Shown piece by piece: positions 1-64,000 of a DNA stretch of 64,000 bases. Position numbers and translations under genes: made by a program. The DNA is from Mesorhizobium sp. 113-3-3 (GTDB lineage: Bacteria > Pseudomonadota > Alphaproteobacteria > Rhizobiales > Rhizobiaceae): contig NZ_AP023243.1 in assembly GCF_016756495.1 (NCBI RefSeq), forward strand, positions 6,142,501-6,206,500, in the 5' to 3' direction. The notes below the pieces were generated by a model. That model was not told the DNA's origin, made no database searches, and saw only the letters and a program-made list of their open reading frames with translations. The stretch's first letter is position 1. The number at the start of each line of letters is the position of its first letter.

Positions 1-296
1 ACCGCGACCGAGACCGCTTGCTGCGGGAGCAGCTCAGCCGCGACCCTTCCGGCGCGGATGGCAACTCCCGAAACAGTGCCGGCAAGATCGACAGCCGCCT
101 GCGGCGACACGAGCAGCGCAAGTCGCGGTGACGAGCGGACATAGGCTTTGGCCACCGCCTCGCCATAGCCGGCGCCGGCCAGCCGGCGACAGGCACGAAT
201 CCAGGCTGGGTGCAGGTCGCCGGGAAAAGCGTTCCGCGCTTCCTGGCTTAAAGCGTCCTGATGGGCCATGTCGCGTCTGTGCGCATGCTCGACCAT
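1..296 (-). CDS. CbbO/NorD-like VWA-domain protein, N-terminal part (runs off the left edge)
   Basis: Only the first ~98 codons are in the window. The ATG at 296 lies one base after the stop of the CbbQ-type ATPase gene, so the two are probably translationally coupled; a second ATG at 269 is an alternative start. The visible residues contain a Y-V-R-S-S-P stretch and an Ala-rich helical region, resembling the N-terminus of CbbO/NorD proteins, which end in a von Willebrand A domain and work with a CbbQ/NorQ AAA+ ATPase. The VWA domain itself lies outside the window, so the family call rests mostly on position next to the ATPase. Confidence 0.5.
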   Translation of the reverse strand, partial: MVEHAHRRDMAHQDALSQEARNAFPGDLHPAWIRACRRLAGAGYGEAVAKAYVRSSPRLALLVSPQAAVDLAGTVSGVAIRAGRVAAELLPQQAVSVA

Positions 297-297
297 C

Positions 298-1125
298 CTA
301 GATGCAGGCCGCGACCGCGGCCTTGAGCGCGTCGCGCATGTCCGGATCGTCGGTTATGGGCAGCACCAAGGCGACTTCGCACGCTTCGGCCAAACCAATG
401 CCGTGTCGGGCGAGCAGTCCGGCATTGATCAGCATGCGCGTCGATGCGCCCTCCTCCAGACCATGCCCTTTGAGATTGCGGGCCCGGTGCGCGATGCGCA
501 CAAGCGTCTGCGCGACGGCGCGATCGACGCCGGACTCGGTTGCGACGATCTCAGCCTCGATCGCTTCCTGCGGATAGGAGAAAGCGATGGCGGCGAAACG
601 TTGCTTGGTCGATTCCTTGAGATCCTTCAGCACGCTCTGGTAGCCGGGATTGTAGGAGATCACGAGCTGGAAATCCGGATGCGCCTTCAGCACCTCGTTC
701 CTCTTCTCCAGCGGCAGGATGCGGCGGTCATCGGTCAGCGAATGGATGACGACGGTGGTGTCCTGGCGGGCCTCGACGATCTCGTCGAGATAACAGATGG
801 CGCCGGTGCGCACAGCAAGCGTCAGCGGCCCGTCATGCCACACCGTGCCGTCCGCATCGAGCAGATAGCGGCCGACGAGATCGGAAGCAGTCATATCCTC
901 ATGGCAGGACACGGTGATCAGCGGTCGCCCGAGCCGCCAGGCCATGTGCTCGACGAAGCGCGTCTTGCCGCATCCGGTCGGACCTTTCAGCATGACCGGC
1001 ATGCGCGATGCGAACGCCGCCTCGAACAGCGCCACTTCGTTGCCTACCGGTCGGAAATAAGGCTCGGAAGCGATGCGAAAATCCTTCAGCGCATCGTCCT
1101 CGCGCGTTGCCGTCCCCCGATTCAT
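298..1125 (-). CDS. CbbQ/NirQ/NorQ-family AAA+ ATPase (AmiB-like chaperone)
   Basis: 275-residue MoxR-type AAA+ ATPase. Walker A GPTGCGKT is at about residues 48-55 and Walker B ICYLDE at about 110-115. Proteins of this family remodel or insert metal into partner enzymes (Rubisco activase CbbQ, NO reductase NorQ) and pair with a VWA protein, whose start is seen immediately downstream. The ATG at 1125 is chosen because GGAG sits 7 nt upstream; a GTG at 1143 lacks a ribosome site. It follows the amidase gene by about 80 bp, a position recalling AmiB of the Pseudomonas amidase operon. A denitrification role is unlikely here because all neighbours concern amide uptake and hydrolysis. Confidence 0.85.
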   Translation of the reverse strand: MNRGTATREDDALKDFRIASEPYFRPVGNEVALFEAAFASRMPVMLKGPTGCGKTRFVEHMAWRLGRPLITVSCHEDMTASDLVGRYLLDADGTVWHDGPLTLAVRTGAICYLDEIVEARQDTTVVIHSLTDDRRILPLEKRNEVLKAHPDFQLVISYNPGYQSVLKDLKESTKQRFAAIAFSYPQEAIEAEIVATESGVDRAVAQTLVRIAHRARNLKGHGLEEGASTRMLINAGLLARHGIGLAEACEVALVLPITDDPDMRDALKAAVAACI

Positions 1126-1205
1126 GTCAGTCTCCAGATGCACGTCGCAAAGCCGGGCGCGCCGCGCCCCTCGTCAGGCCGCGGCACTTGGGATGAGCCA
1201 TCGCC

Positions 1206-2243
1206 TCAGCGGTGGGCCGCCACTTTGTTGGGGATGCCTTCGATGGGGCTCTCCGGCGTGCCGACAGTCTGGCGGGTCATTGCCTCGACGCGCTCGCGCG
1301 TGCCTTCCGGATCCGTGATCCACTGCTTGTAGAAATTGTACGGACATACGGCGTGCCCGCGGGTGTCGTCGCCGGAGTTGATGAGGCCGGTGTAGCCACG
1401 ATGCAGCAGCTTGAAGAGATGGTTCTGCGACTGCATGTTGCGACGTGCGTCGCGCAGCAGCGAGGTCGAAAGCTGCGCATACTGGATGCCGTTTTCCTCG
1501 GTGCCGCATTCGCCCAGCGTGCGTCCGTCGAAGCCGATGATCGCCGAATGGCCAAAATAGGAATAGACGCCGTCGAAGCCGGCCGCGTTGGCGACGGCGA
1601 CATAGACGTTGTTGGCCCAGGCCATCGACTTCGAAATCAGGATCTGCTGCTCCTTGGCCGGGTACATGTAACCCTGGCAGCGGATGATCAATTCGGCTCC
1701 GCGCATGGCGCAGTCGCGCCATATTTCCGGGTAGTTGCCGTCGTCGCAGATGATCAGGCTGATCTTCATTCCTTTCGGGCCTTCCGAGACATAGGTGCAG
1801 TCGCCGGGATACCAGCCCTCGATCGGCACCCAGGGCATGATCTTGCGATACCTCTGCACGATCTCGCCCTTATCGTTCATCAAGATCAAAGTATTGTAGG
1901 GCGCCTTGTTAGGGTGTTCCTCATGCCGCTCCCCGGTCAGCGAAAAGACGCCCCAGACCCGGGCCTTCTTGCAGGCTTCGGCGAAAATCTGGGTCTCTTC
2001 GCCGGGGATGGACGAGGCGGTCTCATACATCTCCTTCTGGTCGTACATGATGCCGTGGGTGGAATATTCGGGAAAGATGACCAGATCCATGCCCGGCAGG
2101 CCACGCTTCATCCCTTCCACCATCTCGGCGATGTTGCGGGCGTTGGCGAGCACCTCGTCGCGCGTGTGCAGGCGCGGCATCTTGTAGTTGACGACGGCAA
2201 CACCGACCGTGTCTTTGCTGCTCGAAATATCGCCGTGATACAT
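1206..2243 (-). CDS. amiE: Aliphatic amidase
   Basis: 345-residue nitrilase-superfamily amidase that hydrolyses short-chain aliphatic amides (acetamide, propionamide) to the acid and ammonia in the cytoplasm. The catalytic residues fall at the positions known for Pseudomonas AmiE: Glu59 (FPEY), Lys134 (YRKIMPW), Glu142 (PIEGW) and Cys166 (IICDDGN). The length also matches the family. The start has a strong AGGAGGAGT ribosome site. It directly follows the ABC transporter genes, so imported amide would be hydrolysed at once. The related formamidase AmiF is an alternative, but length and context favour AmiE. Confidence 0.93.
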
Positions 2244-2276
2244 GTCTTACTCCTCCTTGGGTTTGCCGGTGTCCGT

Positions 2277-2969
2277 CTAGACAACCAGATGCTGGTGGAT
2301 CATCTCGTCGCTGAGCTGGCCGATCGGGCCACTGACAGCGACGCTGCCGCGATTGAGAATGGCGAAACGCTGCGACGCGCGGCGGGCAAAGGCGATGTTC
2401 TGCTCGACAAGCACGATCGTGAGCCCGCGCGTACGATTGAGGTCGATCAGCACGTTCTCGATCTGCTCGACGATGTTGGGCTGGATGCCTTCCGTCGGCT
2501 CGTCGAGCAGCATGATCTTGGGATCTGACAGCAGGGCGCGCGCAATGGCGAGTTGCTGCTGCTGGCCGCCGGACAGGTTGCCGCCGCGGCGACCAAGGAA
2601 TTCCTTGAGGATCGGGAAAAGCTCGAGCACCCATTCCGCGATCCGCCCGCCGCCTTTGGCGGCGAACGTTCCCACCATGAGGTTTTCCCGCACCGTGAAG
2701 CCAGGCAGGATGCCGCGCCCTTGCGGCACGTAGCCGATACCGGCCAGCGCGCGCTTGTGCGTGGGTTGGTCGACCAGTTCCTCGCCGTCGAGTCGTATCG
2801 AACCGGTCGTGCGGCTCATCAAGCCGAGGATCGTGCGCAGCAGTGTCGTCTTGCCGACGCCGTTGCGGCCCAGCACGGAAAAGAAATCGCCCGCGCCGAC
2901 GTTCAGCGACACCGACTGCAGCGCACGGCTGCGACCATAGAAGCCATCGACATTGGCAAGCTCAAGCAT
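2277..2969 (-). CDS. Branched-chain amino acid/urea/amide ABC transporter ATPase (UrtE/LivF-type)
   Basis: 230-residue ABC ATPase of the LivF/UrtE group. Walker A GRNGVGKT lies at about residues 34-41, signature LSGGQQQQ in the middle, and Walker B MLLDEPTEG follows. The ATG at 2969 is preferred over one at 3002: GGGAGGAATCGGC precedes it and it overlaps the upstream ATPase stop by 8 bp, giving tight coupling. It forms the second nucleotide-binding subunit of the importer encoded by the five genes between 2277 and 7061. With AmiE downstream, the substrate is most likely a short-chain amide or urea (compare FmdDEF of methylotrophs). Confidence 0.88.
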   Translation of the reverse strand: MLELANVDGFYGRSRALQSVSLNVGAGDFFSVLGRNGVGKTTLLRTILGLMSRTTGSIRLDGEELVDQPTHKRALAGIGYVPQGRGILPGFTVRENLMVGTFAAKGGGRIAEWVLELFPILKEFLGRRGGNLSGGQQQQLAIARALLSDPKIMLLDEPTEGIQPNIVEQIENVLIDLNRTRGLTIVLVEQNIAFARRASQRFAILNRGSVAVSGPIGQLSDEMIHQHLVV

Positions 2970-3717
2970 GGCCGATTCCTCCCGAGCCGAGATAGGCGTC
3001 ACGCACGGCTTGGTTGGATTCGACCTCGGCGATCGTTCCTTCGGCGAGCAGCTTGCCCTGATGCATGACTGAGATGGTCTGCGCGATGTCGCGCACGAAG
3101 CCCATGTCGTGCTCGACCACGATCAGCGTGTGCTTGCCGCGTAGCCGGCAGAAGAGGTCGGCAGTCTTCTTCGTCTCCTGCTGAGTCATGCCGGCGGTCG
3201 GCTCATCCATCAGGATGAGCAAAGGATCCTGCGCCAGGATGAGTGCGATCTCGAGCCACTGGGTCTGTCCGTGCGACAGATGCGCGGCCGGCGTCGCCAG
3301 TTCCTCCTCGAGGCCGACAAGCTCGGCCAGCCGTTCGATTTCGGCCTTGTCACCACCCTGGCCGAAACTGAACAGATTCGCCAGAACGCCCGGCCTGCTC
3401 GAGCGACCGATATGCAAATTGTCGCGCACGCTGAGATCGCGAAATACGCTCGGCACCTGGAACTTGCGACCGATGCCGGTGCGGGCGATGGCGTGCTCGC
3501 TGAGGCGATGGATGGGCTTGTCGCGGAAGTACACCGCACCCGCCGCCAGCCGGGTCTTGCCGCAGATCAGATCCAGCGCCGTCGTCTTGCCGGCACCGTT
3601 CGGCCCTATGAGGCAGCGCAGCTCGCCCTTCGCCACGCGCAGCGTCAAGTCCGACACGGCGACGAAGCCGCTGAAGGTGACACGCGCCTGGTCGATCAGA
3701 AGCTGGGCCTCGGTCAT
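2962..3717 (-). CDS. Amide/urea-type ABC transporter ATPase (UrtD/LivG-type)
   Basis: 251-residue ABC ATPase with Walker A GPNGAGKT, an LSHGQTQWLEI signature and Walker B LLILMDEPTAGM. The signature Ser-His-Gly variant is typical of the UrtD/LivG subgroup rather than the canonical LSGGQ. Its ATG overlaps the stop of the upstream permease by 4 bp (ATGA), and its own stop is overlapped by the next ATPase gene, so both ATPases are made together. First nucleotide-binding subunit of the importer. Confidence 0.88.
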   Translation of the reverse strand: MTEAQLLIDQARVTFSGFVAVSDLTLRVAKGELRCLIGPNGAGKTTALDLICGKTRLAAGAVYFRDKPIHRLSEHAIARTGIGRKFQVPSVFRDLSVRDNLHIGRSSRPGVLANLFSFGQGGDKAEIERLAELVGLEEELATPAAHLSHGQTQWLEIALILAQDPLLILMDEPTAGMTQQETKKTADLFCRLRGKHTLIVVEHDMGFVRDIAQTISVMHQGKLLAEGTIAEVESNQAVRDAYLGSGGIGHA

Positions 3718-4841
3718 GACAGGCTCTCCAGATGGCGGGGATTGCTTTCCACGTCCTTGCGCTCCGGCTGTTCGGTGGTTGCTAAGCGCTTGCGCTCGAA
3801 GCGGCCTCCGATTGCCTCCAGAGCGCCGGCGATGCCTTTCGGCAGGAACAGCACGACAAGGACAAAGAGCAGGCCCATGACGAGCGTCCAGCTGTCGAGG
3901 AAAGTCTCCGATTCGGACAGCGCGCCTTGCATACCGGCCACGACGAGCGCGCCGACCATGGCACCGACCAGGCTCTGGCGGCCGCCAACGGCAACCCAGA
4001 TGACGACGGAGAGGGAAAGCGGCACACCCATGAAGGTCGGCGAGGCGAACTCCATGACGATCGTGTAGAGCATGCCGGCGAGGCCGGCGATGGCGCCTGA
4101 GACGGCGAAAATGAACATCTTGTAGAACGCGACGTCATAGCCGAAGAAGCGGACGCGATCTTCCTGATCGCGAATTGCTTGCACGATGAGGCCGGCTTTG
4201 CTCTTGGTCACCGCCAGGGCAATGAACAGCGAGGCTGTCAGGCAGATCGCAACGAGGTAATAGCTCGCCGAGCCATAGGCATCGAAGGCAAAACCGGCGA
4301 CATCGAACTGGGCCAGATCGGTGATGCCGTTGAAGCCGCCTGTGTAGGCCTGCTGATCGATGATGACGAGTTGCACCACGACCATGGCGGCCAGCGTGAT
4401 GATGGCGGCATAGACCCCGGTGACGCGGCCACGGAACATGAACCAGCCGAGAAGTGTCGCGAACAGCACCGGCACGACAATGCCGGCCGCCACGCCAAAG
4501 CTCATCGAATAGAAGGGCTTCCAGAACCACGGCAGTTCCGGAACATTGTTCCAGACCATGAAATCGGGCAGCCCGTCCGGACCGGTATGGACGGGGATGG
4601 TCTTCAGTTTCAGCGCCATTGCCATGCAATAGGAACCGAGGCCGAAGGTGGTGGCCTGGCCGAGGTTAAGGATACCGGCGTAGCCCCAGGAAAGGCTCAG
4701 CGCGATGGCGAGCATGCCGAGCACGAGATAGCGCGCGTATTTGTTGAGCAGGAACGCGTCGTCGAGGAAGACGGGCACGACCAGGATCGCCAGGCATACC
4801 AGCGCGCAGATCGCGATTTCTGTTTTTGTCTTGCCGGACAC
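3714..4841 (-). CDS. Amide/urea-type ABC transporter permease (UrtC/LivM-type)
   Basis: 375-residue multi-spanning inner-membrane permease of the LivM/UrtC family, with hydrophobic segments throughout and the family motif NLGQATTFGLG near residue 60. The start codon is GTG, preceded by AGGGA; no better ATG is available before the first membrane segment. The C-terminal tail is charged and cytoplasmic-like. It pairs with the UrtB-type permease just upstream to form the translocation pore. Confidence 0.87.
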   Translation of the reverse strand: MSGKTKTEIAICALVCLAILVVPVFLDDAFLLNKYARYLVLGMLAIALSLSWGYAGILNLGQATTFGLGSYCMAMALKLKTIPVHTGPDGLPDFMVWNNVPELPWFWKPFYSMSFGVAAGIVVPVLFATLLGWFMFRGRVTGVYAAIITLAAMVVVQLVIIDQQAYTGGFNGITDLAQFDVAGFAFDAYGSASYYLVAICLTASLFIALAVTKSKAGLIVQAIRDQEDRVRFFGYDVAFYKMFIFAVSGAIAGLAGMLYTIVMEFASPTFMGVPLSLSVVIWVAVGGRQSLVGAMVGALVVAGMQGALSESETFLDSWTLVMGLLFVLVVLFLPKGIAGALEAIGGRFERKRLATTEQPERKDVESNPRHLESLS

Positions 4842-4874
4842 TATGCTGTTTCCCTGGTTCTGATCGGTAACGGT

Positions 4875-5744
4875 TCAGGTCCGCACGCGCGCGGTGAAGA
4901 GACCTTGCGGCCGGAAGCGGATGAGGACGACTATGGCGAGCAGGACGAGCGCCTTGGCGATCGTGTCGTTGGAGTAGAAGGCGAGGTAGCCGGAGAGCTC
5001 GCCAAGAATGCCGGAGCTTGCCAGCGTTCCCATCAGGCTTTGCGTGCCGCCGAGAACGACGACCATGAAGGCATCGACGACATAGCCGGTGCCCATCTCG
5101 GGTGAGACGCTCTTCAGCGGCGAGACCAGCGCGCCGGCCAGACCGGCAATACCCGCCCCGTAAGCGAAGGTCAGCCGATAGATACGGCCGGCGTTGATGC
5201 CGCAGCTCGAGGCGACGGAGCGGTTCTGGGTAATGGCCCTGAGCTTCAGACCGAAATTGGTGTAGCGGTAGATCCCCCAGGTCAAGCCGAACAGCGCAAG
5301 CGACACAAGCAGTATGAAAAGGCGATAGGCCGAGTCCGTCGCGCCGAGGATGGTGACACTTTTCGAAAGAGACTCCGGCATCTGCACGTAGCGAAGCTCG
5401 CCGCCCACGGCCAGGCGCACCGCTTGCTGCGCGATCACGCCAATGCCCCATGTCGCCAGGATGGTATCGAGCAGCCGGTCGTAGAGCCGGCTGATGACCA
5501 GCACTTCCACCAACCAGCCGACGGCAGCCATGATGATGAAGATCGGCAGCAGGCTGGCGATCAACCCCATGCCGAACTGGGTCTGCAGGGCCCAGGCGGC
5601 ATAGGCGCCGAGCATCACGAACTCGCCATGCGCGAGATTGATGACGCCCGTGACGCCGTAGATGATGGCGAGGCCGAGCGCCACCAGCATCAGGATCGAT
5701 GCGATGCTGAGGCCGGTCATGAGCTGCGATACGAGGATGTCCAT
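4875..5744 (-). CDS. Amide/urea-type ABC transporter permease (UrtB/LivH-type)
   Basis: 289-residue membrane protein of the LivH/UrtB permease family. The motif GVTGVINLAHGEFVMLGAY near residues 30-48 is diagnostic. It has about eight hydrophobic segments and a short basic C-terminus. Start ATG with AAAGGCG upstream. It lies between the periplasmic binding protein gene and the second permease, the standard order SBP-permease-permease-ATPase-ATPase. Confidence 0.88.
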   Translation of the reverse strand: MDILVSQLMTGLSIASILMLVALGLAIIYGVTGVINLAHGEFVMLGAYAAWALQTQFGMGLIASLLPIFIIMAAVGWLVEVLVISRLYDRLLDTILATWGIGVIAQQAVRLAVGGELRYVQMPESLSKSVTILGATDSAYRLFILLVSLALFGLTWGIYRYTNFGLKLRAITQNRSVASSCGINAGRIYRLTFAYGAGIAGLAGALVSPLKSVSPEMGTGYVVDAFMVVVLGGTQSLMGTLASSGILGELSGYLAFYSNDTIAKALVLLAIVVLIRFRPQGLFTARVRT

Positions 5745-5813
5745 TTCACGCCTTTGGGCACACCGTTGGAAAGGGCGGCGCCGCGGGTGGCGCCGCCAAT
5801 GCGAGTTGCGGTC

Positions 5814-7061
5814 TCAGATCTGCTTGAGGCCTTCGGCCGTGCACTTCTGGTTCGGGTAGGCCTTGTAAGGCACCGGCTCCAGCCAGTCGGCGGACTGCTT
5901 CAGGATCTTGAACTGGCCGTCGGCCTGGCATTGGCCGATCTTCGGCCACAGCCAGGTGTGGAGGTTCTCCGGCTCGATGCGGACCTTGCCTTGCGGCGCC
6001 ACCATTTCCTGGCCCTTCACAGCCTCGCGGATGGTGTTGGGCGTGATATCGCTGCCTGCCAGCTTCTCCACCGCTTGCTTGAACAGGTGGACCTGGAAGT
6101 AGGACGGTTCGGAGACGAAGTGCGTGACCTTGTCGGCGCCCCAGCGCTTCTTGTAGGCGTCGACGAATTTGTGGTTCTCGGGCGAGTCCCACACCATGAA
6201 ATACGGCGCGGAGGTGAAGTGGCCCGCCGCCGCCTCGCCGCCCATCGCCGCCACTTCGTTTTCGGAGGTGGTGAGGCTGGCCATCGGCATGGTTGCGGGA
6301 TCGAGGCCTGCGGCATGGTACTGGCGGTGCAGGGCAACGACGGAGTCGCCGACGACTGTCGAGAAGATGACGTTCGGCTTTTCGGCCTTCAGCTTGTTGA
6401 TGACGGAAGAGAATTCCGAATGGCCAAGCGGAACATATTCCTCCGCCACGACCTCGGCGCCAAGCTCGGCCAGCAGCTTCTTGCAGTAATTGTTCTCTTC
6501 CTTCGGATAGATGTAGTTCGACCCGATCAGGTACCAGCGCTTGCCGAACGTCTTGACCAGCCAGGGAACGAAATCATCCTGCTGCTGATTGGGCACCGCA
6601 CCGGTATAGATGACGTTCTTCGAGCACTCGCGGCCCTCATAAAGCGTCGGGTACCAATAGAGGTTGTTCTGCTTCTCGAACACCGGCAGTACGGCCTTGC
6701 GGCTGGCCGACGTATAGGAGCCGAACACCGAAACGCATTTGTCGGACAGCACCAGCTTGCGCGCCTTCTCGGCAAAGGTGGCCGGGTCGGACGCCGGGTC
6801 CTCGACCACTGGTACGATCTGCATGCCGTTGATGCCGCCGGCGGCATTGATCTCCTCGATGGCCATGATCGTCGCCTTGTTCAGCGATTCCTCGATGATG
6901 GCGGTCGTGCCGGTCAGCGAGAAAAGCACGCCGACCTTGATCTGGCCGTCGGCCGCGCGTGCCAGTGAAGCATTCTTGTTCCAGATATGCGGGAATCCAA
7001 CGAGAGACACTGTGCCGAGCGCGGCGGTGGCCTTCAGAAAACTGCGACGGTCCTTGTTCAT
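5814..7061 (-). CDS. Periplasmic substrate-binding protein of the amide/urea ABC importer (UrtA/FmdD-type)
   Basis: 415-residue type-1 periplasmic binding protein. The N-terminus has a twin-arginine signal (DRRSFLK followed by a hydrophobic stretch and ARA), so it is probably exported folded by Tat. The mature part closely resembles the cytoplasmic sensor AmiC encoded at 7973-9208 (shared LYWYPTLYEG / LWYPTLYEG and YIYP motifs), implying both bind the same or similar ligands. GGGGAG precedes the ATG. The gene is the first of the transporter-amidase run and is preceded by a terminator-bearing leader at 7081-7180. Confidence 0.9.
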   Translation of the reverse strand: MNKDRRSFLKATAALGTVSLVGFPHIWNKNASLARAADGQIKVGVLFSLTGTTAIIEESLNKATIMAIEEINAAGGINGMQIVPVVEDPASDPATFAEKARKLVLSDKCVSVFGSYTSASRKAVLPVFEKQNNLYWYPTLYEGRECSKNVIYTGAVPNQQQDDFVPWLVKTFGKRWYLIGSNYIYPKEENNYCKKLLAELGAEVVAEEYVPLGHSEFSSVINKLKAEKPNVIFSTVVGDSVVALHRQYHAAGLDPATMPMASLTTSENEVAAMGGEAAAGHFTSAPYFMVWDSPENHKFVDAYKKRWGADKVTHFVSEPSYFQVHLFKQAVEKLAGSDITPNTIREAVKGQEMVAPQGKVRIEPENLHTWLWPKIGQCQADGQFKILKQSADWLEPVPYKAYPNQKCTAEGLKQI

Positions 7062-7080
7062 TTTTTCTCCCCTGAAAATG

Positions 7081-7127
7081 AAAAAAGGCCTCGAAGCGAT
7101 CCGCCGGAGGCAGATCGTTTCGAGGCC
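7081..7127 (-). terminator. Leader terminator hairpin upstream of the importer operon
   Basis: On the minus strand an inverted repeat of 15 bp arms (7087-7101 and 7113-7127, one G-U/A-C type mismatch) with a short inner GCC/GGC pairing is followed directly by six T residues (7086-7081). This is a textbook intrinsic terminator, yet it lies after the amiR stop and only 20 bp before the start of the binding-protein gene. It would therefore stop transcription into the transporter and amidase genes unless antiterminated. AmiR encoded just upstream is an ANTAR antiterminator, which explains its presence. Confidence 0.85.
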
Positions 7128-7180
7128 TCATTGCCTTTGATGTGCGCGGCTGGACGCCGCTCGCGAACCCTGTCGTTCGC
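7123..7180 (-). promoter_or_regulatory. Candidate ANTAR (AmiR) antitermination element, leader 1
   Basis: On the minus strand, stem GCGAAC / GTTCGC with a 6-nt loop occupies 7180-7163. A 4-bp stem AGGC / GCCT with hexaloop AATGAG occupies 7136-7123; its 3' arm is the beginning of the terminator 5' arm, so the two structures exclude each other. The second loop carries A at position 1 and G at position 4, as described for ANTAR target loops; the first loop (GACAGG) does not fit that rule. A GCGGC/GCCGC pentaloop hairpin lies between them. The layout is seen; AmiR binding is inferred. Confidence 0.6.
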
Positions 7181-7272
7181 AACAAAAAACCCCACGTTCC
7201 GCTTCCGCGAATGCCGTGAGGTTCCGTTACCTGTATTTCGCCAGCGGCATCGTTGCCGCCAATTCAAAAACG

Positions 7273-7947
7273 CTAGCTGAGAAGATCGTGCGAGTCAACA
7301 ATGGCATTGGCAACGGCGCCGATCGTGACGCGTCGCTCCATCGCTTGCCGGCGAAGATAGTTATAGGCCTCTTCCTCAGTGATGTTCTTCACGCGCATCA
7401 ACACCGACTTTGCCCGCTCCACACTACGCATCGTACGCAGGCTCTCGTCGAGCTTGTCGATACGGCCGCGCAGGCGGCGCTCGTAGAGGAAATGGCTTCG
7501 CGCGAGTGATAGCACGGCCTGGACCGACCGCGCCGTGGTGGGATAGTGCAACACGCCATGCGCTGCGCAGTTGTGCAGAAGCTGCAGATCGAGCGGACCG
7601 TCGCCGCGGTCCACAACGACAAGCGCGGCGCCCGGCTCACCCGGTATCCAGGGCAGCCTCTGCGGCAGGTCCGCCGACAGAGCGCAGAAGACAGCATCGC
7701 AGTGCGCCGGTATCTGCGGTGGCATTGGCCATTCGTGGTGAATCTGGCAGCGCAGCCTTTGCAGCTCGCGTATCAGGCGCTCGCCATCATCGTCGCGCTC
7801 GACGACGACGGCGACCTTGAGATCCCAAAGCGACTTGGCCGCGGGGGATGCGACTGTCTGGGCGTAGACGCCGCCTTCTTTTCGCTGCGGCCCGCCCTGC
7901 CCCGACTTGTCGCGACTAATGTTCATCATGTCGACGGTTTCTTGCAT
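7273..7947 (-). CDS. amiR: ANTAR-domain antitermination regulator
   Basis: 224-residue protein with a degenerate receiver-like domain (about residues 40-150, no phosphorylation Asp pattern), a coiled coil (RRLRGRIDKLDESL) and a C-terminal ANTAR RNA-binding domain ending in ITEEEAYNYLRRQAMERR. In Pseudomonas, AmiR is held inactive by AmiC and, on amide binding to AmiC, prevents termination in the amiE leader. Here amiC lies 25 bp upstream in the same direction, and a terminator leader lies right after the gene. GGGAGGACC precedes the ATG. Confidence 0.88.
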   Translation of the reverse strand: MQETVDMMNISRDKSGQGGPQRKEGGVYAQTVASPAAKSLWDLKVAVVVERDDDGERLIRELQRLRCQIHHEWPMPPQIPAHCDAVFCALSADLPQRLPWIPGEPGAALVVVDRGDGPLDLQLLHNCAAHGVLHYPTTARSVQAVLSLARSHFLYERRLRGRIDKLDESLRTMRSVERAKSVLMRVKNITEEEAYNYLRRQAMERRVTIGAVANAIVDSHDLLS

Positions 7948-7972
7948 GATGGTCCTCCCTTGCTGCCGTCGG

Positions 7973-9208
7973 TCAGGTCAGTTCAAGCGTTTGCTGGCGA
8001 AGGCTTCGGCCGTACCCCAGCAAATAAGGGTCGGACAGAACACAGCTCTGCGATTCATAGACGAGGTCGAACTGGCCCTTTCTGTTGGCACGACCGATGC
8101 GCGTCCACAGATCCGCGTGGCCCCAGAGCGGGTTGATGACGACATCGCCTTGCGGCGCTTCGAACTCGGAGCCCATCACCGACGCCCGCAGAATCTCGGT
8201 ATCCATGGAGTCCGTCTGTTCGAGGGTCTTGGCGAAAACATTGACCTGGAAGTACGAGGCCTCCAGGCACATGTTGGTTGGCTCATCATCGCCATAGCGC
8301 TTCTGATAATGGCGCACGAAGGTCGAGTTGCGCTCGCTGCCAACGCCCTGGAAATAGGGAGCGGCGGTGATGTGGCCTTCGCCGACATCATGGCCCATGG
8401 CGCGGATCTCGGCCTCTGTCGTGGTCAGGCTGGCGATCGGCATCACCTTCGGATTGAGTCCGAGATCGGCATAGGCCTGGTAGAGATAGACAGTGCCGTC
8501 CCCGACCACGGTCGAAAAAATGACGTCAGGCTGAGCGCGTTTGACGTCGCGCATGACCGGCAGGAAATCGGCGCGCTTGGCGCCCATGCCTATATAGGAT
8601 TCGCCGATTACGCTGCCGCCGCTGTTGCGGATCAACTCACGCATGATGCGATTGGATTCGCGCGGATAGATGTAGTCCGAGCCGATGAAGTAGAAGCGCG
8701 TGCCATAGGTCTGCATGAGCACGCGACAGAGCTCCACGCTGTTCTGGTTGGGCGTGGCGCCGGTGTAGATGACATTGGGAGAAAACTCGAAACCCTCATA
8801 AAGGGTTGGGTACCAAAGTAGACCATTGAGCCGTTCGACAACAGGCAGCACGGCCTTACGGCTGCTCGACGTGTAGCAGCCGAATATCGTGCTGACGCCG
8901 TCCTCCACCATAAGTCGCTTGGCGTAGCGGCCGAAGGCGCTGGCCTGCGAACCCGGATCGTAGCAGATCGGCTCGATCGGTCTGCCGTTCACGCCACCTG
9001 CGTCGTTTATTTCCTCGATCGCCGTCAGCGTGCCCCGCAACTGCGTTTCCTCGATGAGGGCCATGAAGCCCGAGCGGGAAAAGAGGACCCCGACGCGCCA
9101 AGGTTCGGAGGTATTGCTCGATCTGGTCAATCTACGCTCCCATGGTTCCCCAACATCATCCCGTGTCCCCAACGTCGTTTTTCTGATTGTGCGGACGCGG
9201 CCGCCCAT
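7973..9208 (-). CDS. amiC: AmiC-type cytoplasmic amide sensor
   Basis: Up to 411 residues, homologous to periplasmic amide/urea binding proteins but with no signal peptide: the N-terminus is polar and Arg-rich. This fits AmiC, the cytosolic ligand-responsive negative regulator of AmiR. The ATG at 9208 sits inside a GC-rich hairpin (9196-9226), so the real start may be further in, near the SNTSEPW segment where homology to binding proteins begins. The pair amiC-amiR lies between the two leader regions that it probably controls. Confidence 0.85.
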   Translation of the reverse strand: MGGRVRTIRKTTLGTRDDVGEPWERRLTRSSNTSEPWRVGVLFSRSGFMALIEETQLRGTLTAIEEINDAGGVNGRPIEPICYDPGSQASAFGRYAKRLMVEDGVSTIFGCYTSSSRKAVLPVVERLNGLLWYPTLYEGFEFSPNVIYTGATPNQNSVELCRVLMQTYGTRFYFIGSDYIYPRESNRIMRELIRNSGGSVIGESYIGMGAKRADFLPVMRDVKRAQPDVIFSTVVGDGTVYLYQAYADLGLNPKVMPIASLTTTEAEIRAMGHDVGEGHITAAPYFQGVGSERNSTFVRHYQKRYGDDEPTNMCLEASYFQVNVFAKTLEQTDSMDTEILRASVMGSEFEAPQGDVVINPLWGHADLWTRIGRANRKGQFDLVYESQSCVLSDPYLLGYGRSLRQQTLELT

Positions 9209-9226
9209 ATCCTGCGGGCGGCCGCG
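9196..9226 (-). repeat. GC-rich hairpin between hydrolase and amiC genes
   Basis: Perfect 11-bp arms (9196-9206 and 9216-9226) around a 9-nt loop. No T run follows on either strand, so it is not a clear intrinsic terminator. It may damp transcription or stabilise the upstream mRNA, and it overlaps the first possible amiC start codon. Confidence 0.55.
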
Positions 9227-9233
9227 ATCGCGG

Positions 9234-10250
9234 TCAACCGGCCAGCAATTCCTTCAGTTTTCCGTCGAGGAACTTGACATCCTTGGGGCTGGTGCCTGGG
9301 CCGCCGGCGAAATGACCCCAGACGGATTCGATCGGAATGAATTTCGCATTGGGCATGTTGGCGACCTCCATCTCGCTGTCTTCCGGTGGGAAATAAAGAT
9401 CGGTACGACAGGGCATGACATAGGCTTTCGGCTTGATGGCGCCGAGCGCCTTCTTGAAATCGCCATGATAGACTTCGTTGTCGGAGATATCGCCGTTCTG
9501 CCAGGTCCATAGCATGGCAAGCAGATTGTTGGCATCGCGCGCCAGGAAATGTCCCTCCCAGAAGGCAACCAGGAAATCCTCCAGGCTGGAAAAGCCGAGA
9601 TCCTTGAGATCGAGCTCCTGACGATAGAACGCTTGCGAGAAACCCCAGCCGGCATAGACGCGGCCGGCGGCACGCAGACCGCGGGTCGGGCGCGTGTCGT
9701 ACCAACCTTCAGCCCACGTCCCGTCGGCGGTGAGCGCTGCCTTGACGCCCTCCAGAAAGACGAAGTTGTGACGCGAGCATTTGGCCGAGCCGCAGAACGG
9801 CGCGATGAGGTCGATCATATCGGGATAGAGTGCGCCCCACTGGAAGGACTGCAAGCCGCCCATGGACCAGCCGACCACCATCCTGATCTTCTTGATGCCG
9901 AACTTCTCGGTGATGAGCCGGTGCTGTGCGCGCACGTTGTCGTAGATAGTGATCTTGGGAAAGCGCGGTCCGTTGTAAGGTTCGGGCGTATTGCTCGGCG
10001 AGGATGACAGGCCGTTGCCGAACATGTTCGGGATGATGATGAAGTATTTGGCCGGATCGAGGGCCATGCCCTTGCCGATCAGCCATTCATTGTCCTGTTG
10101 CTGACCTGAATACCAGGTCGGATAAACAATGACATTGTCCTTCTTGGCATTGAGCTTCCCGAAGGTTTTGTAGGCAAGCTTGGCGCCGCGCAAGGTGGCT
10201 CCACGCTGGAATTTGAAATCGCCAAGGTCGAAGATCTCGTGGTCTGCCAT
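9234..10250 (-). CDS. Alpha/beta hydrolase of the homoserine O-acetyltransferase (MetX)-like family
   Basis: 338-residue alpha/beta-fold protein. The nucleophile Ser129 sits in VGWSMGG, with Asp284 (CRTDLY) and His313 (WGHFAGG) completing a triad. The overall pattern resembles MetX-like acyltransferases, but the amide-utilisation setting suggests hydrolysis or acyl transfer on an amide, ester or nitrile-derived compound rather than methionine synthesis. The ATG at 10250 follows AAAGAGAG; a longer reading to 10424 would overlap the permease gene and adds no conserved sequence. Its true substrate cannot be told from sequence. Confidence 0.75.
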   Translation of the reverse strand: MADHEIFDLGDFKFQRGATLRGAKLAYKTFGKLNAKKDNVIVYPTWYSGQQQDNEWLIGKGMALDPAKYFIIIPNMFGNGLSSSPSNTPEPYNGPRFPKITIYDNVRAQHRLITEKFGIKKIRMVVGWSMGGLQSFQWGALYPDMIDLIAPFCGSAKCSRHNFVFLEGVKAALTADGTWAEGWYDTRPTRGLRAAGRVYAGWGFSQAFYRQELDLKDLGFSSLEDFLVAFWEGHFLARDANNLLAMLWTWQNGDISDNEVYHGDFKKALGAIKPKAYVMPCRTDLYFPPEDSEMEVANMPNAKFIPIESVWGHFAGGPGTSPKDVKFLDGKLKELLAG

Positions 10251-10311
10251 TTTGGTTTCACTCTCTTTGCGTATGGGGCGGGACCGCCGGAACGCTCCCG
10301 CCCGGGTCAAT

Positions 10312-11625
10312 TCAAGCTGCGGCGCGCACGGTCTGCGGCTGCCGACCGATGACTGCATAGGCGATACCGCCGGCCAGCATGGCGCTGATGGCAGTCGAGA
10401 AATGCGGCGCATAGAACTCGACAATCAGTGCGACGGCCGATCCAATTGCCCAGGCGATGAAGGCGTTTGGCCGCCAGTCTTCGCTGATCTCGGCGTTCTT
10501 GCGGTAAAGGTACTGGTCGACCAAGACGATGGCGCCGATCGGTGGCACCACGACGCCGAGCAGCGACAGCCACTGGATGAAGAAAGCCCAGACATTGCCG
10601 GCGGCAACGATGATGCCGATGACGCCCAGCACCACGGCCATGACGCGCATGCGTGTATGCAGAATGCGCGACCAACCCGTTGCCGAATTGTAGAGGCAAT
10701 GCGCGCAGACCGAGCCGAGATTGCAGTAGAGGAACAGGAAAGCCAGCGCGCTAAGCCAACCGATCTGCCGCCCGTTCATGTAGCCGAAGATGTTGTCGGC
10801 GCCGAACGGATTGGCGTTGGGCACGGCGAGGGCTGCGGTCATCACGCCACCGACCAGCATCGCCAAGACGTTGGCGAACGGAAAGGCTGAAAAGGTCGCG
10901 ATGATGGAACTGCGGGAGTCCTTCGCCCAACGGTTGAAGTCGGCAGTGACGGTGCCGGCATCGATGAAAAGCGCGATGACGACGGTGAGGCCGATGCCCA
11001 TCGTCATGCTCGCGGCACCGTTGTTGCCCGGATAGTTCAGGATGGCAGTCCATCCTGACGTTGCCGCGGCATCCAGCGCAACCCAACCGCCGAGGATCAC
11101 GAACAACGGAACCGACACCAGGCCGATGAGATGCAGGCCGCGCACGCCGATGAAGGTGATGCCGATATAGAGCAGTCCTGCGACGGTGGTCATGGCGACG
11201 TAGTTCAGCCCATAGGTCGAACTGATGAGGGCGCCGGTGATGCCGGTTTGAACGGCATACCAGCCGAGCAGCAACGTCGACAGCAGGCCGGAGGCGAAGA
11301 CATAGCCCTTCTTGCCGAAGACAATGGAGGCAAGAAGCGCAAAGTTCATGCCGCGCCGTGTGCCCAGAACGCCGAGCGCGCCGACATAGGCAAACATGAT
11401 GAGGTTGCCGATGATCATGGACCAAAGCGCATTTCGGAACCCCATGCCGAGCACGAGGATGGATCCGGTCATGGCGCCGGTGATGATCATCGGGAAGCCG
11501 ATCCAAACGGTCGTCACAGAAAAAGTGCTTCGCCTGGCCGAAGCGGGAACGGGTTCGTGCTCGTATTCGTCGCCGAGGACGTGGTCGACTTCATCGAGCT
11601 TGTCGATGTCCGAGGTTTTCGTCAT
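10312..11625 (-). CDS. NCS1-family permease (cytosine/purine/thiamine/allantoin type)
   Basis: 437-residue inner-membrane transporter with about twelve hydrophobic segments and NCS1-type motifs (GFRNALWSMIIGN; FNRWAKDSR). Members import nucleobases, allantoin, hydantoins and related amides with a cation. The ATG at 11625 has GGAGG 5 nt upstream; an ATG six codons earlier lies within that ribosome site. It heads the amide cluster and is preceded by a long leader with a terminator-like hairpin (11840-11879), so it is likely co-regulated by AmiR. A nitrogen-rich amide substrate is inferred from context. Confidence 0.82.
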   Translation of the reverse strand: MTKTSDIDKLDEVDHVLGDEYEHEPVPASARRSTFSVTTVWIGFPMIITGAMTGSILVLGMGFRNALWSMIIGNLIMFAYVGALGVLGTRRGMNFALLASIVFGKKGYVFASGLLSTLLLGWYAVQTGITGALISSTYGLNYVAMTTVAGLLYIGITFIGVRGLHLIGLVSVPLFVILGGWVALDAAATSGWTAILNYPGNNGAASMTMGIGLTVVIALFIDAGTVTADFNRWAKDSRSSIIATFSAFPFANVLAMLVGGVMTAALAVPNANPFGADNIFGYMNGRQIGWLSALAFLFLYCNLGSVCAHCLYNSATGWSRILHTRMRVMAVVLGVIGIIVAAGNVWAFFIQWLSLLGVVVPPIGAIVLVDQYLYRKNAEISEDWRPNAFIAWAIGSAVALIVEFYAPHFSTAISAMLAGGIAYAVIGRQPQTVRAAA

Positions 11626-11839
11626 TGCACCCTCCTGGGTCAATCGCGTTGCGTGGAGGCCCGTCGTCGCGATGAGACGCCCTTGTCCGTGCCCGCGCTT
11701 CCTCGGTTAAGTGCCTTTGGCCATGAATTCGGAAACGGATCGCAGCAGGCTTATATGCCTTCCGCGCCTCTCCCCATTGTTCTGGCCAACCGGCGCCTGT
11801 TCCCCTTGGCTTCTCGGTCGGTATCGCACAAACGACAAA

Positions 11840-11917
11840 GGCCTCCCGATGGCTCCTGAAGCGGAGACAAAGGGAGGCCCTTTTGCCTTGATCTGAAACG
11901 GTGGCCTCGTTGCCACC
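11840..11917 (-). promoter_or_regulatory. Candidate ANTAR antitermination leader 2, upstream of the NCS1 permease
   Basis: On the minus strand, stem GGTGGC / GCCACC with hexaloop AACGAG occupies 11917-11900 (A at loop position 1, G at position 4). An 11-nt linker leads to AGGC / GCCT with a 6-nt loop AAAAGG at 11888-11875. The 3' arm of that hairpin begins the 5' arm of a larger hairpin (GGCCTCCC / GGGAGGCC, 11879-11840), followed by TTTGTCGTTTG. The design repeats leader 1 at 7081-7180, including the same AGGC/GCCT overlap. The trailing T run is interrupted, so the terminator is weaker. Confidence 0.6.
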
Positions 11918-12230
11918 TGCCTGCTCAACAGGCAAAACAAAAGCTACAGGCACTGCGGTTTCAAGTCAAATGCTATGTCCGGCGTGCCCGAATTGCTGCC
12001 GGAGCAAGCACATAGCGTTGGCCCGAAGCATAGTTCGACCTGGGCCATTCAGTGTCGGAGATGCAAGGGAGTTGGAGATGCAGGGGACTGGGCGAGGCGT
12101 TGTGCGCGGCAGGCCGCTCCACGAGCAGCGATCCGCAATTCGTCAGCCACAGCAACAACCCCTCGCCCTGAGGTTGGGCCGTCAAAACCGCTCGAACGGT
12201 CGCCGGTTCCTCTCCTGACTGAGCGGAGAC
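11918..12230. other. Intergenic region upstream of leader 2
   Basis: About 310 bp between the P450 gene end and leader 2; both flanking genes are on the minus strand. It must hold the promoter for the permease transcript, but no clear -35/-10, sigma-54 or operator sequence was recognised. Small readings on either strand have no family resemblance. A GCCTG/CAGGC hairpin lies at about 11919-11933. Confidence 0.4.
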
Positions 12231-13502
12231 CTAAACACCGAAAACAGGCATCCGGACATGCGATGAGGGTCGGTAGGAAACCCTTTCCTCAAGGCCTTCG
12301 CAAACGATGCCTCGATCAAGCAGATGGCTCAGGGCGATCTCGGTGATCGTCGTCGCGAGTACGGCGCTAGGGCAGGCATGCACGCCGGCGCCGAACTCCA
12401 GGTATCGTCTGTGGTCGCGAAATATATCAAAGCTATCCGGATCAGGGTTGATTGCCGGATCGCGGCTGGCCGCCGCCAGGGTTACGATGATCATGTCATT
12501 GGCCTGCATCTCTTGCCCAGCGACGAAGCCATCGCGGGCCACGAAGCGAAGGGTACTGTGTGTTATCGGATCGAACCGTAGCACCTCCTGAATGGCCAGC
12601 CCAAGCACGGCGCGATCGCGGCGGGCAGCCGCCAATACATCGGGATGGCGTGCCAACGCGATAAGGGTCGAGCCGATCAGGGCGGAGGTTCCGGCAAAGC
12701 CTTGCGCCATCAGCCCTATGCCGTTGGCGATCACCAAATCCGCATCCAGCCGGTTTGAACAGGCCGCTTGGCGCGACAGCATGGCAAACAGCGAGCAATC
12801 ATCAACGCGCAGGGCTTCCACCATGCTGCGAAACAGATCGAGCAGCTTGGCCGAACTGTCAGCGCCGGCTTGTAAAATGGCAGCGGTGAGCGTCGGAACA
12901 CCCGTAACCGCTGCCGTTGCCGCCGCGCCGTAGTCGCCCATCCAGCGTGAGACGTCCGAAAAGCTGTCGGCCGGAATTCCTAGCAGACTCATGATGACCT
13001 GTGCCGGCAAGGCAGAAACAAACTGGTTCAGCCGCTCGCCGCCGCTCTCCGGCATGATGGTTGCCGCCAGGTCCTTCGCCAGATCAGCCGTGAGATCTGC
13101 GATACGCCGTTCGCTCAAGCCTTCGAACGTAGCCGTCACCGCGCTTTTCAACGGACAATGAATTTCTCCATCATTCATCCGCACGAGGCGGCTGAAAATC
13201 TCGGCGACAGGCGTACCGATGAGCGGCTCGGGCACCCGGTTGACCGCCGGCCTCGTCAGACAAAGCGGGCTGGTCAGCACGGCGTTCACCGCTGCCGCGC
13301 TGACGACGACCCAAGCCTCGCCCGGCCCCTCTCGATAAATCGGCGCGCCAGAAAGCAGACGAGAATAGAAGGGATAGGGGTTGGCGTGTGCCGGCGCCGC
13401 CCGCACGTGAAGCGGTTCATCGGCGCCGCTCGGCATGAACTCGCCCAGACCTGTAGCGCTGGGCGCCTTGGATGTATCAGCATCGTCCTGCGGATTCGCC
13501 AA
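12231..13502 (-). CDS. Cytochrome P450 (atypical heme-binding loop)
   Basis: 423 residues. The ExxR motif is EVLR and the heme-ligand loop is FGAGVHACPS with Cys377. The Gly normally two residues after the Cys (CxG) is Ser here, an uncommon change. The I-helix region GFAGTS retains the AGT pattern. The start is TTG, preceded by AGGAG 7 nt upstream and lying one base after the stop of the upstream lyase gene, so translation is coupled. A monooxygenase or other heme-thiolate reaction is likely. Substrate unknown; partner genes point to an amino-acid-derived, possibly sulfur-containing compound. No ferredoxin partner is nearby. Confidence 0.85.
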   Translation of the reverse strand: MANPQDDADTSKAPSATGLGEFMPSGADEPLHVRAAPAHANPYPFYSRLLSGAPIYREGPGEAWVVVSAAAVNAVLTSPLCLTRPAVNRVPEPLIGTPVAEIFSRLVRMNDGEIHCPLKSAVTATFEGLSERRIADLTADLAKDLAATIMPESGGERLNQFVSALPAQVIMSLLGIPADSFSDVSRWMGDYGAAATAAVTGVPTLTAAILQAGADSSAKLLDLFRSMVEALRVDDCSLFAMLSRQAACSNRLDADLVIANGIGLMAQGFAGTSALIGSTLIALARHPDVLAAARRDRAVLGLAIQEVLRFDPITHSTLRFVARDGFVAGQEMQANDMIIVTLAAASRDPAINPDPDSFDIFRDHRRYLEFGAGVHACPSAVLATTITEIALSHLLDRGIVCEGLEERVSYRPSSHVRMPVFGV

Positions 13503-13503
13503 G

Positions 13504-14718
13504 TCAGATCTCCTTCACAAAAACCGATTGATCAATGCCGGGTTGGCCTGCGCGTGTTGCCGCTCTCAATCCACGCACCAAATCCTGCTTGAGGTCTTCG
13601 ATGTCCTCGAGGCCTATTTGCAAACGGATCAGCGCCCCCTTTAAAGCGCCGGAAGCGACGGTCCGATCCGCGAGATCGACCTGCATGGCGAGGCTGCCAT
13701 AGCCACCCCAGGAAAAGCCCAGGCCGAATATCGTCAGCGCATCGAGAAATGCATGCGCCTGCGGATCGCCTTCGAGAACAATCGAGAAGACCCCGCTCGC
13801 ACCGGAGAAATCGCGCTTCCAGATGGCATGGTCGGGATGGCTCGGAAGGGCGGGATGGCGCACACCCGCAATGCCGGGCTGATGCTCGAGCCACGACGCG
13901 ATTTCGATCGCGCTCTTCTGGTGGTGGGCGAGCCGCACCCCCATCGTGCGCAGACCACGCAGAACTTGATATGTGTCATTGGGCGCGGCGGGAATTCCGA
14001 GCGCCAGGAACATCGCCCAGAGCCTTGGCCAGGTTGCGGCATTCGCTGAGGCCGTGCCAAGCAACAGGTCGGAATGGCCAGCGGGATATTTCGTCGCCGC
14101 ATGGATCGAGATATCGACGCCATGGTCGAGCGGCCGGAAGAACAGCGGTGTCGCCCAGGTGTTGTCCATCATCACGACAGCGTTGCCCGTGTGAGCGCCT
14201 CTGGCGATCGCGGGAATGTCCTGCACTTCAAACGTGTTGGAGGCCGGAGACTCGGTGAAGACGACTTTGCTGTTTGATTTCAAAAGCCGTTTGATGCCGG
14301 CACCAATGCGCGGCTCATAATACTCGACCTCTATCCCCATGCGGCTCAACACGGTATCCGCGAGTTGGCGGGTCGGTGCATAGACGGAATCGGTGATCAG
14401 CACGTGATCACCGGCCGAAAGAAAAGCCAGCAGCGATAGGGCGACGGCCGCCTGACCCGACGGGACCAGGACCGTGCCGGCCGAACCTTCCAACGCATCG
14501 ATGGCATGGCAAAGTGCCTCGGTGGTTGGGGTTCCGTGTGTTGCATAGATGTACTTCTGGCCCCGCTCCGCCATCGTTCGAGCATTGGGGAAAAGCACGG
14601 TCGATGCATGCACCACGGGCGGATTGACGAACCCGAAATAGTCACTTGGCTCGTAACCGATACGCGCCAGCCGCGTGTTCATGCCCGTCTGTGTCGGACT
14701 CTTTCCGTCGGGCATCAT
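13504..14718 (-). CDS. Cys/Met-metabolism PLP-dependent enzyme (cystathionine beta-lyase-like)
   Basis: 404-residue fold-type I PLP enzyme of the cystathionine gamma-synthase / beta-lyase family. The PLP lysine is in ATKYPAGHSD, and MMDNTWATPLFF supplies the cofactor-binding Asp. Family members perform beta- or gamma-elimination on sulfur amino acids. The start at 14718 (or 14715) follows GAGAG; an upstream ATG at 14796 would overlap the binding-protein gene. It sits between an amino-acid binding protein gene and the P450 in one operon, so it probably processes an imported or internal amino acid for the P450. Confidence 0.85.
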   Translation of the reverse strand: MMPDGKSPTQTGMNTRLARIGYEPSDYFGFVNPPVVHASTVLFPNARTMAERGQKYIYATHGTPTTEALCHAIDALEGSAGTVLVPSGQAAVALSLLAFLSAGDHVLITDSVYAPTRQLADTVLSRMGIEVEYYEPRIGAGIKRLLKSNSKVVFTESPASNTFEVQDIPAIARGAHTGNAVVMMDNTWATPLFFRPLDHGVDISIHAATKYPAGHSDLLLGTASANAATWPRLWAMFLALGIPAAPNDTYQVLRGLRTMGVRLAHHQKSAIEIASWLEHQPGIAGVRHPALPSHPDHAIWKRDFSGASGVFSIVLEGDPQAHAFLDALTIFGLGFSWGGYGSLAMQVDLADRTVASGALKGALIRLQIGLEDIEDLKQDLVRGLRAATRAGQPGIDQSVFVKEI

Positions 14719-14761
14719 GTGGTCTCTCGACAGCGGCGCAGTTTGAATTGGGTGTACGGCA

Positions 14762-15790
14762 TCAGCGCAGGGGCGGCGCATATTGCAGACCGCCATTGGT
14801 CCACAAAGCGTTGATGCCGCGGGCGATCTTCAACGGGCTCCCGGCGCCGACATTGCGTTCGAAAACCTCGCCGTAGTTGCCGACGTGCTTGACGATGCGA
14901 GCAACCCAGTCGCTATCGAGACCAAGATCCGCGCCCAACTTGCTGTCCGCTTCCTGGCCGAGAACGCGTTTCACTTCAGGATTGCCATTAACTTTCATGT
15001 CCTCGACGTTGGCCTGGGTTATGCCCAGTTCCTCCGCAGTCACCATCGCGTAGTGGGTCCAGCTGACGATATCGAACCACCTGTCGTCGCCTTGGCGGAC
15101 CGCCGATCCAAGCGGCTCCTTTGAAATAACCTCGGGAAGGACAATGTGGTCGGCCGGATTGGCGAGCGTCAGCCGGACGCTGTACAGCGCCGACTGGTCG
15201 ATGGTGACTACATCACAGCGTCCGGAATCGTACGCGGACTGGATTTCCTCGAGCTTTTCAAAGACGACGGGATTGTACTCGATCTTGTTGGCCTTGAAGT
15301 AGTCGGCAACATTCAACTCACTGGTCGTGCCCGTCTGAATACAGACCGAAGCACCGTCCAGCTGCCGGGCAGATTTTACCGCCGGCAACTTCTTGGAATT
15401 GATCATGAAGCCTTGGCCGTCATAGTAGTTGACGGCTCTGAAGTTCAGGCCAAGGGCGGTGTCGCGGTTGAGAGACCATGTGGTGTTGTATTGAAGGATG
15501 TCGACCTCGCCCGACTGGATGGCCGTAAACCGCTCCTTGGCCGACAAGGGGGAAAATTTGACCGCATTGGGATCATCGAAAATTGCAGCTGCAACAGCGC
15601 GGCAAAGATCGACATCGAGACCGGACCACTCACCCTTGTTGTCGGGTGTTGAAAACCCGGTAACGCCTGTACTCACACCGCATTTGACGAAGCCGGCGGC
15701 CTTGACATTCTCAAGCGTGTCCGCCGCCGCCGCCGCGAATACAAGCAGTGGCACGGCGAGCACCAATCTCAGCAACTTGGTCACTTCCAT
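14762..15790 (-). CDS. Periplasmic amino-acid-binding protein (AapJ/general L-amino-acid type)
   Basis: 342 residues with an N-terminal signal peptide (LLRLVLAVPLLVFAAAAA) and the type-3 periplasmic binding fold. CGVSTGVTGFSTPDNKGEWSGLDVDLCRAVAAA is the mature N-terminus typical of AapJ proteins, though given here only to residue-family level. The ATG at 15790 follows GGGGGA. No ABC permease or ATPase accompanies it, so it either feeds a transporter encoded elsewhere or acts as an orphan scavenger. It lies in the lyase-P450 operon, about 120 bp after the PEP-mutase-like gene. Confidence 0.84.
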   Translation of the reverse strand: MEVTKLLRLVLAVPLLVFAAAAADTLENVKAAGFVKCGVSTGVTGFSTPDNKGEWSGLDVDLCRAVAAAIFDDPNAVKFSPLSAKERFTAIQSGEVDILQYNTTWSLNRDTALGLNFRAVNYYDGQGFMINSKKLPAVKSARQLDGASVCIQTGTTSELNVADYFKANKIEYNPVVFEKLEEIQSAYDSGRCDVVTIDQSALYSVRLTLANPADHIVLPEVISKEPLGSAVRQGDDRWFDIVSWTHYAMVTAEELGITQANVEDMKVNGNPEVKRVLGQEADSKLGADLGLDSDWVARIVKHVGNYGEVFERNVGAGSPLKIARGINALWTNGGLQYAPPLR

Positions 15791-15909
15791 TCCCCCTTTT
15801 TTGAACCCATGGATTCGATCGGAGCATCGGGGCCGCCGATCTCCGCATTCGTCTTGGTTTGCCTGCGTGAAATGGCGCCTGCGAACACGGCGACGCGCCG
15901 GCGATCCGA

Positions 15910-16767
15910 TCACCTTGAGGCGGTCATCTTTGAGAAGAGAGCGTTCAGTTCCTGCTGGCCGATCTGGTCGGCCGCGAAATTGATGGTGCCCTGGTCACAC
16001 AATTCGCGGACACTGCGGCGCACAAGGCCAAGCGCGGATCGTGCTATGCTGCCACCGAGACTGACCCGTTTCACACCGATGTCGAGCAACACCGGCACGC
16101 TCAGGGGCACGGTGCCCCAACCGATGACAATGTTGAGCGGACCATTGATTTCGCGGACCAAGGTTTGGATCGTGTCCAGATTGTTGGGACCGCAGGGATA
16201 CACACAGTCGGCACCCGCCTCGAGGAACAGGTTCGCCCGCCTTATCGCTGTCTCCAGCGGATCAGGCACCCCGACAAGGAATGCATCGATCTTGGCGTTC
16301 AAGACAAAGGCGCCGCCGCTTGCCTCGATCGCACCTCTGGCCGCCCTTATGCGCTCGACGGCAACCTTCTCCTCGTAGAGGCCTTCGGTACGAGGGTTGT
16401 TGTCTTCAATGTTGCCGCCAGCAAGGCCCGCCGCGATGGCAAGGCTTATCGTTTCGGCAACCGATTGTGCATCGCGGCCGTAGCCGTCCTCGAGATCGCC
16501 GTTCACCGGCAAGACGACGGCGTCGACGATCTGCCGAAGCCGTTGGAACATCTCTTCGCGTGTCAGCACGCTGCTTGCATCTCGAATGTCAAAGTCGGGC
16601 TTGCCTAGCGAGAAAGCGATGCCAGCACTGGTGGTGCCGAGTGCCGGGACGCCGCCTTCGGCCAGGACGACCGCGCTTCCCGCGTCCCATGCATTGGGCA
16701 TGACGAAACCACGTTCCGTCGAGTGCAGCGCCTTAAATGCTATCGCTTTCTCAACCTGGGTGGCCAT
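15910..16767 (-). CDS. Isocitrate lyase/phosphoenolpyruvate mutase family protein
   Basis: 285-residue TIM-barrel enzyme of the ICL/PEPM superfamily. PVNGDLEDGYG carries the Mg-binding Asp/Glu residues and NIEDN and KIDAF follow in order. The KKCGH motif of true isocitrate and methylisocitrate lyases is missing, so the protein belongs to the diverse group that cleaves or decarboxylates 2-oxo acids or phosphonates. The ATG at 16767 follows GGAGAG. It is the first gene of a four-gene minus-strand operon and is divergent from a LysR regulator, which likely controls it. Exact reaction unknown. Confidence 0.82.
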   Translation of the reverse strand: MATQVEKAIAFKALHSTERGFVMPNAWDAGSAVVLAEGGVPALGTTSAGIAFSLGKPDFDIRDASSVLTREEMFQRLRQIVDAVVLPVNGDLEDGYGRDAQSVAETISLAIAAGLAGGNIEDNNPRTEGLYEEKVAVERIRAARGAIEASGGAFVLNAKIDAFLVGVPDPLETAIRRANLFLEAGADCVYPCGPNNLDTIQTLVREINGPLNIVIGWGTVPLSVPVLLDIGVKRVSLGGSIARSALGLVRRSVRELCDQGTINFAADQIGQQELNALFSKMTASR

Positions 16768-16853
16768 GACCGTCTCTCCACTGGAATTTGCAGACGAGGA
16801 CATTGCTATTTGGCTTGACCCCATTCGTCCAATTTCTAATATTTCTCTACCTC

Positions 16854-16868
16854 ATAAATTCTATTTAT
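16854..16868. promoter_or_regulatory. AT-rich palindrome, candidate LysR operator
   Basis: ATAAAT-TCT-ATTTAT lies 8 bp before the lysR start codon in the 109-bp gap between the divergent lysR and PEP-mutase-like genes. It satisfies the T-N11-A rule of LysR sites and stands out from the GC-rich surroundings. Auto-repression of lysR with activation of the divergent operon is the usual arrangement and is inferred. Confidence 0.5.
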
Positions 16869-16876
16869 AGGCGAAA

Positions 16877-17797
16877 ATGGACGCTGAAGCACTGAACACC
16901 TTTCTGACGGTCTATCGGCAACGTGGCTTTTCGACAGCGGCTCGCGTTCTGAACCGGACACAGCCAGCCATTTCGCATCGTATCAGCCTGTTGGAGCAGG
17001 AGCTTGGCATGCCGCTCTTCGAGCGGATGTCCAATGGCATCGCGCTGAGCCAGGCGGGGCGCGTCCTGCTGCCCTATGCGGAGCGCGCGCTTGCCGCCCT
17101 GCAGGATGCCGAGGCCGCCGTTCGAGCACTCAAGACGGAGAACGCGGGTCCCGTGTCCCTGGCGGTCGTGGGCACTCTGGCCAGCACCCGCCTTACCGCC
17201 ATACTGAAGCGCTTCGCAGCCGGTCATCCGTCCGTGGACCTGGCGCTGCAGACAGTCCGCAGCACCGAGGTCAGCGATCTGGTGCGGCGTGGCGAAGCCA
17301 CAATTGGCATCCGCTATGACCGGGATCGCTCAGCTGACCTGCAGTATGATTGCCTCGGCGTGGAAGGATTGCAGGTCGTCTGCTCAACCGATCATGCCTT
17401 GGCTGGCGGGTCGATCCCGTCTCTCTCCGGATTGGTCGATGAGCGGTGGATCGCCTTCCCCGAGATCCCGGGGCAGCGCGAAATTTGGGCGTCGCACGTC
17501 TTCAGCATTTTCCAGACACTTGGGCTGGGCGACGTCGACTGGACGCCTGTCGACAGCCTGACCGCGCAAAAGCGTCTCGTCGAAGCAGGCTTTGGTCTCG
17601 CCTTGATGGCCGAAAGCGGTGTCGCCGAGGAACGCGCCGCCGGAACGCTCACCACGATCGACGTCAGGGATTTGACGCTTACCATTCCAATTTTCATCGT
17701 TACGCGTCGAGGTGGATTCCTGAGTGCGGCCGCCAACAGGTTGCACGAACTGCTTAGCACAGACTATCTCGGCCACGACCCGGCCAACCCGTCTTGA
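16877..17797 (+). CDS. LysR-family transcriptional regulator
   Basis: 306 residues. The N-terminal winged helix-turn-helix (FLTVYRQRGFSTAARVLN..TQPAISHRISLLEQELG, residues ~9-45) is followed by the effector-binding domain from about residue 90. It is transcribed away from the PEP-mutase/binding-protein/lyase/P450 operon and very probably regulates it; the ligand would be a substrate or product of that pathway. The weak upstream ribosome site and the palindrome at 16854-16868 fit autoregulation. Confidence 0.88.
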   Translation: MDAEALNTFLTVYRQRGFSTAARVLNRTQPAISHRISLLEQELGMPLFERMSNGIALSQAGRVLLPYAERALAALQDAEAAVRALKTENAGPVSLAVVGTLASTRLTAILKRFAAGHPSVDLALQTVRSTEVSDLVRRGEATIGIRYDRDRSADLQYDCLGVEGLQVVCSTDHALAGGSIPSLSGLVDERWIAFPEIPGQREIWASHVFSIFQTLGLGDVDWTPVDSLTAQKRLVEAGFGLALMAESGVAEERAAGTLTTIDVRDLTLTIPIFIVTRRGGFLSAAANRLHELLSTDYLGHDPANPS

Positions 17798-18352
17798 GAA
17801 CCTCGGCGGCGGCTCCCGAGACCGGGGGGATGCATATGTGTACCCCTTCCTCTTCGGCAACGGGAATGATCTCGCCCCGCATCGGGCCGAAGATTCCGTC
17901 GCTGCGAGCCATTCGGCAGAATTTCTCGAGATGAGTGTTTTCAGTCTTCGATCAGGTTCAGTTTCCTGCGCCGCGGGGCTGTGATGACTGCTGTTTTCAA
18001 TCTTTCCCAGATCAAGAACGTGCTCTCCGGCATCGATGTCGTGAGCGAAATGGAGACGGCATTCGATCTCTATTCAAAGGGTTTGGCAGTCGTTCCGCGG
18101 ACTGCGCAGACCTTTGCTCTCGATCAAAGAATGCCCGGTTCGTTCTGCTAGGCTTTTGAACCAATTGAAGGGAGCCCTACGGCAAGGAGTGTTCGCGGCG
18201 AGGTCGACTATGGTTCAGCGAGATGCGTGGCTCAGTGCCGCCTCCTCTGAGTCTTCTGTCGAATTGACAGTGCACTGATTGAAGTCAGACCCTGGCACGA
18301 CACCGGCGATAGTGCAGGAATTAAAGGAAAGAGTCCGGTTTGGGAGGATAGC
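17798..18352. other. Low-coding interval with a gene relic
   Basis: About 555 bp between lysR and the GAF/Fis regulator. It holds the N-terminal relic of an ornithine cyclodeaminase gene (17984-18151) and a CTGTC-GAATT-GACAG palindrome at 18256-18270 upstream of the regulator. Nothing else recognisable was found. Confidence 0.55.
17984..18151 (+). pseudogene. Ornithine cyclodeaminase/mu-crystallin family, N-terminal fragment
   Basis: A 55-codon reading from ATG 17984 to TAG 18151 resembles the first ~45 residues of ornithine cyclodeaminase-family proteins (NVLSGIDVVSEMETAFDLYS then GLAVVP), after which the sequence diverges and stops. Full-length members have about 310-330 residues, so most of the gene is missing. 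No ribosome site is evident. It is probably the leftover of an amino-acid catabolic gene once linked to the neighbouring operon. Confidence 0.6.
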
Positions 18353-19321
18353 ATGGGCGGAAACCTATCCGGTCATCATGCCGATCGCATTCAGGCCGCC
18401 ATCGCTTCGGATGCAGCGGCGAAGTCAGCACTGGTCGCATCTTGGCGGCGGTCTTCAAACTTGCATCGGCTCAACCCGGCCGACTGTAGTTCCCCACGCT
18501 ACCTCACCGAGACCGAACTGGGACAGGCCCGACAGCGCGTCGAGTTGCTCGTCCGGGTTGCCCAATCGAGTCTCGACCGTCTCTATCTTGCTGTAGGCGG
18601 CGTCGGATGCTGTGTCCTGCTCGCCGATCGTGACGGTGTGCCGGTAGAACGGCGCGGCGCGCCTGTGGATGACGAGACGTTTCATTCCTGGGGCTTGTGG
18701 ACGGGCTCCGTCTGGAACGAAGAAAGCCAAGGCACCAACGGGATCGGCACCTGTCTGGTCGAACGGCGCGCGCTGACAATCCACCGCGACCAGCATTTTC
18801 ATACACGCAACACGGGGCTTAGTTGCACAACCGCTCCAATCTACGATCACCAGGGAGAGCTGGTAGCTGCGCTTGACGTGTCTTCCTGCCGGGCCGACCT
18901 GACCGAGGCCTTCGCCAATCTCATTTCGGTTGCCGTGGTCGACGCGGCGCGTCGGATCGAGGCGGAAAACTTCAAAATGGCGTTCCCGAAGGCGCGCATT
19001 CTGCTGGCGCCGGTGACTGACAAAGGTTCCGGCGCGCTGATCGCCGTCGGCGCCGATGACCTTGTGGTCGGCGCGACACGTTCGGCCCGGCTGGCGCTTG
19101 GCATCACGCAACAGTGTCTCGACAAGCCGATGCCCGCGACCGATCTACTCGGCTGGGGCGAAACCGGCCCGGAAATCCTCGCCGAGGCAGAGCGCGGGAT
19201 GCTGCAGCGTGCGCTGGCGCGAGCGGGCGGCAATGTCTCGGCGGCTGCCCAGGCGCTTGGCATCAGCCGCGCGACGCTTCACCGGAAGCTCAACCGCCTG
19301 GATGTCCACCGGCCTCACTGA
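18353..19321 (+). CDS. GAF-domain regulator with Fis-type helix-turn-helix (AcoR-like, lacking the AAA+ domain)
   Basis: 322 residues. An N-terminal GAF region (about 60-200, with GTNGIGTCLVE and an HRDQHF segment typical of AcoR) is joined to a C-terminal Fis-type HTH (GGNVSAAAQALGISRATLHRKL, ~288-310). The central sigma-54-activating AAA+ domain with GAFTGA found in AcoR is absent, so it must work without sigma-54 activation or together with another activator. GGGAGGATAGC precedes the ATG. The aldehyde dehydrogenase gene lies 144 bp downstream, with palindromes in the gap, and is the likely target. Confidence 0.8.
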   Translation: MGGNLSGHHADRIQAAIASDAAAKSALVASWRRSSNLHRLNPADCSSPRYLTETELGQARQRVELLVRVAQSSLDRLYLAVGGVGCCVLLADRDGVPVERRGAPVDDETFHSWGLWTGSVWNEESQGTNGIGTCLVERRALTIHRDQHFHTRNTGLSCTTAPIYDHQGELVAALDVSSCRADLTEAFANLISVAVVDAARRIEAENFKMAFPKARILLAPVTDKGSGALIAVGADDLVVGATRSARLALGITQQCLDKPMPATDLLGWGETGPEILAEAERGMLQRALARAGGNVSAAAQALGISRATLHRKLNRLDVHRPH

Positions 19322-19340
19322 CCTTCGACCTCCAGCATGA

Positions 19341-19446
19341 GTGTCGCAATTCTGCGACACATACTTGTCGCCCACGGTCCTCGGCACGGTGACTTGGTGG
19401 CGGAAATCGCAAAATCTCCTTTCCGAAACGTCGCATCCCGCGACGT
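19341..19446. promoter_or_regulatory. Two palindromes upstream of the aldehyde dehydrogenase gene
   Basis: GTGTCGCA-ATTC-TGCGACAC (19341-19360) is a perfect 8-4-8 inverted repeat, and ACGTCGC-ATCCC-GCGACGT (19428-19446) a 7-5-7 repeat sharing the GTCGC/GCGAC core. Both lie between the Fis-type regulator and the aldehyde dehydrogenase start. Fis-type HTH dimers bind such inverted repeats, so these are candidate operators. The second lies 20 bp before the start codon, where it could also act as a repressor site. Confidence 0.55.
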
Positions 19447-19465
19447 CCGTTTGGGAGGAAGACAC

Positions 19466-20983
<1,518 letters not shown>

Positions 20984-21000
20984 TCAGCTTCCTGTCGGCA

Positions 21001-21026
21001 GGCACGGCCCCGCGAGGGGCCGTGCC
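21001..21026 (+). terminator. Hairpin after the aldehyde dehydrogenase gene
   Basis: Perfect 11-bp arms GGCACGGCCCC / GGGGCCGTGCC around a GCGA loop, starting 17 bp after the stop codon. No T run follows, so it may be a weak or Rho-assisted terminator. Confidence 0.5.
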
Positions 21027-21436
21027 CAAGCCCTCGACGCCGCTCGCGCTCAACAGGCGGGTCCATTATGCCCACCGAAACGCGGAGTGGAATTTGCCGA
21101 AAGTGCAAGCGTCATAACAAACTCGGCAGCGCGATCATCCAACGCGGCCGTTGATGTCCCGATCGTGGGCCACAGCGCGCGCCAGATGATGCAGCAACCG
21201 GGTCCGCATAGCTCCGGTGGGATCATCGATCCCTGGCACCGTGTATCCTCGGCCAACGAGGAGCGGGATCGATCCGCGCTGGCATCTCACGACATCAAAT
21301 CAACTACGCTTGCGTCATGCCCTGGCAGATCCCTCCCAGGGACAACCGATCTGACAGCCAGTTGTCAGCTTCGCTATGGGATATTGCGTTCGAAACCACC
21401 TTCCGGACTCTCGGCTCAACGTGGAATTGGACACCT
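21027..21436. other. Intergenic region before the FMN-binding gene
   Basis: About 410 bp with no recognisable gene. It should contain the promoter of the flavin module, perhaps a target of the response regulator encoded at 25906-26571, but no direct-repeat operator was identified by eye. Confidence 0.35.
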
Positions 21437-22282
21437 ATGAAACAGATTGCCTTATCGCTCTTTGTGCTCGCATCTTCAGGCGCCTACGTCTGGGATCAGG
21501 CGGGCAAGGGTCCTGCCGCCGACATGATCGACGCAGCAGGTGCCGCCAACGCTGCGGAAGACAGGGACAGCGTGTTGCAGCCAGTCGATCCGGCGCCTGC
21601 TCCGGCGGGTGCCATTGCGCCACCCGCCCTGCCGGCTTCTGCGATTGAAGAGCAGGGCCTGCGGCTCGAGCCGCCGGCAAGCCGACCAGCCGCGGCCGGC
21701 AGCGAAACCACCACCGCGATCGCCCAAGAGAAGCAAGCGGCAAAGCCGGTCGCCGCTGAGAAGCAGCCGCTTGCGGTCAGTCAGCCTCAGCTTTCGAAGG
21801 CACCCGCCCCACCGCCGAAACAGACGCCGACCCAATTCATCGCCGATGCCGCGCCCCAGGCAGCATCCTTCGCCATCACCCCGGCGGTCTACATACCCAT
21901 TCCCCAGCCGAGGCCGAGTTATCCGCAGGCATCCGCCCACGTCATCAAGGCCGGCATGAAGCTCTCCGTGAATCCCAGCACAAAGCCGGCTGGTCACGGC
22001 TTTGCCGACGGGACCTACACCGGCCCCGTCACCGATGCATACTACGGCCTCCTCCAGATCCAGGCGTCCATCCAGGGCGGCCGTCTCACATCCCTCAAAA
22101 TCCTGAAATACCCGAATGACCGCCGGACCTCGATCAACATCAACAGGCAGGCGCTGCCGATGCTGCGCGATGAGGCGATCAGCGCGCAAAGCGCCAACGT
22201 CGACATCATTTCGGGCGCGACACTGACCAGCAGGGCGTTCATCCAGTCGCTTGGCGGCGCGTTGAAAAAAGCATCGTCCTGA
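21437..22282 (+). CDS. Secreted/membrane-anchored FMN-binding-domain protein (covalent flavin carrier)
   Basis: 281 residues. An N-terminal hydrophobic segment (signal or anchor) is followed by a long Ala/Pro/Gln-rich linker (~25-185) and a C-terminal FMN_bind domain (~190-281) that ends with SGATLTS near residues 259-265. That is the consensus at which ApbE attaches FMN to a Thr through phosphodiester linkage, as in NqrC/RnfG. The linker would let the flavin domain reach across the periplasm. The next genes encode ApbE and a membrane NqrB/reductase fusion, forming an electron relay. The start at 21437 is the last ATG before the hydrophobic segment. Confidence 0.82.
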   Translation: MKQIALSLFVLASSGAYVWDQAGKGPAADMIDAAGAANAAEDRDSVLQPVDPAPAPAGAIAPPALPASAIEEQGLRLEPPASRPAAAGSETTTAIAQEKQAAKPVAAEKQPLAVSQPQLSKAPAPPPKQTPTQFIADAAPQAASFAITPAVYIPIPQPRPSYPQASAHVIKAGMKLSVNPSTKPAGHGFADGTYTGPVTDAYYGLLQIQASIQGGRLTSLKILKYPNDRRTSININRQALPMLRDEAISAQSANVDIISGATLTSRAFIQSLGGALKKASS

Positions 22283-22285
22283 TCC

Positions 22286-23053
22286 ATGCGCGAGACCAGG
22301 ATATTGATGGGGATGCCCATCACTGTCGACATCGGTGGCCCCACGGGCGCGGCACTTGTCGACACCGTCTTCGACTATTTCGGGCAGATCGACCAACGCT
22401 TCAGCACCTACAAGAGCGACAGCGAGATTTCGGCCATCAACCGTGGCGACCTTCCGGTCCGCGACTGGAGCGGCGGAATGATGGAAGTGATGGCTCTCGC
22501 CGAACATACCAAAAGTCAGACCGGTGGATATTTTGACATCCGTAAGCCCGACGGTTCGCTGGATCCGTCCGGCATCGTCAAGGGCTGGGCCATCCGCAAC
22601 GCAGCCGAGATCGTCCAGCGGGCCGGCGTTGGCGATTTCTTCATCGAGGCCGGTGGCGATATCCAGTCCCGTGGCAAGAACGCTTCTGGCCTCGACTGGA
22701 GCGTCGGCATCCGCAATCCCTTCAAAGCCGATGAGATCATCAAGATCGTCTATCCGCGAGGACACGGCGTCGCCACCTCCGGCACCTACGTGCGCGGGCA
22801 GCACATCTACATTCCACCTGGGATTGGCGATTACGTTTCGCCTGGGATTGGCGATCCGGTCACCGAGATCGTCAGCCTGACCGTCATCGGGTCGGATGTG
22901 TTGGAAGCCGACCGTTTCGCCACTGCCGCCTTCGCCATGGGCCGGGAAGGCATTCTGTTTCTCGAGCAGGCGCCTGGCCTCGAAGGTTACGTCGTCGACC
23001 GAAACGGTCGAGCGACGCCAACGAGCGGCTTCGGAGCTTTCTGCCAGCCATGA
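22286..23053 (+). CDS. apbE: FAD:protein FMN transferase (ApbE)
   Basis: 255 residues. ApbE transfers FMN from FAD to a Thr in the target motif seen in the preceding protein. Motifs present: MGMPITVDI, DPSGIVKGWAI, FIEAGGDIQ and a C-terminal ADRFATAAFAMG that carries the Mg-binding Asp. No lipoprotein signal is seen, so the protein may act in the cytoplasm or be exported by another route; a further N-terminal signal could not be found in frame. It begins 3 bp after the FMN-binding gene. A 24-bp internal tandem duplication (22817-22855) adds eight residues, PGIGD repeated. Confidence 0.88.
   Translation: MRETRILMGMPITVDIGGPTGAALVDTVFDYFGQIDQRFSTYKSDSEISAINRGDLPVRDWSGGMMEVMALAEHTKSQTGGYFDIRKPDGSLDPSGIVKGWAIRNAAEIVQRAGVGDFFIEAGGDIQSRGKNASGLDWSVGIRNPFKADEIIKIVYPRGHGVATSGTYVRGQHIYIPPGIGDYVSPGIGDPVTEIVSLTVIGSDVLEADRFATAAFAMGREGILFLEQAPGLEGYVVDRNGRATPTSGFGAFCQP
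22817..22855 (+). repeat. 24-bp tandem duplication inside apbE
   Basis: CCTGGGATTGGCGAT occurs at 22817-22831 and again at 22841-22855, exactly 24 bp apart and in frame. The encoded protein reads PGIGDYVS then PGIGDPVT. It looks like a recent replication-slippage event that keeps the frame. Confidence 0.75.
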
Positions 23054-24561
23054 TCAAGACCGTCGACCGGCTTCTCGACCATCAGACCATGTACCGGCTG
23101 GTCCTCTACTACCTGATCGCCCTGCTGGGCTCGGCTCTCGTGCTCGATTTCTTCCAACTGTTGCCGCATGACCCTATCGCCCTCGCCTTCTCGACGGGAT
23201 TGATCTTGGCCGTCTGCTGGATCACCAACAGGGTTTTTGCCGCCTTCTTCAAGGTTCCCGCCAACAACGAGTCGGTCTACATCACCGCCCTCATCCTGGC
23301 GCTCATTCTCGATCCGGTGGCCACCACGGACGTAAAGGGGATATGCGCGGTGGTGTTCGCCTGCGTCTGGGCGATTTCATCCAAATTCATTCTCGCCATC
23401 GGAGGGAAGCACCTGTTCAATCCCGCCGCTCTGGGCGTGGCACTGACCGCGCTGCTTCTCGACCAGCCGGCCAGCTGGTGGGTCGGAGGTAATTTGCAAC
23501 TACTCCCAGTCGTGCTTGCCGGAGGCCTCCTGATCATGCGCAAGCTGCGGCGGCTCGATCTGGTCGCCACCTTCGTCGCTGTCGCGCTTGCGACAATCCT
23601 GGCGACCACCGACCCGTCGCAATACGCCTTCGCGCTGCAGGAGACGGTGGGCTCGTCGCCGCTGCTGTTCTTCGCCTTCGTGATGCTGACCGAGCCGTTG
23701 ACAGCGCCGACGACGCGCTGGCCGCGCCTCGCCTTCGCCGCCATCGTCGGCTTCTTGTTCGCGCCCAACATCCATATCGGCTCGTTCTATTTCACGCCGG
23801 AGCTGGCGCTCCTGGCGGGCAATCTTTTCGCCTACGCCGTGAGCCCGAAGGGGCGCCTTGTGCTAACGCTCGAGCGCATCGAGCAATCGGCGGCCGACAG
23901 TTATGACTTCATCTTCAGGTCGCCGCGAAAGCTTGCCTTCCAGGCCGGCCAGTATCTTGAATGGACGCTCGGTCTCGACCGCTCGGACAATCGCGGCAAT
24001 CGTCGCTATTTCACCGTCGCATCGGCGCCAACGGAGCAATCCATACGACTTGGCGTCAAGTTCTATCCGCAATCGAGCGCCTTCAAGCAGGCGCTGGGCA
24101 CGATGAAGCCGGGTAGCACGATCCACGCCTCTCAGCTCGCCGGCGACTTCACCCTGCCGGCCGATCCTGAAGCCAAGATCGCCTTCCTGGCCGGCGGTAT
24201 CGGCATCACGCCATTCCGCTCGATGCTGCAGTATCTCATCGACAGTCATGAAAGACGGCCGATCGTCGTTCTCTACGGAGCCGAGACCCAGCAGGACATT
24301 GCCTATCGCGATGTGCTCGGCGCGGCGAGACGGGAACTGGGCATCAAGACAGTCTTTGCCGTGGCCAGGGGCGCCGAACGCGGCCAGTATCCCGGCTATA
24401 TCGACCAGCGGCTGGTGCGCCTCGCCATCCCAGACTACCTGGAGCGGACCTTCTACATTTCCGGGCCTCAGGCCATGGTCAAGGCAACGCGCGACAAGCT
24501 GCTGGCCATGGGCGTTCGCCGTTCGAAGATAAAGGTCGACTATTTCCCGGGCTTTGCCTGA
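23050..24561 (+). CDS. NqrB/RnfD-like membrane domain fused to a ferredoxin-NAD(P)H reductase domain
   Basis: 503 residues. The first ~270 form an NqrB/RnfD-type membrane domain (NPAALGVAL, MLTEPLTAPTT). The rest is an FNR-type flavoprotein module: RRYFTVASAP binds FAD and FLAGGIGITPFRS binds NAD(P)H. RnfD/NqrB normally carry their own SGAT flavinylation site in the membrane part; none is seen here. The protein can take electrons from NAD(P)H in the cytoplasm and pass them through the membrane to the periplasmic FMN carrier. ATGA overlap with apbE shows tight coupling. Its end is 1 bp from the convergent kinase gene. Confidence 0.85.
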   Translation: MIKTVDRLLDHQTMYRLVLYYLIALLGSALVLDFFQLLPHDPIALAFSTGLILAVCWITNRVFAAFFKVPANNESVYITALILALILDPVATTDVKGICAVVFACVWAISSKFILAIGGKHLFNPAALGVALTALLLDQPASWWVGGNLQLLPVVLAGGLLIMRKLRRLDLVATFVAVALATILATTDPSQYAFALQETVGSSPLLFFAFVMLTEPLTAPTTRWPRLAFAAIVGFLFAPNIHIGSFYFTPELALLAGNLFAYAVSPKGRLVLTLERIEQSAADSYDFIFRSPRKLAFQAGQYLEWTLGLDRSDNRGNRRYFTVASAPTEQSIRLGVKFYPQSSAFKQALGTMKPGSTIHASQLAGDFTLPADPEAKIAFLAGGIGITPFRSMLQYLIDSHERRPIVVLYGAETQQDIAYRDVLGAARRELGIKTVFAVARGAERGQYPGYIDQRLVRLAIPDYLERTFYISGPQAMVKATRDKLLAMGVRRSKIKVDYFPGFA

Positions 24562-24562
24562 G

Positions 24563-25906
24563 TCAGCCGTGGCGGGGCAAGGCTATGGTCACCACCAGGC
24601 CTGGATCGGCGTTGGTCATGGTCAGGCGTCCGCCATAGGCTTCGACAATGTCCGAGACGATCGCCAGGCCCAGCCCGCTGCTGCCGCCCTTGCTGTCCAA
24701 CTGCACACCGCGCGACAAAGCGGATTCGCGATCCGCATCGGGAATGCCAGGGCCGTCGTCAGCGACGGCGATGGACACCTCGCTGCCGCTCGCCCACGCA
24801 TTGACCTGGACCGAGGATCTTGCGAAGCGCGCGGCGTTCTCGACCAGATTGCCCAGCATCTCCGACAAATCACCCTCGTCGATCGGCGCCAGGAGATCCT
24901 CCTTGACGTCGATCAGGAATGCGAGCTGCTTGCCGCCGGGCGTGCGCTTGATGACGGCGATCACGCCGGCAGCGGCTTCCCTGACCCGGCACGATGCCTT
25001 GCCGGAAACGCCGGGCGCCAGACGGGCGCGAGCGAGTTCGCGCTCGACATGACGCCGGATCGCTCCGGCGCTCTTCTCGATCTCGTCGGCCAGCTCGGTT
25101 TCGCCCTTCGCGCGCAAGGCACGGATATCGGTGGACAAGACCTGCAGCGGCGTCTTGAGGCCGTGCGCCAGGTCGGTGGCGCGCGAGCGGGCGCGCGCAA
25201 GGGCTTTCTGCTGCGCATCGAGGAGGCGGTTGATTTCGTCGGCAAGCGGCTGCACCTCGCTCGGCGCCGTCACATCCAATCGTGCCGCCCGCTGCGCGAT
25301 GACGTTTCGAACGGCGACCCTCAGGCTTTCCAGCGGCGCCAGGCCAACGGTGATCTGAATGAAGAATGCCACCATGAGGGATGCCGCAAGCACGACGAGC
25401 GCCGGCACGAGATCGCGGACATATTCGTGCACCGAGAGTTCGACGGTGCGATGGTCTTCCGCGACGATGGCGCTAAAAGACCGGCCGTCGGCATCGGTTA
25501 TGGTGCGCACGACGGCTACGGTGAGTTCGCCACCCGGCCCTTTGAGCTCCTCGATCTTTCTCATTCCGCCGTTTGCCGCTCGGTCGGGCAATGCAAGCGT
25601 TGCGTCCCATAGTGAACGCGAGCGTACCAGGCTACGGCTAGCCCGATCTTCCACCTGCCAGTAGTGACCGGACAGCGGAATGGTGAAGCGCGTGTCGTTC
25701 AGGTCCGGTGCAACCGAAAGCCGACCGTCAGCCGCAAAGCTGGTCGCGCCGATCAGTTCGTTGAGATCGACGGTCAGTTCACTGACCATACGCCGCTCAA
25801 CGTTCAGTTCGAACAGGTAGCGTAACCCGAATCCAGCGATGGCAAGGGCGACAACGATCGACAGGGTTGCGGCCAGCCAGAGTCTGAAGCGGATCGAATT
25901 GCCCAT
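24563..25906 (-). CDS. Two-component sensor histidine kinase
   Basis: 447-residue membrane kinase: TM1 near residues 10-30, a periplasmic region of ~140 residues, TM2 near 175-195, a HAMP-like linker, a HisKA domain with the phospho-acceptor in DLAHGLKTPLQ, and an ATPase domain (NLVENAARFA, DDGPGIP, SGLGLAI). It resembles PhoQ-type kinases. The TGATG overlap with the response regulator gene shows co-translation. The periplasmic domain may sense redox state or cations linked to the neighbouring PepSY and flavin proteins; ligand unknown. Confidence 0.88.
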   Translation of the reverse strand: MGNSIRFRLWLAATLSIVVALAIAGFGLRYLFELNVERRMVSELTVDLNELIGATSFAADGRLSVAPDLNDTRFTIPLSGHYWQVEDRASRSLVRSRSLWDATLALPDRAANGGMRKIEELKGPGGELTVAVVRTITDADGRSFSAIVAEDHRTVELSVHEYVRDLVPALVVLAASLMVAFFIQITVGLAPLESLRVAVRNVIAQRAARLDVTAPSEVQPLADEINRLLDAQQKALARARSRATDLAHGLKTPLQVLSTDIRALRAKGETELADEIEKSAGAIRRHVERELARARLAPGVSGKASCRVREAAAGVIAVIKRTPGGKQLAFLIDVKEDLLAPIDEGDLSEMLGNLVENAARFARSSVQVNAWASGSEVSIAVADDGPGIPDADRESALSRGVQLDSKGGSSGLGLAIVSDIVEAYGGRLTMTNADPGLVVTIALPRHG

Positions 25907-26571
25907 CAGGACGGTCCGTCGGGCACGAAATAGCCAAATCCACGCCGTGTCTCGATGACATCGTTGCCGAGCTTGCGGCGCAGGCGTCCGACGATGACCT
26001 CGATTGCGTTCGGATCGCGGTCATTTCCGGAATCATACAAATGCTCGGCAAGCTCGGTCGGCGCCACCACGCGCCCGGCATGATGCATCAGGAACGCCAT
26101 CAGCCGGTATTCCAGCGGCGACAGCGCGACGGGAACGCCGCGCAGCGAAATGCGCATCTGGCGCGTGTCGAGAAGCAGCGGTCCGGATTTCAGCACCGGT
26201 GCCGCCTGGCCGGTCGAACGGCGAAGGATCGCGCGCAGCCGCGCCAGCAGTTCGTCCATTTCGAACGGCTTGGGCAGGTAATCGTCGGCGCCGGCGTTGA
26301 TGCCTTCGACGCGCTCGGTCCAGAGGCCCCGCGCCGTCAGGATCAAAACGGGAAAGCGGCGCGTGTTCGCCCGCCAGCGCTTCAGCACCGTCAGGCCATC
26401 GAGTTTCGGCAAGCCGAGATCCAGGATCGCCGCGTCGTAATTCTCGACATCACCAGCGAACCAGGCGGCTTCTCCGTCGCGCACCGTATCGACCGCCATT
26501 CCCGCGGCCTTGAGCACCTCGGTGATGTCGCGTGCGATGCGCGGCTCGTCTTCGGCAAGGAGTATCTTCAT
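25906..26571 (-). CDS. OmpR/PhoP-family response regulator
   Basis: 221 residues with an N-terminal receiver (phosphorylation site Asp51 in AILDLGLP, Lys in LPKPFE) and a C-terminal winged-helix DNA-binding domain ending EVIVGRLRRKLG then TRRGFGY. The ATG at 26571 overlaps the stop of the PepSY gene (TGATG); a TTG one codon upstream is less likely. Paired with the kinase that follows. Likely targets are this operon and the convergent flavin module. Confidence 0.9.
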   Translation of the reverse strand: MKILLAEDEPRIARDITEVLKAAGMAVDTVRDGEAAWFAGDVENYDAAILDLGLPKLDGLTVLKRWRANTRRFPVLILTARGLWTERVEGINAGADDYLPKPFEMDELLARLRAILRRSTGQAAPVLKSGPLLLDTRQMRISLRGVPVALSPLEYRLMAFLMHHAGRVVAPTELAEHLYDSGNDRDPNAIEVIVGRLRRKLGNDVIETRRGFGYFVPDGPS

Positions 26572-26897
26572 CAATCGCCGCCCCTGCCGCGCATCAGCAC
26601 TCCGGCGCCGGCGTCCACGTCAACGATCCTGCGGCGTCCGTCAGGGGCAACGACCTGGAACCGATAGACCCACCTGTTGCCCAACCGAATAAAATCGACC
26701 GCCACGATGTCGCCGGGAGCATCGGCATGAACCACGCCCAGGATGTTTGCCAAGCCTCTTATTTCACCACGCTCGTAGAGGTCCCGCGCCCGATCGTGAT
26801 CGCCGTCACCATCCTCGTCCGCGCGGGCGTGGAGCGGTCGAAGCAGAACAAGCCCGACCAGGCTTGCCGTCGCCAAACGTTTCAATATCGGTTTCAT
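26571..26897 (-). CDS. Small periplasmic PepSY-domain protein
   Basis: 108 residues: signal peptide (MKPILKRLATASLVGL..HARA), an Asp/His-rich patch (DEDGDGDHD) that could bind metal, then a PepSY fold (DLYERGEIRGLANIL and a closing beta region around RIVDVDAGAGVL). PepSY proteins often accompany PhoP/PhoQ-like systems and reductive membrane proteins, and may tune the sensor. The start at 26897 is picked because it begins the signal peptide; upstream sequence in frame has no such character. Confidence 0.78.
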   Translation of the reverse strand: MKPILKRLATASLVGLVLLRPLHARADEDGDGDHDRARDLYERGEIRGLANILGVVHADAPGDIVAVDFIRLGNRWVYRFQVVAPDGRRRIVDVDAGAGVLMRGRGGD

Positions 26898-27021
26898 CCA
26901 AGGGCCATACGGCAGTCCTTGTGTTTCGCTCCGGCGCCTCATCGGGCCAGCCTCCGGGTTCCGAAACACTCCAAAGAGCATCGGGGCTACCCACATTTGA
27001 CTGAAATAGTCTGAACCGCGA

Positions 27022-27564
27022 TCAAGAGCCACTTGTCCCCGGCAGCATTCGCTTGAGAACGTCGTCCCTGCGGACATAATGATGCCACAGCGCAGCCGCC
27101 GCGTGCAGTCCAGCAAGGATAAGGATCAGATTGGCGCAGAGGCTGTGCAGTTCCCTTATGGTTCGGGCCGTTGCGCTGTCCGCGGACACCGGAGCCGGGA
27201 TGGTGAAGAGGCCGAAGAAACTCAAGGCGTCGCCCCTGTACCAGGTGAGCAGAATGCCAAGAACCGGTATAGCGACAAGCAGCGCGTAAAGCATGAGATG
27301 TGCGATCTTAGCCACCCATCTTTCCAGCTCTGACATTTCCTGCGGTAGCCCCGGCGTTCCCAGCGTGAGCCGCAGGCCGACGCGCATCACAACCAGCGCA
27401 AAAAGCAGCAGCCCAAACGAGACGTGAAACCACCAGACGAACGCGCGACCGGGGCTGGCGCGGGGGAAGATATCGGCGAGATAAGTCAGGACGTAAAGGC
27501 CGATGACCAGTACAAACACGACCCAATGAATGGCTTTCTGGGAGCTGGTATAGCTAAGGTTCAT
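27022..27564 (-). CDS. Cytochrome b561-family membrane protein
   Basis: 180-residue four-TM diheme b-type cytochrome of the bacterial CybB type. Likely heme-ligating His residues are in KAIHW, WWFHVSFG, LHSLC and AGLHAAAALWHHY. It can exchange electrons between the quinone pool and periplasmic partners. As first gene of an operon with PepSY and the two-component system, facing the NqrB-like/FMN module, it may be a second electron entry or exit point of the same periplasmic redox chain. Confidence 0.86.
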   Translation of the reverse strand: MNLSYTSSQKAIHWVVFVLVIGLYVLTYLADIFPRASPGRAFVWWFHVSFGLLLFALVVMRVGLRLTLGTPGLPQEMSELERWVAKIAHLMLYALLVAIPVLGILLTWYRGDALSFFGLFTIPAPVSADSATARTIRELHSLCANLILILAGLHAAAALWHHYVRRDDVLKRMLPGTSGS

Positions 27565-27966
27565 TGGAACATTCCAGTTCAGGCAAATCTTTACGCGGCA
27601 GCGATCTTGTCAGAGCCCTCGGGCGGACAGCTGGCGTATCGTGGTTGCGAAGACACCTTTGAGGACCAACGGCATGTGATAATTTCATTTGTCGACCACG
27701 CTTTCGGATAGCCAATCCTAGCAGCGTGGCGAACACTTGGCTCATCGAACCTGTCAGGACGCTGACAATCGTAGAGCCGGAATGCTTCAGCTACGGAATC
27801 AACGATCGGCGCGGGGGATGGCTTTGCGGCAATCAGGCAAGCCTCTGCGTCCAGTTCGGGCAGCATCGAAACAGGGACCTCGGCTCCCTTCGGTTGTCCG
27901 CAGTGCAATTCAGTTCACCCTGTTTGTCGGTCGGATGAAGTCTGCCCGGTCCGCCGTCCGAGCACC
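27565..27966. other. Intergenic region between cytochrome b561 and the denitrification island
   Basis: About 400 bp between divergent transcription units. Short readings on either strand have no family resemblance. It should contain the cytochrome b561 promoter, which was not recognised. Confidence 0.35.
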
Positions 27967-27980
27967 TTGCGCTAGCGCAA
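27967..27980 (+). promoter_or_regulatory. NnrR-type box TTGCG-CTAG-CGCAA
   Basis: Perfect 5-4-5 palindrome centred 84.5 bp before the DUF6455 start codon, the spacing expected for a class II CRP/FNR activator site at -41.5 plus a short leader. The same half-sites recur before pseudoazurin (31016) and nirK (31737), making NnrR, encoded at 28815-29519, the likely binder. Confidence 0.75.
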
Positions 27981-28057
27981 AGTTGCGCCGGGTCGTGGGC
28001 GCTATTTTGTAGGCCGAAGTCTTTCCAGGAAGGCAAGCAGGCAGAAAGGGAACGCGC

Positions 28058-28474
28058 ATGCCATACAATCTCAAGGATGAACCTGCCGAAGCCTGGCGGT
28101 TCGCCATTTCCTTTCTTGTGGACCGAGAGCGGAGCAAAGCTGCCAAAAGAGAATTTTGGGCGCAGGGTCCGCACAAATGCGCGGGAATCTTGCACGACCT
28201 GGGTTTAACGCGAGCCGAGTTCGACGACGCCATGCGGCTCCCTTATGCCTCGGAAGACCTGCTTACGCCGGCCATGCGTTCGGTCGGCATTGATCCAGAC
28301 AGCTTTCAAACCTTGGAGGCTACACGCGGCGGCATGTCGCGCACCTGCATGACCTGCCCACATCGTCGCGAGTGCCGTGGTCTGCTGGCCGTGTTCGATT
28401 TTGAAAACCACTATCAGGAATTCTGCCCCAACAGCCGGGGTTTCGCAAAGCTTCTGGAAGGAGGACGCACCTGA
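28058..28474 (+). CDS. DUF6455-family protein (copy 1)
   Basis: 138 residues. The C-terminal half carries four Cys with spacing C-x2-C-x5-C-x16-C (CMTC, REC, EFCPNS), and the middle has ILHDLGLTRAEFDDAM. Exactly the same Cys spacing appears in the second DUF6455 protein at 53234-53503, so a metal or Fe-S site is likely. The start has AAAGGGAACGCGC upstream and an NnrR-type box at the right distance. Proteins of this family are found beside denitrification and micro-oxic genes; their function is not established. Confidence 0.75.
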   Translation: MPYNLKDEPAEAWRFAISFLVDRERSKAAKREFWAQGPHKCAGILHDLGLTRAEFDDAMRLPYASEDLLTPAMRSVGIDPDSFQTLEATRGGMSRTCMTCPHRRECRGLLAVFDFENHYQEFCPNSRGFAKLLEGGRT

Positions 28475-28608
28475 TTTAGATGCGCGGTTGTTGGTGAAGG
28501 GCCTATGCCAGGCAGCAGCCGCAGTTCTTGCTTTCTCTTTGCCCCATCGCAACGAGCACTCCAGAAATTCAGGCAGAATATCCGCGACCAATGCGCGGAT
28601 TAGCAGCC

Positions 28609-28818
28609 ATGAAACGCAGATTCAGCGATGAGATGACGATGGACGAAATCATGCGGATGTCGCCCGCCGTCATCCGGATCCTGCTTCAAAACGGCATACT
28701 TTGCGTCGGCTGTCCGATTGCATCGTTTCACACGATTTCGGATGCGGCGCGCGAGCATGAGCTCGACGAAGAAAAACTGGGCTGCGAGCTGAGGACTGCG
28801 GTTGACGGTTCCGACTAG
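28609..28818 (+). CDS. DUF1858-family small protein
   Basis: About 69 residues: MTMDEIMRMSPAVIRILLQNG, then CVGCPIAS, the Cys-x2-Cys hallmark of DUF1858, then FHTISDAAREH. Related domains accompany hybrid-cluster and ScdA/YtfE-type nitrosative-stress proteins. The start is uncertain: ATG 28609 gives the usual domain border, ATG 28591 is possible, and no strong ribosome site is visible. It follows DUF6455 and overlaps the convergent nnrR stop by 4 bp. Confidence 0.72.
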   Translation: MKRRFSDEMTMDEIMRMSPAVIRILLQNGILCVGCPIASFHTISDAAREHELDEEKLGCELRTAVDGSD

Positions 28819-29519
28819 CCTTTCTGCGTCCTGCCTTCGGCGATCAGCAGGAGCTGATGCGGCGCGACCACGGTCACCTTCTGGCGTCCGCTTTTGACCA
28901 GCTGCTGGTCTTCCCAGGCTGATAGCAATCGGCTCACCGTGAACAGCGTCGTTCCGGTCATCTCGGCTATGTTCTGGCGGGTAATCGGGAAGTCGATCAG
29001 GATGCCTTCTTCCGTCTTCTTGCCCGCCTGCTTGACGAGTTTGAGCAGGGCATGGGCGACGCGCTGCTCCACCTGTTCCGTGGCCATCTCGATGACGCGT
29101 GTGTGTGCGTCCTGCAGCCTGCTGCCGACGGTCTTATAGGTATTGGTCCCAAAACGAGGATAATCGGCGGCAAAAGTCGGCCACAGGACGCTCGGCCAGG
29201 CAAGAACCACACAATCGACGGCAGCAATGGCATTTGCCGGATAGGTGGCTCGGCCCAGTGCGTGAGCGATCCCCATCAACTCGCCCGGACTGATGTAGCG
29301 TACCGTCACCTCCTGACCTTCCGGGGTCGATTTGACGACGCGCACATGGCCATCGAGTAACAGGAAAAACGAGTGCGCTTCCTGCTCCTGCTCAAACACA
29401 GGCTGGTCCTTGGCGATCCGCAGCGACCTGGCCTGGCCGACAATGCTCTCGAGATCCGCCGCGCGCAGCCCTTCAAAAACCGGAAGCCCGGCAATAAGCG
29501 ATGGATCGAGGCTACCCAC
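28815..29519 (-). CDS. nnrR: CRP/FNR-family nitric-oxide-type regulator
   Basis: 234 residues: cyclic-nucleotide-like beta-barrel (FFLLLDGHVRV, ISPGELMG) and a C-terminal HTH with the recognition segment GTTLFTVSRLLSAWE. There is no FNR-type Cys cluster near the N-terminus (one lone Cys in the barrel), which excludes an oxygen-sensing Fe-S FNR and fits NnrR/DNR, which respond to nitrogen oxides. It lies between DUF1858 and NnrS in the nitrite-reduction island and is the natural reader of the TTGCG-N4-CGCAA boxes there. Confidence 0.82.
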   Translation of the reverse strand: MGSLDPSLIAGLPVFEGLRAADLESIVGQARSLRIAKDQPVFEQEQEAHSFFLLLDGHVRVVKSTPEGQEVTVRYISPGELMGIAHALGRATYPANAIAAVDCVVLAWPSVLWPTFAADYPRFGTNTYKTVGSRLQDAHTRVIEMATEQVEQRVAHALLKLVKQAGKKTEEGILIDFPITRQNIAEMTGTTLFTVSRLLSAWEDQQLVKSGRQKVTVVAPHQLLLIAEGRTQKG

Positions 29520-29641
29520 GTGCGCCTGCTTTGAAATCGAAAGGCATTCAATAGATCCATCGCTAACCGATCACCGACTGTGTCATGGGCGGCCGACGAG
29601 CAGCAAGAGGCATCCGCGTTTCCGGAAATTCTCATCCGTGT

Positions 29642-29655
29642 TTGCGCAACGGCAA
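29642..29655 (+). promoter_or_regulatory. NnrR-type box TTGCG-CAAC-GGCAA
   Basis: One mismatch from the perfect TTGCG-N4-CGCAA palindrome. It sits in the 230-bp gap between divergent nnrR and nnrS, centred 101.5 bp before the nnrS start. It may also affect nnrR. Confidence 0.55.
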
Positions 29656-29749
29656 ATTGAGCTTGCTCCATTCAGGATAGAACCCCTGGATTGGCCGCCG
29701 CCGATCCATCCTTTCTCATCGGCCGGCCGTCGTTGTCTTAGGAGATGTC

Positions 29750-30952
29750 ATGGCAATTCCACGCACGCGTCCGGGCGCCTACCCGGCCATTCTCTCCTAC
29801 GGCTTCCGGCCATTCTTCTTGCTCGGCTCGCTCTTTGGCGGCGGGGCGATCCTCTTCTGGCTGCCATTGTATTACGGCAAGCTCGAGACCTTCAGCGCCT
29901 TCTCGCCAGTGGACTGGCATGTGCATGAGTTGCTGTTCGGCTATCTGGCAGCGGTCGTGACCGGCTTCCTGCTGACTGCAATACCGAACTGGACCGGTAG
30001 GCTGCCTTTGCAGGGGCTGCCGCTGCTTGCCCTGGTGGTGCTCTGGGGTACCGGGAGGCTGGTCGTCTTCTGTTCAGTGCAGACGGGCTGGGTGCTCGCC
30101 GCCGTCATCGACTGCGCCTTCCTTCTAGCGGTTGTTACCGCCGCCGCGGTGGAAATCGTGGCGGGCAGGAACTGGAGAAACCTCAAGGTCCTGCTCCCGG
30201 TGACGGTGCTTCTTGCGGCAAACATGATGTTTCATGCCGAGGCGCATTATCAAGGCGTGACGGACACCAGCCGCCGGCTCGCCCTTGGCGCCGCAATCGT
30301 GCTGGTCATGATCATAGGCGGCCGGATCATCCCCTCCTTCACCCGCAATTGGCTGGCGCGTGAGCGGCCGGGGCGGCTGCCGGTGCCGTTCGGCCGGTTC
30401 GATGCGGCGACAATTCTTCTTTCGGCTTGCGGCCTCCTTGGCTGGACGTTCTTTGCCGACCAGGCAGTCACCGGGTCGATCCTGATCGTGGCGGCGATCC
30501 TCAATGCCATTCGGCTTGCCCGCTGGGCTGGAGACCGCACACTGCGCGATCCGCTGGTGCTGATCCTTCATGCATCCTTCGCCTTCGTCCCGGTCGGGCT
30601 CTTCCTGGCTGGCCTCGCCGCTTTCCTTCCAGAGGAAGTGTCCGTGGCTGCGGGCATTCATGCGTTCGGCGTCGGAGCTTTGGCCTCCATGACGCTTGCG
30701 GTGATGTCGCGTGCAACACTCGGCCATACTGGCCGTGAATTGCGGGCGACAATCGGTACATGCGCGGTCTTCGCCGCGATTCTGGTAGCGGCAATGCTGC
30801 GAATACTGGCGGCGTTCGTGCCGTCTCCCGGGACGCTTCTGCACGTGGCGGCGGCGCTTTGGACAATCGCCTTCATCGGCTACGCGGTGCTGTTCGGTCC
30901 AATGCTTGTCAGGCCGCGTCTGCAGGCGCGTCGCCCTACGAACGCGGCCTGA
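29750..30952 (+). CDS. nnrS: NnrS family membrane protein
   Basis: 400-residue heme- and copper-containing membrane protein family with about twelve TM segments. Seen: GFRPFFLLGS near the N-terminus, DWHVHELLFGY with conserved His, FHAEAHYQG, and AFGVGALASMTLAVMSRATLGHTG near residue ~310. NnrS relieves nitrosative stress during NO production in denitrifiers. Divergent from nnrR and preceded by a near-perfect NnrR-type box. Confidence 0.92.
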   Translation: MAIPRTRPGAYPAILSYGFRPFFLLGSLFGGGAILFWLPLYYGKLETFSAFSPVDWHVHELLFGYLAAVVTGFLLTAIPNWTGRLPLQGLPLLALVVLWGTGRLVVFCSVQTGWVLAAVIDCAFLLAVVTAAAVEIVAGRNWRNLKVLLPVTVLLAANMMFHAEAHYQGVTDTSRRLALGAAIVLVMIIGGRIIPSFTRNWLARERPGRLPVPFGRFDAATILLSACGLLGWTFFADQAVTGSILIVAAILNAIRLARWAGDRTLRDPLVLILHASFAFVPVGLFLAGLAAFLPEEVSVAAGIHAFGVGALASMTLAVMSRATLGHTGRELRATIGTCAVFAAILVAAMLRILAAFVPSPGTLLHVAAALWTIAFIGYAVLFGPMLVRPRLQARRPTNAA

Positions 30953-31015
30953 GAAAGCTGCCGAGACTGCGACCGGCGACATGCTGCGAGGCAGCTTGAA
31001 CATTCGCTGATCAAT

Positions 31016-31029
31016 TTGCGCCAGCGCAA
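31016..31029 (+). promoter_or_regulatory. NnrR-type box TTGCG-CCAG-CGCAA
   Basis: Perfect arms, centred 81.5 bp before the pseudoazurin start codon. Confidence 0.75.
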
Positions 31030-31103
31030 ATCGCACAATCGCGACGCAGCTTATAAGGGATGCAACGGTCGAAGCCGTGAACAACTCAAGAAAGGATTTC
31101 CCG

Positions 31104-31550
31104 ATGAAACTGCCTCTGATCGCCGCGGCCGTCGCGCTGCTCTCCCTTGCCGGCGCGGCAAATGCCGAAGAACACGTCGTTCAGATGCTGAACAAGGGAG
31201 AGAAGGGCGCGATGGTCTTCCAGCCCGCCTTTATCCGCGCAGCACCCGGCGACACGGTCAAGTTCGTTCCGACCGACAAGTCCCATGACGCCGAGACCAT
31301 CAAGGACATGATCCCGGATGGCGCCGAGCCTTTCAAGGGAAAGCCGAGCGAAGAGATCACCGTCACCCTCACCAAGGAGGGCTTCTACGGCGTCAAGTGC
31401 GCTCCCCATTATGGCATGGGCATGGTGGCGCTGATCCTGGTCGGCAAGCCTGTCAATCTGGAGGCGGCGCAAGCCGTCAAGCAGATCGGCAAGGCCAAGC
31501 CGGTGTTCGCCGAACTGTTCGCTGAGGCCAGCAAGGCCGCTGCCAACTAG
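31104..31550 (+). CDS. Pseudoazurin
   Basis: 148-residue periplasmic blue copper protein. The signal peptide ends at ANA (residues 1-21). Type 1 copper ligands are His61 (KSHDAE), Cys99, His102 and Met107 ([10 protein letters not shown]). It donates electrons to copper nitrite reductase NirK, whose gene lies 264 bp downstream. The start at 31104 has AAAGGA upstream and begins the signal peptide. An NnrR-type box lies at the expected distance. Confidence 0.93.
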
Positions 31551-31603
31551 ACGACGACCGTTTCATAGATACCCCCTCCGTCTTGGCGAAGTCCGGAGAG
31601 GGA

Positions 31604-31640
31604 AGGCCGGGCGGACCAGGGGAGAGGTCCAGTCCGGCCT
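31604..31640 (+). terminator. Intrinsic terminator after pseudoazurin
   Basis: AGGCCGG..GGACC pairs with GGTCC..CCGGCCT around a short loop and is followed by GTTTCGTTTT. It separates the pseudoazurin and nirK units, each of which has its own box. Confidence 0.7.
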
Positions 31641-31736
31641 GTTTCGTTTTGGGCTTGAACAAGCGGCCGAAGACATCGCCACGGCATAAAATGAAGTATT
31701 CGAAAAATCGAAGGACGCTCACTCATCTCGTTTGAT

Positions 31737-31750
31737 TTGCGTTAGCGCAA
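31737..31750 (+). promoter_or_regulatory. NnrR-type box TTGCG-TTAG-CGCAA
   Basis: Perfect arms, centred 70.5 bp before the nirK start codon. Confidence 0.78.
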
Positions 31751-31813
31751 AGAAATATGCGCCGTAGAGAGTAATCTGGAGGCATCAACGGGTTTGGAAC
31801 CAAGGAGAAGACG

Positions 31814-32920
31814 ATGCTTACCAGACGTGAAGCTTTGTTGGGATCTGTTCTCACGGCAGCAGCTGTTGCCACCATAGGCGCAATGCCGACAGCGGCGAGC
31901 GCGAAGGACGTCGCCGGACTTCCGCGCGAGAAGGTCACCTTGGTGGCGCCGCCTTTCGTGCATGCCCATGACCAGGTTGCCAAAGGCGGCCCGAAGGTCG
32001 TCGAGTTCACCATGAAGATCGAGGAGAAGCCTGTCGTCATCGACGCCGACGGCACCCAGCTCAACGCAATGACCTACAACGGCTCAATCCCGGGCCCGCT
32101 GATGGTCGTCCATGAAGGCGACTACCTCGAGCTGACGCTGATCAATCCCGATACCAATACGCTTGCGCACAACATCGACTTCCACGCCGCAACCGGCGCG
32201 CTCGGCGGCGGCGCGTTGACGCTGATCAATCCCGGCGAGCAGGTAACATTGCGGTTCAAGGCTACCCGGGCCGGCACGTTCGTTTATCATTGCGCGCCCG
32301 GCGGCGCGATGATCCCCTGGCACGTCGTGTCCGGCATGAGCGGCACCGTCATGGTCCTGCCCCGCGATGGCCTGAAGGACGACAAGGGCAGACCCGTTCG
32401 CTACGACCGCATCTACTATGTCGGCGAAAACGACTTCTACATCCCGCGCGACGACCAGGGCAAATTCAAGAAGTACGACTCGGCCGGCGACAATTACGAC
32501 GACACGGTCAAGGTGATGCGCGGCTTGATTCCCACCCATGTCGTCTTCAACGGCAAGGCAGGATCGCTCACCGGCGAGCACGCGATGAAGGCGAAGGTCG
32601 GAGAGACGGTCCTTATCATTCATTCCCAGGCCAATCGTGATACCCGCCCTCACCTCATCGGCGGCCACGGCGACTTCGTATGGGAACAGGGAAAATTCGC
32701 CAATCCGCCGGCAAGGGATCTCGAAACCTGGTTCATTCGCGGCGGATCGGCGGGCGCGGCGCTCTATACGTTCCTGCAGCCGGGCGTCTACGCCTATGTG
32801 AACCACAATCTGATCGAAGCGGTCGAACTGGGCGCCACCGCGCACTTCACGGTGGATGGCGGCAGCTGGAACGACGACCTGATGATGCAGGTCGAGGCGC
32901 CCAAGGCGATCGCCTCCTGA
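31814..32920 (+). CDS. nirK: Copper-containing nitrite reductase (NO-forming)
   Basis: 368 residues with a Tat-like signal (TRREALLGS, cleavage after ASA). Two cupredoxin domains. Type 1 copper ligands: His119, Cys160, His170, Met175. Type 2 ligands: His124, His159 and the His of YVNHNL near the C-terminus. Asp122 matches the catalytic Asp. Reduces nitrite to NO in the periplasm using electrons from pseudoazurin. It is followed by nirV and preceded by a perfect NnrR-type box. Confidence 0.96.
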
Positions 32921-32984
32921 GCGAACGGATGGTCGTGCAACCCTGCAGCTCGGCGGGGTTGCACCGGAAATCGGGTGCCGTGCC

Positions 32985-33848
32985 ATGTCCTTCGATCCCG
33001 TATTCACTTTCGGCGTCATTGCGGCTGCCGCGTTGATCGGCCTGGGTATCGCCAATGAGGCCAACGACAGCCGCGACTTGACGCCTCCATCACCAGTGAC
33101 GGCAATCCTGGAGCCCGGCACATTCGATCACTCCAGACCAGGCGAATTCCTCAAGGCCAATCACCCGGTCAAGGCGCCCGTCGTGCACGAAACAATCGCT
33201 GCGCCGCTCGAGATCATGAAATACCAGGTGAGTGTCTGGGAATACGCGCGCTGCGTTGCGGACGGCGCCTGCAAAGCGGCGGATCTGCGGAAGGTGGGCG
33301 ACGCCCCAGTGACAGGTGTAAGCCACATCGACGCGGAAGCTTACGCAAGCTGGCTTTCAGAGCGCACCGGGGAAACGTGGCGCCTGCCGACCGATGTCGA
33401 GTGGGCTTATGCCGCCGCCGAACGTTTTCGCGGTGACATAGAGGCAAATGCAAATGACCCGAACAACCCGGCGCAGCGCTGGCTCGACCAATATCGTGCT
33501 GAATCGTCACTTGAGCGCGCACCAGATCCCGAGCCAAGGGCGCAAGGGGCCTTCGGATTCAACTCGAAGGGACTGGCCGACATTGCGGGCAATGTCTGGG
33601 AATGGACCTCGACATGTTACGTCCACACGACAATCGTCGGCGATGACGCGGAAACGGGAAGCTCGATCGACAATTGCGGCGTGCATGCCGTCGAGGGTTT
33701 CCACCGTACCTACATGTCGAACTTCATCCGGGACGGCAAGAGCGGCGGCTGCGCCGTCGGCACCCCACCTGACAATCTCGGCTTTCGCCTTATCCGCGAG
33801 CGGTCAAGCATGATGCAAAGCGCGTTGTGGCGCATTGGGTTGTCTTGA
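32985..33848 (+). CDS. nirV: NirV (formylglycine-generating-enzyme/SUMF1-like protein)
   Basis: 287 residues. An N-terminal hydrophobic segment precedes an FGE-sulfatase/SUMF1 fold: KYQVSVWEYARC, PVTGVSHIDAEAYASWLS, RLPTDVEWAYAA, DIAGNVWEWTSTC, and NLGFRLI at the end. NirV follows nirK in many denitrifiers; its precise role is unsettled. Here it starts 64 bp after nirK and is probably co-transcribed. Confidence 0.9.
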   Translation: MSFDPVFTFGVIAAAALIGLGIANEANDSRDLTPPSPVTAILEPGTFDHSRPGEFLKANHPVKAPVVHETIAAPLEIMKYQVSVWEYARCVADGACKAADLRKVGDAPVTGVSHIDAEAYASWLSERTGETWRLPTDVEWAYAAAERFRGDIEANANDPNNPAQRWLDQYRAESSLERAPDPEPRAQGAFGFNSKGLADIAGNVWEWTSTCYVHTTIVGDDAETGSSIDNCGVHAVEGFHRTYMSNFIRDGKSGGCAVGTPPDNLGFRLIRERSSMMQSALWRIGLS

Positions 33849-34068
33849 CAGCGGCGCGATATCGCCGGCGCTCCGAACAGGGCACAAGCTGCTTCTCAAA
33901 CAGGTCGAACGGATAACAGGATCGCTAGGTCTAGGGCTTAGGTCCTGGAACTCGCGGGCCAATAGTCCAACACTGTCGCGAAAGGGGTCCTGCATTCGCT
34001 TTCCCAGGGCTTTGCCGGGAAGATATCCGGCTTGCCTGCGTTACGCCAATGTGTCGAGAAGGAGGACC

Positions 34069-34560
34069 ATGATGCAGAAATCAACCTTGAACCGCGTTTG
34101 CCTGCTTGCCCTGAGAGCCTCCACTGTACTGGCCTTGGTCGCCGCGCCCTATCACCTTAGCTTTACCAGCGGGGGCAAGGTCGTGCCGGCCGCCGCTCAT
34201 GCCAAAAGCGAAGGCGGCGGCGGCGGGAATGGCGGGGGCGACGGCGGCGGAAATGGGGGCAACTCCGGCTCTGGCGGCGATGGCGATCACGGTGGCAACT
34301 CTGGGCCTGGCGGCAACTCTGGCTCGCGCGGTGGCGACGATGGTGCTGACCATGACGCCGGCGATGATCACGGACGGGAACATGTGAATGCGGCTGGCGA
34401 CAAGGTTGAAATGTCCGATGACAAGACCGAGGTCACCCATGCCGACGGTACCAAGGAAGAGATTGAGAATGGCCGCCTTGAGGTGAAGGACGCTACCGGC
34501 CGCACGATCGTGGAACGACCGGCAACAGCCGAGGATATCGCGCGGCTGCAGGCGCTTTAG
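34069..34560 (+). CDS. Secreted Gly/Asp-rich protein of unknown function
   Basis: 163 residues. The start is AAGGAGGACC followed by ATG at 34069. A signal-like hydrophobic segment (~10-35) is followed by a low-complexity Gly/Asn/Ser/Asp/His region (~48-105) and a C-terminal part (KVEMSDDKTEVTHADG, RTIVERPATAEDIARLQ). Similar proteins occur in rhizobia without assigned function. The Asp/His-rich repeat could bind Ca or other metals. It follows nirV by 220 bp but has no NnrR-type box. Confidence 0.65.
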   Translation: MMQKSTLNRVCLLALRASTVLALVAAPYHLSFTSGGKVVPAAAHAKSEGGGGGNGGGDGGGNGGNSGSGGDGDHGGNSGPGGNSGSRGGDDGADHDAGDDHGREHVNAAGDKVEMSDDKTEVTHADGTKEEIENGRLEVKDATGRTIVERPATAEDIARLQAL

Positions 34561-34580
34561 GGATAGGACCGGAGCCGACA

Positions 34581-34613
34581 TCACCTCCGCCCGCTTCTAA
34601 TCGGCGGAGGTGA
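34581..34613. terminator. Bidirectional hairpin between convergent genes
   Basis: Arms TCACCTCCGCC (34581-34591) and GGCGGAGGTGA (34603-34613) are perfect 11-mers around an 11-nt loop, lying between the Gly-rich gene and the convergent DUF302 gene. Confidence 0.6.
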
Positions 34614-34672
34614 CTTTGAGGGGGCCGGGCCAGCAGGATAATCCGTTTCCGTAAGTCGTTCGCCGCAGAGGT

Positions 34673-35035
34673 TCAGAGGCTCTCGATCGCCCTCGATAGC
34701 GCCACACGAACATCCATTGCGGCAGGATCCGAAGCGGCCACTGAGGGTAGCGGGTCCACCGCGAGCACCTTGACGGCGTTGTCACCGCTTTCCGACAGGA
34801 ACACGTTACACCAGACGGCGGTTGCCACGCCATTCTGCCCCGCGAACATGATGTCGGGGTTGGAGACGCCAAGCACCCTGAAGCCACCGGTTCTGGAACC
34901 GTCCTGAGCCCGCTTCTGGCTCCTCATGCCCACGGAGTGCACGACTGTGAACCCTTGACCGGCCAGTTTGTCACTCACGTAAGGCACAGCCTTGGCAAGT
35001 GTCATGCGGATCATCTTGCTGAGGCCTGCGGACAT
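34673..35035 (-). CDS. DUF302-like protein
   Basis: 120 residues with the DUF302/TT1751-like layout: KLAGQGFTVV, then GFRVLGVSNPDIMFAGQ, then NVFLSESGDNAVKVLAVDPL, ending with SRAIESL. These small cytoplasmic proteins are of unknown function. ATG 35035 is the first start; ATGs at residues 8 and 11 are alternatives. A mixed FNR/NnrR box (35094-35107) is centred 65.5 bp upstream, implying low-oxygen or NO control. Confidence 0.68.
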   Translation of the reverse strand: MSAGLSKMIRMTLAKAVPYVSDKLAGQGFTVVHSVGMRSQKRAQDGSRTGGFRVLGVSNPDIMFAGQNGVATAVWCNVFLSESGDNAVKVLAVDPLPSVAASDPAAMDVRVALSRAIESL

Positions 35036-35093
35036 GAAACGATGCGCTCCGATGCTTGCTCATCGCGTCTCGCATGGAAGCGCCGTTTCAGCA

Positions 35094-35107
35094 TTGATCT
35101 AGCGCAA
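35094..35107 (-). promoter_or_regulatory. Hybrid FNR/NnrR-type box TTGAT-CTAG-CGCAA
   Basis: One arm matches the FNR half-site TTGAT and the other the NnrR half-site CGCAA. Correctly spaced for the DUF302 gene on the minus strand. Confidence 0.55.
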
Positions 35108-35186
35108 TCGTCGATCCACCGTAGTCGACGAAGCTTGCCGGCGATCCGCGCGGTCGGCGAGAACCCGCCTCCCCTCGAGCCAGCGA

Positions 35187-36257
35187 TCAAGCGACGTAGC
35201 GCTTCTCGGCAGGGTCATCCGGATAGGCAGACTTCACCTCGAGGAATTCGTTGGAAGCCGCCAGCAGCGCCTCGACGCATCGCGGGTCGAAATGCGTCCC
35301 GGATTGCGCCTTGATATAGGCAAATGCCCGATCGGTCGGCCATGCCTTCTTGTATGGGCGCTCGGACGTGAGCGCGTCGAAGACGTCGGCCACGGCAGCA
35401 ATGCGTCCGACCAGCGGAATGGCTTCGCCCAGCAAGCCGTTTGGATATCCGGTCCCATCCCAGCGCTCGTGATGCGTCTCGGCGATTTCGGCGGCGAGTT
35501 GGAGAAGCGCGCATGCGGATCCGGCCAGGATGGCCGCTCCGATGCGCGTGTGTTCGTTCATGCGCAATTTTTCGTCACTGCTGAGCTGATCCTGCTTCAG
35601 CAGAATCGCGTCGGGGATCCCGACCTTGCCGACGTCGTGCATCGGCGCGGCAAGCAGGATGTCGCGGCACTGGTCCGCGGAGAATCCAAGCTGGTTGGCC
35701 AGAACGGAACTGTAATGCGCCATCCTGGTCGTGTGCATGGCGGTTTCGCGATCCTTGTAGCCGGCGGCGAGTGTCAGCCGGTTGATGATTTCTTCCTCGC
35801 GATGGCGCAGTTCCTGCGTGGCTTTGTCCACTTCGATCTTCAGCCACTCCGCGCGATGAACAAGGTCCCGTTGCGCCTCGCACAATCTGACGAGGTTCCG
35901 CATGCGCGCCTTGAACTCCACTGGCTCGATAGGCTTGTGGAGAAATTCGGTGGCGCCGGCGTGGATGGCATCGATGCGCGTACCGGCGTCGCCATCGGCC
36001 GTCACCATGACAAAGGGCGTATCAGCAAAGCGTGGCTCGGAGCGGATGCGCTCGATAAGTTCGATGCCGTTGATTTCCGGCATCTGGTAGTCAACGATGG
36101 CGAGATCGAAGGCCAGCGTTGGCAAGTCGCGCAACACGTCAACCGGCGACATGTGGCTGATGGCTACGCAATTCGGGATCTGGCCGACCAGCATCTCCAT
36201 CAGCATCCGGTTCGTCCGGTTGTCCTCGACGATCAATATTCTGGTGGCGTTTTTCAT
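35187..36257 (-). CDS. Response regulator with HD-GYP phosphodiesterase domain
   Basis: 356 residues. Receiver domain 1-125 (Asp56 in LAIVDYQMP; LHKPIEP) is joined by a coiled linker to an HD-GYP domain: MHDVGKVGIPD carries the HD pair and HHERWDGTGYPNGL the GYP motif. Such enzymes degrade cyclic-di-GMP, favouring motility over attachment. It lies 3 bp after the hybrid kinase gene, which likely phosphorylates it through its Hpt domain. Confidence 0.9.
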   Translation of the reverse strand: MKNATRILIVEDNRTNRMLMEMLVGQIPNCVAISHMSPVDVLRDLPTLAFDLAIVDYQMPEINGIELIERIRSEPRFADTPFVMVTADGDAGTRIDAIHAGATEFLHKPIEPVEFKARMRNLVRLCEAQRDLVHRAEWLKIEVDKATQELRHREEEIINRLTLAAGYKDRETAMHTTRMAHYSSVLANQLGFSADQCRDILLAAPMHDVGKVGIPDAILLKQDQLSSDEKLRMNEHTRIGAAILAGSACALLQLAAEIAETHHERWDGTGYPNGLLGEAIPLVGRIAAVADVFDALTSERPYKKAWPTDRAFAYIKAQSGTHFDPRCVEALLAASNEFLEVKSAYPDDPAEKRYVA

Positions 36258-36260
36258 GGC

Positions 36261-38447
36261 TCAGGCCGCGCTCCTCTCGCTGCGGTCGATACGCGCCATT
36301 TCCCGCGCAATATCCTGGGTCACATCGGCGTCCAGCGGATGCGCACGCCCCTCCTCCGCCAAAGCCGCGAGGGCCGTCAGCCCGATATTGGCTGCGGCTC
36401 CTTTGAGCGAGTGGAGGGTGCGGTCGGCGAGCGCGCGATCGCTGGTCGACAATGCGCGATGCAAGTCACGCAGCAGTGCGGCCGAATCCTCCAGGAACGC
36501 ATCCATGAGACGATCGAAGGCATCCTTTCCCAGGATGTCGATCAGTTCCCGGGCACGCGGATCTGCGGCAGCGCCATCCTCTTGGGATGTGGGACCGGGT
36601 GGGCAAATCGTTTGGGGCGCAGCGCCGGCGGGTCGGGCCAGCCCTGCCAGCAGCGCCTCGAGCCTTGCCATGGTGATCGGCTTGGCCTCGAACCCATTCA
36701 TGCCGGCAGCTAGGCAGCGCCTGCGATCTTCGTCGGACGCATTTGCGGTCATGGCTATGATCGGCACAACGCAGCCCGCCGCCCTTATGGCCCTCGTCGC
36801 TTCGATACCGTCCATGACTGGCATCTGCATGTCCATCAGGACGAGGCCGAACTGCCGCTCGGACGCAAGGCGCACGCCTTCACGCCCGTCCATGGCAAAG
36901 GTCACGCGTTGGCCCAGCAACTCGAGAAACTGCTGCGCCACCTCTCGGTTTATCGGATTGTCCTCGACCACGAGGATGTCGAATGATGGCAGCACCACGG
37001 CCTGTGGCTTCGAGCCAAGCGGTGGATCGCTGCGCCTGGCCGGCACCTCGAACCAGAAGCAGGATCCAACGCCCGCAGCGCTGTCGACGCCGATCGTGCC
37101 GCCGAGCCCCTCGACCACTTTCTTGCAGATGGCGAGGCCGAGCCCCGTGCCGCCGAAGCGCCTGCTGATCGTGCCATCGACCTGACTGAAGGGCATGAAC
37201 AGGCGATGGCGCGATTCCGTCGGGATGCCAATGCCAGTGTCGGAAACCTCGAAGCGCAGCCCGGTGCCATCCCCGCTCTCAGCCACGCTGAGGCGTATTA
37301 GGCCGTTCTCGGTGAACTTGACCGCATTGCTCAACAGGTTGAGCAGCACGCGCCGCAGGCGCGTCGGGTCGCCGACATACCATCCGGCATGGCCCACACA
37401 GCCATTCCTGATTTCGATGCGATCGTGCTGCTCTTCCGCCCTGCCCTCCATGACGCTGGCGACGTCCAGCAGCATTGCGGGCGCGTCGAAGGGGACTGCC
37501 TCCGCAGCGAGGTCGCCATGCTCGATCTTGGCGAAGTCGAGGATCTCGTTGATGACTTCGAGCAAGGCCTGGCCCGAACTCGTGACGATGCGGACACTTT
37601 CCCGGTCGCGAGGCGCGAGCTGCGATCGCGAGAGTAGCTCGGACATGCCGAGAATTGCGTTGAGCGGTGTGCGAATTTCATGACCGATGGTGGCCATGAA
37701 CTCGGATTTCGCGCGGTTGCCGATCTCGGCCGCGCGATAGGCCGTCGCCAGTTCGTCGGCGGTGGCCTCGAGTTGGCGGCTGGTGACCTGGACGATGCGC
37801 AGCTGCCGCATGAGGTTGAGAATCAAGAGACCGATAGAGCAGCCAAGCGCCATAACGACGATCGCGGAGAGCTGCTGCAGCCGCATGACTTCGTCACGCG
37901 CATCGGCGCGCGCGGCCGAAACCGAGGCGTTGGTGTAGCTGAGCAGGGACTCGGTGATTGTCAGCAGACCGCCGAGCGTCTCGGCAGTCGCCGCCAGCGT
38001 GGCGTGATCGAGCGTCTCGTCGGCAGCGATCCGGTCGAACACCGGCGCAAGGCCAACGACAATATCACGCACCTGCACACGAACGTCGCGAAAGGTCTCG
38101 CTGGTTTCGAAGAATGACGCATATTTGGAGTTGTCCAGGATCGAGAGCCGCGAATAGAGGATGTCATAGCGCAAGCTGAGCGCCTTGACCTCGTCGGCCC
38201 TGACGCTGCCCTTCCCGGCCAGCCGGTCGGTCGCCTGAGCAAGCGTTCGCGCCTCGCGGTCGAGCTGGTAAACCGCCCATAGGGCATCCTCGCGAATGCC
38301 ATCCTGCAGCGTGTTCTGACGGGCGGCCAGGTGGGCGAAGGCCCCACCCAGCGCAACCATCAGCCCGACGGAAACCGCGATCAGATAGCGTGTGGCCTTA
38401 CCGGCCTTGCGAACCGCCTCGCGGCTCTCGAACAGATCGGGCGTCAA
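36261..38447 (-). CDS. Hybrid sensor histidine kinase with receiver and Hpt domains
   Basis: About 728 residues. TM1 (~20-40), a periplasmic helical sensor (~45-195), TM2 (~200-220), HisKA with GHEIRTPL, HATPase ([26 protein letters not shown]), receiver ([13 protein letters not shown]) and C-terminal Hpt ([13 protein letters not shown]). A complete phosphorelay chain in one protein. No ATG fits; a TTG at 38447 overlaps the upstream stop (TTGA) and has GAGG before it, so that start is preferred over TTG 38477. The upstream gene encodes a periplasmic protein that may be the ligand-binding partner. Confidence 0.87.
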
Positions 38448-38947
38448 TCGACGACCTCGATTTCCTTGATTTGCCAAACCGAGCGCGAGAAGTACTTCTC
38501 GTTGTAGAGTTCGTGGTTCTTGTCGAAAGGGTAGATCATGAAGAGCGGACCCTTGTCGCGAACCGACATCGGCCTGCCATTCATCTTGAGGGCGAGGATG
38601 GTTTCGTAGTCACTGGCATCGGTCATCGGCACATCGGCCGAATAGTCGTTGAGGGCTTTCACCCTCAGTGTTTTGCCGTGGGCGCCGGCCGCATCGAGCA
38701 CTGCTTTCAGGTAAGGACCCTCGAATTCGGTGGCGCCGTTCGTCCATGGTGTGTCCATGACGGCTTGTCGGCCGGCAAGCGCCTGCAGCATCGGCAGATC
38801 GAAGGTCGCCGAATTCGCCGCGTTCGTATTCTGGATATCGCCGGTGATCGTCAATACGACAGCCCCTTTCGGCGCCTCCAGGGAGGCGCACATGGCGTCG
38901 GACACCGGCAGCGCGCCAAGCAGCGCAGCCGCAATCAGGAATTTCAT
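38444..38947 (-). CDS. Periplasmic sulfite-oxidase-fold (oxidoreductase molybdopterin-binding-like) protein
   Basis: 167 residues: signal peptide ([21 protein letters not shown]), then a compact domain with [33 protein letters not shown] and FMIYPFDKN, a small version of the Mo-binding oxidoreductase fold. The mature part has no Cys, so the usual molybdenum-thiolate ligand is missing, and enzymatic activity is doubtful. Overlap of its stop with the kinase start suggests a sensory accessory, perhaps ligand binding for the kinase's periplasmic domain. Confidence 0.68.
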
Positions 38948-39259
38948 CGAATTTGTCTTTCGGTTGCCGGCGCAGCGCGCGGCGGCAGGCACGGAATGCG
39001 ACTGTGGCGTCGCTCTTGTGCAGTGGAGATCGCAACCGCCGGCTTCAAACCGGCACGGACAAAGCGGCATCATGCCTTCGCCTGATGGCGATCGTCCGAG
39101 GTAATGGCTCAGTCTTAGCGATGACAGATTTCAATTCGGTAAAAGCTAATCAAGAGATTGTGCATATTGCCGAATTTCAAGTATCGGCCGCGCAAATCCG
39201 TCTGGCCACGAATTGATTTCGCACAAGGCGGGCGGCCGTTGCGACGCTACGGTCGGGCG
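38948..39259. other. Divergent intergenic region between sensory operon and potassium channel
   Basis: About 310 bp holding promoters for both directions. A weak FNR-like sequence TTGAT-TTCG-CACAA lies at 39213-39226, but its spacing to the channel start is too short for activation. Nothing else recognised. Confidence 0.4.
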
Positions 39260-39691
39260 ATGTTCGCAAACCTGCTTGTCGGCACAGTCGCCATCAGCCT
39301 GACGGTGCTTGTTCACACCTTCGGCCTCATCGGCGTCACCCGTGCGATGACCCATATGGTGGCGCGGTTCCGTATGCATGGCCGCCGCAGCCGCATTGTC
39401 GCGATGATCAGCGTCGTCATGGGCCTTTTCGCCGTCATGACTGTCGAGGTGTGGCTGTGGGCAGGCCTGTACCGTCTTCTCGGAATCCTGCCGGATTTCG
39501 AAACCGCCCTTTACTTCTCGACGACCACCTTCGCCACCGTTGGCTATGGCGACATCGTGCCTGCCCACGACTGGCGGATCCTGGCGGCGCTGGAGGGCGT
39601 GAACGGCTTTCTGCTGATCGGCTGGTCGACCGCCTATCTGATTGCGGCCGGGACCCGGATCGGTCCCTTCAGGGTTGGCGAGCACTTCTAG
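39260..39691 (+). CDS. Two-TM potassium channel family protein
   Basis: 143 residues. Two or three hydrophobic segments flank a pore loop with the K+ selectivity filter TVGYGD at residues 93-98. No cytoplasmic RCK domain follows. A longer reading from 39158 is possible but adds a basic segment without homology. Role in ion balance under the micro-oxic programme is inferred from position only. Confidence 0.82.
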   Translation: MFANLLVGTVAISLTVLVHTFGLIGVTRAMTHMVARFRMHGRRSRIVAMISVVMGLFAVMTVEVWLWAGLYRLLGILPDFETALYFSTTTFATVGYGDIVPAHDWRILAALEGVNGFLLIGWSTAYLIAAGTRIGPFRVGEHF

Positions 39692-39714
39692 GCTGGCCTG
39701 AAAAAGCGTTTCAC

Positions 39715-41085
39715 TCAAACGGCCAGCGAATGCTTGCCTGTTCCATTTTGAAGATACTTGTCGAACTTCGCCGCCACCACCCTGACAAGCGGCCTGCCAT
39801 CGATGGGCACGACGAAATGGTCGCCCTCAAGCTGAAGTAGTGCGCCGGGGCCGTTCGCCAGACGGCTGGCGGTAAGCAGCAATTTCTGCCCGACATCGCC
39901 GAAGCGCTCTACGAGATCGAGCGCCGAGAACGCAAAATCGCACATCAGGCGCTCGATGATCCAGCCTCTGGCCAGATCGTCTGGGCTGAACGCGATGCCG
40001 CGCGCCGTCGCCAGCAGTCCCTTGTCCACCACCTTCTCATATTCGCCCGTTGCAACGATGTTCTGGGCATAGCCTTGGCGGAACCTGCTGATCGCCGAGG
40101 GGCCAAGACCGATCAGGGTTTCACACTGGTCCTCGGTATAGCCTTGGAAATTGCGCCGGATGATGCCGGTGCTGGCCGCGATGGCAAGCGTGTCGTCCGG
40201 CCTGGCGAAATGATCGAGCCCGACAGCGTGATAGCCGCGTTCGACGATCAGCCGTGCAGCGAGTTGCGACTGCGCCAGGCGCGCAGCGGGATCGGGCAGC
40301 CACGCCTCGTCGATCATCGTCTGGTGCTTCTTGAACCAGGGGACATGCGCATAGCCGAACAGTGCCAAGCGATCCGGATGCAGGCTCAAGGCCTGCGCGA
40401 CCGTCGCGGCGACACTGTCAAGGGTCTGGTGCGGCAGGCCGTAGAGCAGATCGAGGTTCACCGACTTCACGCCTCGCGCGCGCACCGCCTCGACCACGTG
40501 CCTGGTCGCCTGGAAGCTCTGTTCCCGGTTGATGGCCTTCTGCACCTTGGGGTCGAAGTCCTGCACACCAAGACTCGCCCGTGTCATGCCGATTCCGGCG
40601 AAGGCGTCGAGACGGCCCGCATCCATATCATTCGGATCGATTTCGACACTGAGGCTGGCACCGTCGAGGAAGCCGAAGCTGTCGCGAAGCGCCGCTCCAA
40701 GCGCCACGATGTCCTCCGGCTTCAGCATGGTCGGCGAGCCACCGCCCAGATGTACTGCGCGCACTCTGCCCTTGCCGCGCATAATGGTCCCTACAGTCGC
40801 GATCTCCCTGTGCAGCGAGCGCAGGAAAGTCGCAACCGGGGCATAGTGTCGGGTCTGTTTGGTGTGACAGGCGCAGAACCAGCACAGTCTGTCGCAATAG
40901 GGGATATGCAGGTAGAGCGAGATTTCGTTCCTGGCTTCAAGCGCGCTGATCCAGCCGCGAACGGAGCCGGCGTCGATCCCCGGATGGAAATGCGGAGCAG
41001 TCGGATAGCTTGTGTAGCGCGGCACAGCCTCGGCCAGGCTGGCGACAGGTGTCGAGGGCATTTCTCTGGCGGCTGAAGATTGCAT
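39715..41085 (-). CDS. hemN: Oxygen-independent coproporphyrinogen III dehydrogenase
   Basis: 456-residue radical-SAM enzyme that decarboxylates coproporphyrinogen III without O2. The [4Fe-4S]/SAM motif is C64-x3-C68-x2-C71 (PYCDRLCWFCAC), PRYTSYPTAPHF is the HemN N-terminal signature and GGGSPT and FQGYTED follow. A later ATG at 41061 would match the promoter spacing better, since the FNR box at 41121-41134 is centred only 42.5 bp from 41085. It supplies heme for cbb3 oxidase at low oxygen. Confidence 0.94.
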   Translation of the reverse strand: MQSSAAREMPSTPVASLAEAVPRYTSYPTAPHFHPGIDAGSVRGWISALEARNEISLYLHIPYCDRLCWFCACHTKQTRHYAPVATFLRSLHREIATVGTIMRGKGRVRAVHLGGGSPTMLKPEDIVALGAALRDSFGFLDGASLSVEIDPNDMDAGRLDAFAGIGMTRASLGVQDFDPKVQKAINREQSFQATRHVVEAVRARGVKSVNLDLLYGLPHQTLDSVAATVAQALSLHPDRLALFGYAHVPWFKKHQTMIDEAWLPDPAARLAQSQLAARLIVERGYHAVGLDHFARPDDTLAIAASTGIIRRNFQGYTEDQCETLIGLGPSAISRFRQGYAQNIVATGEYEKVVDKGLLATARGIAFSPDDLARGWIIERLMCDFAFSALDLVERFGDVGQKLLLTASRLANGPGALLQLEGDHFVVPIDGRPLVRVVAAKFDKYLQNGTGKHSLAV

Positions 41086-41120
41086 GGCCGCCAATTTGCC
41101 GGCGCCACGAAGACAAAACC

Positions 41121-41134
41121 TTGATTTCAATCAA
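41121..41134. promoter_or_regulatory. FNR/FixK-type box TTGAT-TTCA-ATCAA
   Basis: Perfect consensus palindrome in the gap between divergent hemN and fnrN. It is centred 93.5 bp before fnrN, so FnrN probably autoregulates and drives hemN from the same site. Confidence 0.88.
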
Positions 41135-41220
41135 GGCTCGCTGGAACCCGGACAAACTGCCGCAACAAACTTGCGAGGCGGTGGTGGTATTGTGGAGCAA
41201 CACTCACTCCAGGCGACGAG

Positions 41221-41949
41221 ATGACCATAAGACAGGACGTTCACAGTTCTGGTATCCCCGTGCTTTGCCAGTCATGCGAAGCGCGGCACCGCGGCGTGTG
41301 CGGGGCGCTCGACCCGGACCAGCTTGTCGGGCTCGCCAAGACCTCGTCGAAACACCAGGTCGCGGCCGGGGTTGAACTGGTCGGTGACGCCGAGACCGTC
41401 GGCAGCTATTCGAACGTGCTGTCCGGCGTCGTGAAACTGACGAAAAGCCTTTCGGACGGACGCCAGCAGATTGTCGGCCTGCAGTTCGCGCCGGACTTCC
41501 TTGGCAGGCCGTTCAAATCGGAAAGCGGCATCAATGTGGAAGCAGCGACGGCCGTCGCCCTGTGTTCATTTCCGAAGACGACGATCGAACGGATGATCAA
41601 GGAATCGCCGGAACTTGAGCATCGCCTGTTCAAGCAGGCCTTGAACGAGCTTGATGAGGCACGCGCCTGGATGGTAACGCTGGGCCGCAAGACCGCTTCG
41701 GAGAAAGTCGCAAGCTTCCTTGTCATGATAGCCAGGAACATCGATCCGGCGGCGGATTCCGATGCCCCATCAGCGCGCTTCGACTTGCCGCTGACGCGTT
41801 CCGACATCGGCGATTTCCTTGGCCTGACGATCGAGACGGTGAGTCGCCAGCTGACCCGACTGCGGTCCGAGGGTGTGATCCGCATCGAGAACTACCGGCA
41901 CCTGATCGTGGACGACATGAAAAGGCTTGAGCAGCGCTGCGGCGACTGA
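41221..41949 (+). CDS. fnrN: FNR/FixK-family oxygen-responsive regulator with Fe-S Cys cluster
   Basis: 242 residues. Cys16, Cys19 and Cys27 (LCQSCEARHRGVC) plus Cys115 match the ligands of the O2-labile [4Fe-4S] cluster in FNR/FnrN, unlike FixK, which lacks the N-terminal Cys. The C-terminal HTH has ETVSRQLTRL with the E..SR contacts for TTGAT half-sites. Located between hemN and the cbb3 oxidase genes with an FNR box upstream. It is the probable activator of most FNR boxes in this window. Confidence 0.92.
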   Translation: MTIRQDVHSSGIPVLCQSCEARHRGVCGALDPDQLVGLAKTSSKHQVAAGVELVGDAETVGSYSNVLSGVVKLTKSLSDGRQQIVGLQFAPDFLGRPFKSESGINVEAATAVALCSFPKTTIERMIKESPELEHRLFKQALNELDEARAWMVTLGRKTASEKVASFLVMIARNIDPAADSDAPSARFDLPLTRSDIGDFLGLTIETVSRQLTRLRSEGVIRIENYRHLIVDDMKRLEQRCGD

Positions 41950-41990
41950 GGCGCGCGAGCGATCTGATCGACGCCTCTAAAACGACAGCC

Positions 41991-42398
41991 TCAGCGGTCA
42001 ACGATGCGCGGCAGGATGTGCTCGCGCTCAAAGGCGATATGCCGTCGCAAGCTCTCGAAGAACCCCCGGAGCATAAATCCCAGCGCCTCCGCATTCTCGA
42101 CCGCACGACCGCGCCCGATCCCCAGAAGCTGTTCGGTCACCTCGTCCGCGAAACATTCGTCCTCGACATGTTCAGCGCGTAGCCGGCTGGTCGAACTGAA
42201 ATCGGCACCCGTCAGGCTCGAGGCCGCCTCATAGGCGGGGAAAATGACGGTCTCCTCGAGCCTATGGCTGTCGCGCAGCAGCGGGACGATGCTGTTTGCC
42301 ATGCCAAGGCAGCTGAAGCGATCGACATTGGGCAAAGCGTCGGCAATGCTTTCGAGTGCATCGCAAAGCCGCAGTTTTTCACCATGCAAGCGCGCCAT
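41991..42398 (-). CDS. Hemerythrin-like (HHE) domain protein
   Basis: About 135 residues forming a four-helix HHE domain: LHGEKLRLCDALE, SHRLEETVIFP, LRAEHVEDECFADEV, RRHIAFEREHILP supply the His/Glu for a di-iron site. Such proteins bind O2 or NO or aid Fe-S repair. The start is uncertain: ATG 42398 or GTG 42425; a longer reading to 42560 would start inside the FNR box at 42554-42567 and is unlikely. Convergent with fnrN, divergent from ccoN. Confidence 0.8.
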   Translation of the reverse strand: MARLHGEKLRLCDALESIADALPNVDRFSCLGMANSIVPLLRDSHRLEETVIFPAYEAASSLTGADFSSTSRLRAEHVEDECFADEVTEQLLGIGRGRAVENAEALGFMLRGFFESLRRHIAFEREHILPRIVDR

Positions 42399-42553
42399 CG
42401 TAGCGGCTGCTGTAACCTCGATCACGATCCCACGCGTCCGTTCCGGTTTTCCGCACCGCAAGCGATGCGATGGCAGGCCCTGCAATTTCCTCTTCAATCG
42501 CGACCTCCTGGCTAGACCGGGCTCGACGCTGCCCAAAGTAAAACCGCCCGGCT

Positions 42554-42567
42554 TTGACATGGATCAA
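42554..42567. promoter_or_regulatory. FNR/FixK-type box TTGAC-ATGG-ATCAA
   Basis: One mismatch from consensus; centred 83.5 bp before the ccoN start and also upstream of the divergent hemerythrin gene, so it can serve both. Confidence 0.82.
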
Positions 42568-42643
42568 GGCGACTGGCGGCCGGCTGCTGAATTCATGCAT
42601 CGCGGATTTGGCATCCGCCGGAATTCGAGATCGGGGACTTGCG

Positions 42644-44254
42644 ATGAAATTTGGCAGAGAGATCTTCCTTCTAAGCCTGTTTGCGTTCGCGGCGATTGTC
42701 GCCGCGGGCTTTGGAGTCGATGCACCGTTCCGTCAGCATATGTGGGTGCTGTTCCTCGTGCTGGCCGGCTTCACCGCCATTCTTCTGCGCAACACGAATT
42801 TCAAGCCGGAGGTTCCTGTCGACCCTTCGGCCTACATGGATGGGCCGATCCGCTACGGCGCCATCGCCACCATGTTCTGGGGCGTTGTCGGCATGCTTGT
42901 CGGGGTGGTCATTGCGCTGCAGCTGGCCTACCCCGACCTCAACATCCAACCATGGCTCAATTTCGGCCGCCTGCGGCCACTGCACACATCGGGCGTGGTC
43001 TTTGCCTTCGGCGGCAACGCGCTGCTTTGCACGTCTTTGTATGTCGTACAGCGCACCTGCCATGCCCGCCTCTTCGGCGGCAATCTCGCCTGGTTTGTGT
43101 TCTGGGGCTACCAGCTCTTCATCGTCATGGCCGCGACCGGCTACCTGCTAGGCATCACCGAAAGCCGCGAATATGCCGAGCCTGAATGGTATGTGGATAT
43201 CTGGCTGACCATCGTCTGGGTCGCCTACCTCATCCTGTTCCTCGGCACGATCCTCAAGCGCAAGGAACCGCACATCTACGTCGCCAACTGGTTCTACCTG
43301 TCCTTCATCGTGACCATCGCGATGCTGCACGTGGTCAACAACCTGTCGATGCCGGCTTCCTTCCTGGGCTCGAAGAGCTATTCCGCCTTCTCCGGCGTCC
43401 AGGACGCGCTGACGCAGTGGTGGTACGGCCACAATGCCGTCGGCTTCTTCCTCACCGCCGGCTTCCTCGGCATGATGTATTACTTCGTGCCCAAGCAGGC
43501 GAACCGACCGGTCTATTCCTACCGGCTGTCGATCATCCACTTCTGGGCGATCATCTTTCTCTACATCTGGGCGGGGCCGCATCACCTGCACTACACCGCG
43601 CTGCCTGACTGGGCGCAGACGCTCGGCATGGTGTTTTCCATCATGCTGTGGATGCCCTCCTGGGGCGGCATGATCAATGGCCTGATGACGCTGTCCGGCG
43701 CCTGGGACAAGATCCGCACCGACCCGATCATCCGCATGATGGTGATGGCCATCGCCTTCTACGGCATGTCGACCTTCGAAGGCCCGATGATGTCGATCAA
43801 GACCGTCAACTCGCTGTCGCACTATACGGACTGGACCATCGGCCATGTCCATTCCGGCGCGCTCGGCTGGGTCGGCATGATCTCGTTCGGCGCGATCTAT
43901 TACATGGTGCCGAAGCTCTGGAACCGTGAGCGTCTCTATTCGCTGCGCCTCGTCACCTGGCACTTCTGGCTGGCGACCCTTGGGATCGTCGTCTACGCCG
44001 CCGTCATGTGGGTGTCCGGCATCATGCAGGGCCTGATGTGGCGCGAATACGACGAGCAGGGTTTCCTGGTCTACTCCTTCGCCGAAACCGTGGCCGCCAT
44101 GCATCCCTACTACGTCATGCGCGCCATCGGCGGCGCCATGTATCTCTCCGGCGCCCTGCTCATGGCCTGGAACATCACCATGACCATCCTCGGCCATCAG
44201 CGCGAGGAGCAATCATTGCCGGGTTCCGAGCCCGCCCTGCAGCCAGCCGAATAA
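42644..44254 (+). CDS. ccoN: cbb3-type cytochrome c oxidase subunit I
   Basis: 536-residue catalytic subunit of the high-affinity cbb3 terminal oxidase (FixN). About twelve TM helices with heme b and CuB ligands in [46 protein letters not shown] and [14 protein letters not shown] lies 7 nt before the ATG at 42644. First gene of ccoNOQP and preceded by an FNR box. Confidence 0.97.
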
Positions 44255-44264
44255 GGAGCCAGAC

Positions 44265-44996
44265 ATGGCCTTGATGGACAAACACGCGATCATCGAGAAG
44301 AACGCCACGCTGCTTCTCGTCGGATCGTTGCTGGTCGTGACTGTCGGCGGCATCGTCGAGATCGCGCCGCTCTTCTACCTCGACAACACCATCGAGAAGG
44401 TCGATGGGATGCGGCCCTATTCACCGCTCGAGCTCGCCGGCCGCAATATCTACGTTCGCGAAGGCTGCTATCTCTGCCACAGCCAGATGATCCGGCCGTT
44501 CCGTGACGAGGTCGAGCGCTACGGACACTACAGTCTGGCTGCCGAGTCGATGTACGATCACCCTTTCCAGTGGGGATCCAAGCGCACCGGCCCTGACCTT
44601 GCGAGGGTCGGCGACCGCTATTCGAACGACTGGCATGTCCAGCATCTTAGCGATCCGCGCTCTGTCGTGCCGGAATCGATCATGCCGAAATACGCGTTCC
44701 TGAAGGACACACCAATTCAGGTGAAGGATTTCTCGACGCATCTGGTCGCGAATGCGCGCGTCGGCGTTCCCTATTCCGATGACATGATCGCCAATGCCAA
44801 TGCCGATCTCATGGCGCAGGCCGATCCCAGTGCCAACACGTCCGGCCTGGAAAAGCGCTACCCAAAGGCCAAGGTCGGCGACTTCGACGGCAATCCGCAA
44901 CAGGTCACCGAGATGGATGCCCTTGTGGCCTATCTCCAGATGCTCGGCACACTGGTCGATTTCAAGAATTACGACGAAGCCGCCGGCTACCGCTGA
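44265..44996 (+). CDS. ccoO: cbb3-type cytochrome c oxidase subunit II (monoheme)
   Basis: 243 residues: one N-terminal TM anchor ([18 protein letters not shown]) and a periplasmic cytochrome c domain with CYLCH for heme c and a distal Met (SIMPKYAFL). Transfers electrons to CcoN. Starts 10 bp after ccoN. Confidence 0.97.
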
Positions 44997-45008
44997 GGAG
45001 AACGACCC

Positions 45009-45158
45009 ATGGAGTACAATCTGATGCGGGAATTCGCCGATAGCTGGGGTCTGCTCGCCATGGCGCTCTTTTTTGTCGGATGCATTGCCTTCGCGCTGCG
45101 ACCGGGCGGTCGCAGCCAAGCCGATGAAGCCGCCCGCATTCCCCTCAAGGATGACTGA
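45009..45158 (+). CDS. ccoQ: cbb3-type oxidase small subunit CcoQ
   Basis: 49 residues (MEYNLMREFADSWGLLAMAL.., one TM, a short charged tail ending LKDD). The size, single TM and position between ccoO and ccoP are typical of CcoQ/FixQ, which stabilises the oxidase complex. Starts 12 bp after the ccoO stop. Confidence 0.92.
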   Translation: MEYNLMREFADSWGLLAMALFFVGCIAFALRPGGRSQADEAARIPLKDD

Positions 45159-45160
45159 TC

Positions 45161-46024
45161 ATGAGCTCAGAACACATTGATGACGTGTCGGGCATCCCGA
45201 CCACCGGCCACGAGTGGGATGGCATCAAGGAACTCAACAACCCGCTGCCTCGCTGGTGGGTGATAACCTTCTACATAACCATCGCCTGGGCGATCGGTTA
45301 CATGATCGCCTATCCGGCCTGGCCATTGCTGTCGTCGGCGACGAAGGGCGTGCTGGGCTATTCTTCGCGCAACGAGGTCAAGAATGAGCTCGCCGCCGCG
45401 GAAGCAGCCAAAGGCGAATTTGTCACCGCGATCCAGGGCAAGTCTGTTTCCGAAATCCTCAGTGACGACGCGTTGCGCGAGTTCGCGATCGCCGCCGGCG
45501 CGGCCACGTTCAAGGTCAATTGCGTCCAGTGCCATGGCTCGGGCGCGCAAGGATCGAAGGGCTTTCCGAACCTCAACGACGACGACTGGCTTTGGGGTGG
45601 CAAGCCCGACCAGATCCAGCAGACGATCATGCATGGCATCCGCTTCACATCCGACCCGGATACAAGGCAATCGGCGATGCCCGCTTTCGCCGACATCATT
45701 ACCCCTGACCAGGTCGCCCAGGTCAGCGCCTACGTCGCCAGCCTCTCGGGTAAGATCGGGGATGCGAGCCTGGTGACGCCCGGCGCCAAGGTCTTCGCGG
45801 ACAATTGCGTGGCCTGTCACGGCGACAACGCCAAGGGCAACAAGGAGTTTGGCGCACCCGACCTGACCGACGCCATCTGGCTCTATGGATCGGGCGAAAC
45901 AGCCATCGCCGAGCAAGTGCGTGCGCCCAAGCACGGTGTCATGCCTGCGTGGCTTGGTCGCCTGGGCGATACCAAGGTCAAGGAGCTGGCGGTCTACGTG
46001 CATTCGCTTGGCGGTGGAGAATAG
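45161..46024 (+). CDS. ccoP: cbb3-type cytochrome c oxidase subunit III (diheme)
   Basis: 287 residues: N-terminal cytoplasmic segment with HEWDGIKELNNPLPRWW, a TM helix, and two cytochrome c domains with heme motifs CVQCH and CVACH plus distal Met residues. Accepts electrons from the bc1 complex or soluble cytochrome. Starts 2 bp after ccoQ; ends the operon before a hairpin. Confidence 0.96.
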   Translation: MSSEHIDDVSGIPTTGHEWDGIKELNNPLPRWWVITFYITIAWAIGYMIAYPAWPLLSSATKGVLGYSSRNEVKNELAAAEAAKGEFVTAIQGKSVSEILSDDALREFAIAAGAATFKVNCVQCHGSGAQGSKGFPNLNDDDWLWGGKPDQIQQTIMHGIRFTSDPDTRQSAMPAFADIITPDQVAQVSAYVASLSGKIGDASLVTPGAKVFADNCVACHGDNAKGNKEFGAPDLTDAIWLYGSGETAIAEQVRAPKHGVMPAWLGRLGDTKVKELAVYVHSLGGGE

Positions 46025-46061
46025 ATGGGGGTCTATTCTCTGGCCCTCACCGTACAGGCGA

Positions 46062-46087
46062 CGAGGCCCGGCCAGCGCCGGGCCTCG
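46062..46087 (+). terminator. Terminator-like hairpin after ccoP
   Basis: Perfect 11-bp arms CGAGGCCCGGC / GCCGGGCCTCG around a CAGC loop, followed by ATCTGTTTCC. It separates ccoNOQP from ccoGHIS, which has its own FNR box 21 bp further on. Confidence 0.7.
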
Positions 46088-46107
46088 ATCTGTTTCCAGC
46101 CCCCACT

Positions 46108-46121
46108 TTGACCTGCATCAA
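46108..46121 (+). promoter_or_regulatory. FNR/FixK-type box TTGAC-CTGC-ATCAA
   Basis: One mismatch from consensus, upstream of ccoG. Centred 67.5 bp before the ATG at 46182, which supports that start over the ATG at 46161. Confidence 0.78.
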
Positions 46122-46181
46122 CGCGGTGCGGTGTGACCTGCGGCTAGAACCTACCAGGCAATGTCGTTGCGCCGGTGGAGA

Positions 46182-47747
46182 ATGCAGGTGTTGGATCAAA
46201 CGCAGGTCGAACGGCTCGAGGCTGAGGCGGTCAACTCGGCCAAGACGCGACAGCCCCTCTATGCAGCGCGCAAGAAGATATTCCCCAAGCGGGCCTCCGG
46301 GCGTTTCCGTCAGTTCAAATGGCTGGTGATGGCCATCACGCTCGGCATCTACTACCTGACCCCCTGGTTGCGTTGGGATCGCGGCGCCTTCGCTCCCCAC
46401 CAGGCGGTTCTGCTCGATCTGGCCAACCGCCGCTTCTATTTCTTCTTCATCGAGATCTGGCCGCAGGAATTCTACTACGTTGCCGGGCTCCTGATGATGG
46501 CAGGCGTCGGCCTTTTCCTTGTCACCTCCACGGTAGGCCGCGCCTGGTGCGGCTATGCCTGCCCACAGACGGTCTGGGTCGACCTGTTCCTGGTTGTCGA
46601 GCGCGCCATCGAAGGTGACCGCAACGCCCGCATCAAGCTCGACGCCGCGCCATGGAGCGCGCGCAAACTCATGCTGCGTATATCCAAGCATGCCATCTGG
46701 CTGGTGATAGCCGTCGCCACCGGCGGCGCCTGGATATTCTATTTCGCCGACGCGCCAACGCTTGCGCTCGATGTCGCACGTGGCAGCGCCGCGCCGGTCG
46801 CCTATGTGACCATTCTTATCCTGACAGCCACCACATACGTCTTTGGCGGGCTCATGCGCGAGCAGGTGTGCACCTATATGTGCCCATGGCCGCGCATCCA
46901 GGCCGCCATGTTGGATGAAAACTCGCTGACCGTCACCTACAATGACTGGCGCGGCGAGCCTCGGTCGCGGCATGCCAAGAAGAGCCTCGCCGCCGGACAG
47001 TCGGTGGGCGACTGCGTGGACTGCAATGCCTGTGTGGCGGTCTGCCCGATGGGGATCGATATCCGCGACGGCCAGCAGTTGGAGTGCATCACCTGCGCGC
47101 TGTGCATCGACGCCTGCGACGGCGTCATGGACAAGCTCGGCCGCGAACGCGGCCTGATCGCCTATGCCACGCTCTCGGACTACAACGCCAACATGTCGCT
47201 CGCGACCGCCGGCGGCACCAGGCCGGTGAATCCGGCTCTGGTCCGGACGGCCACGGGTGCGTTCGCCGACGGGCTGGCACGCTTCCACCTGCGCAACATC
47301 TTCCGCCTGCGCACATACATCTATCTCGGCACATGGTCGGCGATCGGGCTGGCGCTGGTCTATTCTGTGCTGACGCGCGAGCGCCTCGAGCTCAATGTCC
47401 TGCATGACCGCAATCCGCAATTCGTCACTTTGTCGGATGGCTCGATCCGCAACGGCTATACCGTCAAGCTCTTGAACATGATCCCTGAGCCGCGGACGAT
47501 CGAGGTCAGCTTGCAGGGCCTGCCGGGCGCCGAAATGAACGCCGTCGGTATCGACCTTCCGGCATCCCAGTCCTTTACCACCGTGGCCGACCCTGACCGG
47601 TTGAAGATGCTGAAAGTCTTCGTGCGCCAGCCCGCCGGGCAGATCGCGAGCGCCGCACAGACTTTCAAATTCCAGATCAGGGACCAGGGCGGCGTCGAGT
47701 CGGCCGAATACACCGCCACATTCAATGCACCGGAGATCGCCAAGTGA
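46182..47747 (+). CDS. ccoG: Cytochrome c oxidase accessory protein CcoG (ferredoxin-type)
   Basis: 521 residues with about five TM segments, GRAWCGYACPQTVW, REQVCTYMCPWPR, and two [4Fe-4S] ferredoxin motifs (CVDCNACVAVCPMG, CITCALCIDACD). CcoG/FixG reduces copper for cbb3 assembly. ATG 46182 has GGTGGAG directly upstream; 46161 would lie only ~5 nt from the predicted transcription start. First gene of ccoGHIS. Confidence 0.94.
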   Translation: MQVLDQTQVERLEAEAVNSAKTRQPLYAARKKIFPKRASGRFRQFKWLVMAITLGIYYLTPWLRWDRGAFAPHQAVLLDLANRRFYFFFIEIWPQEFYYVAGLLMMAGVGLFLVTSTVGRAWCGYACPQTVWVDLFLVVERAIEGDRNARIKLDAAPWSARKLMLRISKHAIWLVIAVATGGAWIFYFADAPTLALDVARGSAAPVAYVTILILTATTYVFGGLMREQVCTYMCPWPRIQAAMLDENSLTVTYNDWRGEPRSRHAKKSLAAGQSVGDCVDCNACVAVCPMGIDIRDGQQLECITCALCIDACDGVMDKLGRERGLIAYATLSDYNANMSLATAGGTRPVNPALVRTATGAFADGLARFHLRNIFRLRTYIYLGTWSAIGLALVYSVLTRERLELNVLHDRNPQFVTLSDGSIRNGYTVKLLNMIPEPRTIEVSLQGLPGAEMNAVGIDLPASQSFTTVADPDRLKMLKVFVRQPAGQIASAAQTFKFQIRDQGGVESAEYTATFNAPEIAK

Positions 47748-48241
47748 GCGCCCAACCGCAGAAAATCCGCGAGTTCACCGGCAAGCACATGCTGTTCACG
47801 ATCGTCGGTTTCTTTGCCGTCATCATCGCCGTCAACGTCACCATGGCGACGCTGGCAAGCACAAGCTGGACCGGCCTGGTGGTCGAGAACACCTATGTGG
47901 CCAGCCAGCAGTTCAACCAGAAAGCCAAGGAGGGACGCGCCCAGGCAGCCCTTGGCTGGACAGCCAAACTGACGATCGCATCGGGCGAAGTCGGCTATTC
48001 ATTGACCGATGCGACCGGCAAGCCGATCGCCTTGCACGCGGTCAAGGTGCTGTTTCGCCATCCCGCCTATGAGTCAGAGGACAAGGTTGTCGTTCTGACG
48101 GCAGGCTCAGGTCAGGAATTCAGTGCGCGGCATACCCCGAAGGACGGTGTCTGGATTGTCGAGATCGATGCCGATGCCGGCCTCGCCGAGCCCTATCGCG
48201 ACGTTCGCAGGATCATGATTTCGAAGGGAACGATGCTATGA
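47744..48241 (+). CDS. ccoH: FixH/CcoH family oxidase assembly protein
   Basis: 165 residues with one N-terminal TM (MLFTIVGFFAVIIAVNVTMA) followed by a periplasmic beta-rich domain (FNQKAKEGRAQAALGW, VLFRHPA). FixH/CcoH stabilises the oxidase during assembly. GTG start overlapping the ccoG stop by 4 bp; its stop overlaps ccoI likewise. Confidence 0.9.
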   Translation: MSAQPQKIREFTGKHMLFTIVGFFAVIIAVNVTMATLASTSWTGLVVENTYVASQQFNQKAKEGRAQAALGWTAKLTIASGEVGYSLTDATGKPIALHAVKVLFRHPAYESEDKVVVLTAGSGQEFSARHTPKDGVWIVEIDADAGLAEPYRDVRRIMISKGTML

Positions 48242-50523
48242 GCTGCTGTGCGCCCGGCGCGGAAATGGCATTGGACTATACCGCTGCCGTCATGCCGTCG
48301 AGCGCCGAGATAAAACTGGCAAGCCGAGCGCTCGGTGGCGACCTCCACCAGACTGACCTTTCGGTACCCTCCGTTCATTGCGCGGCTTGCATCCACACGA
48401 TCGAAACGGCACTCTCCAAGCTCGATCACGTCGAAAGCGCGCGCGTCAATCTGTCGACAAGGCGCGTAACGGTGCGCTGGCACGGCGAGAATGTCCCGCC
48501 CTTGTTCGCAGCCCTTGGGCGCTCAGGGTACCCGGCGCATCTTTTTGATCCCGAGGTGCCCGGCAAGGACAAGACGCTATCCGAACTGATCCGCGCGGTC
48601 GCGGTCGCCGGTTTTGCCGCTGGCAACACCATGCTGCTGTCGGTTTCGGTCTGGTCGGGCGCCGAGGGCGCGACACGGGATTTGTTTCACTGGGTCTCGG
48701 CGCTGATCGCCATCCCTGCCCTGTTCTTTGCCGGTGGAATCTATTTCCGCTCGGCAGCCAATGCCCTTCGTCACGGGCGCATGAACATGGATGTGCCGAT
48801 CGCGGTCGGCGTTTCGCTGGCTTACGCCATGAGCCTTTACGAGACGATCAACCACGGTGAGCACGCCTACTTTGACGCTTCCGTGTCACTGCTGTTCTTC
48901 TTGCTGATAGGCCGCACGCTCGACCACGTCATGCGTGAGCGGGCGCGAACGGCCGTCAACGGCCTTTCGCGGCTCGCACCGCGCGGTGCCGTCGTCCTGA
49001 ACGGCGAAGGCGGCCGCGAGTATCTGCCCGTCAGCGAGATCGTGCCGCATATGCACCTGCTGATCGCGGCCGGCGAGCGTATCCCGGTTGACGGCACCAT
49101 TGTCAGCGGCACCTCGGATCTCGACTGCTCTCTGGTTTCCGGTGAGAGCACGCCCAGAACCGTGGGGGCTGGCGCGCCCATCCAGGCCGGCATGCTCAAT
49201 CTCACCGGTCCCCTCACGATGGAAGCGACCGCCGCCGCGAAGGATTCCTTCCTGGCGGAAATGGTCCGGTTGATGGAAGCCGCCGAAGGCGGTCGGTCGA
49301 AGTACCGCAGGATTGCCGACCGGGTCTCGGCCCTCTATGCGCCGGTTGTCCATCTTGCCGCCTTGCTGACATTTCTCGGCTGGATGGCGGCCGCCGGTGA
49401 CTGGCATCGGGCAATGACGATTGCGATCGCGGTTCTCATCATCACCTGCCCCTGCGCGCTGGGGCTCGCCGTGCCGATCGTGCAGGTCGTCGCGGCGCGG
49501 CGCCTGTTCGAAGCCGGTGTGATGGTCAAGGACGGCTCGGCCATGGAGCGTCTGGCCATGGTCGACACCGCGCTGTTCGACAAGACCGGAACGCTGACGC
49601 TCGGCCAGCCGAGACTGATCAACGCTTTGTCCATCGACCCGACCATGCTGGCGATCGCGGCCGACATGGCTGCGCATTCCCGCCATCCATTCTCAAAAGC
49701 GATAGCCCGCTTTGCGACTTCACCCTCGCAGCTCAGGCTCGAGGCTGTGAGCGAGCACCCGGGCTTCGGCATGGAGGCTGTCGCCGAGGGCAACACCTGG
49801 AGGCTTGGCCGCCGCGGCTGGGCCGGCTGGAAGGCGAGGACGGGCGGCGAGGGCAAGGCTGGTGGTTATGGCGGGACAGTCCTGACCAAGAACGGGATGA
49901 TCGTCGCCACATTCGCGTTCGAGGATGCCGTGCGCGCCGATGCCAAACTGGCCTTGAGCACGCTGCGCGACAGCGGCGTGTCGATCCAGATGCTCTCTGG
50001 CGATACCGCCAAGGCCTGCCGCGAAGTCGCCGGTGCTTTGGGCATCGAGGACTACGCCCCTTCTCTCCTGCCCGCCGGCAAGGTCGAATGGGTCGAAGCC
50101 CTGACCAGGCAGGGACACAAGGTGCTGATGGTGGGTGATGGCCTGAACGACACGCCGGCGCTTGCGGCAGCTCATGTCTCGATCGCGCCGGCGACGGCCG
50201 CCGATGTCGGCCGCAATGTTGCTGACTTCGTCTTCCTGCGCGAGAGCCTTCTCGCCGTGCCGCTCGCCGTCGAAGTCTCGCGCAAGGCCGGGCGACTGAT
50301 CCGTCAGAACCTTGGTATCGCCATCGTCTACAACGCGATTGCCGTTCCGATCGCCATATCAGGGCATGTGACGCCGCTGATCGCCGCGATCGCCATGTCC
50401 GCCTCTTCCTTGCTGGTGATTGGAAACGCCATGCGTCTGCAAGGCTTCTCAAAGGGTGTGTCGTTTGCAGGCCCGTCAAAGGGAGGGCGCGGCGGCGCCG
50501 ACGCCGCCGCCCGGCCGTCATGA
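48238..50523 (+). CDS. ccoI: Copper-translocating P-type ATPase CcoI/FixI
   Basis: 761-residue P1B-type ATPase that loads copper for cbb3 oxidase. N-terminal metal-binding domain with C48-x2-C51 (VHCAACIHTIE), ion-binding motif TCPCALGLAVP, phosphorylation motif DKTGT and hinge GDGLNDTPAL. An extra N-terminal Cys pair (SCCAPG) may help metal capture. ATG overlaps ccoH stop, and ccoS overlaps its end. Confidence 0.95.
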   Translation: MSCCAPGAEMALDYTAAVMPSSAEIKLASRALGGDLHQTDLSVPSVHCAACIHTIETALSKLDHVESARVNLSTRRVTVRWHGENVPPLFAALGRSGYPAHLFDPEVPGKDKTLSELIRAVAVAGFAAGNTMLLSVSVWSGAEGATRDLFHWVSALIAIPALFFAGGIYFRSAANALRHGRMNMDVPIAVGVSLAYAMSLYETINHGEHAYFDASVSLLFFLLIGRTLDHVMRERARTAVNGLSRLAPRGAVVLNGEGGREYLPVSEIVPHMHLLIAAGERIPVDGTIVSGTSDLDCSLVSGESTPRTVGAGAPIQAGMLNLTGPLTMEATAAAKDSFLAEMVRLMEAAEGGRSKYRRIADRVSALYAPVVHLAALLTFLGWMAAAGDWHRAMTIAIAVLIITCPCALGLAVPIVQVVAARRLFEAGVMVKDGSAMERLAMVDTALFDKTGTLTLGQPRLINALSIDPTMLAIAADMAAHSRHPFSKAIARFATSPSQLRLEAVSEHPGFGMEAVAEGNTWRLGRRGWAGWKARTGGEGKAGGYGGTVLTKNGMIVATFAFEDAVRADAKLALSTLRDSGVSIQMLSGDTAKACREVAGALGIEDYAPSLLPAGKVEWVEALTRQGHKVLMVGDGLNDTPALAAAHVSIAPATAADVGRNVADFVFLRESLLAVPLAVEVSRKAGRLIRQNLGIAIVYNAIAVPIAISGHVTPLIAAIAMSASSLLVIGNAMRLQGFSKGVSFAGPSKGGRGGADAAARPS

Positions 50524-50672
50524 CAACGCTCGTCTACCTCATCCCGGTGGCGCTGTTCTTGGGCGCTCTTGGACTTGCCGGCTTTCTGTGGGCCCTGAGA
50601 AGCGGTCAGTATGAGGACCTCGATGGCGCCGCGGAGCGGATTCTCCTCGACCGCGACGAGCTGCCTAAGTGA
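50520..50672 (+). CDS. ccoS: cbb3-type oxidase assembly protein CcoS
   Basis: 50 residues: one TM (LVYLIPVALFLGALGLAGF) then WALRSGQYEDLDGAAERILLD, the CcoS/FixS signature. Needed for heme and copper incorporation into CcoN. Its ATG overlaps the ccoI stop by 4 bp. Confidence 0.94.
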   Translation: MTTLVYLIPVALFLGALGLAGFLWALRSGQYEDLDGAAERILLDRDELPK

Positions 50673-50689
50673 CCGGGGTGCCGGCGGAA

Positions 50690-50703
50690 ATGACGCAGAT
50701 CAA
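50690..50703 (+). promoter_or_regulatory. Degenerate FNR-type box ATGAC-GCAG-ATCAA
   Basis: Two mismatches in the first arm, perfect second arm. Centred 62.5 bp before the CBS-BON start, the common spacing in this window, which raises its credibility. Confidence 0.45.
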
Positions 50704-50758
50704 TGCTGGCTGTTCCGTTTCATCCGAGAAGGGGTTGGATAGACACCAGGAGGCGGGT

Positions 50759-51457
50759 ATGCGGGCCGAAGCCATAATGACCAAACCGGTCGTGACCGTG
50801 GGCCCAGGCGCTTCGATAGCCGATGCGGCCGAACTCATGCTTTCGGGAAAGTTCGGTTGCCTACCGGTGGTCGGTGACGACGGATCCGTGGCAGGTATCC
50901 TCAGCGAAGGCGATTTCCTGCGTCGCAAGGAGCTTGGCACCCAGCAGGTTCGCCCACGCTGGCTGGAGCTGGTCGCGGGTCCCGGCAAGATCGCCAAGGA
51001 CTACGTTCTGGCCAACGGTCGGCGCGTGCACGAGGTGATGACAAGGCAAGTCGTGTCAGCGCCTCCGGAGGCCACGCTTGCCGAAATTGTCGGACTGATG
51101 ACGGCAAACAACGTCAAGAACATCCCCATCATCCGGGCCGGAAAGCCCGTGGGAATCGTTACGCGGACCGACCTGATGCGCGCGCTGGTTCGCGCCCTGC
51201 CGCAATCGGGCGCGACCACCGCTGATGACGAATCCATTCGCAGGAATGTCTTGCAGGAGCTGCGGGGCCAGGCCTGGAGCGGCGGCGACTTGATCGGCGT
51301 AAAGGTCGATCACGGCACGGTCGAGCTAAGTGGCGCAATTTTTGACGAGCGTCAGCGCGAAGCGGCCGTGGTGGCGGCCGAGAATGTGGCAGGCGTCAAG
51401 GCGGTAAAGGACAGCCTGTTCCGCGCTGGACCATTTTCGGTGTTGCTCATCTCATAG
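50759..51457 (+). CDS. CBS-domain pair protein with BON domain
   Basis: 232 residues. Two CBS domains (about 3-60 with MTKPVVTVGPGASIADAAELM; about 88-145 with MTRQVVSAPPEATLAEIVGLM) and a C-terminal BON domain (~160-225). CBS pairs bind adenosyl ligands and BON domains bind membranes or lipids, so it may act as an energy-state sensor. The ATG at 50759 has AGGAGGCGGG upstream, much better than the earlier GTG. It follows ccoS and may share its low-oxygen control. Confidence 0.88.
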   Translation: MRAEAIMTKPVVTVGPGASIADAAELMLSGKFGCLPVVGDDGSVAGILSEGDFLRRKELGTQQVRPRWLELVAGPGKIAKDYVLANGRRVHEVMTRQVVSAPPEATLAEIVGLMTANNVKNIPIIRAGKPVGIVTRTDLMRALVRALPQSGATTADDESIRRNVLQELRGQAWSGGDLIGVKVDHGTVELSGAIFDERQREAAVVAAENVAGVKAVKDSLFRAGPFSVLLIS

Positions 51458-51515
51458 TGGGCGACGCCGCCGAATGGGGATCGCGCCGGCCTCCGCCCCT
51501 ACACACCACCCTTTC

Positions 51516-52064
51516 TCAGGTCGCGATCGAAGCAATGAACGGCCGAAGCAGCAGCATTGCGAACGCAACAAGCGCCGCGCCGGCGACCCGGTCTGCCAGT
51601 CTTCCGTCGTCGCCAAGCCTGCTGCCAAGCAGCACCCATACCGATCCTGTGGCAGCTGTGATCACCAACAGCACGATCCAGTATATCGCCTGCGCGCGCG
51701 GCCCAATATCTGCCGGCACGATCGCCAGACAATAGACAAACGCCTTTGGATTGAGGGCACTCGTGGCGAACACGGAAATTCCGTCAGCCTCACCAGACGG
51801 GTCAATCCGGGCACTCATCAGCAGGCGCACGCCAAGGACCGCGAGCCAGAGCGCCGCGATGAGCTTGAGGGGTTCGATGGCCCCGGGCGGCATCAAGGGA
51901 TGCAGGGAGAACCAGAAGCCGCCCGCGATCCCGTATCCGCATGCCTGTGCCGTCAGCAGCATCAGCGTCCTGTGTCGCTTGATGCCTCCCGCCAGCAAGA
52001 GGGCGTTGGTCGGTCCCGGTGCGACAAACAGCACGAAAGCTTCGAGAAGAACGAGTGTTTCCAA
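51516..52064 (-). CDS. LysE/RhtB-family exporter
   Basis: 182-residue inner-membrane protein with about six TM segments and the LysE-family N-terminal FVAPGPTNALLLAGG. Exports an amino acid or derivative. Its reading frame is open to 52130, but that stretch is an FNR box; a TTG at 52064 with AGGA upstream gives a normal length and a leader of about 18 nt. Exporter in a micro-oxic regulon is unusual. Confidence 0.78.
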   Translation of the reverse strand: METLVLLEAFVLFVAPGPTNALLLAGGIKRHRTLMLLTAQACGYGIAGGFWFSLHPLMPPGAIEPLKLIAALWLAVLGVRLLMSARIDPSGEADGISVFATSALNPKAFVYCLAIVPADIGPRAQAIYWIVLLVITAATGSVWVLLGSRLGDDGRLADRVAGAALVAFAMLLLRPFIASIAT

Positions 52065-52116
52065 ACGGCCTGATCCTATGGACGCAGAGTCATCGACTGC
52101 AAGAGCAGCGGTTGCG

Positions 52117-52130
52117 TTGATGCGTGTCAA
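52117..52130 (-). promoter_or_regulatory. FNR-type box TTGAC-ACGC-ATCAA (minus strand)
   Basis: One mismatch from consensus, centred 59.5 bp before the TTG start of the LysE gene. The ccmE gene ends 97 bp further upstream on the same strand, so the exporter can be expressed from its own promoter. Confidence 0.65.
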
Positions 52131-52226
52131 TCCAAAGCGCCAAATGCTTTACGCTCGGGAGCACGGCGGCGCGGATTGCGACCGCTAACGTTTGCCGACG
52201 CCCGAAGGCCAATAGCGGCTCGAGGT

Positions 52227-52670
52227 CTACCGGGTTTTGCTTTGCTCCCAAACGCCCCGGGCCTTCAGGCCATCGGCGACGTCCTTGGGCATGTAACGCT
52301 CATCATGCTTGGCCAGCACGCTGTCGGCGATGAAGACGCGATCCGGACCGAAGGTGCCTTCGGTGATGACGCCCTGCCCCTCGCGAAAGAGATCAGGCAG
52401 AATGCCGGTACAGGTAACCTTCACCGACCTCTGCTCGTCGGTGACGAAAAAGGCGACGCTGGCGCCTCGCCCGTGCACGATGGTTCCCTTCTCGACAAGA
52501 CCGCCGAGCCGGATGCGCTGGCCAGGCTGGACGATGGCCGTGGCGAGCTCGGCGGGCATGTAGAAATAGGAAGCCTTCTGGCCAAGCGCGTAGAAGCTGA
52601 AACCGGTGGCTGCGCCCAGAAAGGCCAGCCCGGCCGCGATCACCGACAATCGCTTTTGCTTTCGCGTCAT
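52227..52670 (-). CDS. ccmE: Cytochrome c maturation heme chaperone CcmE/CycJ
   Basis: 147 residues. An N-terminal anchor (RLSVIAAGLAFLGAATGFSFYAL) is followed by the OB-fold heme chaperone domain, with covalent heme His in LAKHDERYMP. Normally transcribed as cycHJKL, but here it is followed by a LysE gene and preceded only by a truncated ccmI, so ccmF and ccmH partners must be elsewhere. It looks intact and may be an extra copy serving cbb3 biogenesis. Confidence 0.88.
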   Translation of the reverse strand: MTRKQKRLSVIAAGLAFLGAATGFSFYALGQKASYFYMPAELATAIVQPGQRIRLGGLVEKGTIVHGRGASVAFFVTDEQRSVKVTCTGILPDLFREGQGVITEGTFGPDRVFIADSVLAKHDERYMPKDVADGLKARGVWEQSKTR

Positions 52671-52673
52671 CTT

Positions 52674-53189
52674 TCACTCCGTCGCCGCTACGCCGAGCGC
52701 GGCGGCAGCGGTGGTGACCTGTTTTGCTTCATTGCTGCCATCGCCAAAAGCAGCGATGGCCCGCTTTAGCGCGTCGCGCGCCTGCACTGGCTTGCCGAGC
52801 ACGGCATAGGATCGAATGAGCTGCGTCCAGCCTTGCAGGTCGCGTGGGGACTGCTTCAGCCGGCTATCGAGGCCGGCGACCATGGTTTCAATCATCGCCT
52901 GGCGGTCCTGCGGCGGCATCTGCTGCGCCGCTACCATTTGCTGGACGTCGGGACCGTTAGCCTGCGCTTCGGCCGAAACCGACGCCTCACCTCCCTGGCC
53001 GAGCGCTTGCTGGACGGCGCCAAGCCAGGGAGAATCGGGTGGCAAGGTCTCAAGCATCTTTTGCCAGGCCGCAGTCGCCTGCGCCTTCTTGCCTTCCTGC
53101 GCCAAGCCCATTGCCAGGTAGAAGCTTGCCTTGGCATTCGTCCGCGCCGCATGATTTGTCGGCGTTCCGCCGGAATTCGGCGAGCAAGC
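52674..53189 (-). pseudogene. ccmI/cycH, 5'-truncated
   Basis: The reading frame runs from just after a TAG at 53190-53192 to 52674. Homology to the TPR-containing C-terminal part of CcmI begins around ARTNAKASFYLAMGLAQEGK and continues to the end, overlapping the typical QGWTQLIRSYAVLGK and ARDALKRAI segments. Full CcmI proteins have about 370-390 residues with two N-terminal TM helices; these are absent. An internal ATG at 53111 would give 145 residues but has no evident ribosome site. It is the remnant of a cycHJ copy broken at its 5' side. Confidence 0.72.
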
Positions 53190-53233
53190 CTACACGACTT
53201 TCCGGCTTTCTTGACCGCCTGGAGATGCCCGCC

Positions 53234-53503
53234 TTAGCGATGGTCCGAAACGGACTGCAAGCGCGCGATCAGGCCACTGTTGCGGCAATAGGCAGGAGGA
53301 TGATCCGCGTGCTGCGTTTCGTCGAGCCATGCCGCACATTCCTCCTGATGGCCGCAAGACCGGCATCTGTCCACGGCACGATTCGAGACGGCAACGTGAT
53401 CGGCCACGACCTTCAGCTGCCTGTCGACGCCCAGCTTGCGCATCATGCGGTCCATCAAGGCCGTTCTCGCGTCAACCGTGATCAAGTAATCGAGAAGACT
53501 CAT
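53234..53503 (-). CDS. DUF6455-family protein (copy 2)
   Basis: 89 residues. RCRSCGHQEECAAWL ... PAYCRNS gives Cys spacing C-x2-C-x5-C-x16-C, identical to the protein at 28058-28474 though the remaining sequence differs strongly. Starts with MSLLDYLI and contains DRMMRKLGVD. An FNR box (53552-53565) is centred 55.5 bp upstream. It follows the MgtA-type ATPase gene in the same direction. Confidence 0.74.
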   Translation of the reverse strand: MSLLDYLITVDARTALMDRMMRKLGVDRQLKVVADHVAVSNRAVDRCRSCGHQEECAAWLDETQHADHPPAYCRNSGLIARLQSVSDHR

Positions 53504-53551
53504 GTCGTTCGCTCCTTGCCTTCGGTTGTAGCCAATTTGTGGTGTTCGGCA

Positions 53552-53565
53552 TTGATCTGGATCAT
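53552..53565 (-). promoter_or_regulatory. FNR-type box TTGAT-CTGG-ATCAT
   Basis: One mismatch from consensus between the ATPase stop and the DUF6455 start. Gives DUF6455 copy 2 its own low-oxygen promoter. Confidence 0.7.
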
Positions 53566-53575
53566 TTGGCGAGCG

Positions 53576-56236
53576 CTAAGCTTTCTCCGGACCCGATGCC
53601 GGTGCGGCAACCTTTTTTGCTGTCTTCGGCCGGGCGCTGCCACGGCTGCCCTTATCGAACAGCCAACGCTTCGTGAGCTCGGACGCGACGACATAAAGAG
53701 CCGTGATCCCCACCAGACCCACGAGCACGGGCAGGGGCAGCGCGACGAAGCCGAACCACGGAGCAAACGGGCTATACGGAACAAGCACGGCTACGACGGC
53801 AATGCCGAGCGTAAGGCCGGCAAGCAGGCGGCTCGGGTGGCTCACCCAGAAAGCCTTCTGTGTGCGTACGATCAGCAGGATGGAGAGCTGGGTAAGCAAG
53901 GATTCGACAAACCAGGCTGTCTGGAATGTGGTCACGGCGGCGTGCACGATAAGGAGAAGAAAGGCAAAAGTCACAAAGTCGAACAGCGAGCTGACAAGCC
54001 CGAAACTTATCATGAACCTGCGCACGAAATGGATGTCCCAATGGCGGGGCCGCCGCAGCTGATCCGCATCGACATTGTCGCCGGCTATGGACAAAGCGGG
54101 GATGTCGGAGAGGAAATTGTTGAGCAGGATCTGCTTTGCCAGGAGCGGCAGGAAGGGCAGCACCAGCGAAGCGGCAGCCATGCTGATCATGTTTCCGAAA
54201 TTGGCGCTGGTTGTGATCGATATGTATTTCATCGTGTTGGCGAAGGTCTTTCGGCCATCGTCGACGCCGCGCACCAGGACAGCGAGATCCCGCTTGAGCA
54301 AGATGATGTCGGCGGCTTCACGCGCAACATCGACGGCGGTGTCGACCGAGATGCCAATGTCGGCCTCATGAAGCGCCGGCGCGTCGTTGATGCCGTCGCC
54401 GAGATATCCGACGACATGCCCATTTCTGCGGAGCGCTTCGACGATTCGCTCCTTCTGGTTGGGGTCTATCTCAACAAAGAGATCGGTAGCCCCCACGCTG
54501 GCGAAAAGACCATTCTTCGTCAGTTTTGACAGGTCCTCGCCGGTCATGATCTTGTCGGCGCGAAGACCCACGGCTTGCGCCAGATGCGCGGCAACGTAGC
54601 GGTTGTCGCCGGAGATGACTTTTACCGCGATTCCGCGACGGGCAAGTGCCGAGAGCGTTTCCTTCACGCCCTGTTTCGGTGGATCGAGGAAAAGCAGAAA
54701 GCCGGCAAAGCCCAGGGCGCATTCGTCGCTCCTGGTGAACTTCGACTGGCCGACGAAACGCCGGACCGCGAGCGCAAGCACACGGTAGCCCTGCGCGCTC
54801 CAACGCCGGAACTTGTCGTCAATCGCAGCCCGTTGCCGATCGTCCAAAGGGCCAAGCTGCCCATCGGCGCCGAGGACGAAGTCGCAAACCTCAAGAATGT
54901 TCTGCACAGCGCCTTTGCTGATCAGAAGCCGTTCGGCCTTGTTGTTGAGGACCACGACGGACAGACGCTTGCGAATGAAGTCGTAGGGAATTTCTTCGAC
55001 CTTGGTGAATGCCGACGGATCGAGGTCTCCAAGCGGAGTGGTTGCGATTGCCTCGTCGAGCGGGTTCTTCAGTCCGGTCTGAAGCGTTGCATTGAGGTGG
55101 GCCCACAGCAGGATACTGCCTGACGGGTTGCCTTCGACATCGAGGCATCCGTCGAGATGAATAACGCCCTCGGTCAAGGTTCCTGTCTTGTCCGTGCAAA
55201 GAAGGTCCATGCTCCCCAGATTCTCGATGGCGTCGAGACGACGCACGATGACGCCGCCCGCCGCCATGGTCCGAGCCCCTCGGGCAAGTGTTACGCTGAT
55301 GATTGCAGGCAGCAGTTCCGGCGTAAGCCCGACGGCGAGCGCCAGGGAAAACAGAAGCGATTCAATCAGCGGCCGTCCAAGCATCAGATTGGCGAAGAAG
55401 ACCACGATGACGATAGCCAGCATGATTTCGGTCATCAGGTAGCCGAACTGCCTGATGCCACGGGCAAAACCGGTTTCTGGGATGCGGCGTTCGAGAGCGC
55501 TCGCGATAAGCGCGAACTCGGTGGTCGATCCCGTGGCCACGGCAAGCACCCTCGCCGTGCCGCTACGAACCGAAGTGCCGGTAAAGACGGCGTTGACCCG
55601 CTGCGCGATACCTGCCTCGGGGGCGGAGCGTCCCGCCGACTTCATTACCGGGAAGGTCTCACCTGTCAGCACGGCTTCGCTGACATTGAAATCCTGCGAT
55701 TCCAGAACGACGCCGTCGACCGGGATGAGATTTCCAGCCGAGAGGCTAACGACGTCGCCTGGGACGATATCCTGAGCGTCGATTGAACGTTCAAAGCCAT
55801 CCCGCAACACGCTGGCCTTGCGGGAAATGCGCTGCTGAAGCGCTTCCATGGCGCGTGATGCACCATACTCTTGCGTAAAGCTCAGGATGCAGCTCGCCAG
55901 CACGATCACGCCGATGATCGCGGCTTCATTGCCTTCGCCGACGAAGCCCGACACGGTCGCTGCAAAAATCAGGATGAGAACCAGCGGGCTGCGGAACTGG
56001 CCGGCGAAAACAGCCGCGGCCGATCGTCCAGACCGCGACGTCAGCGTATTTCGACCGAATTTTGCCAGCCGGGCCGCCGCGTCCGCACCGGACAGCCCGG
56101 ACTTGGACGTCTGCAGTTGCTTCACCAATTGCCCTGCATCAAGCGACCAATAGGCATCCGGCAAGCGACGAGCGGGCTGCGTGTCGCCTGCTTCGTATCT
56201 CGAGTGTCGCGCCAGATCGATCTTGCCGATCGACAT
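53576..56236 (-). CDS. Magnesium-translocating P-type ATPase (MgtA/MgtB type)
   Basis: 886 residues. P-type ATPase with SLSAGNLIPVDG and VLTGETFPV in the actuator, DKTGTLTEG at the phosphorylation site, GDGINDAPAL hinge, and ten TM segments with AVGLTPELLPAI in M4 as in the P3B (MgtA) group. Imports Mg2+ with ATP. It is 7 bp after a universal stress protein gene, whose promoter carries an FNR box, so the pair is probably induced at low oxygen. Confidence 0.9.
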   Translation of the reverse strand: MSIGKIDLARHSRYEAGDTQPARRLPDAYWSLDAGQLVKQLQTSKSGLSGADAAARLAKFGRNTLTSRSGRSAAAVFAGQFRSPLVLILIFAATVSGFVGEGNEAAIIGVIVLASCILSFTQEYGASRAMEALQQRISRKASVLRDGFERSIDAQDIVPGDVVSLSAGNLIPVDGVVLESQDFNVSEAVLTGETFPVMKSAGRSAPEAGIAQRVNAVFTGTSVRSGTARVLAVATGSTTEFALIASALERRIPETGFARGIRQFGYLMTEIMLAIVIVVFFANLMLGRPLIESLLFSLALAVGLTPELLPAIISVTLARGARTMAAGGVIVRRLDAIENLGSMDLLCTDKTGTLTEGVIHLDGCLDVEGNPSGSILLWAHLNATLQTGLKNPLDEAIATTPLGDLDPSAFTKVEEIPYDFIRKRLSVVVLNNKAERLLISKGAVQNILEVCDFVLGADGQLGPLDDRQRAAIDDKFRRWSAQGYRVLALAVRRFVGQSKFTRSDECALGFAGFLLFLDPPKQGVKETLSALARRGIAVKVISGDNRYVAAHLAQAVGLRADKIMTGEDLSKLTKNGLFASVGATDLFVEIDPNQKERIVEALRRNGHVVGYLGDGINDAPALHEADIGISVDTAVDVAREAADIILLKRDLAVLVRGVDDGRKTFANTMKYISITTSANFGNMISMAAASLVLPFLPLLAKQILLNNFLSDIPALSIAGDNVDADQLRRPRHWDIHFVRRFMISFGLVSSLFDFVTFAFLLLIVHAAVTTFQTAWFVESLLTQLSILLIVRTQKAFWVSHPSRLLAGLTLGIAVVAVLVPYSPFAPWFGFVALPLPVLVGLVGITALYVVASELTKRWLFDKGSRGSARPKTAKKVAAPASGPEKA

Positions 56237-56243
56237 GACAGCC

Positions 56244-57056
56244 TCAGTACGACATCAGACGATTGATGCCGCTCTCCCGCACAAGCGTCCGGGTCATGCC
56301 GCCGAACGCCCATTCCCGCAACCGGCTGTGACCATAGGCGCCAGAGACGACCAGATCCGCGTGGATAGAGCGCGCAAACGCCAGGAGCTGCTCTCCATTC
56401 TCCTCGCCCTTGAGGATTTCGGTCCTCGCCAGGATGCCATGATGCTCGAGATAAACCGCGACGTCCGCGAGGCTGTCACGGACACCGTCGTCGGGATTGC
56501 CATCGATCGTGACGACCACGACCTCGTCCGCCTTCGACAGAAAGGGCAAGGCATCGGCGACGGCCCTGCGCGCCTCCCTGGTATCCTTCCAGGCGACGAG
56601 CACGGTCTTGGCCAGGACATGTTCGAAATTGGTGGCTGCAACGAAGACAGGCCGACCGCAAAAGAGCGCCAGGCTACCGATATCGACGGCGCGGAATACA
56701 TTTTCGCCCTCCTCTCCGCCGGTCACGATCAGGTCGCAAGCGCGGGCGGCTGTGCTGAGCAGGCGGGTCGGACTGCACACTTGCTGCATCCATTCACTAC
56801 TGATTGAGGACGGAACCAGCCTCTCGAAGGCGCCGCGCAGTTCGGCAAGCCTCTTCTCGATTTCGGTGCGCTGGATCTGCATGACCTCACCCTCGTAGAC
56901 CAAGCCCTCGCCGGTCGAGACCAAGGGGGGAACATCCGCCGCCGCAAGGCCGATCAGATGAGCGCCGAAGCGCCCGGCAAGGCCGGCGGCAAGCTTCACG
57001 ATGGGTGCGGGATCGGCATCCACGGCGAGATTGACGATTATTGACTTGTAGGACAT
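56244..57056 (-). CDS. Universal stress protein, tandem UspA domains
   Basis: 270 residues with two UspA-like halves. The second has a nucleotide-binding type segment (VVSGAYGHSRLREWAFGGMTRTLV). Such proteins accumulate under growth arrest or low oxygen. Transcribed divergently from fixL with an FNR box (57119-57132) centred 69.5 bp from its start. Related to the second Usp protein at 60563-61387. Confidence 0.88.
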   Translation of the reverse strand: MSYKSIIVNLAVDADPAPIVKLAAGLAGRFGAHLIGLAAADVPPLVSTGEGLVYEGEVMQIQRTEIEKRLAELRGAFERLVPSSISSEWMQQVCSPTRLLSTAARACDLIVTGGEEGENVFRAVDIGSLALFCGRPVFVAATNFEHVLAKTVLVAWKDTREARRAVADALPFLSKADEVVVVTIDGNPDDGVRDSLADVAVYLEHHGILARTEILKGEENGEQLLAFARSIHADLVVSGAYGHSRLREWAFGGMTRTLVRESGINRLMSY

Positions 57057-57118
57057 GAGACGCCTCGCGCTTACGATGGTCGGTGCGCCAAACTTTGCAT
57101 CGGGCGGCCGCCACCGCC

Positions 57119-57132
57119 TTGATGCGGGTCAA
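57119..57132. promoter_or_regulatory. FNR-type box TTGAT-GCGG-GTCAA
   Basis: One mismatch from consensus in the gap between divergent usp and fixL. Good spacing for usp (69.5 bp); 117.5 bp from the fixL GTG. Confidence 0.72.
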
Positions 57133-57242
57133 ACGACGCTGGCTGGCCTGTTCCACAGGCCATGGCTCTTGGATCGGTTTGCGTGCGACGGGATGGGTGC
57201 TACATCAGCCGGCATTGCCGGTTCTCAACTCAAGGGTTGCAA

Positions 57243-58847
57243 GTGAGCAAGAAGGCGCCGCCAGTCTCATCCGACCGCGATACCGCGCCGCCAGTCCTTT
57301 CCGAGGGTAACCGGAAGGAACCGCGCGGGGCCGCGGAACATGAGCTTCTGGCCCTGATGTTCGACCAGGCGCCCGGTTTCATGACCTTGCTGAGCGAACC
57401 CGGCCATATCTTCCAGCTGGCCAATGCCGCCTATCAAAGCTTGATCGGCCATCGCCAGGTCATTGGCAAATCGGTGCGCGAGGCCTTGCCCGAGCTTGAG
57501 GGTCAGGGCTTCTTCGAACGGCTCGATCAGGTAAGCGAGACTGGTGAGCCCTATGTCGGGCGAGGCATCAAGGTCGTCCTTCGAAATGCGCAAGATGGAA
57601 CCGCGGAGCAACGCATCCTCGACTTCGTCTACCAGCCCATCAAGGCTGAGGACGGTCACATCACCGCGATCTTCGTCCAGGGCACGGATGTCAGCGACCT
57701 TTCCTTCGCCAATGCTGCCCTGCAGTTGCGCGAGGACCATCTGCGCTCAATTCTGGCGACGGTTCCCGACGCAATGGTGGTTATTGACGAGCAGGCGCGT
57801 ATCCAGTCCTTCAGCACCGCTGCTGAGGCGCTGTTCGGCTATAAGTCAAGCGAAGTCATCGGCGCCAATGTCAGCATCCTCATGCCGTCACCCTATCGGG
57901 AGGAGCACGATGAATATTTGCACCGGTATCTGAGTACCGGCGAGCGCCGGATCATTGGTCTGGGCCGAACCGTAACAGGGATGCGCAAGGACGGCTCGAC
58001 GTTTCCCATGGAACTTGCCGTCGGCGAGATGCACCCGGGGACGGGACGCTTCTTTACCGGCTTCTGCCGCGATCTCACTGAGCGGCACAAAGCGGAGGCC
58101 AGAATACAGGAGCAACAGCAGGAGCTGCTTCATATGGCTCGCTTCACCGCGCTGGGCGAGATGGCTTCGACACTGGCCCATGAGATCAACCAGCCTCTGA
58201 CGGCAATCACCAACTACCTCAAAGGCAGTCGCCGGCTTCTCGAAAAGAGCAAGGACGACAATGCCGACATGCTGCGAGAGGCCGTGGAACGGGCTGCCGA
58301 GCAGGCCTTGCGCGCCGGAGACGTCATCCGGCACCTGCGGGATTTCGTCGCCAGAGGCGAAAGCGAGCGTCAGGTCGAGCGTTTGACGACAATTATCGAG
58401 GAAGCCTCGTCCCTTGCCCTGGTGGGTGCCAGGGAAGCCGACGTGCGCGTCAGCTATGAGCTCGACCCGGCAGCAGAACTTGTCTTGACCGACCGTATCC
58501 AGATCCAGCAGGTTCTGCTCAACCTGATGCGCAACGCGGTGGAAGCCATGCAGGGAGCGCCCCGTCGTGAATTGCGAGTGGTCACCAAGACACGCGCCGA
58601 CGGTATGGCGGAGGTCAGCGTGAAAGACACGGGACCGGGCCTGGCACCTGAGGTTTCGTCACAGCTCTTCCAACCGTTTGTCACCACCAAGAAACAGGGC
58701 ATGGGCGTGGGCCTGTCCATTTGCCGCACTATCGTCGAATCGCATGGCGGTCATATCTGGGCAGAGGCAATGCCTGGGGGTGGAACCGCGTTCCGGTTCA
58801 CCCTGCGCATTGTCGAGAAGGACGAGGTCGCTCATGACAGGCAATGA
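57243..58847 (+). CDS. fixL: Oxygen-sensing histidine kinase FixL
   Basis: 534 residues from GTG 57243 (AAGG upstream). An N-terminal PAS domain, a heme-PAS domain (about 165-290), then HisKA with [10 protein letters not shown] (His313) and an ATPase domain. The heme ligand aligns with His222 in [10 protein letters not shown]; the Arg of LHRY and of GLGR match R206 and R220 of Bradyrhizobium FixL, while the H214 equivalent is Arg. No TM segments are seen, so it is soluble. An upstream ATG at 57162 would precede the predicted start of transcription. Confidence 0.9.
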
Positions 58848-59448
58848 AGTCGTGCACGTGGTCGACGACGACGTCGATGTTCGTAAGTCGCTGGGATTTC
58901 TTCTCGCTACGGCCGACTTTGCCGTGCGCCTGCACGAGTCGGCCACAGCCTTCTTGGCCACAGCGACGAAGGATATCGAAGGCTGCATCCTTACCGACGT
59001 GCGCATGCCAGGCATCGATGGCATCGAATTTCTGCGACAGCTGAGAGCGCGCGGACATACTGTCCCTGTGATCGTCATGACGGGTCACGCCGATGTTGCG
59101 CTGGCTGTCCAGGCGATGAAGGAGGGAGCCGCCGATTTCATCGAGAAGCCATTCGATGATCAGATCCTGATCGACGCAATCCGCCTGGCTCTGGACAATC
59201 GCAGCCAGGCGGCTGTCGCCCACCCGCAAGCCTCGGAGATCCATAAGAGCCTGTCCAGCCTTTCGGAGCGCGAGCGGCAGGTGCTTGACGGTCTGGTCTC
59301 GGGCCTGCCGAACAAGACAATCGCCTACGACCTTGGGATAAGCCCGCGCACGGTCGAAATCCATCGTGCGAATGTCATGAGCAAAATGGGCGCCGGCAGC
59401 CTTTCGCATCTGGTGCGGATGGCGTTGATTGCCGATTCCAAACATTAA
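58834..59448 (+). CDS. fixJ: Response regulator FixJ (NarL/LuxR output)
   Basis: 204 residues. Receiver with phospho-acceptor Asp55 ([10 protein letters not shown]) and Lys in IEKPF, and a C-terminal LuxR-type HTH ([22 protein letters not shown]). FixJ activates fixK-type and nif genes when FixL is deoxy. Overlaps fixL by 14 bp. No fixK follows; the next gene is convergent. Confidence 0.93.
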
Positions 59449-59660
59449 GATGAGGCAGGTCGGGGATCCGCCTGCCTGTTGCCTGGCTCCCAGTCGCGCC
59501 AATGGGTCGGACGGATGTCGACGCGAGCGCCAGTCGTGGCGTCTTTCCAACCCTCCCGTCCTTTCTCACACGGAAATACGAGAGTGTGCGGGCCGTCTTC
59601 ATCGATGACGGCCAGTTCGAGGCTGCGGCCATATGGGGCGCTTGCGATCGGATTCCACAT
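59445..59660 (-). CDS. Small conserved hypothetical protein
   Basis: About 71 residues beginning MWNPIASAPYGRSLELAVIDEDGPHTLVFPC and containing THWRDWEP near the end. Similar short proteins are common in rhizobia, without known function. The start is uncertain: ATG 59660 gives the conserved core, but a TTG/ATG further upstream (to 59723) is possible. An FNR-type box overlaps that upstream part. Convergent 4-bp overlap with fixJ. Confidence 0.6.
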   Translation of the reverse strand: MWNPIASAPYGRSLELAVIDEDGPHTLVFPCEKGREGWKDATTGARVDIRPTHWRDWEPGNRQADPRPASS

Positions 59661-59694
59661 CGCGGCATTGTGACCGAATGGCTTTTGCCACGCT

Positions 59695-59708
59695 TTGATT
59701 TGAATCAT
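59695..59708. promoter_or_regulatory. FNR-type box TTGAT-TTGA-ATCAT
   Basis: One mismatch from consensus. It lies just upstream of the small gene ending at 59445; the spacing to ATG 59660 is short (41.5 bp), so either the transcript is nearly leaderless or the start is a later codon. Confidence 0.5.
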
Positions 59709-59719
59709 TTTTTCGGCCG

Positions 59720-59968
59720 TCAAATGCCGTCCAGGGCGCTATAGCCGCCGTCGACCAGGTGATAGCTGCCTGTGATGAAGCCGGCATTGCTCGACAGCAG
59801 GAAACAGGTCAGCGCCGAAACTTCCTTTGGCGTTCCCAGGCGGCCAGCCGGGTGCAGGCTTGAGAGCTGTCCGATCGCTTTATCGTCCAGATTCTTCGCC
59901 AGCAGCGGAGTGTCTATACCCGAGCCAGCGCCGGTCACGATTGCGGTTCTTCCTGAAAATTCCTTCAT
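59720..59968 (-). pseudogene. Short-chain dehydrogenase/reductase with large internal deletion
   Basis: 82 residues joining the SDR N-terminus (MKEFSGRTAIVTGAGSGI, Rossmann TGxxxGxG) directly to the SDR C-terminus (DTPLLAKNL ... PKEVSALTCFLLSSNAGFITG ... VDGGYSA). Full SDRs have about 250 residues, so roughly 170 residues including the catalytic Ser-Tyr-Lys are missing. The junction GI/D is in frame, probably recombination at short repeats. It still has an FNR box 61.5 bp upstream. Confidence 0.85.
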
Positions 59969-60022
59969 GGGCTGGCTCCATCAATCAGAGCCGAACTCCT
60001 AGCGCCTCCTGAAACGCTGGCG

Positions 60023-60036
60023 TTGATTGACGTCAA
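60023..60036 (-). promoter_or_regulatory. FNR-type box TTGAT-TGAC-GTCAA
   Basis: One mismatch from consensus. Centred 61.5 bp before the SDR relic on the minus strand. Confidence 0.68.
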
Positions 60037-60065
60037 ACAGCGCGACGAAACCGCCGGCCCATCTT

Positions 60066-60079
60066 TGATCGTGATCAAA
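60066..60079 (+). promoter_or_regulatory. FNR-type box TTGAT-CGTG-ATCAA
   Basis: Perfect consensus. Centred 84.5 bp before the baeRF-like gene on the plus strand. Two boxes in one 190-bp gap serve the divergent genes separately. Confidence 0.85.
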
Positions 60080-60156
60080 GACCTCGCTCGGATTGCGAAT
60101 ACCGTTGCGACTCGGACAGCGCTTGTGACCAAGCCGCAGCAAAAGGATAGTTTTCC

Positions 60157-60558
60157 ATGCAAACGCAACATGCCGTCGCCTGGTTGGACCATTGCGAGGC
60201 GAAGGTTTTCTTTTTTGATCGCGAGGGCTTTGAGAGCGTAGAGCTCTCCGCCACGCTGACACATCACCAGACCCACAACAAGGCAGGAACTGTCGATGGC
60301 AAACGCGCCCCTGAAAACCAGGCTTTCTACCGCAACATTGTCCTTGCCCTGCAATCGGCGAAGGAGTGGCTGATCCTCGGGCCCGGGTCAGCAAAGGACG
60401 AATTGGCAAAACATGTTCGCGCTCACTTCCCACAGTTGGAAAATCGGATCATCGGCGTCAAAACCGCCGATCACCCGACGGAAGCCCAGATCGTGAAGTA
60501 TGCGCGGCTGTTCTTCAGGGCCGCCGATCGCATGTTGTCCGGGATGCGACTGGATTGA
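60157..60558 (+). CDS. baeRF/eRF1-like translational machinery protein
   Basis: 133 residues with a LILGPGSAKDELAKHVRAHFPQLE segment typical of the bacterial archaeo-eukaryotic release factor (host attachment) family, plus VAWLDHCEAKVFFFD at the N-terminus. Likely ribosome-associated or related to stalled translation; exact role unknown. It starts 4 bp before a universal stress gene and sits behind a perfect FNR box. Confidence 0.68.
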   Translation: MQTQHAVAWLDHCEAKVFFFDREGFESVELSATLTHHQTHNKAGTVDGKRAPENQAFYRNIVLALQSAKEWLILGPGSAKDELAKHVRAHFPQLENRIIGVKTADHPTEAQIVKYARLFFRAADRMLSGMRLD

Positions 60559-60562
60559 AGCG

Positions 60563-61387
60563 ATGGCTCTCAGAACGGTCCTGGTCCAACTGGAGATCGA
60601 TGCCGCCACCAGACCCATCGTGTCGGCGGCATGGGATCTTGCTCGAAGACATGGGGCCGACCTTATCGGCTTTTGTGCCGCCGAGCCCCATCTTGTCTTG
60701 CCGACCGGCACCGATGACGGGGCGGTCTCAAAGGCGATGTGGTCTCAGGTTGAAGACATAGAGGCGCGCCTTGATGACTTGAAAGTGGAATTCTTCACTG
60801 CCGTGGGGGGCGACAATCGCGCTTCGTGGCGCGGAGAGATCGGGAATCCGACCCTTCAGCTTGCGCTCAATGCACGCGCTGCCGATCTGATTGTCCTGGG
60901 CGCGCCGGCACGTGGCATCTTGCCTGATCGCCGCCGCGCCGTTGATCCCGGCAGTCTCATCCTAACGGCGGGACGTCCGCTTCTCGTTGCTTCCGATAAG
61001 CCGGGGCCGATCAAAGCGGAAACAATTTTGATTGCGTGGAACGACACGCGCGAGGCCAGACGCGCGGTGGTCGACGCGCTGCCCTTGCTCGTTGAAGCGC
61101 GCGATGTGGTCATTGCAACCGTCCACGATGGAGAGTTGCCACCTTGCGAGAACGTAGCCGACGTCAAGCTCTTCCTGGGACGCCACGGCGTCAAAGCCCG
61201 CTCGGAGCTATTGGAAAAGCGCCTTGGCGAGCCTTCGGAAGCGCTCCTTCAATTGGCCAGCAATATTGACGCCGATCTCATCGTGCTGGGTGGCTATGGC
61301 CACAGCCGTGTGCGGGAAAGGACGTTCGGCGGCATGACGCATTCAGTGCTGAAGGCGCGGTCCTTCCACAGGCTGATCTCCAACTGA
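60563..61387 (+). CDS. Universal stress protein, tandem UspA domains
   Basis: 274 residues. Two UspA-like halves, the second with LIVLGGYGHSRVRERTFGGMTHSVL matching the Usp protein at 56244-57056. The ATG at 60563 lies 4 bp after the baeRF-like gene; a longer reading from 60500 has no support. Probably co-transcribed with it from the FNR box at 60066-60079. Confidence 0.88.
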   Translation: MALRTVLVQLEIDAATRPIVSAAWDLARRHGADLIGFCAAEPHLVLPTGTDDGAVSKAMWSQVEDIEARLDDLKVEFFTAVGGDNRASWRGEIGNPTLQLALNARAADLIVLGAPARGILPDRRRAVDPGSLILTAGRPLLVASDKPGPIKAETILIAWNDTREARRAVVDALPLLVEARDVVIATVHDGELPPCENVADVKLFLGRHGVKARSELLEKRLGEPSEALLQLASNIDADLIVLGGYGHSRVRERTFGGMTHSVLKARSFHRLISN

Positions 61388-61466
61388 GATAGGCCGCGTT
61401 GGTCAGTGACTTAAATTTACACCTCAAGCCGTCGATCGTTTCCATATACGTTTGATCTGACCGCCT

Positions 61467-61670
61467 TCAATCCGATTGGTCGTGAGAATCTCCGGGTTTC
61501 GGAGGTTGCACGGTTTTGGCGTTCTTTTCGGCCTCGCGCTCCGCTGCCTCCAGTTTTTGCCTCTCAAGGACCAACAAGCGTTCGATGGTCTGCCGCTTTT
61601 CGGGATCTGTTTCCCTGGCCAGCAAATCCTCGAAATGGGCAATATTGGAGCGCGCAACGAACCGGTCCAC
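61467..61670 (-). CDS. Small conserved hypothetical protein
   Basis: 67 residues, [21 protein letters not shown] then [25 protein letters not shown], helical and highly charged, with a likely coiled-coil middle and a Pro/Asp-rich tail. Similar short proteins lie near metabolic genes in rhizobia; function unknown. It is divergent from hemA and close to the FNR-type box at 61791-61804. Confidence 0.6.
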
Positions 61671-61790
61671 GACAAACCCTCAATGTCGAGGTGGGTCCTC
61701 AACTGGACGGACCCTACTCCCAATACGCCGATCGCAAAAGCGTGTGCGAGCAAAACCGGCCCGATTGGGACACCATGTCGATCGCGTCAA

Positions 61791-61804
61791 TTGACCTGGC
61801 GCAA
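61791..61804. promoter_or_regulatory. Hybrid FNR/NnrR-type box TTGAC-CTGG-CGCAA
   Basis: First arm FNR-like, second arm NnrR-like. Centred 92.5 bp before hemA. Second instance of a hybrid box after the one at 35094. Confidence 0.5.
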
Positions 61805-61889
61805 TGCGCGCCTGGCCGCCAGGCGCGAAGGTCAGGCTGCGAGCCTCGACAGTGTGTCGCGGCCATTTCGCCCTGCGGGAGACTGTGAC

Positions 61890-63167
61890 ATGAACTACCA
61901 GCGGTTCTTCGAAGAAGCGATCGACCAGCTCCATGCGGAGCGTCGCTATCGTGTCTTCGCCGACCTCGAGCGCATCGCGGGCAAGTTTCCGCGCGCCATA
62001 TGGCGTTCCAACGGCCGCGCCGAGGAAATCACCGTCTGGTGCTCCAACGACTATCTCGGCATGGGCCAGCACCCCGACGTCATCGCCGCGTTCCAGGACG
62101 CGGCCGGCAAGATGGGGTCGGGCGCCGGCGGCACCCGCAACATCTCCGGCACCTCCAACCCCCTGGTGGAACTCGAGCATGAGCTTGCCGACCTGCACGG
62201 CAAGGACGCGGCCCTGGTCTTCACCTCCGGCTTCGTCTCCAACGAAGCCTCGATCTCGACCATCGCGCGGCTCTTGCCCAATTGCCTGATCATCTCGGAC
62301 GAACTGAACCATGCCTCGATGATCGAAGGCGTGCGCCGCTCGGGCGCCGAGAAGAAGATCTTCCGGCACAATGACGTCGCGCATCTGGAAAGCCTGCTTC
62401 AGGCGGCGGGCCGCGAACGCGCCAAGCTGATCGTGTTCGAAAGCGTCTATTCGATGGATGGCGACATCGCGCCGATCCGGGAGATCGTCGAGCTCGCCGA
62501 GCGCTACAATGCCATGACCTATATCGACGAGGTCCATGCTGTGGGCATGTACGGGCCGCGCGGCGGCGGCATCACCGAGCGCGAGGGCCTGGCCGACCGC
62601 ATCGACATCATCGAAGGCACGCTCGCCAAGGCGTTCGGCACGCTGGGCGGCTACATCACCGGCACCAGTGCGGTGATCGACGCGGTGCGCTCCTATGCGC
62701 CGGGCTTCATCTTCACCACGGCGCTGCCGCCGGCGATCGCCGCCGCGGCCACCACCTCGATCCGCCATCTCAAGAACTCTCAGGCCGAGCGTGACGCCCA
62801 GCAGCAGCAGGCAGCGCGCACCAAGCAGATCCTGTCTGCGGCCGGCCTGCCGGTGATGGAGTCTCCGACCCACATCGTGCCGGTGCTGGTTGGCGACCCG
62901 GAACTCTGCAAGATGGCCAGCGACCGCCTGCTCGGCGTGCACGGCATCTACATCCAGCCGATCAACTACCCGACCGTGCCGCGCGGCACCGAACGCCTGC
63001 GCATCACGCCGACGCCATTCCATTCCGACACGCTGATCGCGGGACTGCAGGACGCGCTGGTCGAGACCTGGGATGCGCTCGGCATCCCCTACGGCTCCGC
63101 AGGACGGCCCGCCGTGGCCAAGAGCGATCGGATCGTTCCGCTCCTGGTGGCGAAAGCAGGCGGCTGA
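61890..63167 (+). CDS. hemA: 5-aminolevulinate synthase
   Basis: 425-residue PLP enzyme condensing glycine and succinyl-CoA (C4 heme pathway, typical of alphaproteobacteria). PLP Lys247 in [20 protein letters not shown] and FIFTTALPP are seen. The ATG at 61890 matches the usual [12 protein letters not shown]-terminus; a long upstream reading frame is spurious. Low-oxygen control through the box at 61791 would raise heme synthesis together with HemN. Confidence 0.95.
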
Positions 63168-63231
63168 AACCGACCCCGATGCTTCCGCAGCCTGGCAGCG
63201 GCGAGGGAATTGGAACGTTCTTCGGAGGAAT

Positions 63232-63245
63232 TTGATCCGGCTCAA
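63232..63245 (+). promoter_or_regulatory. FNR-type box TTGAT-CCGG-CTCAA
   Basis: One mismatch from consensus; centred 63.5 bp before the DUF2267 start. Confidence 0.65.
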
Positions 63246-63301
63246 TGCTCAACGCTTCCCGGCGCCCAAGAATGGATATCAGATCTCCGAGGAGCAACGC
63301 C

Positions 63302-63736
63302 ATGGGTCATTGTTCTCACACGTCCTTCGCCGACTTCACGCACGCCGGCCAGCAGGCGCAGCAATGGGTCAAGGAACTTGCCAAGGACCTGTGCTGGAGC
63401 GAACCGAGCGCGTGCCGCCTCCTGAGATCCGTTCTGCACACGCTGCGGGACTGGCTATCGCAAGCGGAAATGGCCGATCTCGCGGCGCAATTGCCTGTCT
63501 TGGTACGCGGCATCTATTTCGAAGGTTGGAACCCATCGGCGCCGGCCCGAGAGCACAGGAAGCGCGACTTTGTCCTCAGCGTCAGAAACAGTTTCGGCTA
63601 TGATGAGGAGATAGATTTCGACCTCGCTATCAACGCGGTGTTCAAGCTTCTGGACCGCCATATTTCGCATGGCGAGATCGTGCAGGTCAGAAACTCGATG
63701 AAGAAATCGCTGCGAAAACTGTGGCCAGTGGATTGA
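63302..63736 (+). CDS. DUF2267-family protein
   Basis: 144 residues with the DUF2267 layout: CRLLRSVLHTLRDWLSQAEMADLAAQLPVLVRGIYFEGW is the diagnostic core, though described here only in short pieces elsewhere, and a second helical repeat follows. Function unknown; often in stress or low-oxygen regulons. The ATG at 63302 has GAGGAGCAACGCC upstream. It is followed 4 bp later by a phosphoribosyltransferase gene. Confidence 0.8.
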   Translation: MGHCSHTSFADFTHAGQQAQQWVKELAKDLCWSEPSACRLLRSVLHTLRDWLSQAEMADLAAQLPVLVRGIYFEGWNPSAPAREHRKRDFVLSVRNSFGYDEEIDFDLAINAVFKLLDRHISHGEIVQVRNSMKKSLRKLWPVD

Positions 63737-63739
63737 GCG

Positions 63740-64000
63740 ATGTTCCGCGACCGTCAAGAGGCTGGAATGAAGCTCGGCGTTGAGCTGGGAAACCTTCAAC
63801 TGCATCAGCCTGTTGTGCTGGCGTTGCCGCGTGGCGGCGTGCCTGTCGCGGCGGAAGTGGCCAAGGCTCTCAATGCGCCTCTTGACGTACTTATCGTCCG
63901 TAAGGTCGGCGCGCCCGGCAATCCCGAGTTGGCTGTTGCCGCAATCGTCGATGGCGACCCTGGGGAGGTCGTGTTGAACCGGGAAATTGTCGAGACCTAC
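63740..64000 (+). CDS. Phosphoribosyltransferase-family protein (runs off the right edge)
   Basis: The first 87 residues show ALPRGGVPVAAEVAKALNAPLDVLIVRKVGAPGNPELAVAAI in pieces typical of the PRTase-like family found with DUF2267 and Usp genes in micro-oxic regulons. The PRPP-binding loop lies beyond the edge. Substrate unknown; these proteins are usually annotated only as phosphoribosyltransferases. Confidence 0.82.
   Translation, partial: MFRDRQEAGMKLGVELGNLQLHQPVVLALPRGGVPVAAEVAKALNAPLDVLIVRKVGAPGNPELAVAAIVDGDPGEVVLNREIVETY

What the first reader, a model, noticed from the sequence alone, without database searches (positions are those of the whole stretch)
7081..11917. Two matching antitermination leaders bracketing amiC-amiR
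Leader 1 (7081-7180, before the importer/amidase genes) and leader 2 (11840-11917, before the NCS1 permease) share one design: a 6-bp stem with hexaloop, then AGGC/GCCT with a 6-nt loop whose 3' arm is the start of a terminator's 5' arm. The AmiC/AmiR pair lies between them. Loop A1/G4 residues expected for ANTAR targets occur in one loop of each leader, but not both. In Pseudomonas only one such leader is known for amiE; two leaders under one AmiR, one on a permease, would be a new layout.
Basis: partly seen in the sequence, partly recalled or inferred. Interest (0 to 1): 0.72.

Follow-up and report, generated by a model that had tools for sequence, protein, structure and literature searches.

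The report
Three AmiR antiterminators, two in series
A soil bacterium's amide-uptake gene cluster appears to be controlled by three versions of a known RNA switch, two of them one after the other on the same message, and the promoter driving that pair seems to be hidden in the last codons of the gene for the switch's own regulator.

Summary
Partly right, and the real layout is richer. Leader 2 (here U) is correctly drawn. The best element was missed: D1 (7264-7181), P1 12 nt after the amiR stop, both hexaloops A1/G4, P2 running into a terminator. A covariance model built only from D1 orthologues picks out, in 64 kb, only U and D2 (26.6 and 26.2 bits; next 9.2). Over 38 loci D1 occurs in 37, a serial D2 in 32, U in 30. 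D1's hairpins and U's P1 covary; U's P2 and D2's hairpins do not, but D2's terminator does. TTGAC-N16-18-TA precedes every U and 36 of 37 D1, no D2; at D1 it lies in the last amiR codons. Codon usage supports this promoter, but a strict sigma-70 scan found none.

Best model: AmiC-AmiR opens one terminator on its own operon (positive feedback) and two in series before the importer-amidase operon. No binding or expression was tested; U and D2 miss the strict A1/G4 rule. Multi-leader ANTAR regulons are known: a new variant of a known kind.

The parts
11941..11969 (-). Putative promoter Pu: TTGACT (11969-11964), 17 nt, TAGCTT (11946-11941)
   Evidence: Sequence; TTGAC[AT]-N16-18-TA precedes U in all 29 U-bearing loci other than L059, which has TTGACG. 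The strict sigma-70 consensus scan did not report it.
11918..11934 (-). Extra 5' hairpin TGCCTG-TTGAG-CAGGCA ahead of P1 of U
   Evidence: Sequence; similar 5' hairpins by eye in several other U leaders.
11840..11917 (-).
   Evidence: R1 (not trained on U) 26.6 bits, E 9.5e-5; in the 27-row alignment P1 covaries, P2 does not; folding z -4.4.
10312..11643 (-). NCS1-family permease
   Evidence: PF02133 E 3e-17; cytosine permease model 197 bits, below its cut-off of 326.
9234..10250 (-). MetX-like alpha/beta hydrolase
   Evidence: PRK07581 549.7 bits, cut-off 332.
7973..9208 (-). AmiC-like amide sensor
   Evidence: P. aeruginosa AmiC 1pea E 1.3e-84, second only to 8tg1, an extracellular ligand-binding receptor, E 8.7e-89; PF13433.
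7273..7947 (-). AmiR-type antiterminator (pseudo-receiver + ANTAR)
   Evidence: PF21332 and PF03861; AmiR 1qo0_D E 2e-13.
7270..7298 (-). Putative promoter Pd inside the amiR 3' end: TTGACT (7298-7293), 17 nt, TAGCGT (7275-7270); the amiR stop TAG is the first half of the -10 box
   Evidence: TTGAC[AT] at this spacing before D1 in 37 of 37 D1-bearing loci, with a -10 beginning TA in 36; codon bias and displaced-amiR loci; background 70 matches in 1.51 Mb. Not reported by the strict scan.
7181..7264 (-).
   Evidence: covariation; 92 bits with R1 by construction; folding z -3.5.
7163..7180 (-).
   Evidence: By eye in window, L035-L037, L052, L056, L096 only; loop G1/A4; not used by the model.
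7081..7160 (-).
   Evidence: R1 (not trained on D2) 26.2 bits, E 1.2e-4; terminator covaries; P1/P2 stems nearly invariant; folding z -5.6.
5814..7061 (-). UrtA-like substrate-binding protein, first gene of the D1-D2 controlled operon
   Evidence: TIGR03407 424 bits, below its cut-off of 492.75.
2277..5744 (-). Urt-type ABC importer genes (urtB-, urtC-, urtD-, urtE-like)
   Evidence: TIGR03409, 03408, 03411, 03410, all above cut-off.
1206..2243 (-). Aliphatic amidase (amiE-like), last gene of the conserved cluster
   Evidence: NF009802 aliphatic amidase 713.8 bits, cut-off 427.

Best explanation
U, D1 and D2 are three AmiR-responsive transcription antiterminators that work like the ANTAR dual-hexaloop kind (D1 canonical, U and D2 variant). 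Without amide, AmiC holds AmiR and each leader folds into an intrinsic terminator. With amide, AmiR is released, binds P1 and then P2, and P2 (whose 3' arm is the start of the terminator's 5' arm) blocks the terminator. U gates its own promoter Pu and the operon NCS1-hydrolase-amiC-amiR, which gives positive feedback on amiCR. D1 and D2 gate in series a second promoter, Pd, embedded in the last codons of amiR, and the importer-amidase operon, so that leakage falls as the product of two read-through probabilities and induction steepens. Shown from sequence: the elements, their conservation, covariation of D1's hairpins and of U's P1, the terminator/P2 overlap. Inferred: the promoters, AmiR binding, amide as signal, feedback and the serial gate.
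For: A model built only from D1 finds U and D2 in the window and nothing else below E 1.8. In 38 loci it gives 105 matches at E <= 0.5: 37 D1 (its training set), 32 D2, 30 U, 5 further ones in L059 and 1 stray in L056. Covariation: D1 P1+P2 96.9% of cells paired, 42 cells changed on both sides against 14.9 in shuffles; D1 P1+terminator 37 against 10.1, 13 of the 37 in the terminator helix; U P1+P2 18 against 5.1, all 18 in P1; D2 P1+terminator 17 against 3.0, 16 of them in the terminator helix. P1 loop G4 in 37/37 D1, 27/27 U and 22/23 D2 hexaloops; closing C-G in all 92 aligned P1 rows. AmiR and AmiC match the P. aeruginosa pair. The alignment with EutV, with a two-residue numbering shift that I worked out by hand, puts E191, Y195 and M203 at EutV E160, Y164 and M172, whose alanine mutants lose RNA binding strongly (PMC8934654, passages); all three are invariant in 12 orthologues. 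TTGAC-N16-18-TA precedes all 30 U and 36 of 37 D1 (L063 has AATAGT), and none of the 32 D2. At the -35 position 35 of 35 overlapping loci use NTT for Ile/Val, against 120 of 851 Ile/Val codons elsewhere in amiR (37 loci), and have TAG/TAA stops; L052 and L056, where amiR has moved away, use ATC and TGA yet keep the promoter in intergenic DNA.
Against: No binding, termination or expression data. U's P2 has A rather than G at loop position 4 in 18 of 27 rows, the window included, and G4 was reported obligatory for EutV (PMC8934654, passage). U's P2 shows no change on both sides and 6 of 25 distinct rows break one of its pairs; two of U's five measures do not exceed shuffles clearly (pairs changed on both sides 63/500, further pair types 472/500). 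D2's P1 has a 5-nt loop here and in four relatives, and A1 in only 5 of 23 hexaloops; its P1/P2 stems hardly vary, so covariation says nothing about them. The strict sigma-70 scan found no promoter in the region. D1's P2 is closed by U-A or U-G in 28 of 37 rows, not C-G. By the same hand mapping, AmiR has Met, Glu and Thr where EutV has the RNA-contacting R142, N173 and R177. U was not found in 6 loci where it could be looked for (L052, L056, L060, L063, L064, L066). Shuffle controls do not correct for relatedness of the loci.
Confidence: 0.77

Rival explanations
1. D1 and U are AmiR antiterminators, but D2 is not a working AmiR target: it is a decaying copy, a plain second terminator, or the target of another ANTAR protein of the genome.
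For: D2's P1 is a pentaloop in the window, L035, L036, L037 and L048, mostly G1 elsewhere; P2 has A4 in 8 of 28 rows. The genome has three other ANTAR-domain matches, one in a second AmiC-AmiR pair.
Against: D2 is kept in 32 of 37 loci; its P1 and P2 stems are unbroken in 28 of 28 aligned rows and P1 G4 is in 22 of 23 hexaloops. In L059 a serial pair sits before an amidase far from amiR.
Confidence: 0.28
2. D1 is simply the terminator of the amiCR operon and D2 the only attenuator of the importer operon.
For: D1's P1 starts 12 nt after the amiR stop, where an operon terminator would be expected.
Against: D1 has the best dual hexaloop of the three (both loops A1/G4), covarying P1 and P2, and a promoter-like sequence before it that is kept even where amiR has moved away (L052, L056).
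Confidence: 0.06
3. The short terminated leader RNAs also act as decoys that sequester AmiR, as EutX does for EutV, so the number of elements tunes free AmiR rather than serial read-through.
For: Precedent mentioned in PMC8934654 (passage); in that paper each single hexaloop can be bound by EutV.
Against: All three elements are cis leaders with terminators overlapping P2. No free-standing copy better than E 0.07 turned up among the 150 candidates scored in the genome, which is not a full search.
Confidence: 0.12

Closest known systems
Pseudomonas aeruginosa amiE leader with AmiC-AmiR
   Same: Homologous sensor and regulator (1pea, 1qo0), aliphatic amidase in the controlled operon, dual hairpin overlapping a terminator (PMC3369936, passages).
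   Different: There a leader upstream of amiE is described; here three elements, two in series, one before the operon that holds amiCR, and a putative promoter inside amiR. The P. aeruginosa leader itself was not compared here.
Enterococcus faecalis eut locus with EutV
   Same: Dual-hexaloop antiterminators, several (four in the locus, plus ef0120) under one ANTAR protein (PMC3369931 section 10; PMC3369936 passages).
   Different: Phosphorylated two-component regulator; the four eut sites lie upstream of four different genes, not two in a row before one gene.
Desulfotomaculum acetoxidans ANTAR regulon
   Same: 13 predicted attenuators in six transcription units, so more than one per unit (PMC3369931 section 10).
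   Different: Prediction only, other genes; whether any are directly serial was not stated in the text read.
NasT regulon of Bradyrhizobium diazoefficiens
   Same: One ANTAR protein with hairpin leaders at several operons in a relative of the same order (PMC6759348, passages).
   Different: Nitrate-sensing NasS-NasT; no serial leaders in the passages read, and most NasT-dependent genes there lacked a clear hairpin.
Tandem attenuators of Salmonella mgtCBR
   Same: Two attenuators in one leader (PMC3641672, search listing and start of abstract only).
   Different: Controlled by translation of short ORFs, no ANTAR protein named in what was seen.

Membership tests
ANTAR dual-hexaloop target RNA | Two hairpins, each stem at least 3 bp, with six-base loops: D1 and U | tested here: met
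   Window D1 and U, and 37/37 D1 and 27/27 U aligned rows for loop length; L045 and L055 were left out of the U rows because P1's loop is 5 or 7 nt.
ANTAR dual-hexaloop target RNA | Two hairpins with six-base loops: D2 | tested here: not met
   P1 loop is 5 nt in the window and 4 others; six in 23 of 28 rows.
ANTAR dual-hexaloop target RNA | A at position 1 and G at position 4 of both loops: D1 | tested here: met
   Window D1. Rows: P1 A1 35/37, G4 37/37; P2 A1 27/37, G4 35/37.
ANTAR dual-hexaloop target RNA | A at position 1 and G at position 4 of both loops: U and D2 | tested here: not met
   Window U P2 is AAAAGG (A4); U P2 G4 in 9/27 rows. Window D2 P1 is a pentaloop; D2 P1 A1 5/23, G4 22/23; P2 A1 17/28, G4 20/28. 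So U and D2 are described as working like the family, not filed as strict members.
ANTAR dual-hexaloop target RNA | Linker of about 5-12 nt between the hairpins | tested here: met
   D1 10, U 11, D2 9 nt in the window, counted on the sequence; range 5-12 for E. faecalis eut from PMC3369931 (passage).
ANTAR dual-hexaloop target RNA | 3' arm of P2 is part of an intrinsic terminator | tested here: met
   All three: terminator fold -32.6, -46.7 and -42.3 kcal/mol for D1, D2 and U against -14.5, -15.5 and -16.3 for the hairpin-pair stretch alone (shorter stretches, so not a comparison of one RNA).
ANTAR dual-hexaloop target RNA | Bound by an ANTAR protein and antiterminates | not testable with these tools
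   Needs in-vitro binding/transcription or reporters.
AmiC-AmiR amide-sensing system | Regulator with AmiR pseudo-receiver and ANTAR domain | tested here: met
   PF21332 and PF03861 above cut-off; 1qo0_D aligned over residues 38-217.
AmiC-AmiR amide-sensing system | AmiC-like sensor beside it | tested here: met
   1pea E 1.3e-84; an amiC match in all 38 loci.
AmiC-AmiR amide-sensing system | Amide binding by AmiC releases AmiR | not testable with these tools
   Inferred from homology only; ligand not tested.

The most novel reading that the evidence does not exclude
D1 and D2 work as one two-stage device: AmiR recruited at D1 is handed on, or kept at high local concentration, to open D2. D2's own recruitment hairpin can therefore decay (G1 loops, then pentaloop) while its P2 and terminator are kept. 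This would be serial ANTAR antitermination with memory of the first step, driven by a promoter built into the regulator's stop codon.
Probability: 0.15. Interest if true: 0.68.

Novelty: new variant of a known kind. Interest (0 to 1): 0.5.

Why it matters
It gives a naturally varied set (38 loci plus plasmid relatives) of ANTAR-type switches, most with two on one transcript. That makes it directly testable whether serial attenuators lower leakage or sharpen induction, whether G4 is really obligatory in the second hairpin for AmiR-type proteins (A4 is common here), and whether one bound antiterminator can be handed from one site to the next. The promoter overlapping the regulator's last codons and stop is a compact, testable layout.

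Tried and rejected
Rfam gave no ANTAR family: nothing at gathering threshold in the window, only chance-level matches at E up to 10 in 6500-12500. A D1-only terminator reading was rejected on covariation and promoter placement. A recent D1/D2 duplication was tested: cores are 0.68 identical within a locus and 0.66 between loci, against 0.73-0.74 for the same position across loci, so the pair looks old. Other targets in the genome: with R2 (trained on these loci, so its three top hits are by construction) only one further match below E 0.1. In both genome scans only 150 of about 5,600 first-look candidates were scored, and with R1 U and D2 were not among the listed matches, so these scans can miss elements. 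The strict promoter scan found none, which counts against the promoters.

Rows dropped before counts: U alignment A5 has 27 of the 30 loci with a U hit; L045 and L055 were left out because P1's loop is 5 or 7 nt by eye, L065 because of a weak P2. D2 alignment A6 has 28 of the 37 D1 loci; left out are L042, L052, L056, L061, L063, L066, L067, L068 (irregular or absent hairpins by eye or script) and L054 (my script's search range missed it; by eye it looks regular). L059 was left out of the D1 alignment A3. Dropping irregular rows flatters the loop counts for U and D2.
Full report
WHERE IT IS. The window is G000:C1:6142501-6206500 of a 7.7 Mb genome. Its genus is inferred to be Mesorhizobium, because an unnamed same-genus genome (G039) shares a contig of identical length with M. 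plurifarium STM8773. On the minus strand the order is: NCS1 permease (11643-10312), MetX-like hydrolase (10250-9234), AmiC (9208-7973), AmiR (7947-7273), UrtA-like binding protein, urtB/C/D/E-like importer genes and an aliphatic amidase (2243-1206). AmiC matches P. aeruginosa AmiC (E 1.3e-84) and AmiR matches P. aeruginosa AmiR over residues 38-217 (E 2e-13).

Leader 2 (here U) is as described. In leader 1 (here D2) the P2 and terminator are as described, but P1 is not the 6-bp hairpin at 7180-7163. A scan for paired hexaloops with A1/G4 in both loops gave 3 pairs in 64 kb, of which one, 7260-7219, is followed by a terminator by eye.

IS IT MORE THAN CHANCE. I took 34 named loci encoding relatives of this AmiR, 3 stretches from unnamed same-genus genomes and the window: 38 loci. 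D1 was aligned from 37 (A3; L059 left out). The antiterminator pairs are 96.9% formed, with 42 cells changed on both sides (shuffled mean 14.9) and a covariation score of 0.393 against 0.212; sliding the partners by 1-3 columns destroys this. P1 plus terminator gives 37 against 10.1, 13 of them in the terminator helix. The shuffles do not correct for relatedness. Model R1 was built from D1 alone. On the window it gives D1 (92 bits, by construction), U (26.6 bits, E 9.5e-5) and D2 (26.2 bits, E 1.2e-4); the next match has 9.2 bits, E 1.8. For D2 it pairs GCGGC with GCCGC at 7160-7146. Calibration is short, so E-values are rough.

CONSERVATION. R1 over the 38 loci gives 105 matches at E <= 0.5. 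By position: D1 in 37 loci; a second same-strand element D2 behind it in 32 (29 at E <= 0.05; not found in L056, L061, L066, L067, L068); U in 30. U was not found in L052, L056, L060, L063, L064 and L066; in L061 and L062 too little DNA is held upstream of amiC to tell. The remaining six matches are five more in L059 and one stray in L056. In 16 of the 38 loci NCS1-hydrolase stands before amiC and U stands before NCS1; in nine (L046-L051, L053, L054, L058) NCS1-hydrolase stands after the amidase and U is directly before amiC; in the other 13 no such NCS1 gene was seen in the held stretch. Where present, U therefore stays at the head of the unit that holds amiCR. Among four plasmid relatives, Roseibium (L128), R. 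etli (L129) and Ciceribacter (L131, unannotated) show three elements at the corresponding places, and A. tumefaciens MWF001 (L130) shows elements before amiC, after amiR and one more at 13980 (model R2, trained on the 38 loci but not on these).

THE HAIRPINS. P1 loop position 4 is G in 37/37 D1, 27/27 U and 22/23 six-base D2 loops, and P1 is closed by C-G in all aligned rows, as in the NasR SELEX motif (PMC7496416, passages). P2 is freer. D1 P2 has G4 in 35/37 but is closed by U-A or U-G in 28. U P2 is closed by C-G in 27/27 but has A4 in 18. D2 P2 is closed by C-G in 28/28 and has A4 in 8. D2 P1 has a 5-nt loop in five rows, the window among them, and A1 in only 5 of 23. U's P1 covaries (18 cells changed on both sides) but its P2 has no such change, breaks one pair in 6 of 25 distinct rows, and two of the five measures do not clearly exceed shuffles. 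D2's P1 and P2 stems are nearly invariant and so uninformative, but its terminator covaries. The strict ANTAR definition (A1 and G4 in both loops) is met by D1 but not by U or D2 in this window; I therefore call U and D2 variant elements that work like the family.

PROMOTERS. Upstream of each of the 29 U outside L059 and of all 37 D1 the script found TTGAC[AT], 16-18 nt and a -10-like hexamer; this begins TA in all but L063 (D1, AATAGT) and ends in T in all but L098 (U), L043 and L045 (D1). The U of L059 has TTGACG-N18-TATTCT. None of the 32 D2 has such a pair. The full pattern TTGAC[AT]-N16-18-TANNNT occurs 70 times in 1.51 Mb of both strands of these loci; 62 of the U and D1 sites listed fit it. 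For D1 in the window the -35 box lies in the amiR codons for Val-Asp-Ser and the -10 box begins with the amiR stop codon. To separate codon from promoter constraint: in the 35 loci where they overlap, the Ile/Val codon is NTT in 35 of 35, against 120 of 851 Ile/Val codons elsewhere in amiR (37 loci), and the stop is TAG or TAA in all 35 (in L063 it lies further on and not in the -10 box); in L052 and L056, where amiR ends further upstream, the codon is ATC and the stop TGA, yet TTGACT-N17-TAGC[GT]T is still there in front of D1. The loci are related, so the simple probability (1.7e-30) overstates the case. A strict sigma-70 scan reported no promoter in 6900-12400; the two -10 boxes in the window match TATAAT in only 3 of 6 positions. 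The promoters are inferred.

MECHANISM. Each leader folds into its terminator by default (-32.6, -46.7 and -42.3 kcal/mol for D1, D2 and U). By the ANTAR model (PMC3369931; successive binding of P1 then P2 in PMC8934654, passages) released AmiR would hold P2 and prevent termination. Residues E191, Y195 and M203 of this AmiR align with EutV E160, Y164 and M172, but Met, Glu and Thr stand where EutV has R142, N173 and R177 (mapped by hand; roles). U sits at the head of the unit that includes amiC and amiR (gaps 61, 25 and 25 nt by coordinates), so AmiR would raise its own level. D1 and D2 lie in a row with 20 nt between the end of D1's region (7181) and D2's P1 (7160), and only D1 has a promoter-like sequence, so RNA polymerase from Pd must pass both. 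The effect (lower leak, steeper response) is inference. In L059 a serial pair stands before an amidase gene more than 5 kb from amiR, so the pair can go with the amidase rather than with the amiR end.

GENERALITY. R2 on 44 loci with more distant AmiR relatives (one genome place appears twice, L025/L080) found a same-strand element downstream of amiR in 30 at E <= 0.02 (in L074 about 540 nt away, in the others nearer), and no locus with two same-strand elements (about 1.5 kb flanks only). A leader behind amiR looks common in this order; the serial pair looks particular to this AmiR group, within that sensitivity.

KNOWN OR NEW. Multi-leader ANTAR regulons are known (PMC3369931 section 10 read whole; PMC6759348 passages). 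Tandem attenuators of another kind are known (PMC3641672, listing only). Searches combining ANTAR or AmiR with hexaloop, EutV, amidase, tandem, Rhizobi, amiE leader, Mesorhizobium or stop codon showed, among the papers listed (in 75, 90 and 91 only part of those found) and by title and start of abstract, none on serial ANTAR leaders, on an amiR-embedded promoter or on these rhizobial loci; the library is open-access only. Verdict: a new variant of a known kind.

Noticed in passing
L132 (G000:C1:732000-751000), 10980-10902 minus strand: A second AmiC-AmiR pair elsewhere in the same genome, next to an OppC-like permease gene, has a weak R2 match (24.5 bits, E 0.07 genome-wide) at the start of its amiC; by eye the second hairpin is unclear.
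   Followed up: partly
L059 3656-14071 (Rhizobium subbaraonis): Six ANTAR-like elements in one cluster: a serial pair before a stand-alone amidase, one divergent upstream of genes that include a FecCD-type permease, one before amiC, one after amiR, one before a CbtA cobalt transporter subunit gene.
   Followed up: partly
L130 8591-14069 (Agrobacterium tumefaciens MWF001 plasmid): The same AmiCR elements stand beside CobW, CbtB/CbtA, DUF6925 and a tubulin-like gene instead of the importer, suggesting a cobalt-linked branch of this regulon.
   Followed up: partly
window 7180-7163, minus strand: Hairpin GCGAAC-GACAGG-GTTCGC between D1's U-tract and D2's P1, with an unchanged stem by eye in L035-L037, L052, L056 and L096 but not seen in the other loci; role unknown.
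   Followed up: no
L018-L034 and L069-L095, downstream of amiR: Single ANTAR-like elements behind more distant AmiR genes in 30 of 44 loci.
   Followed up: partly
window 16824-12231, minus strand: Upstream of U on the same strand lie PEP-mutase-like, solute-binding, Cys/Met-metabolism PLP enzyme and P450 genes, which had no match in the other 37 held stretches.
   Followed up: no
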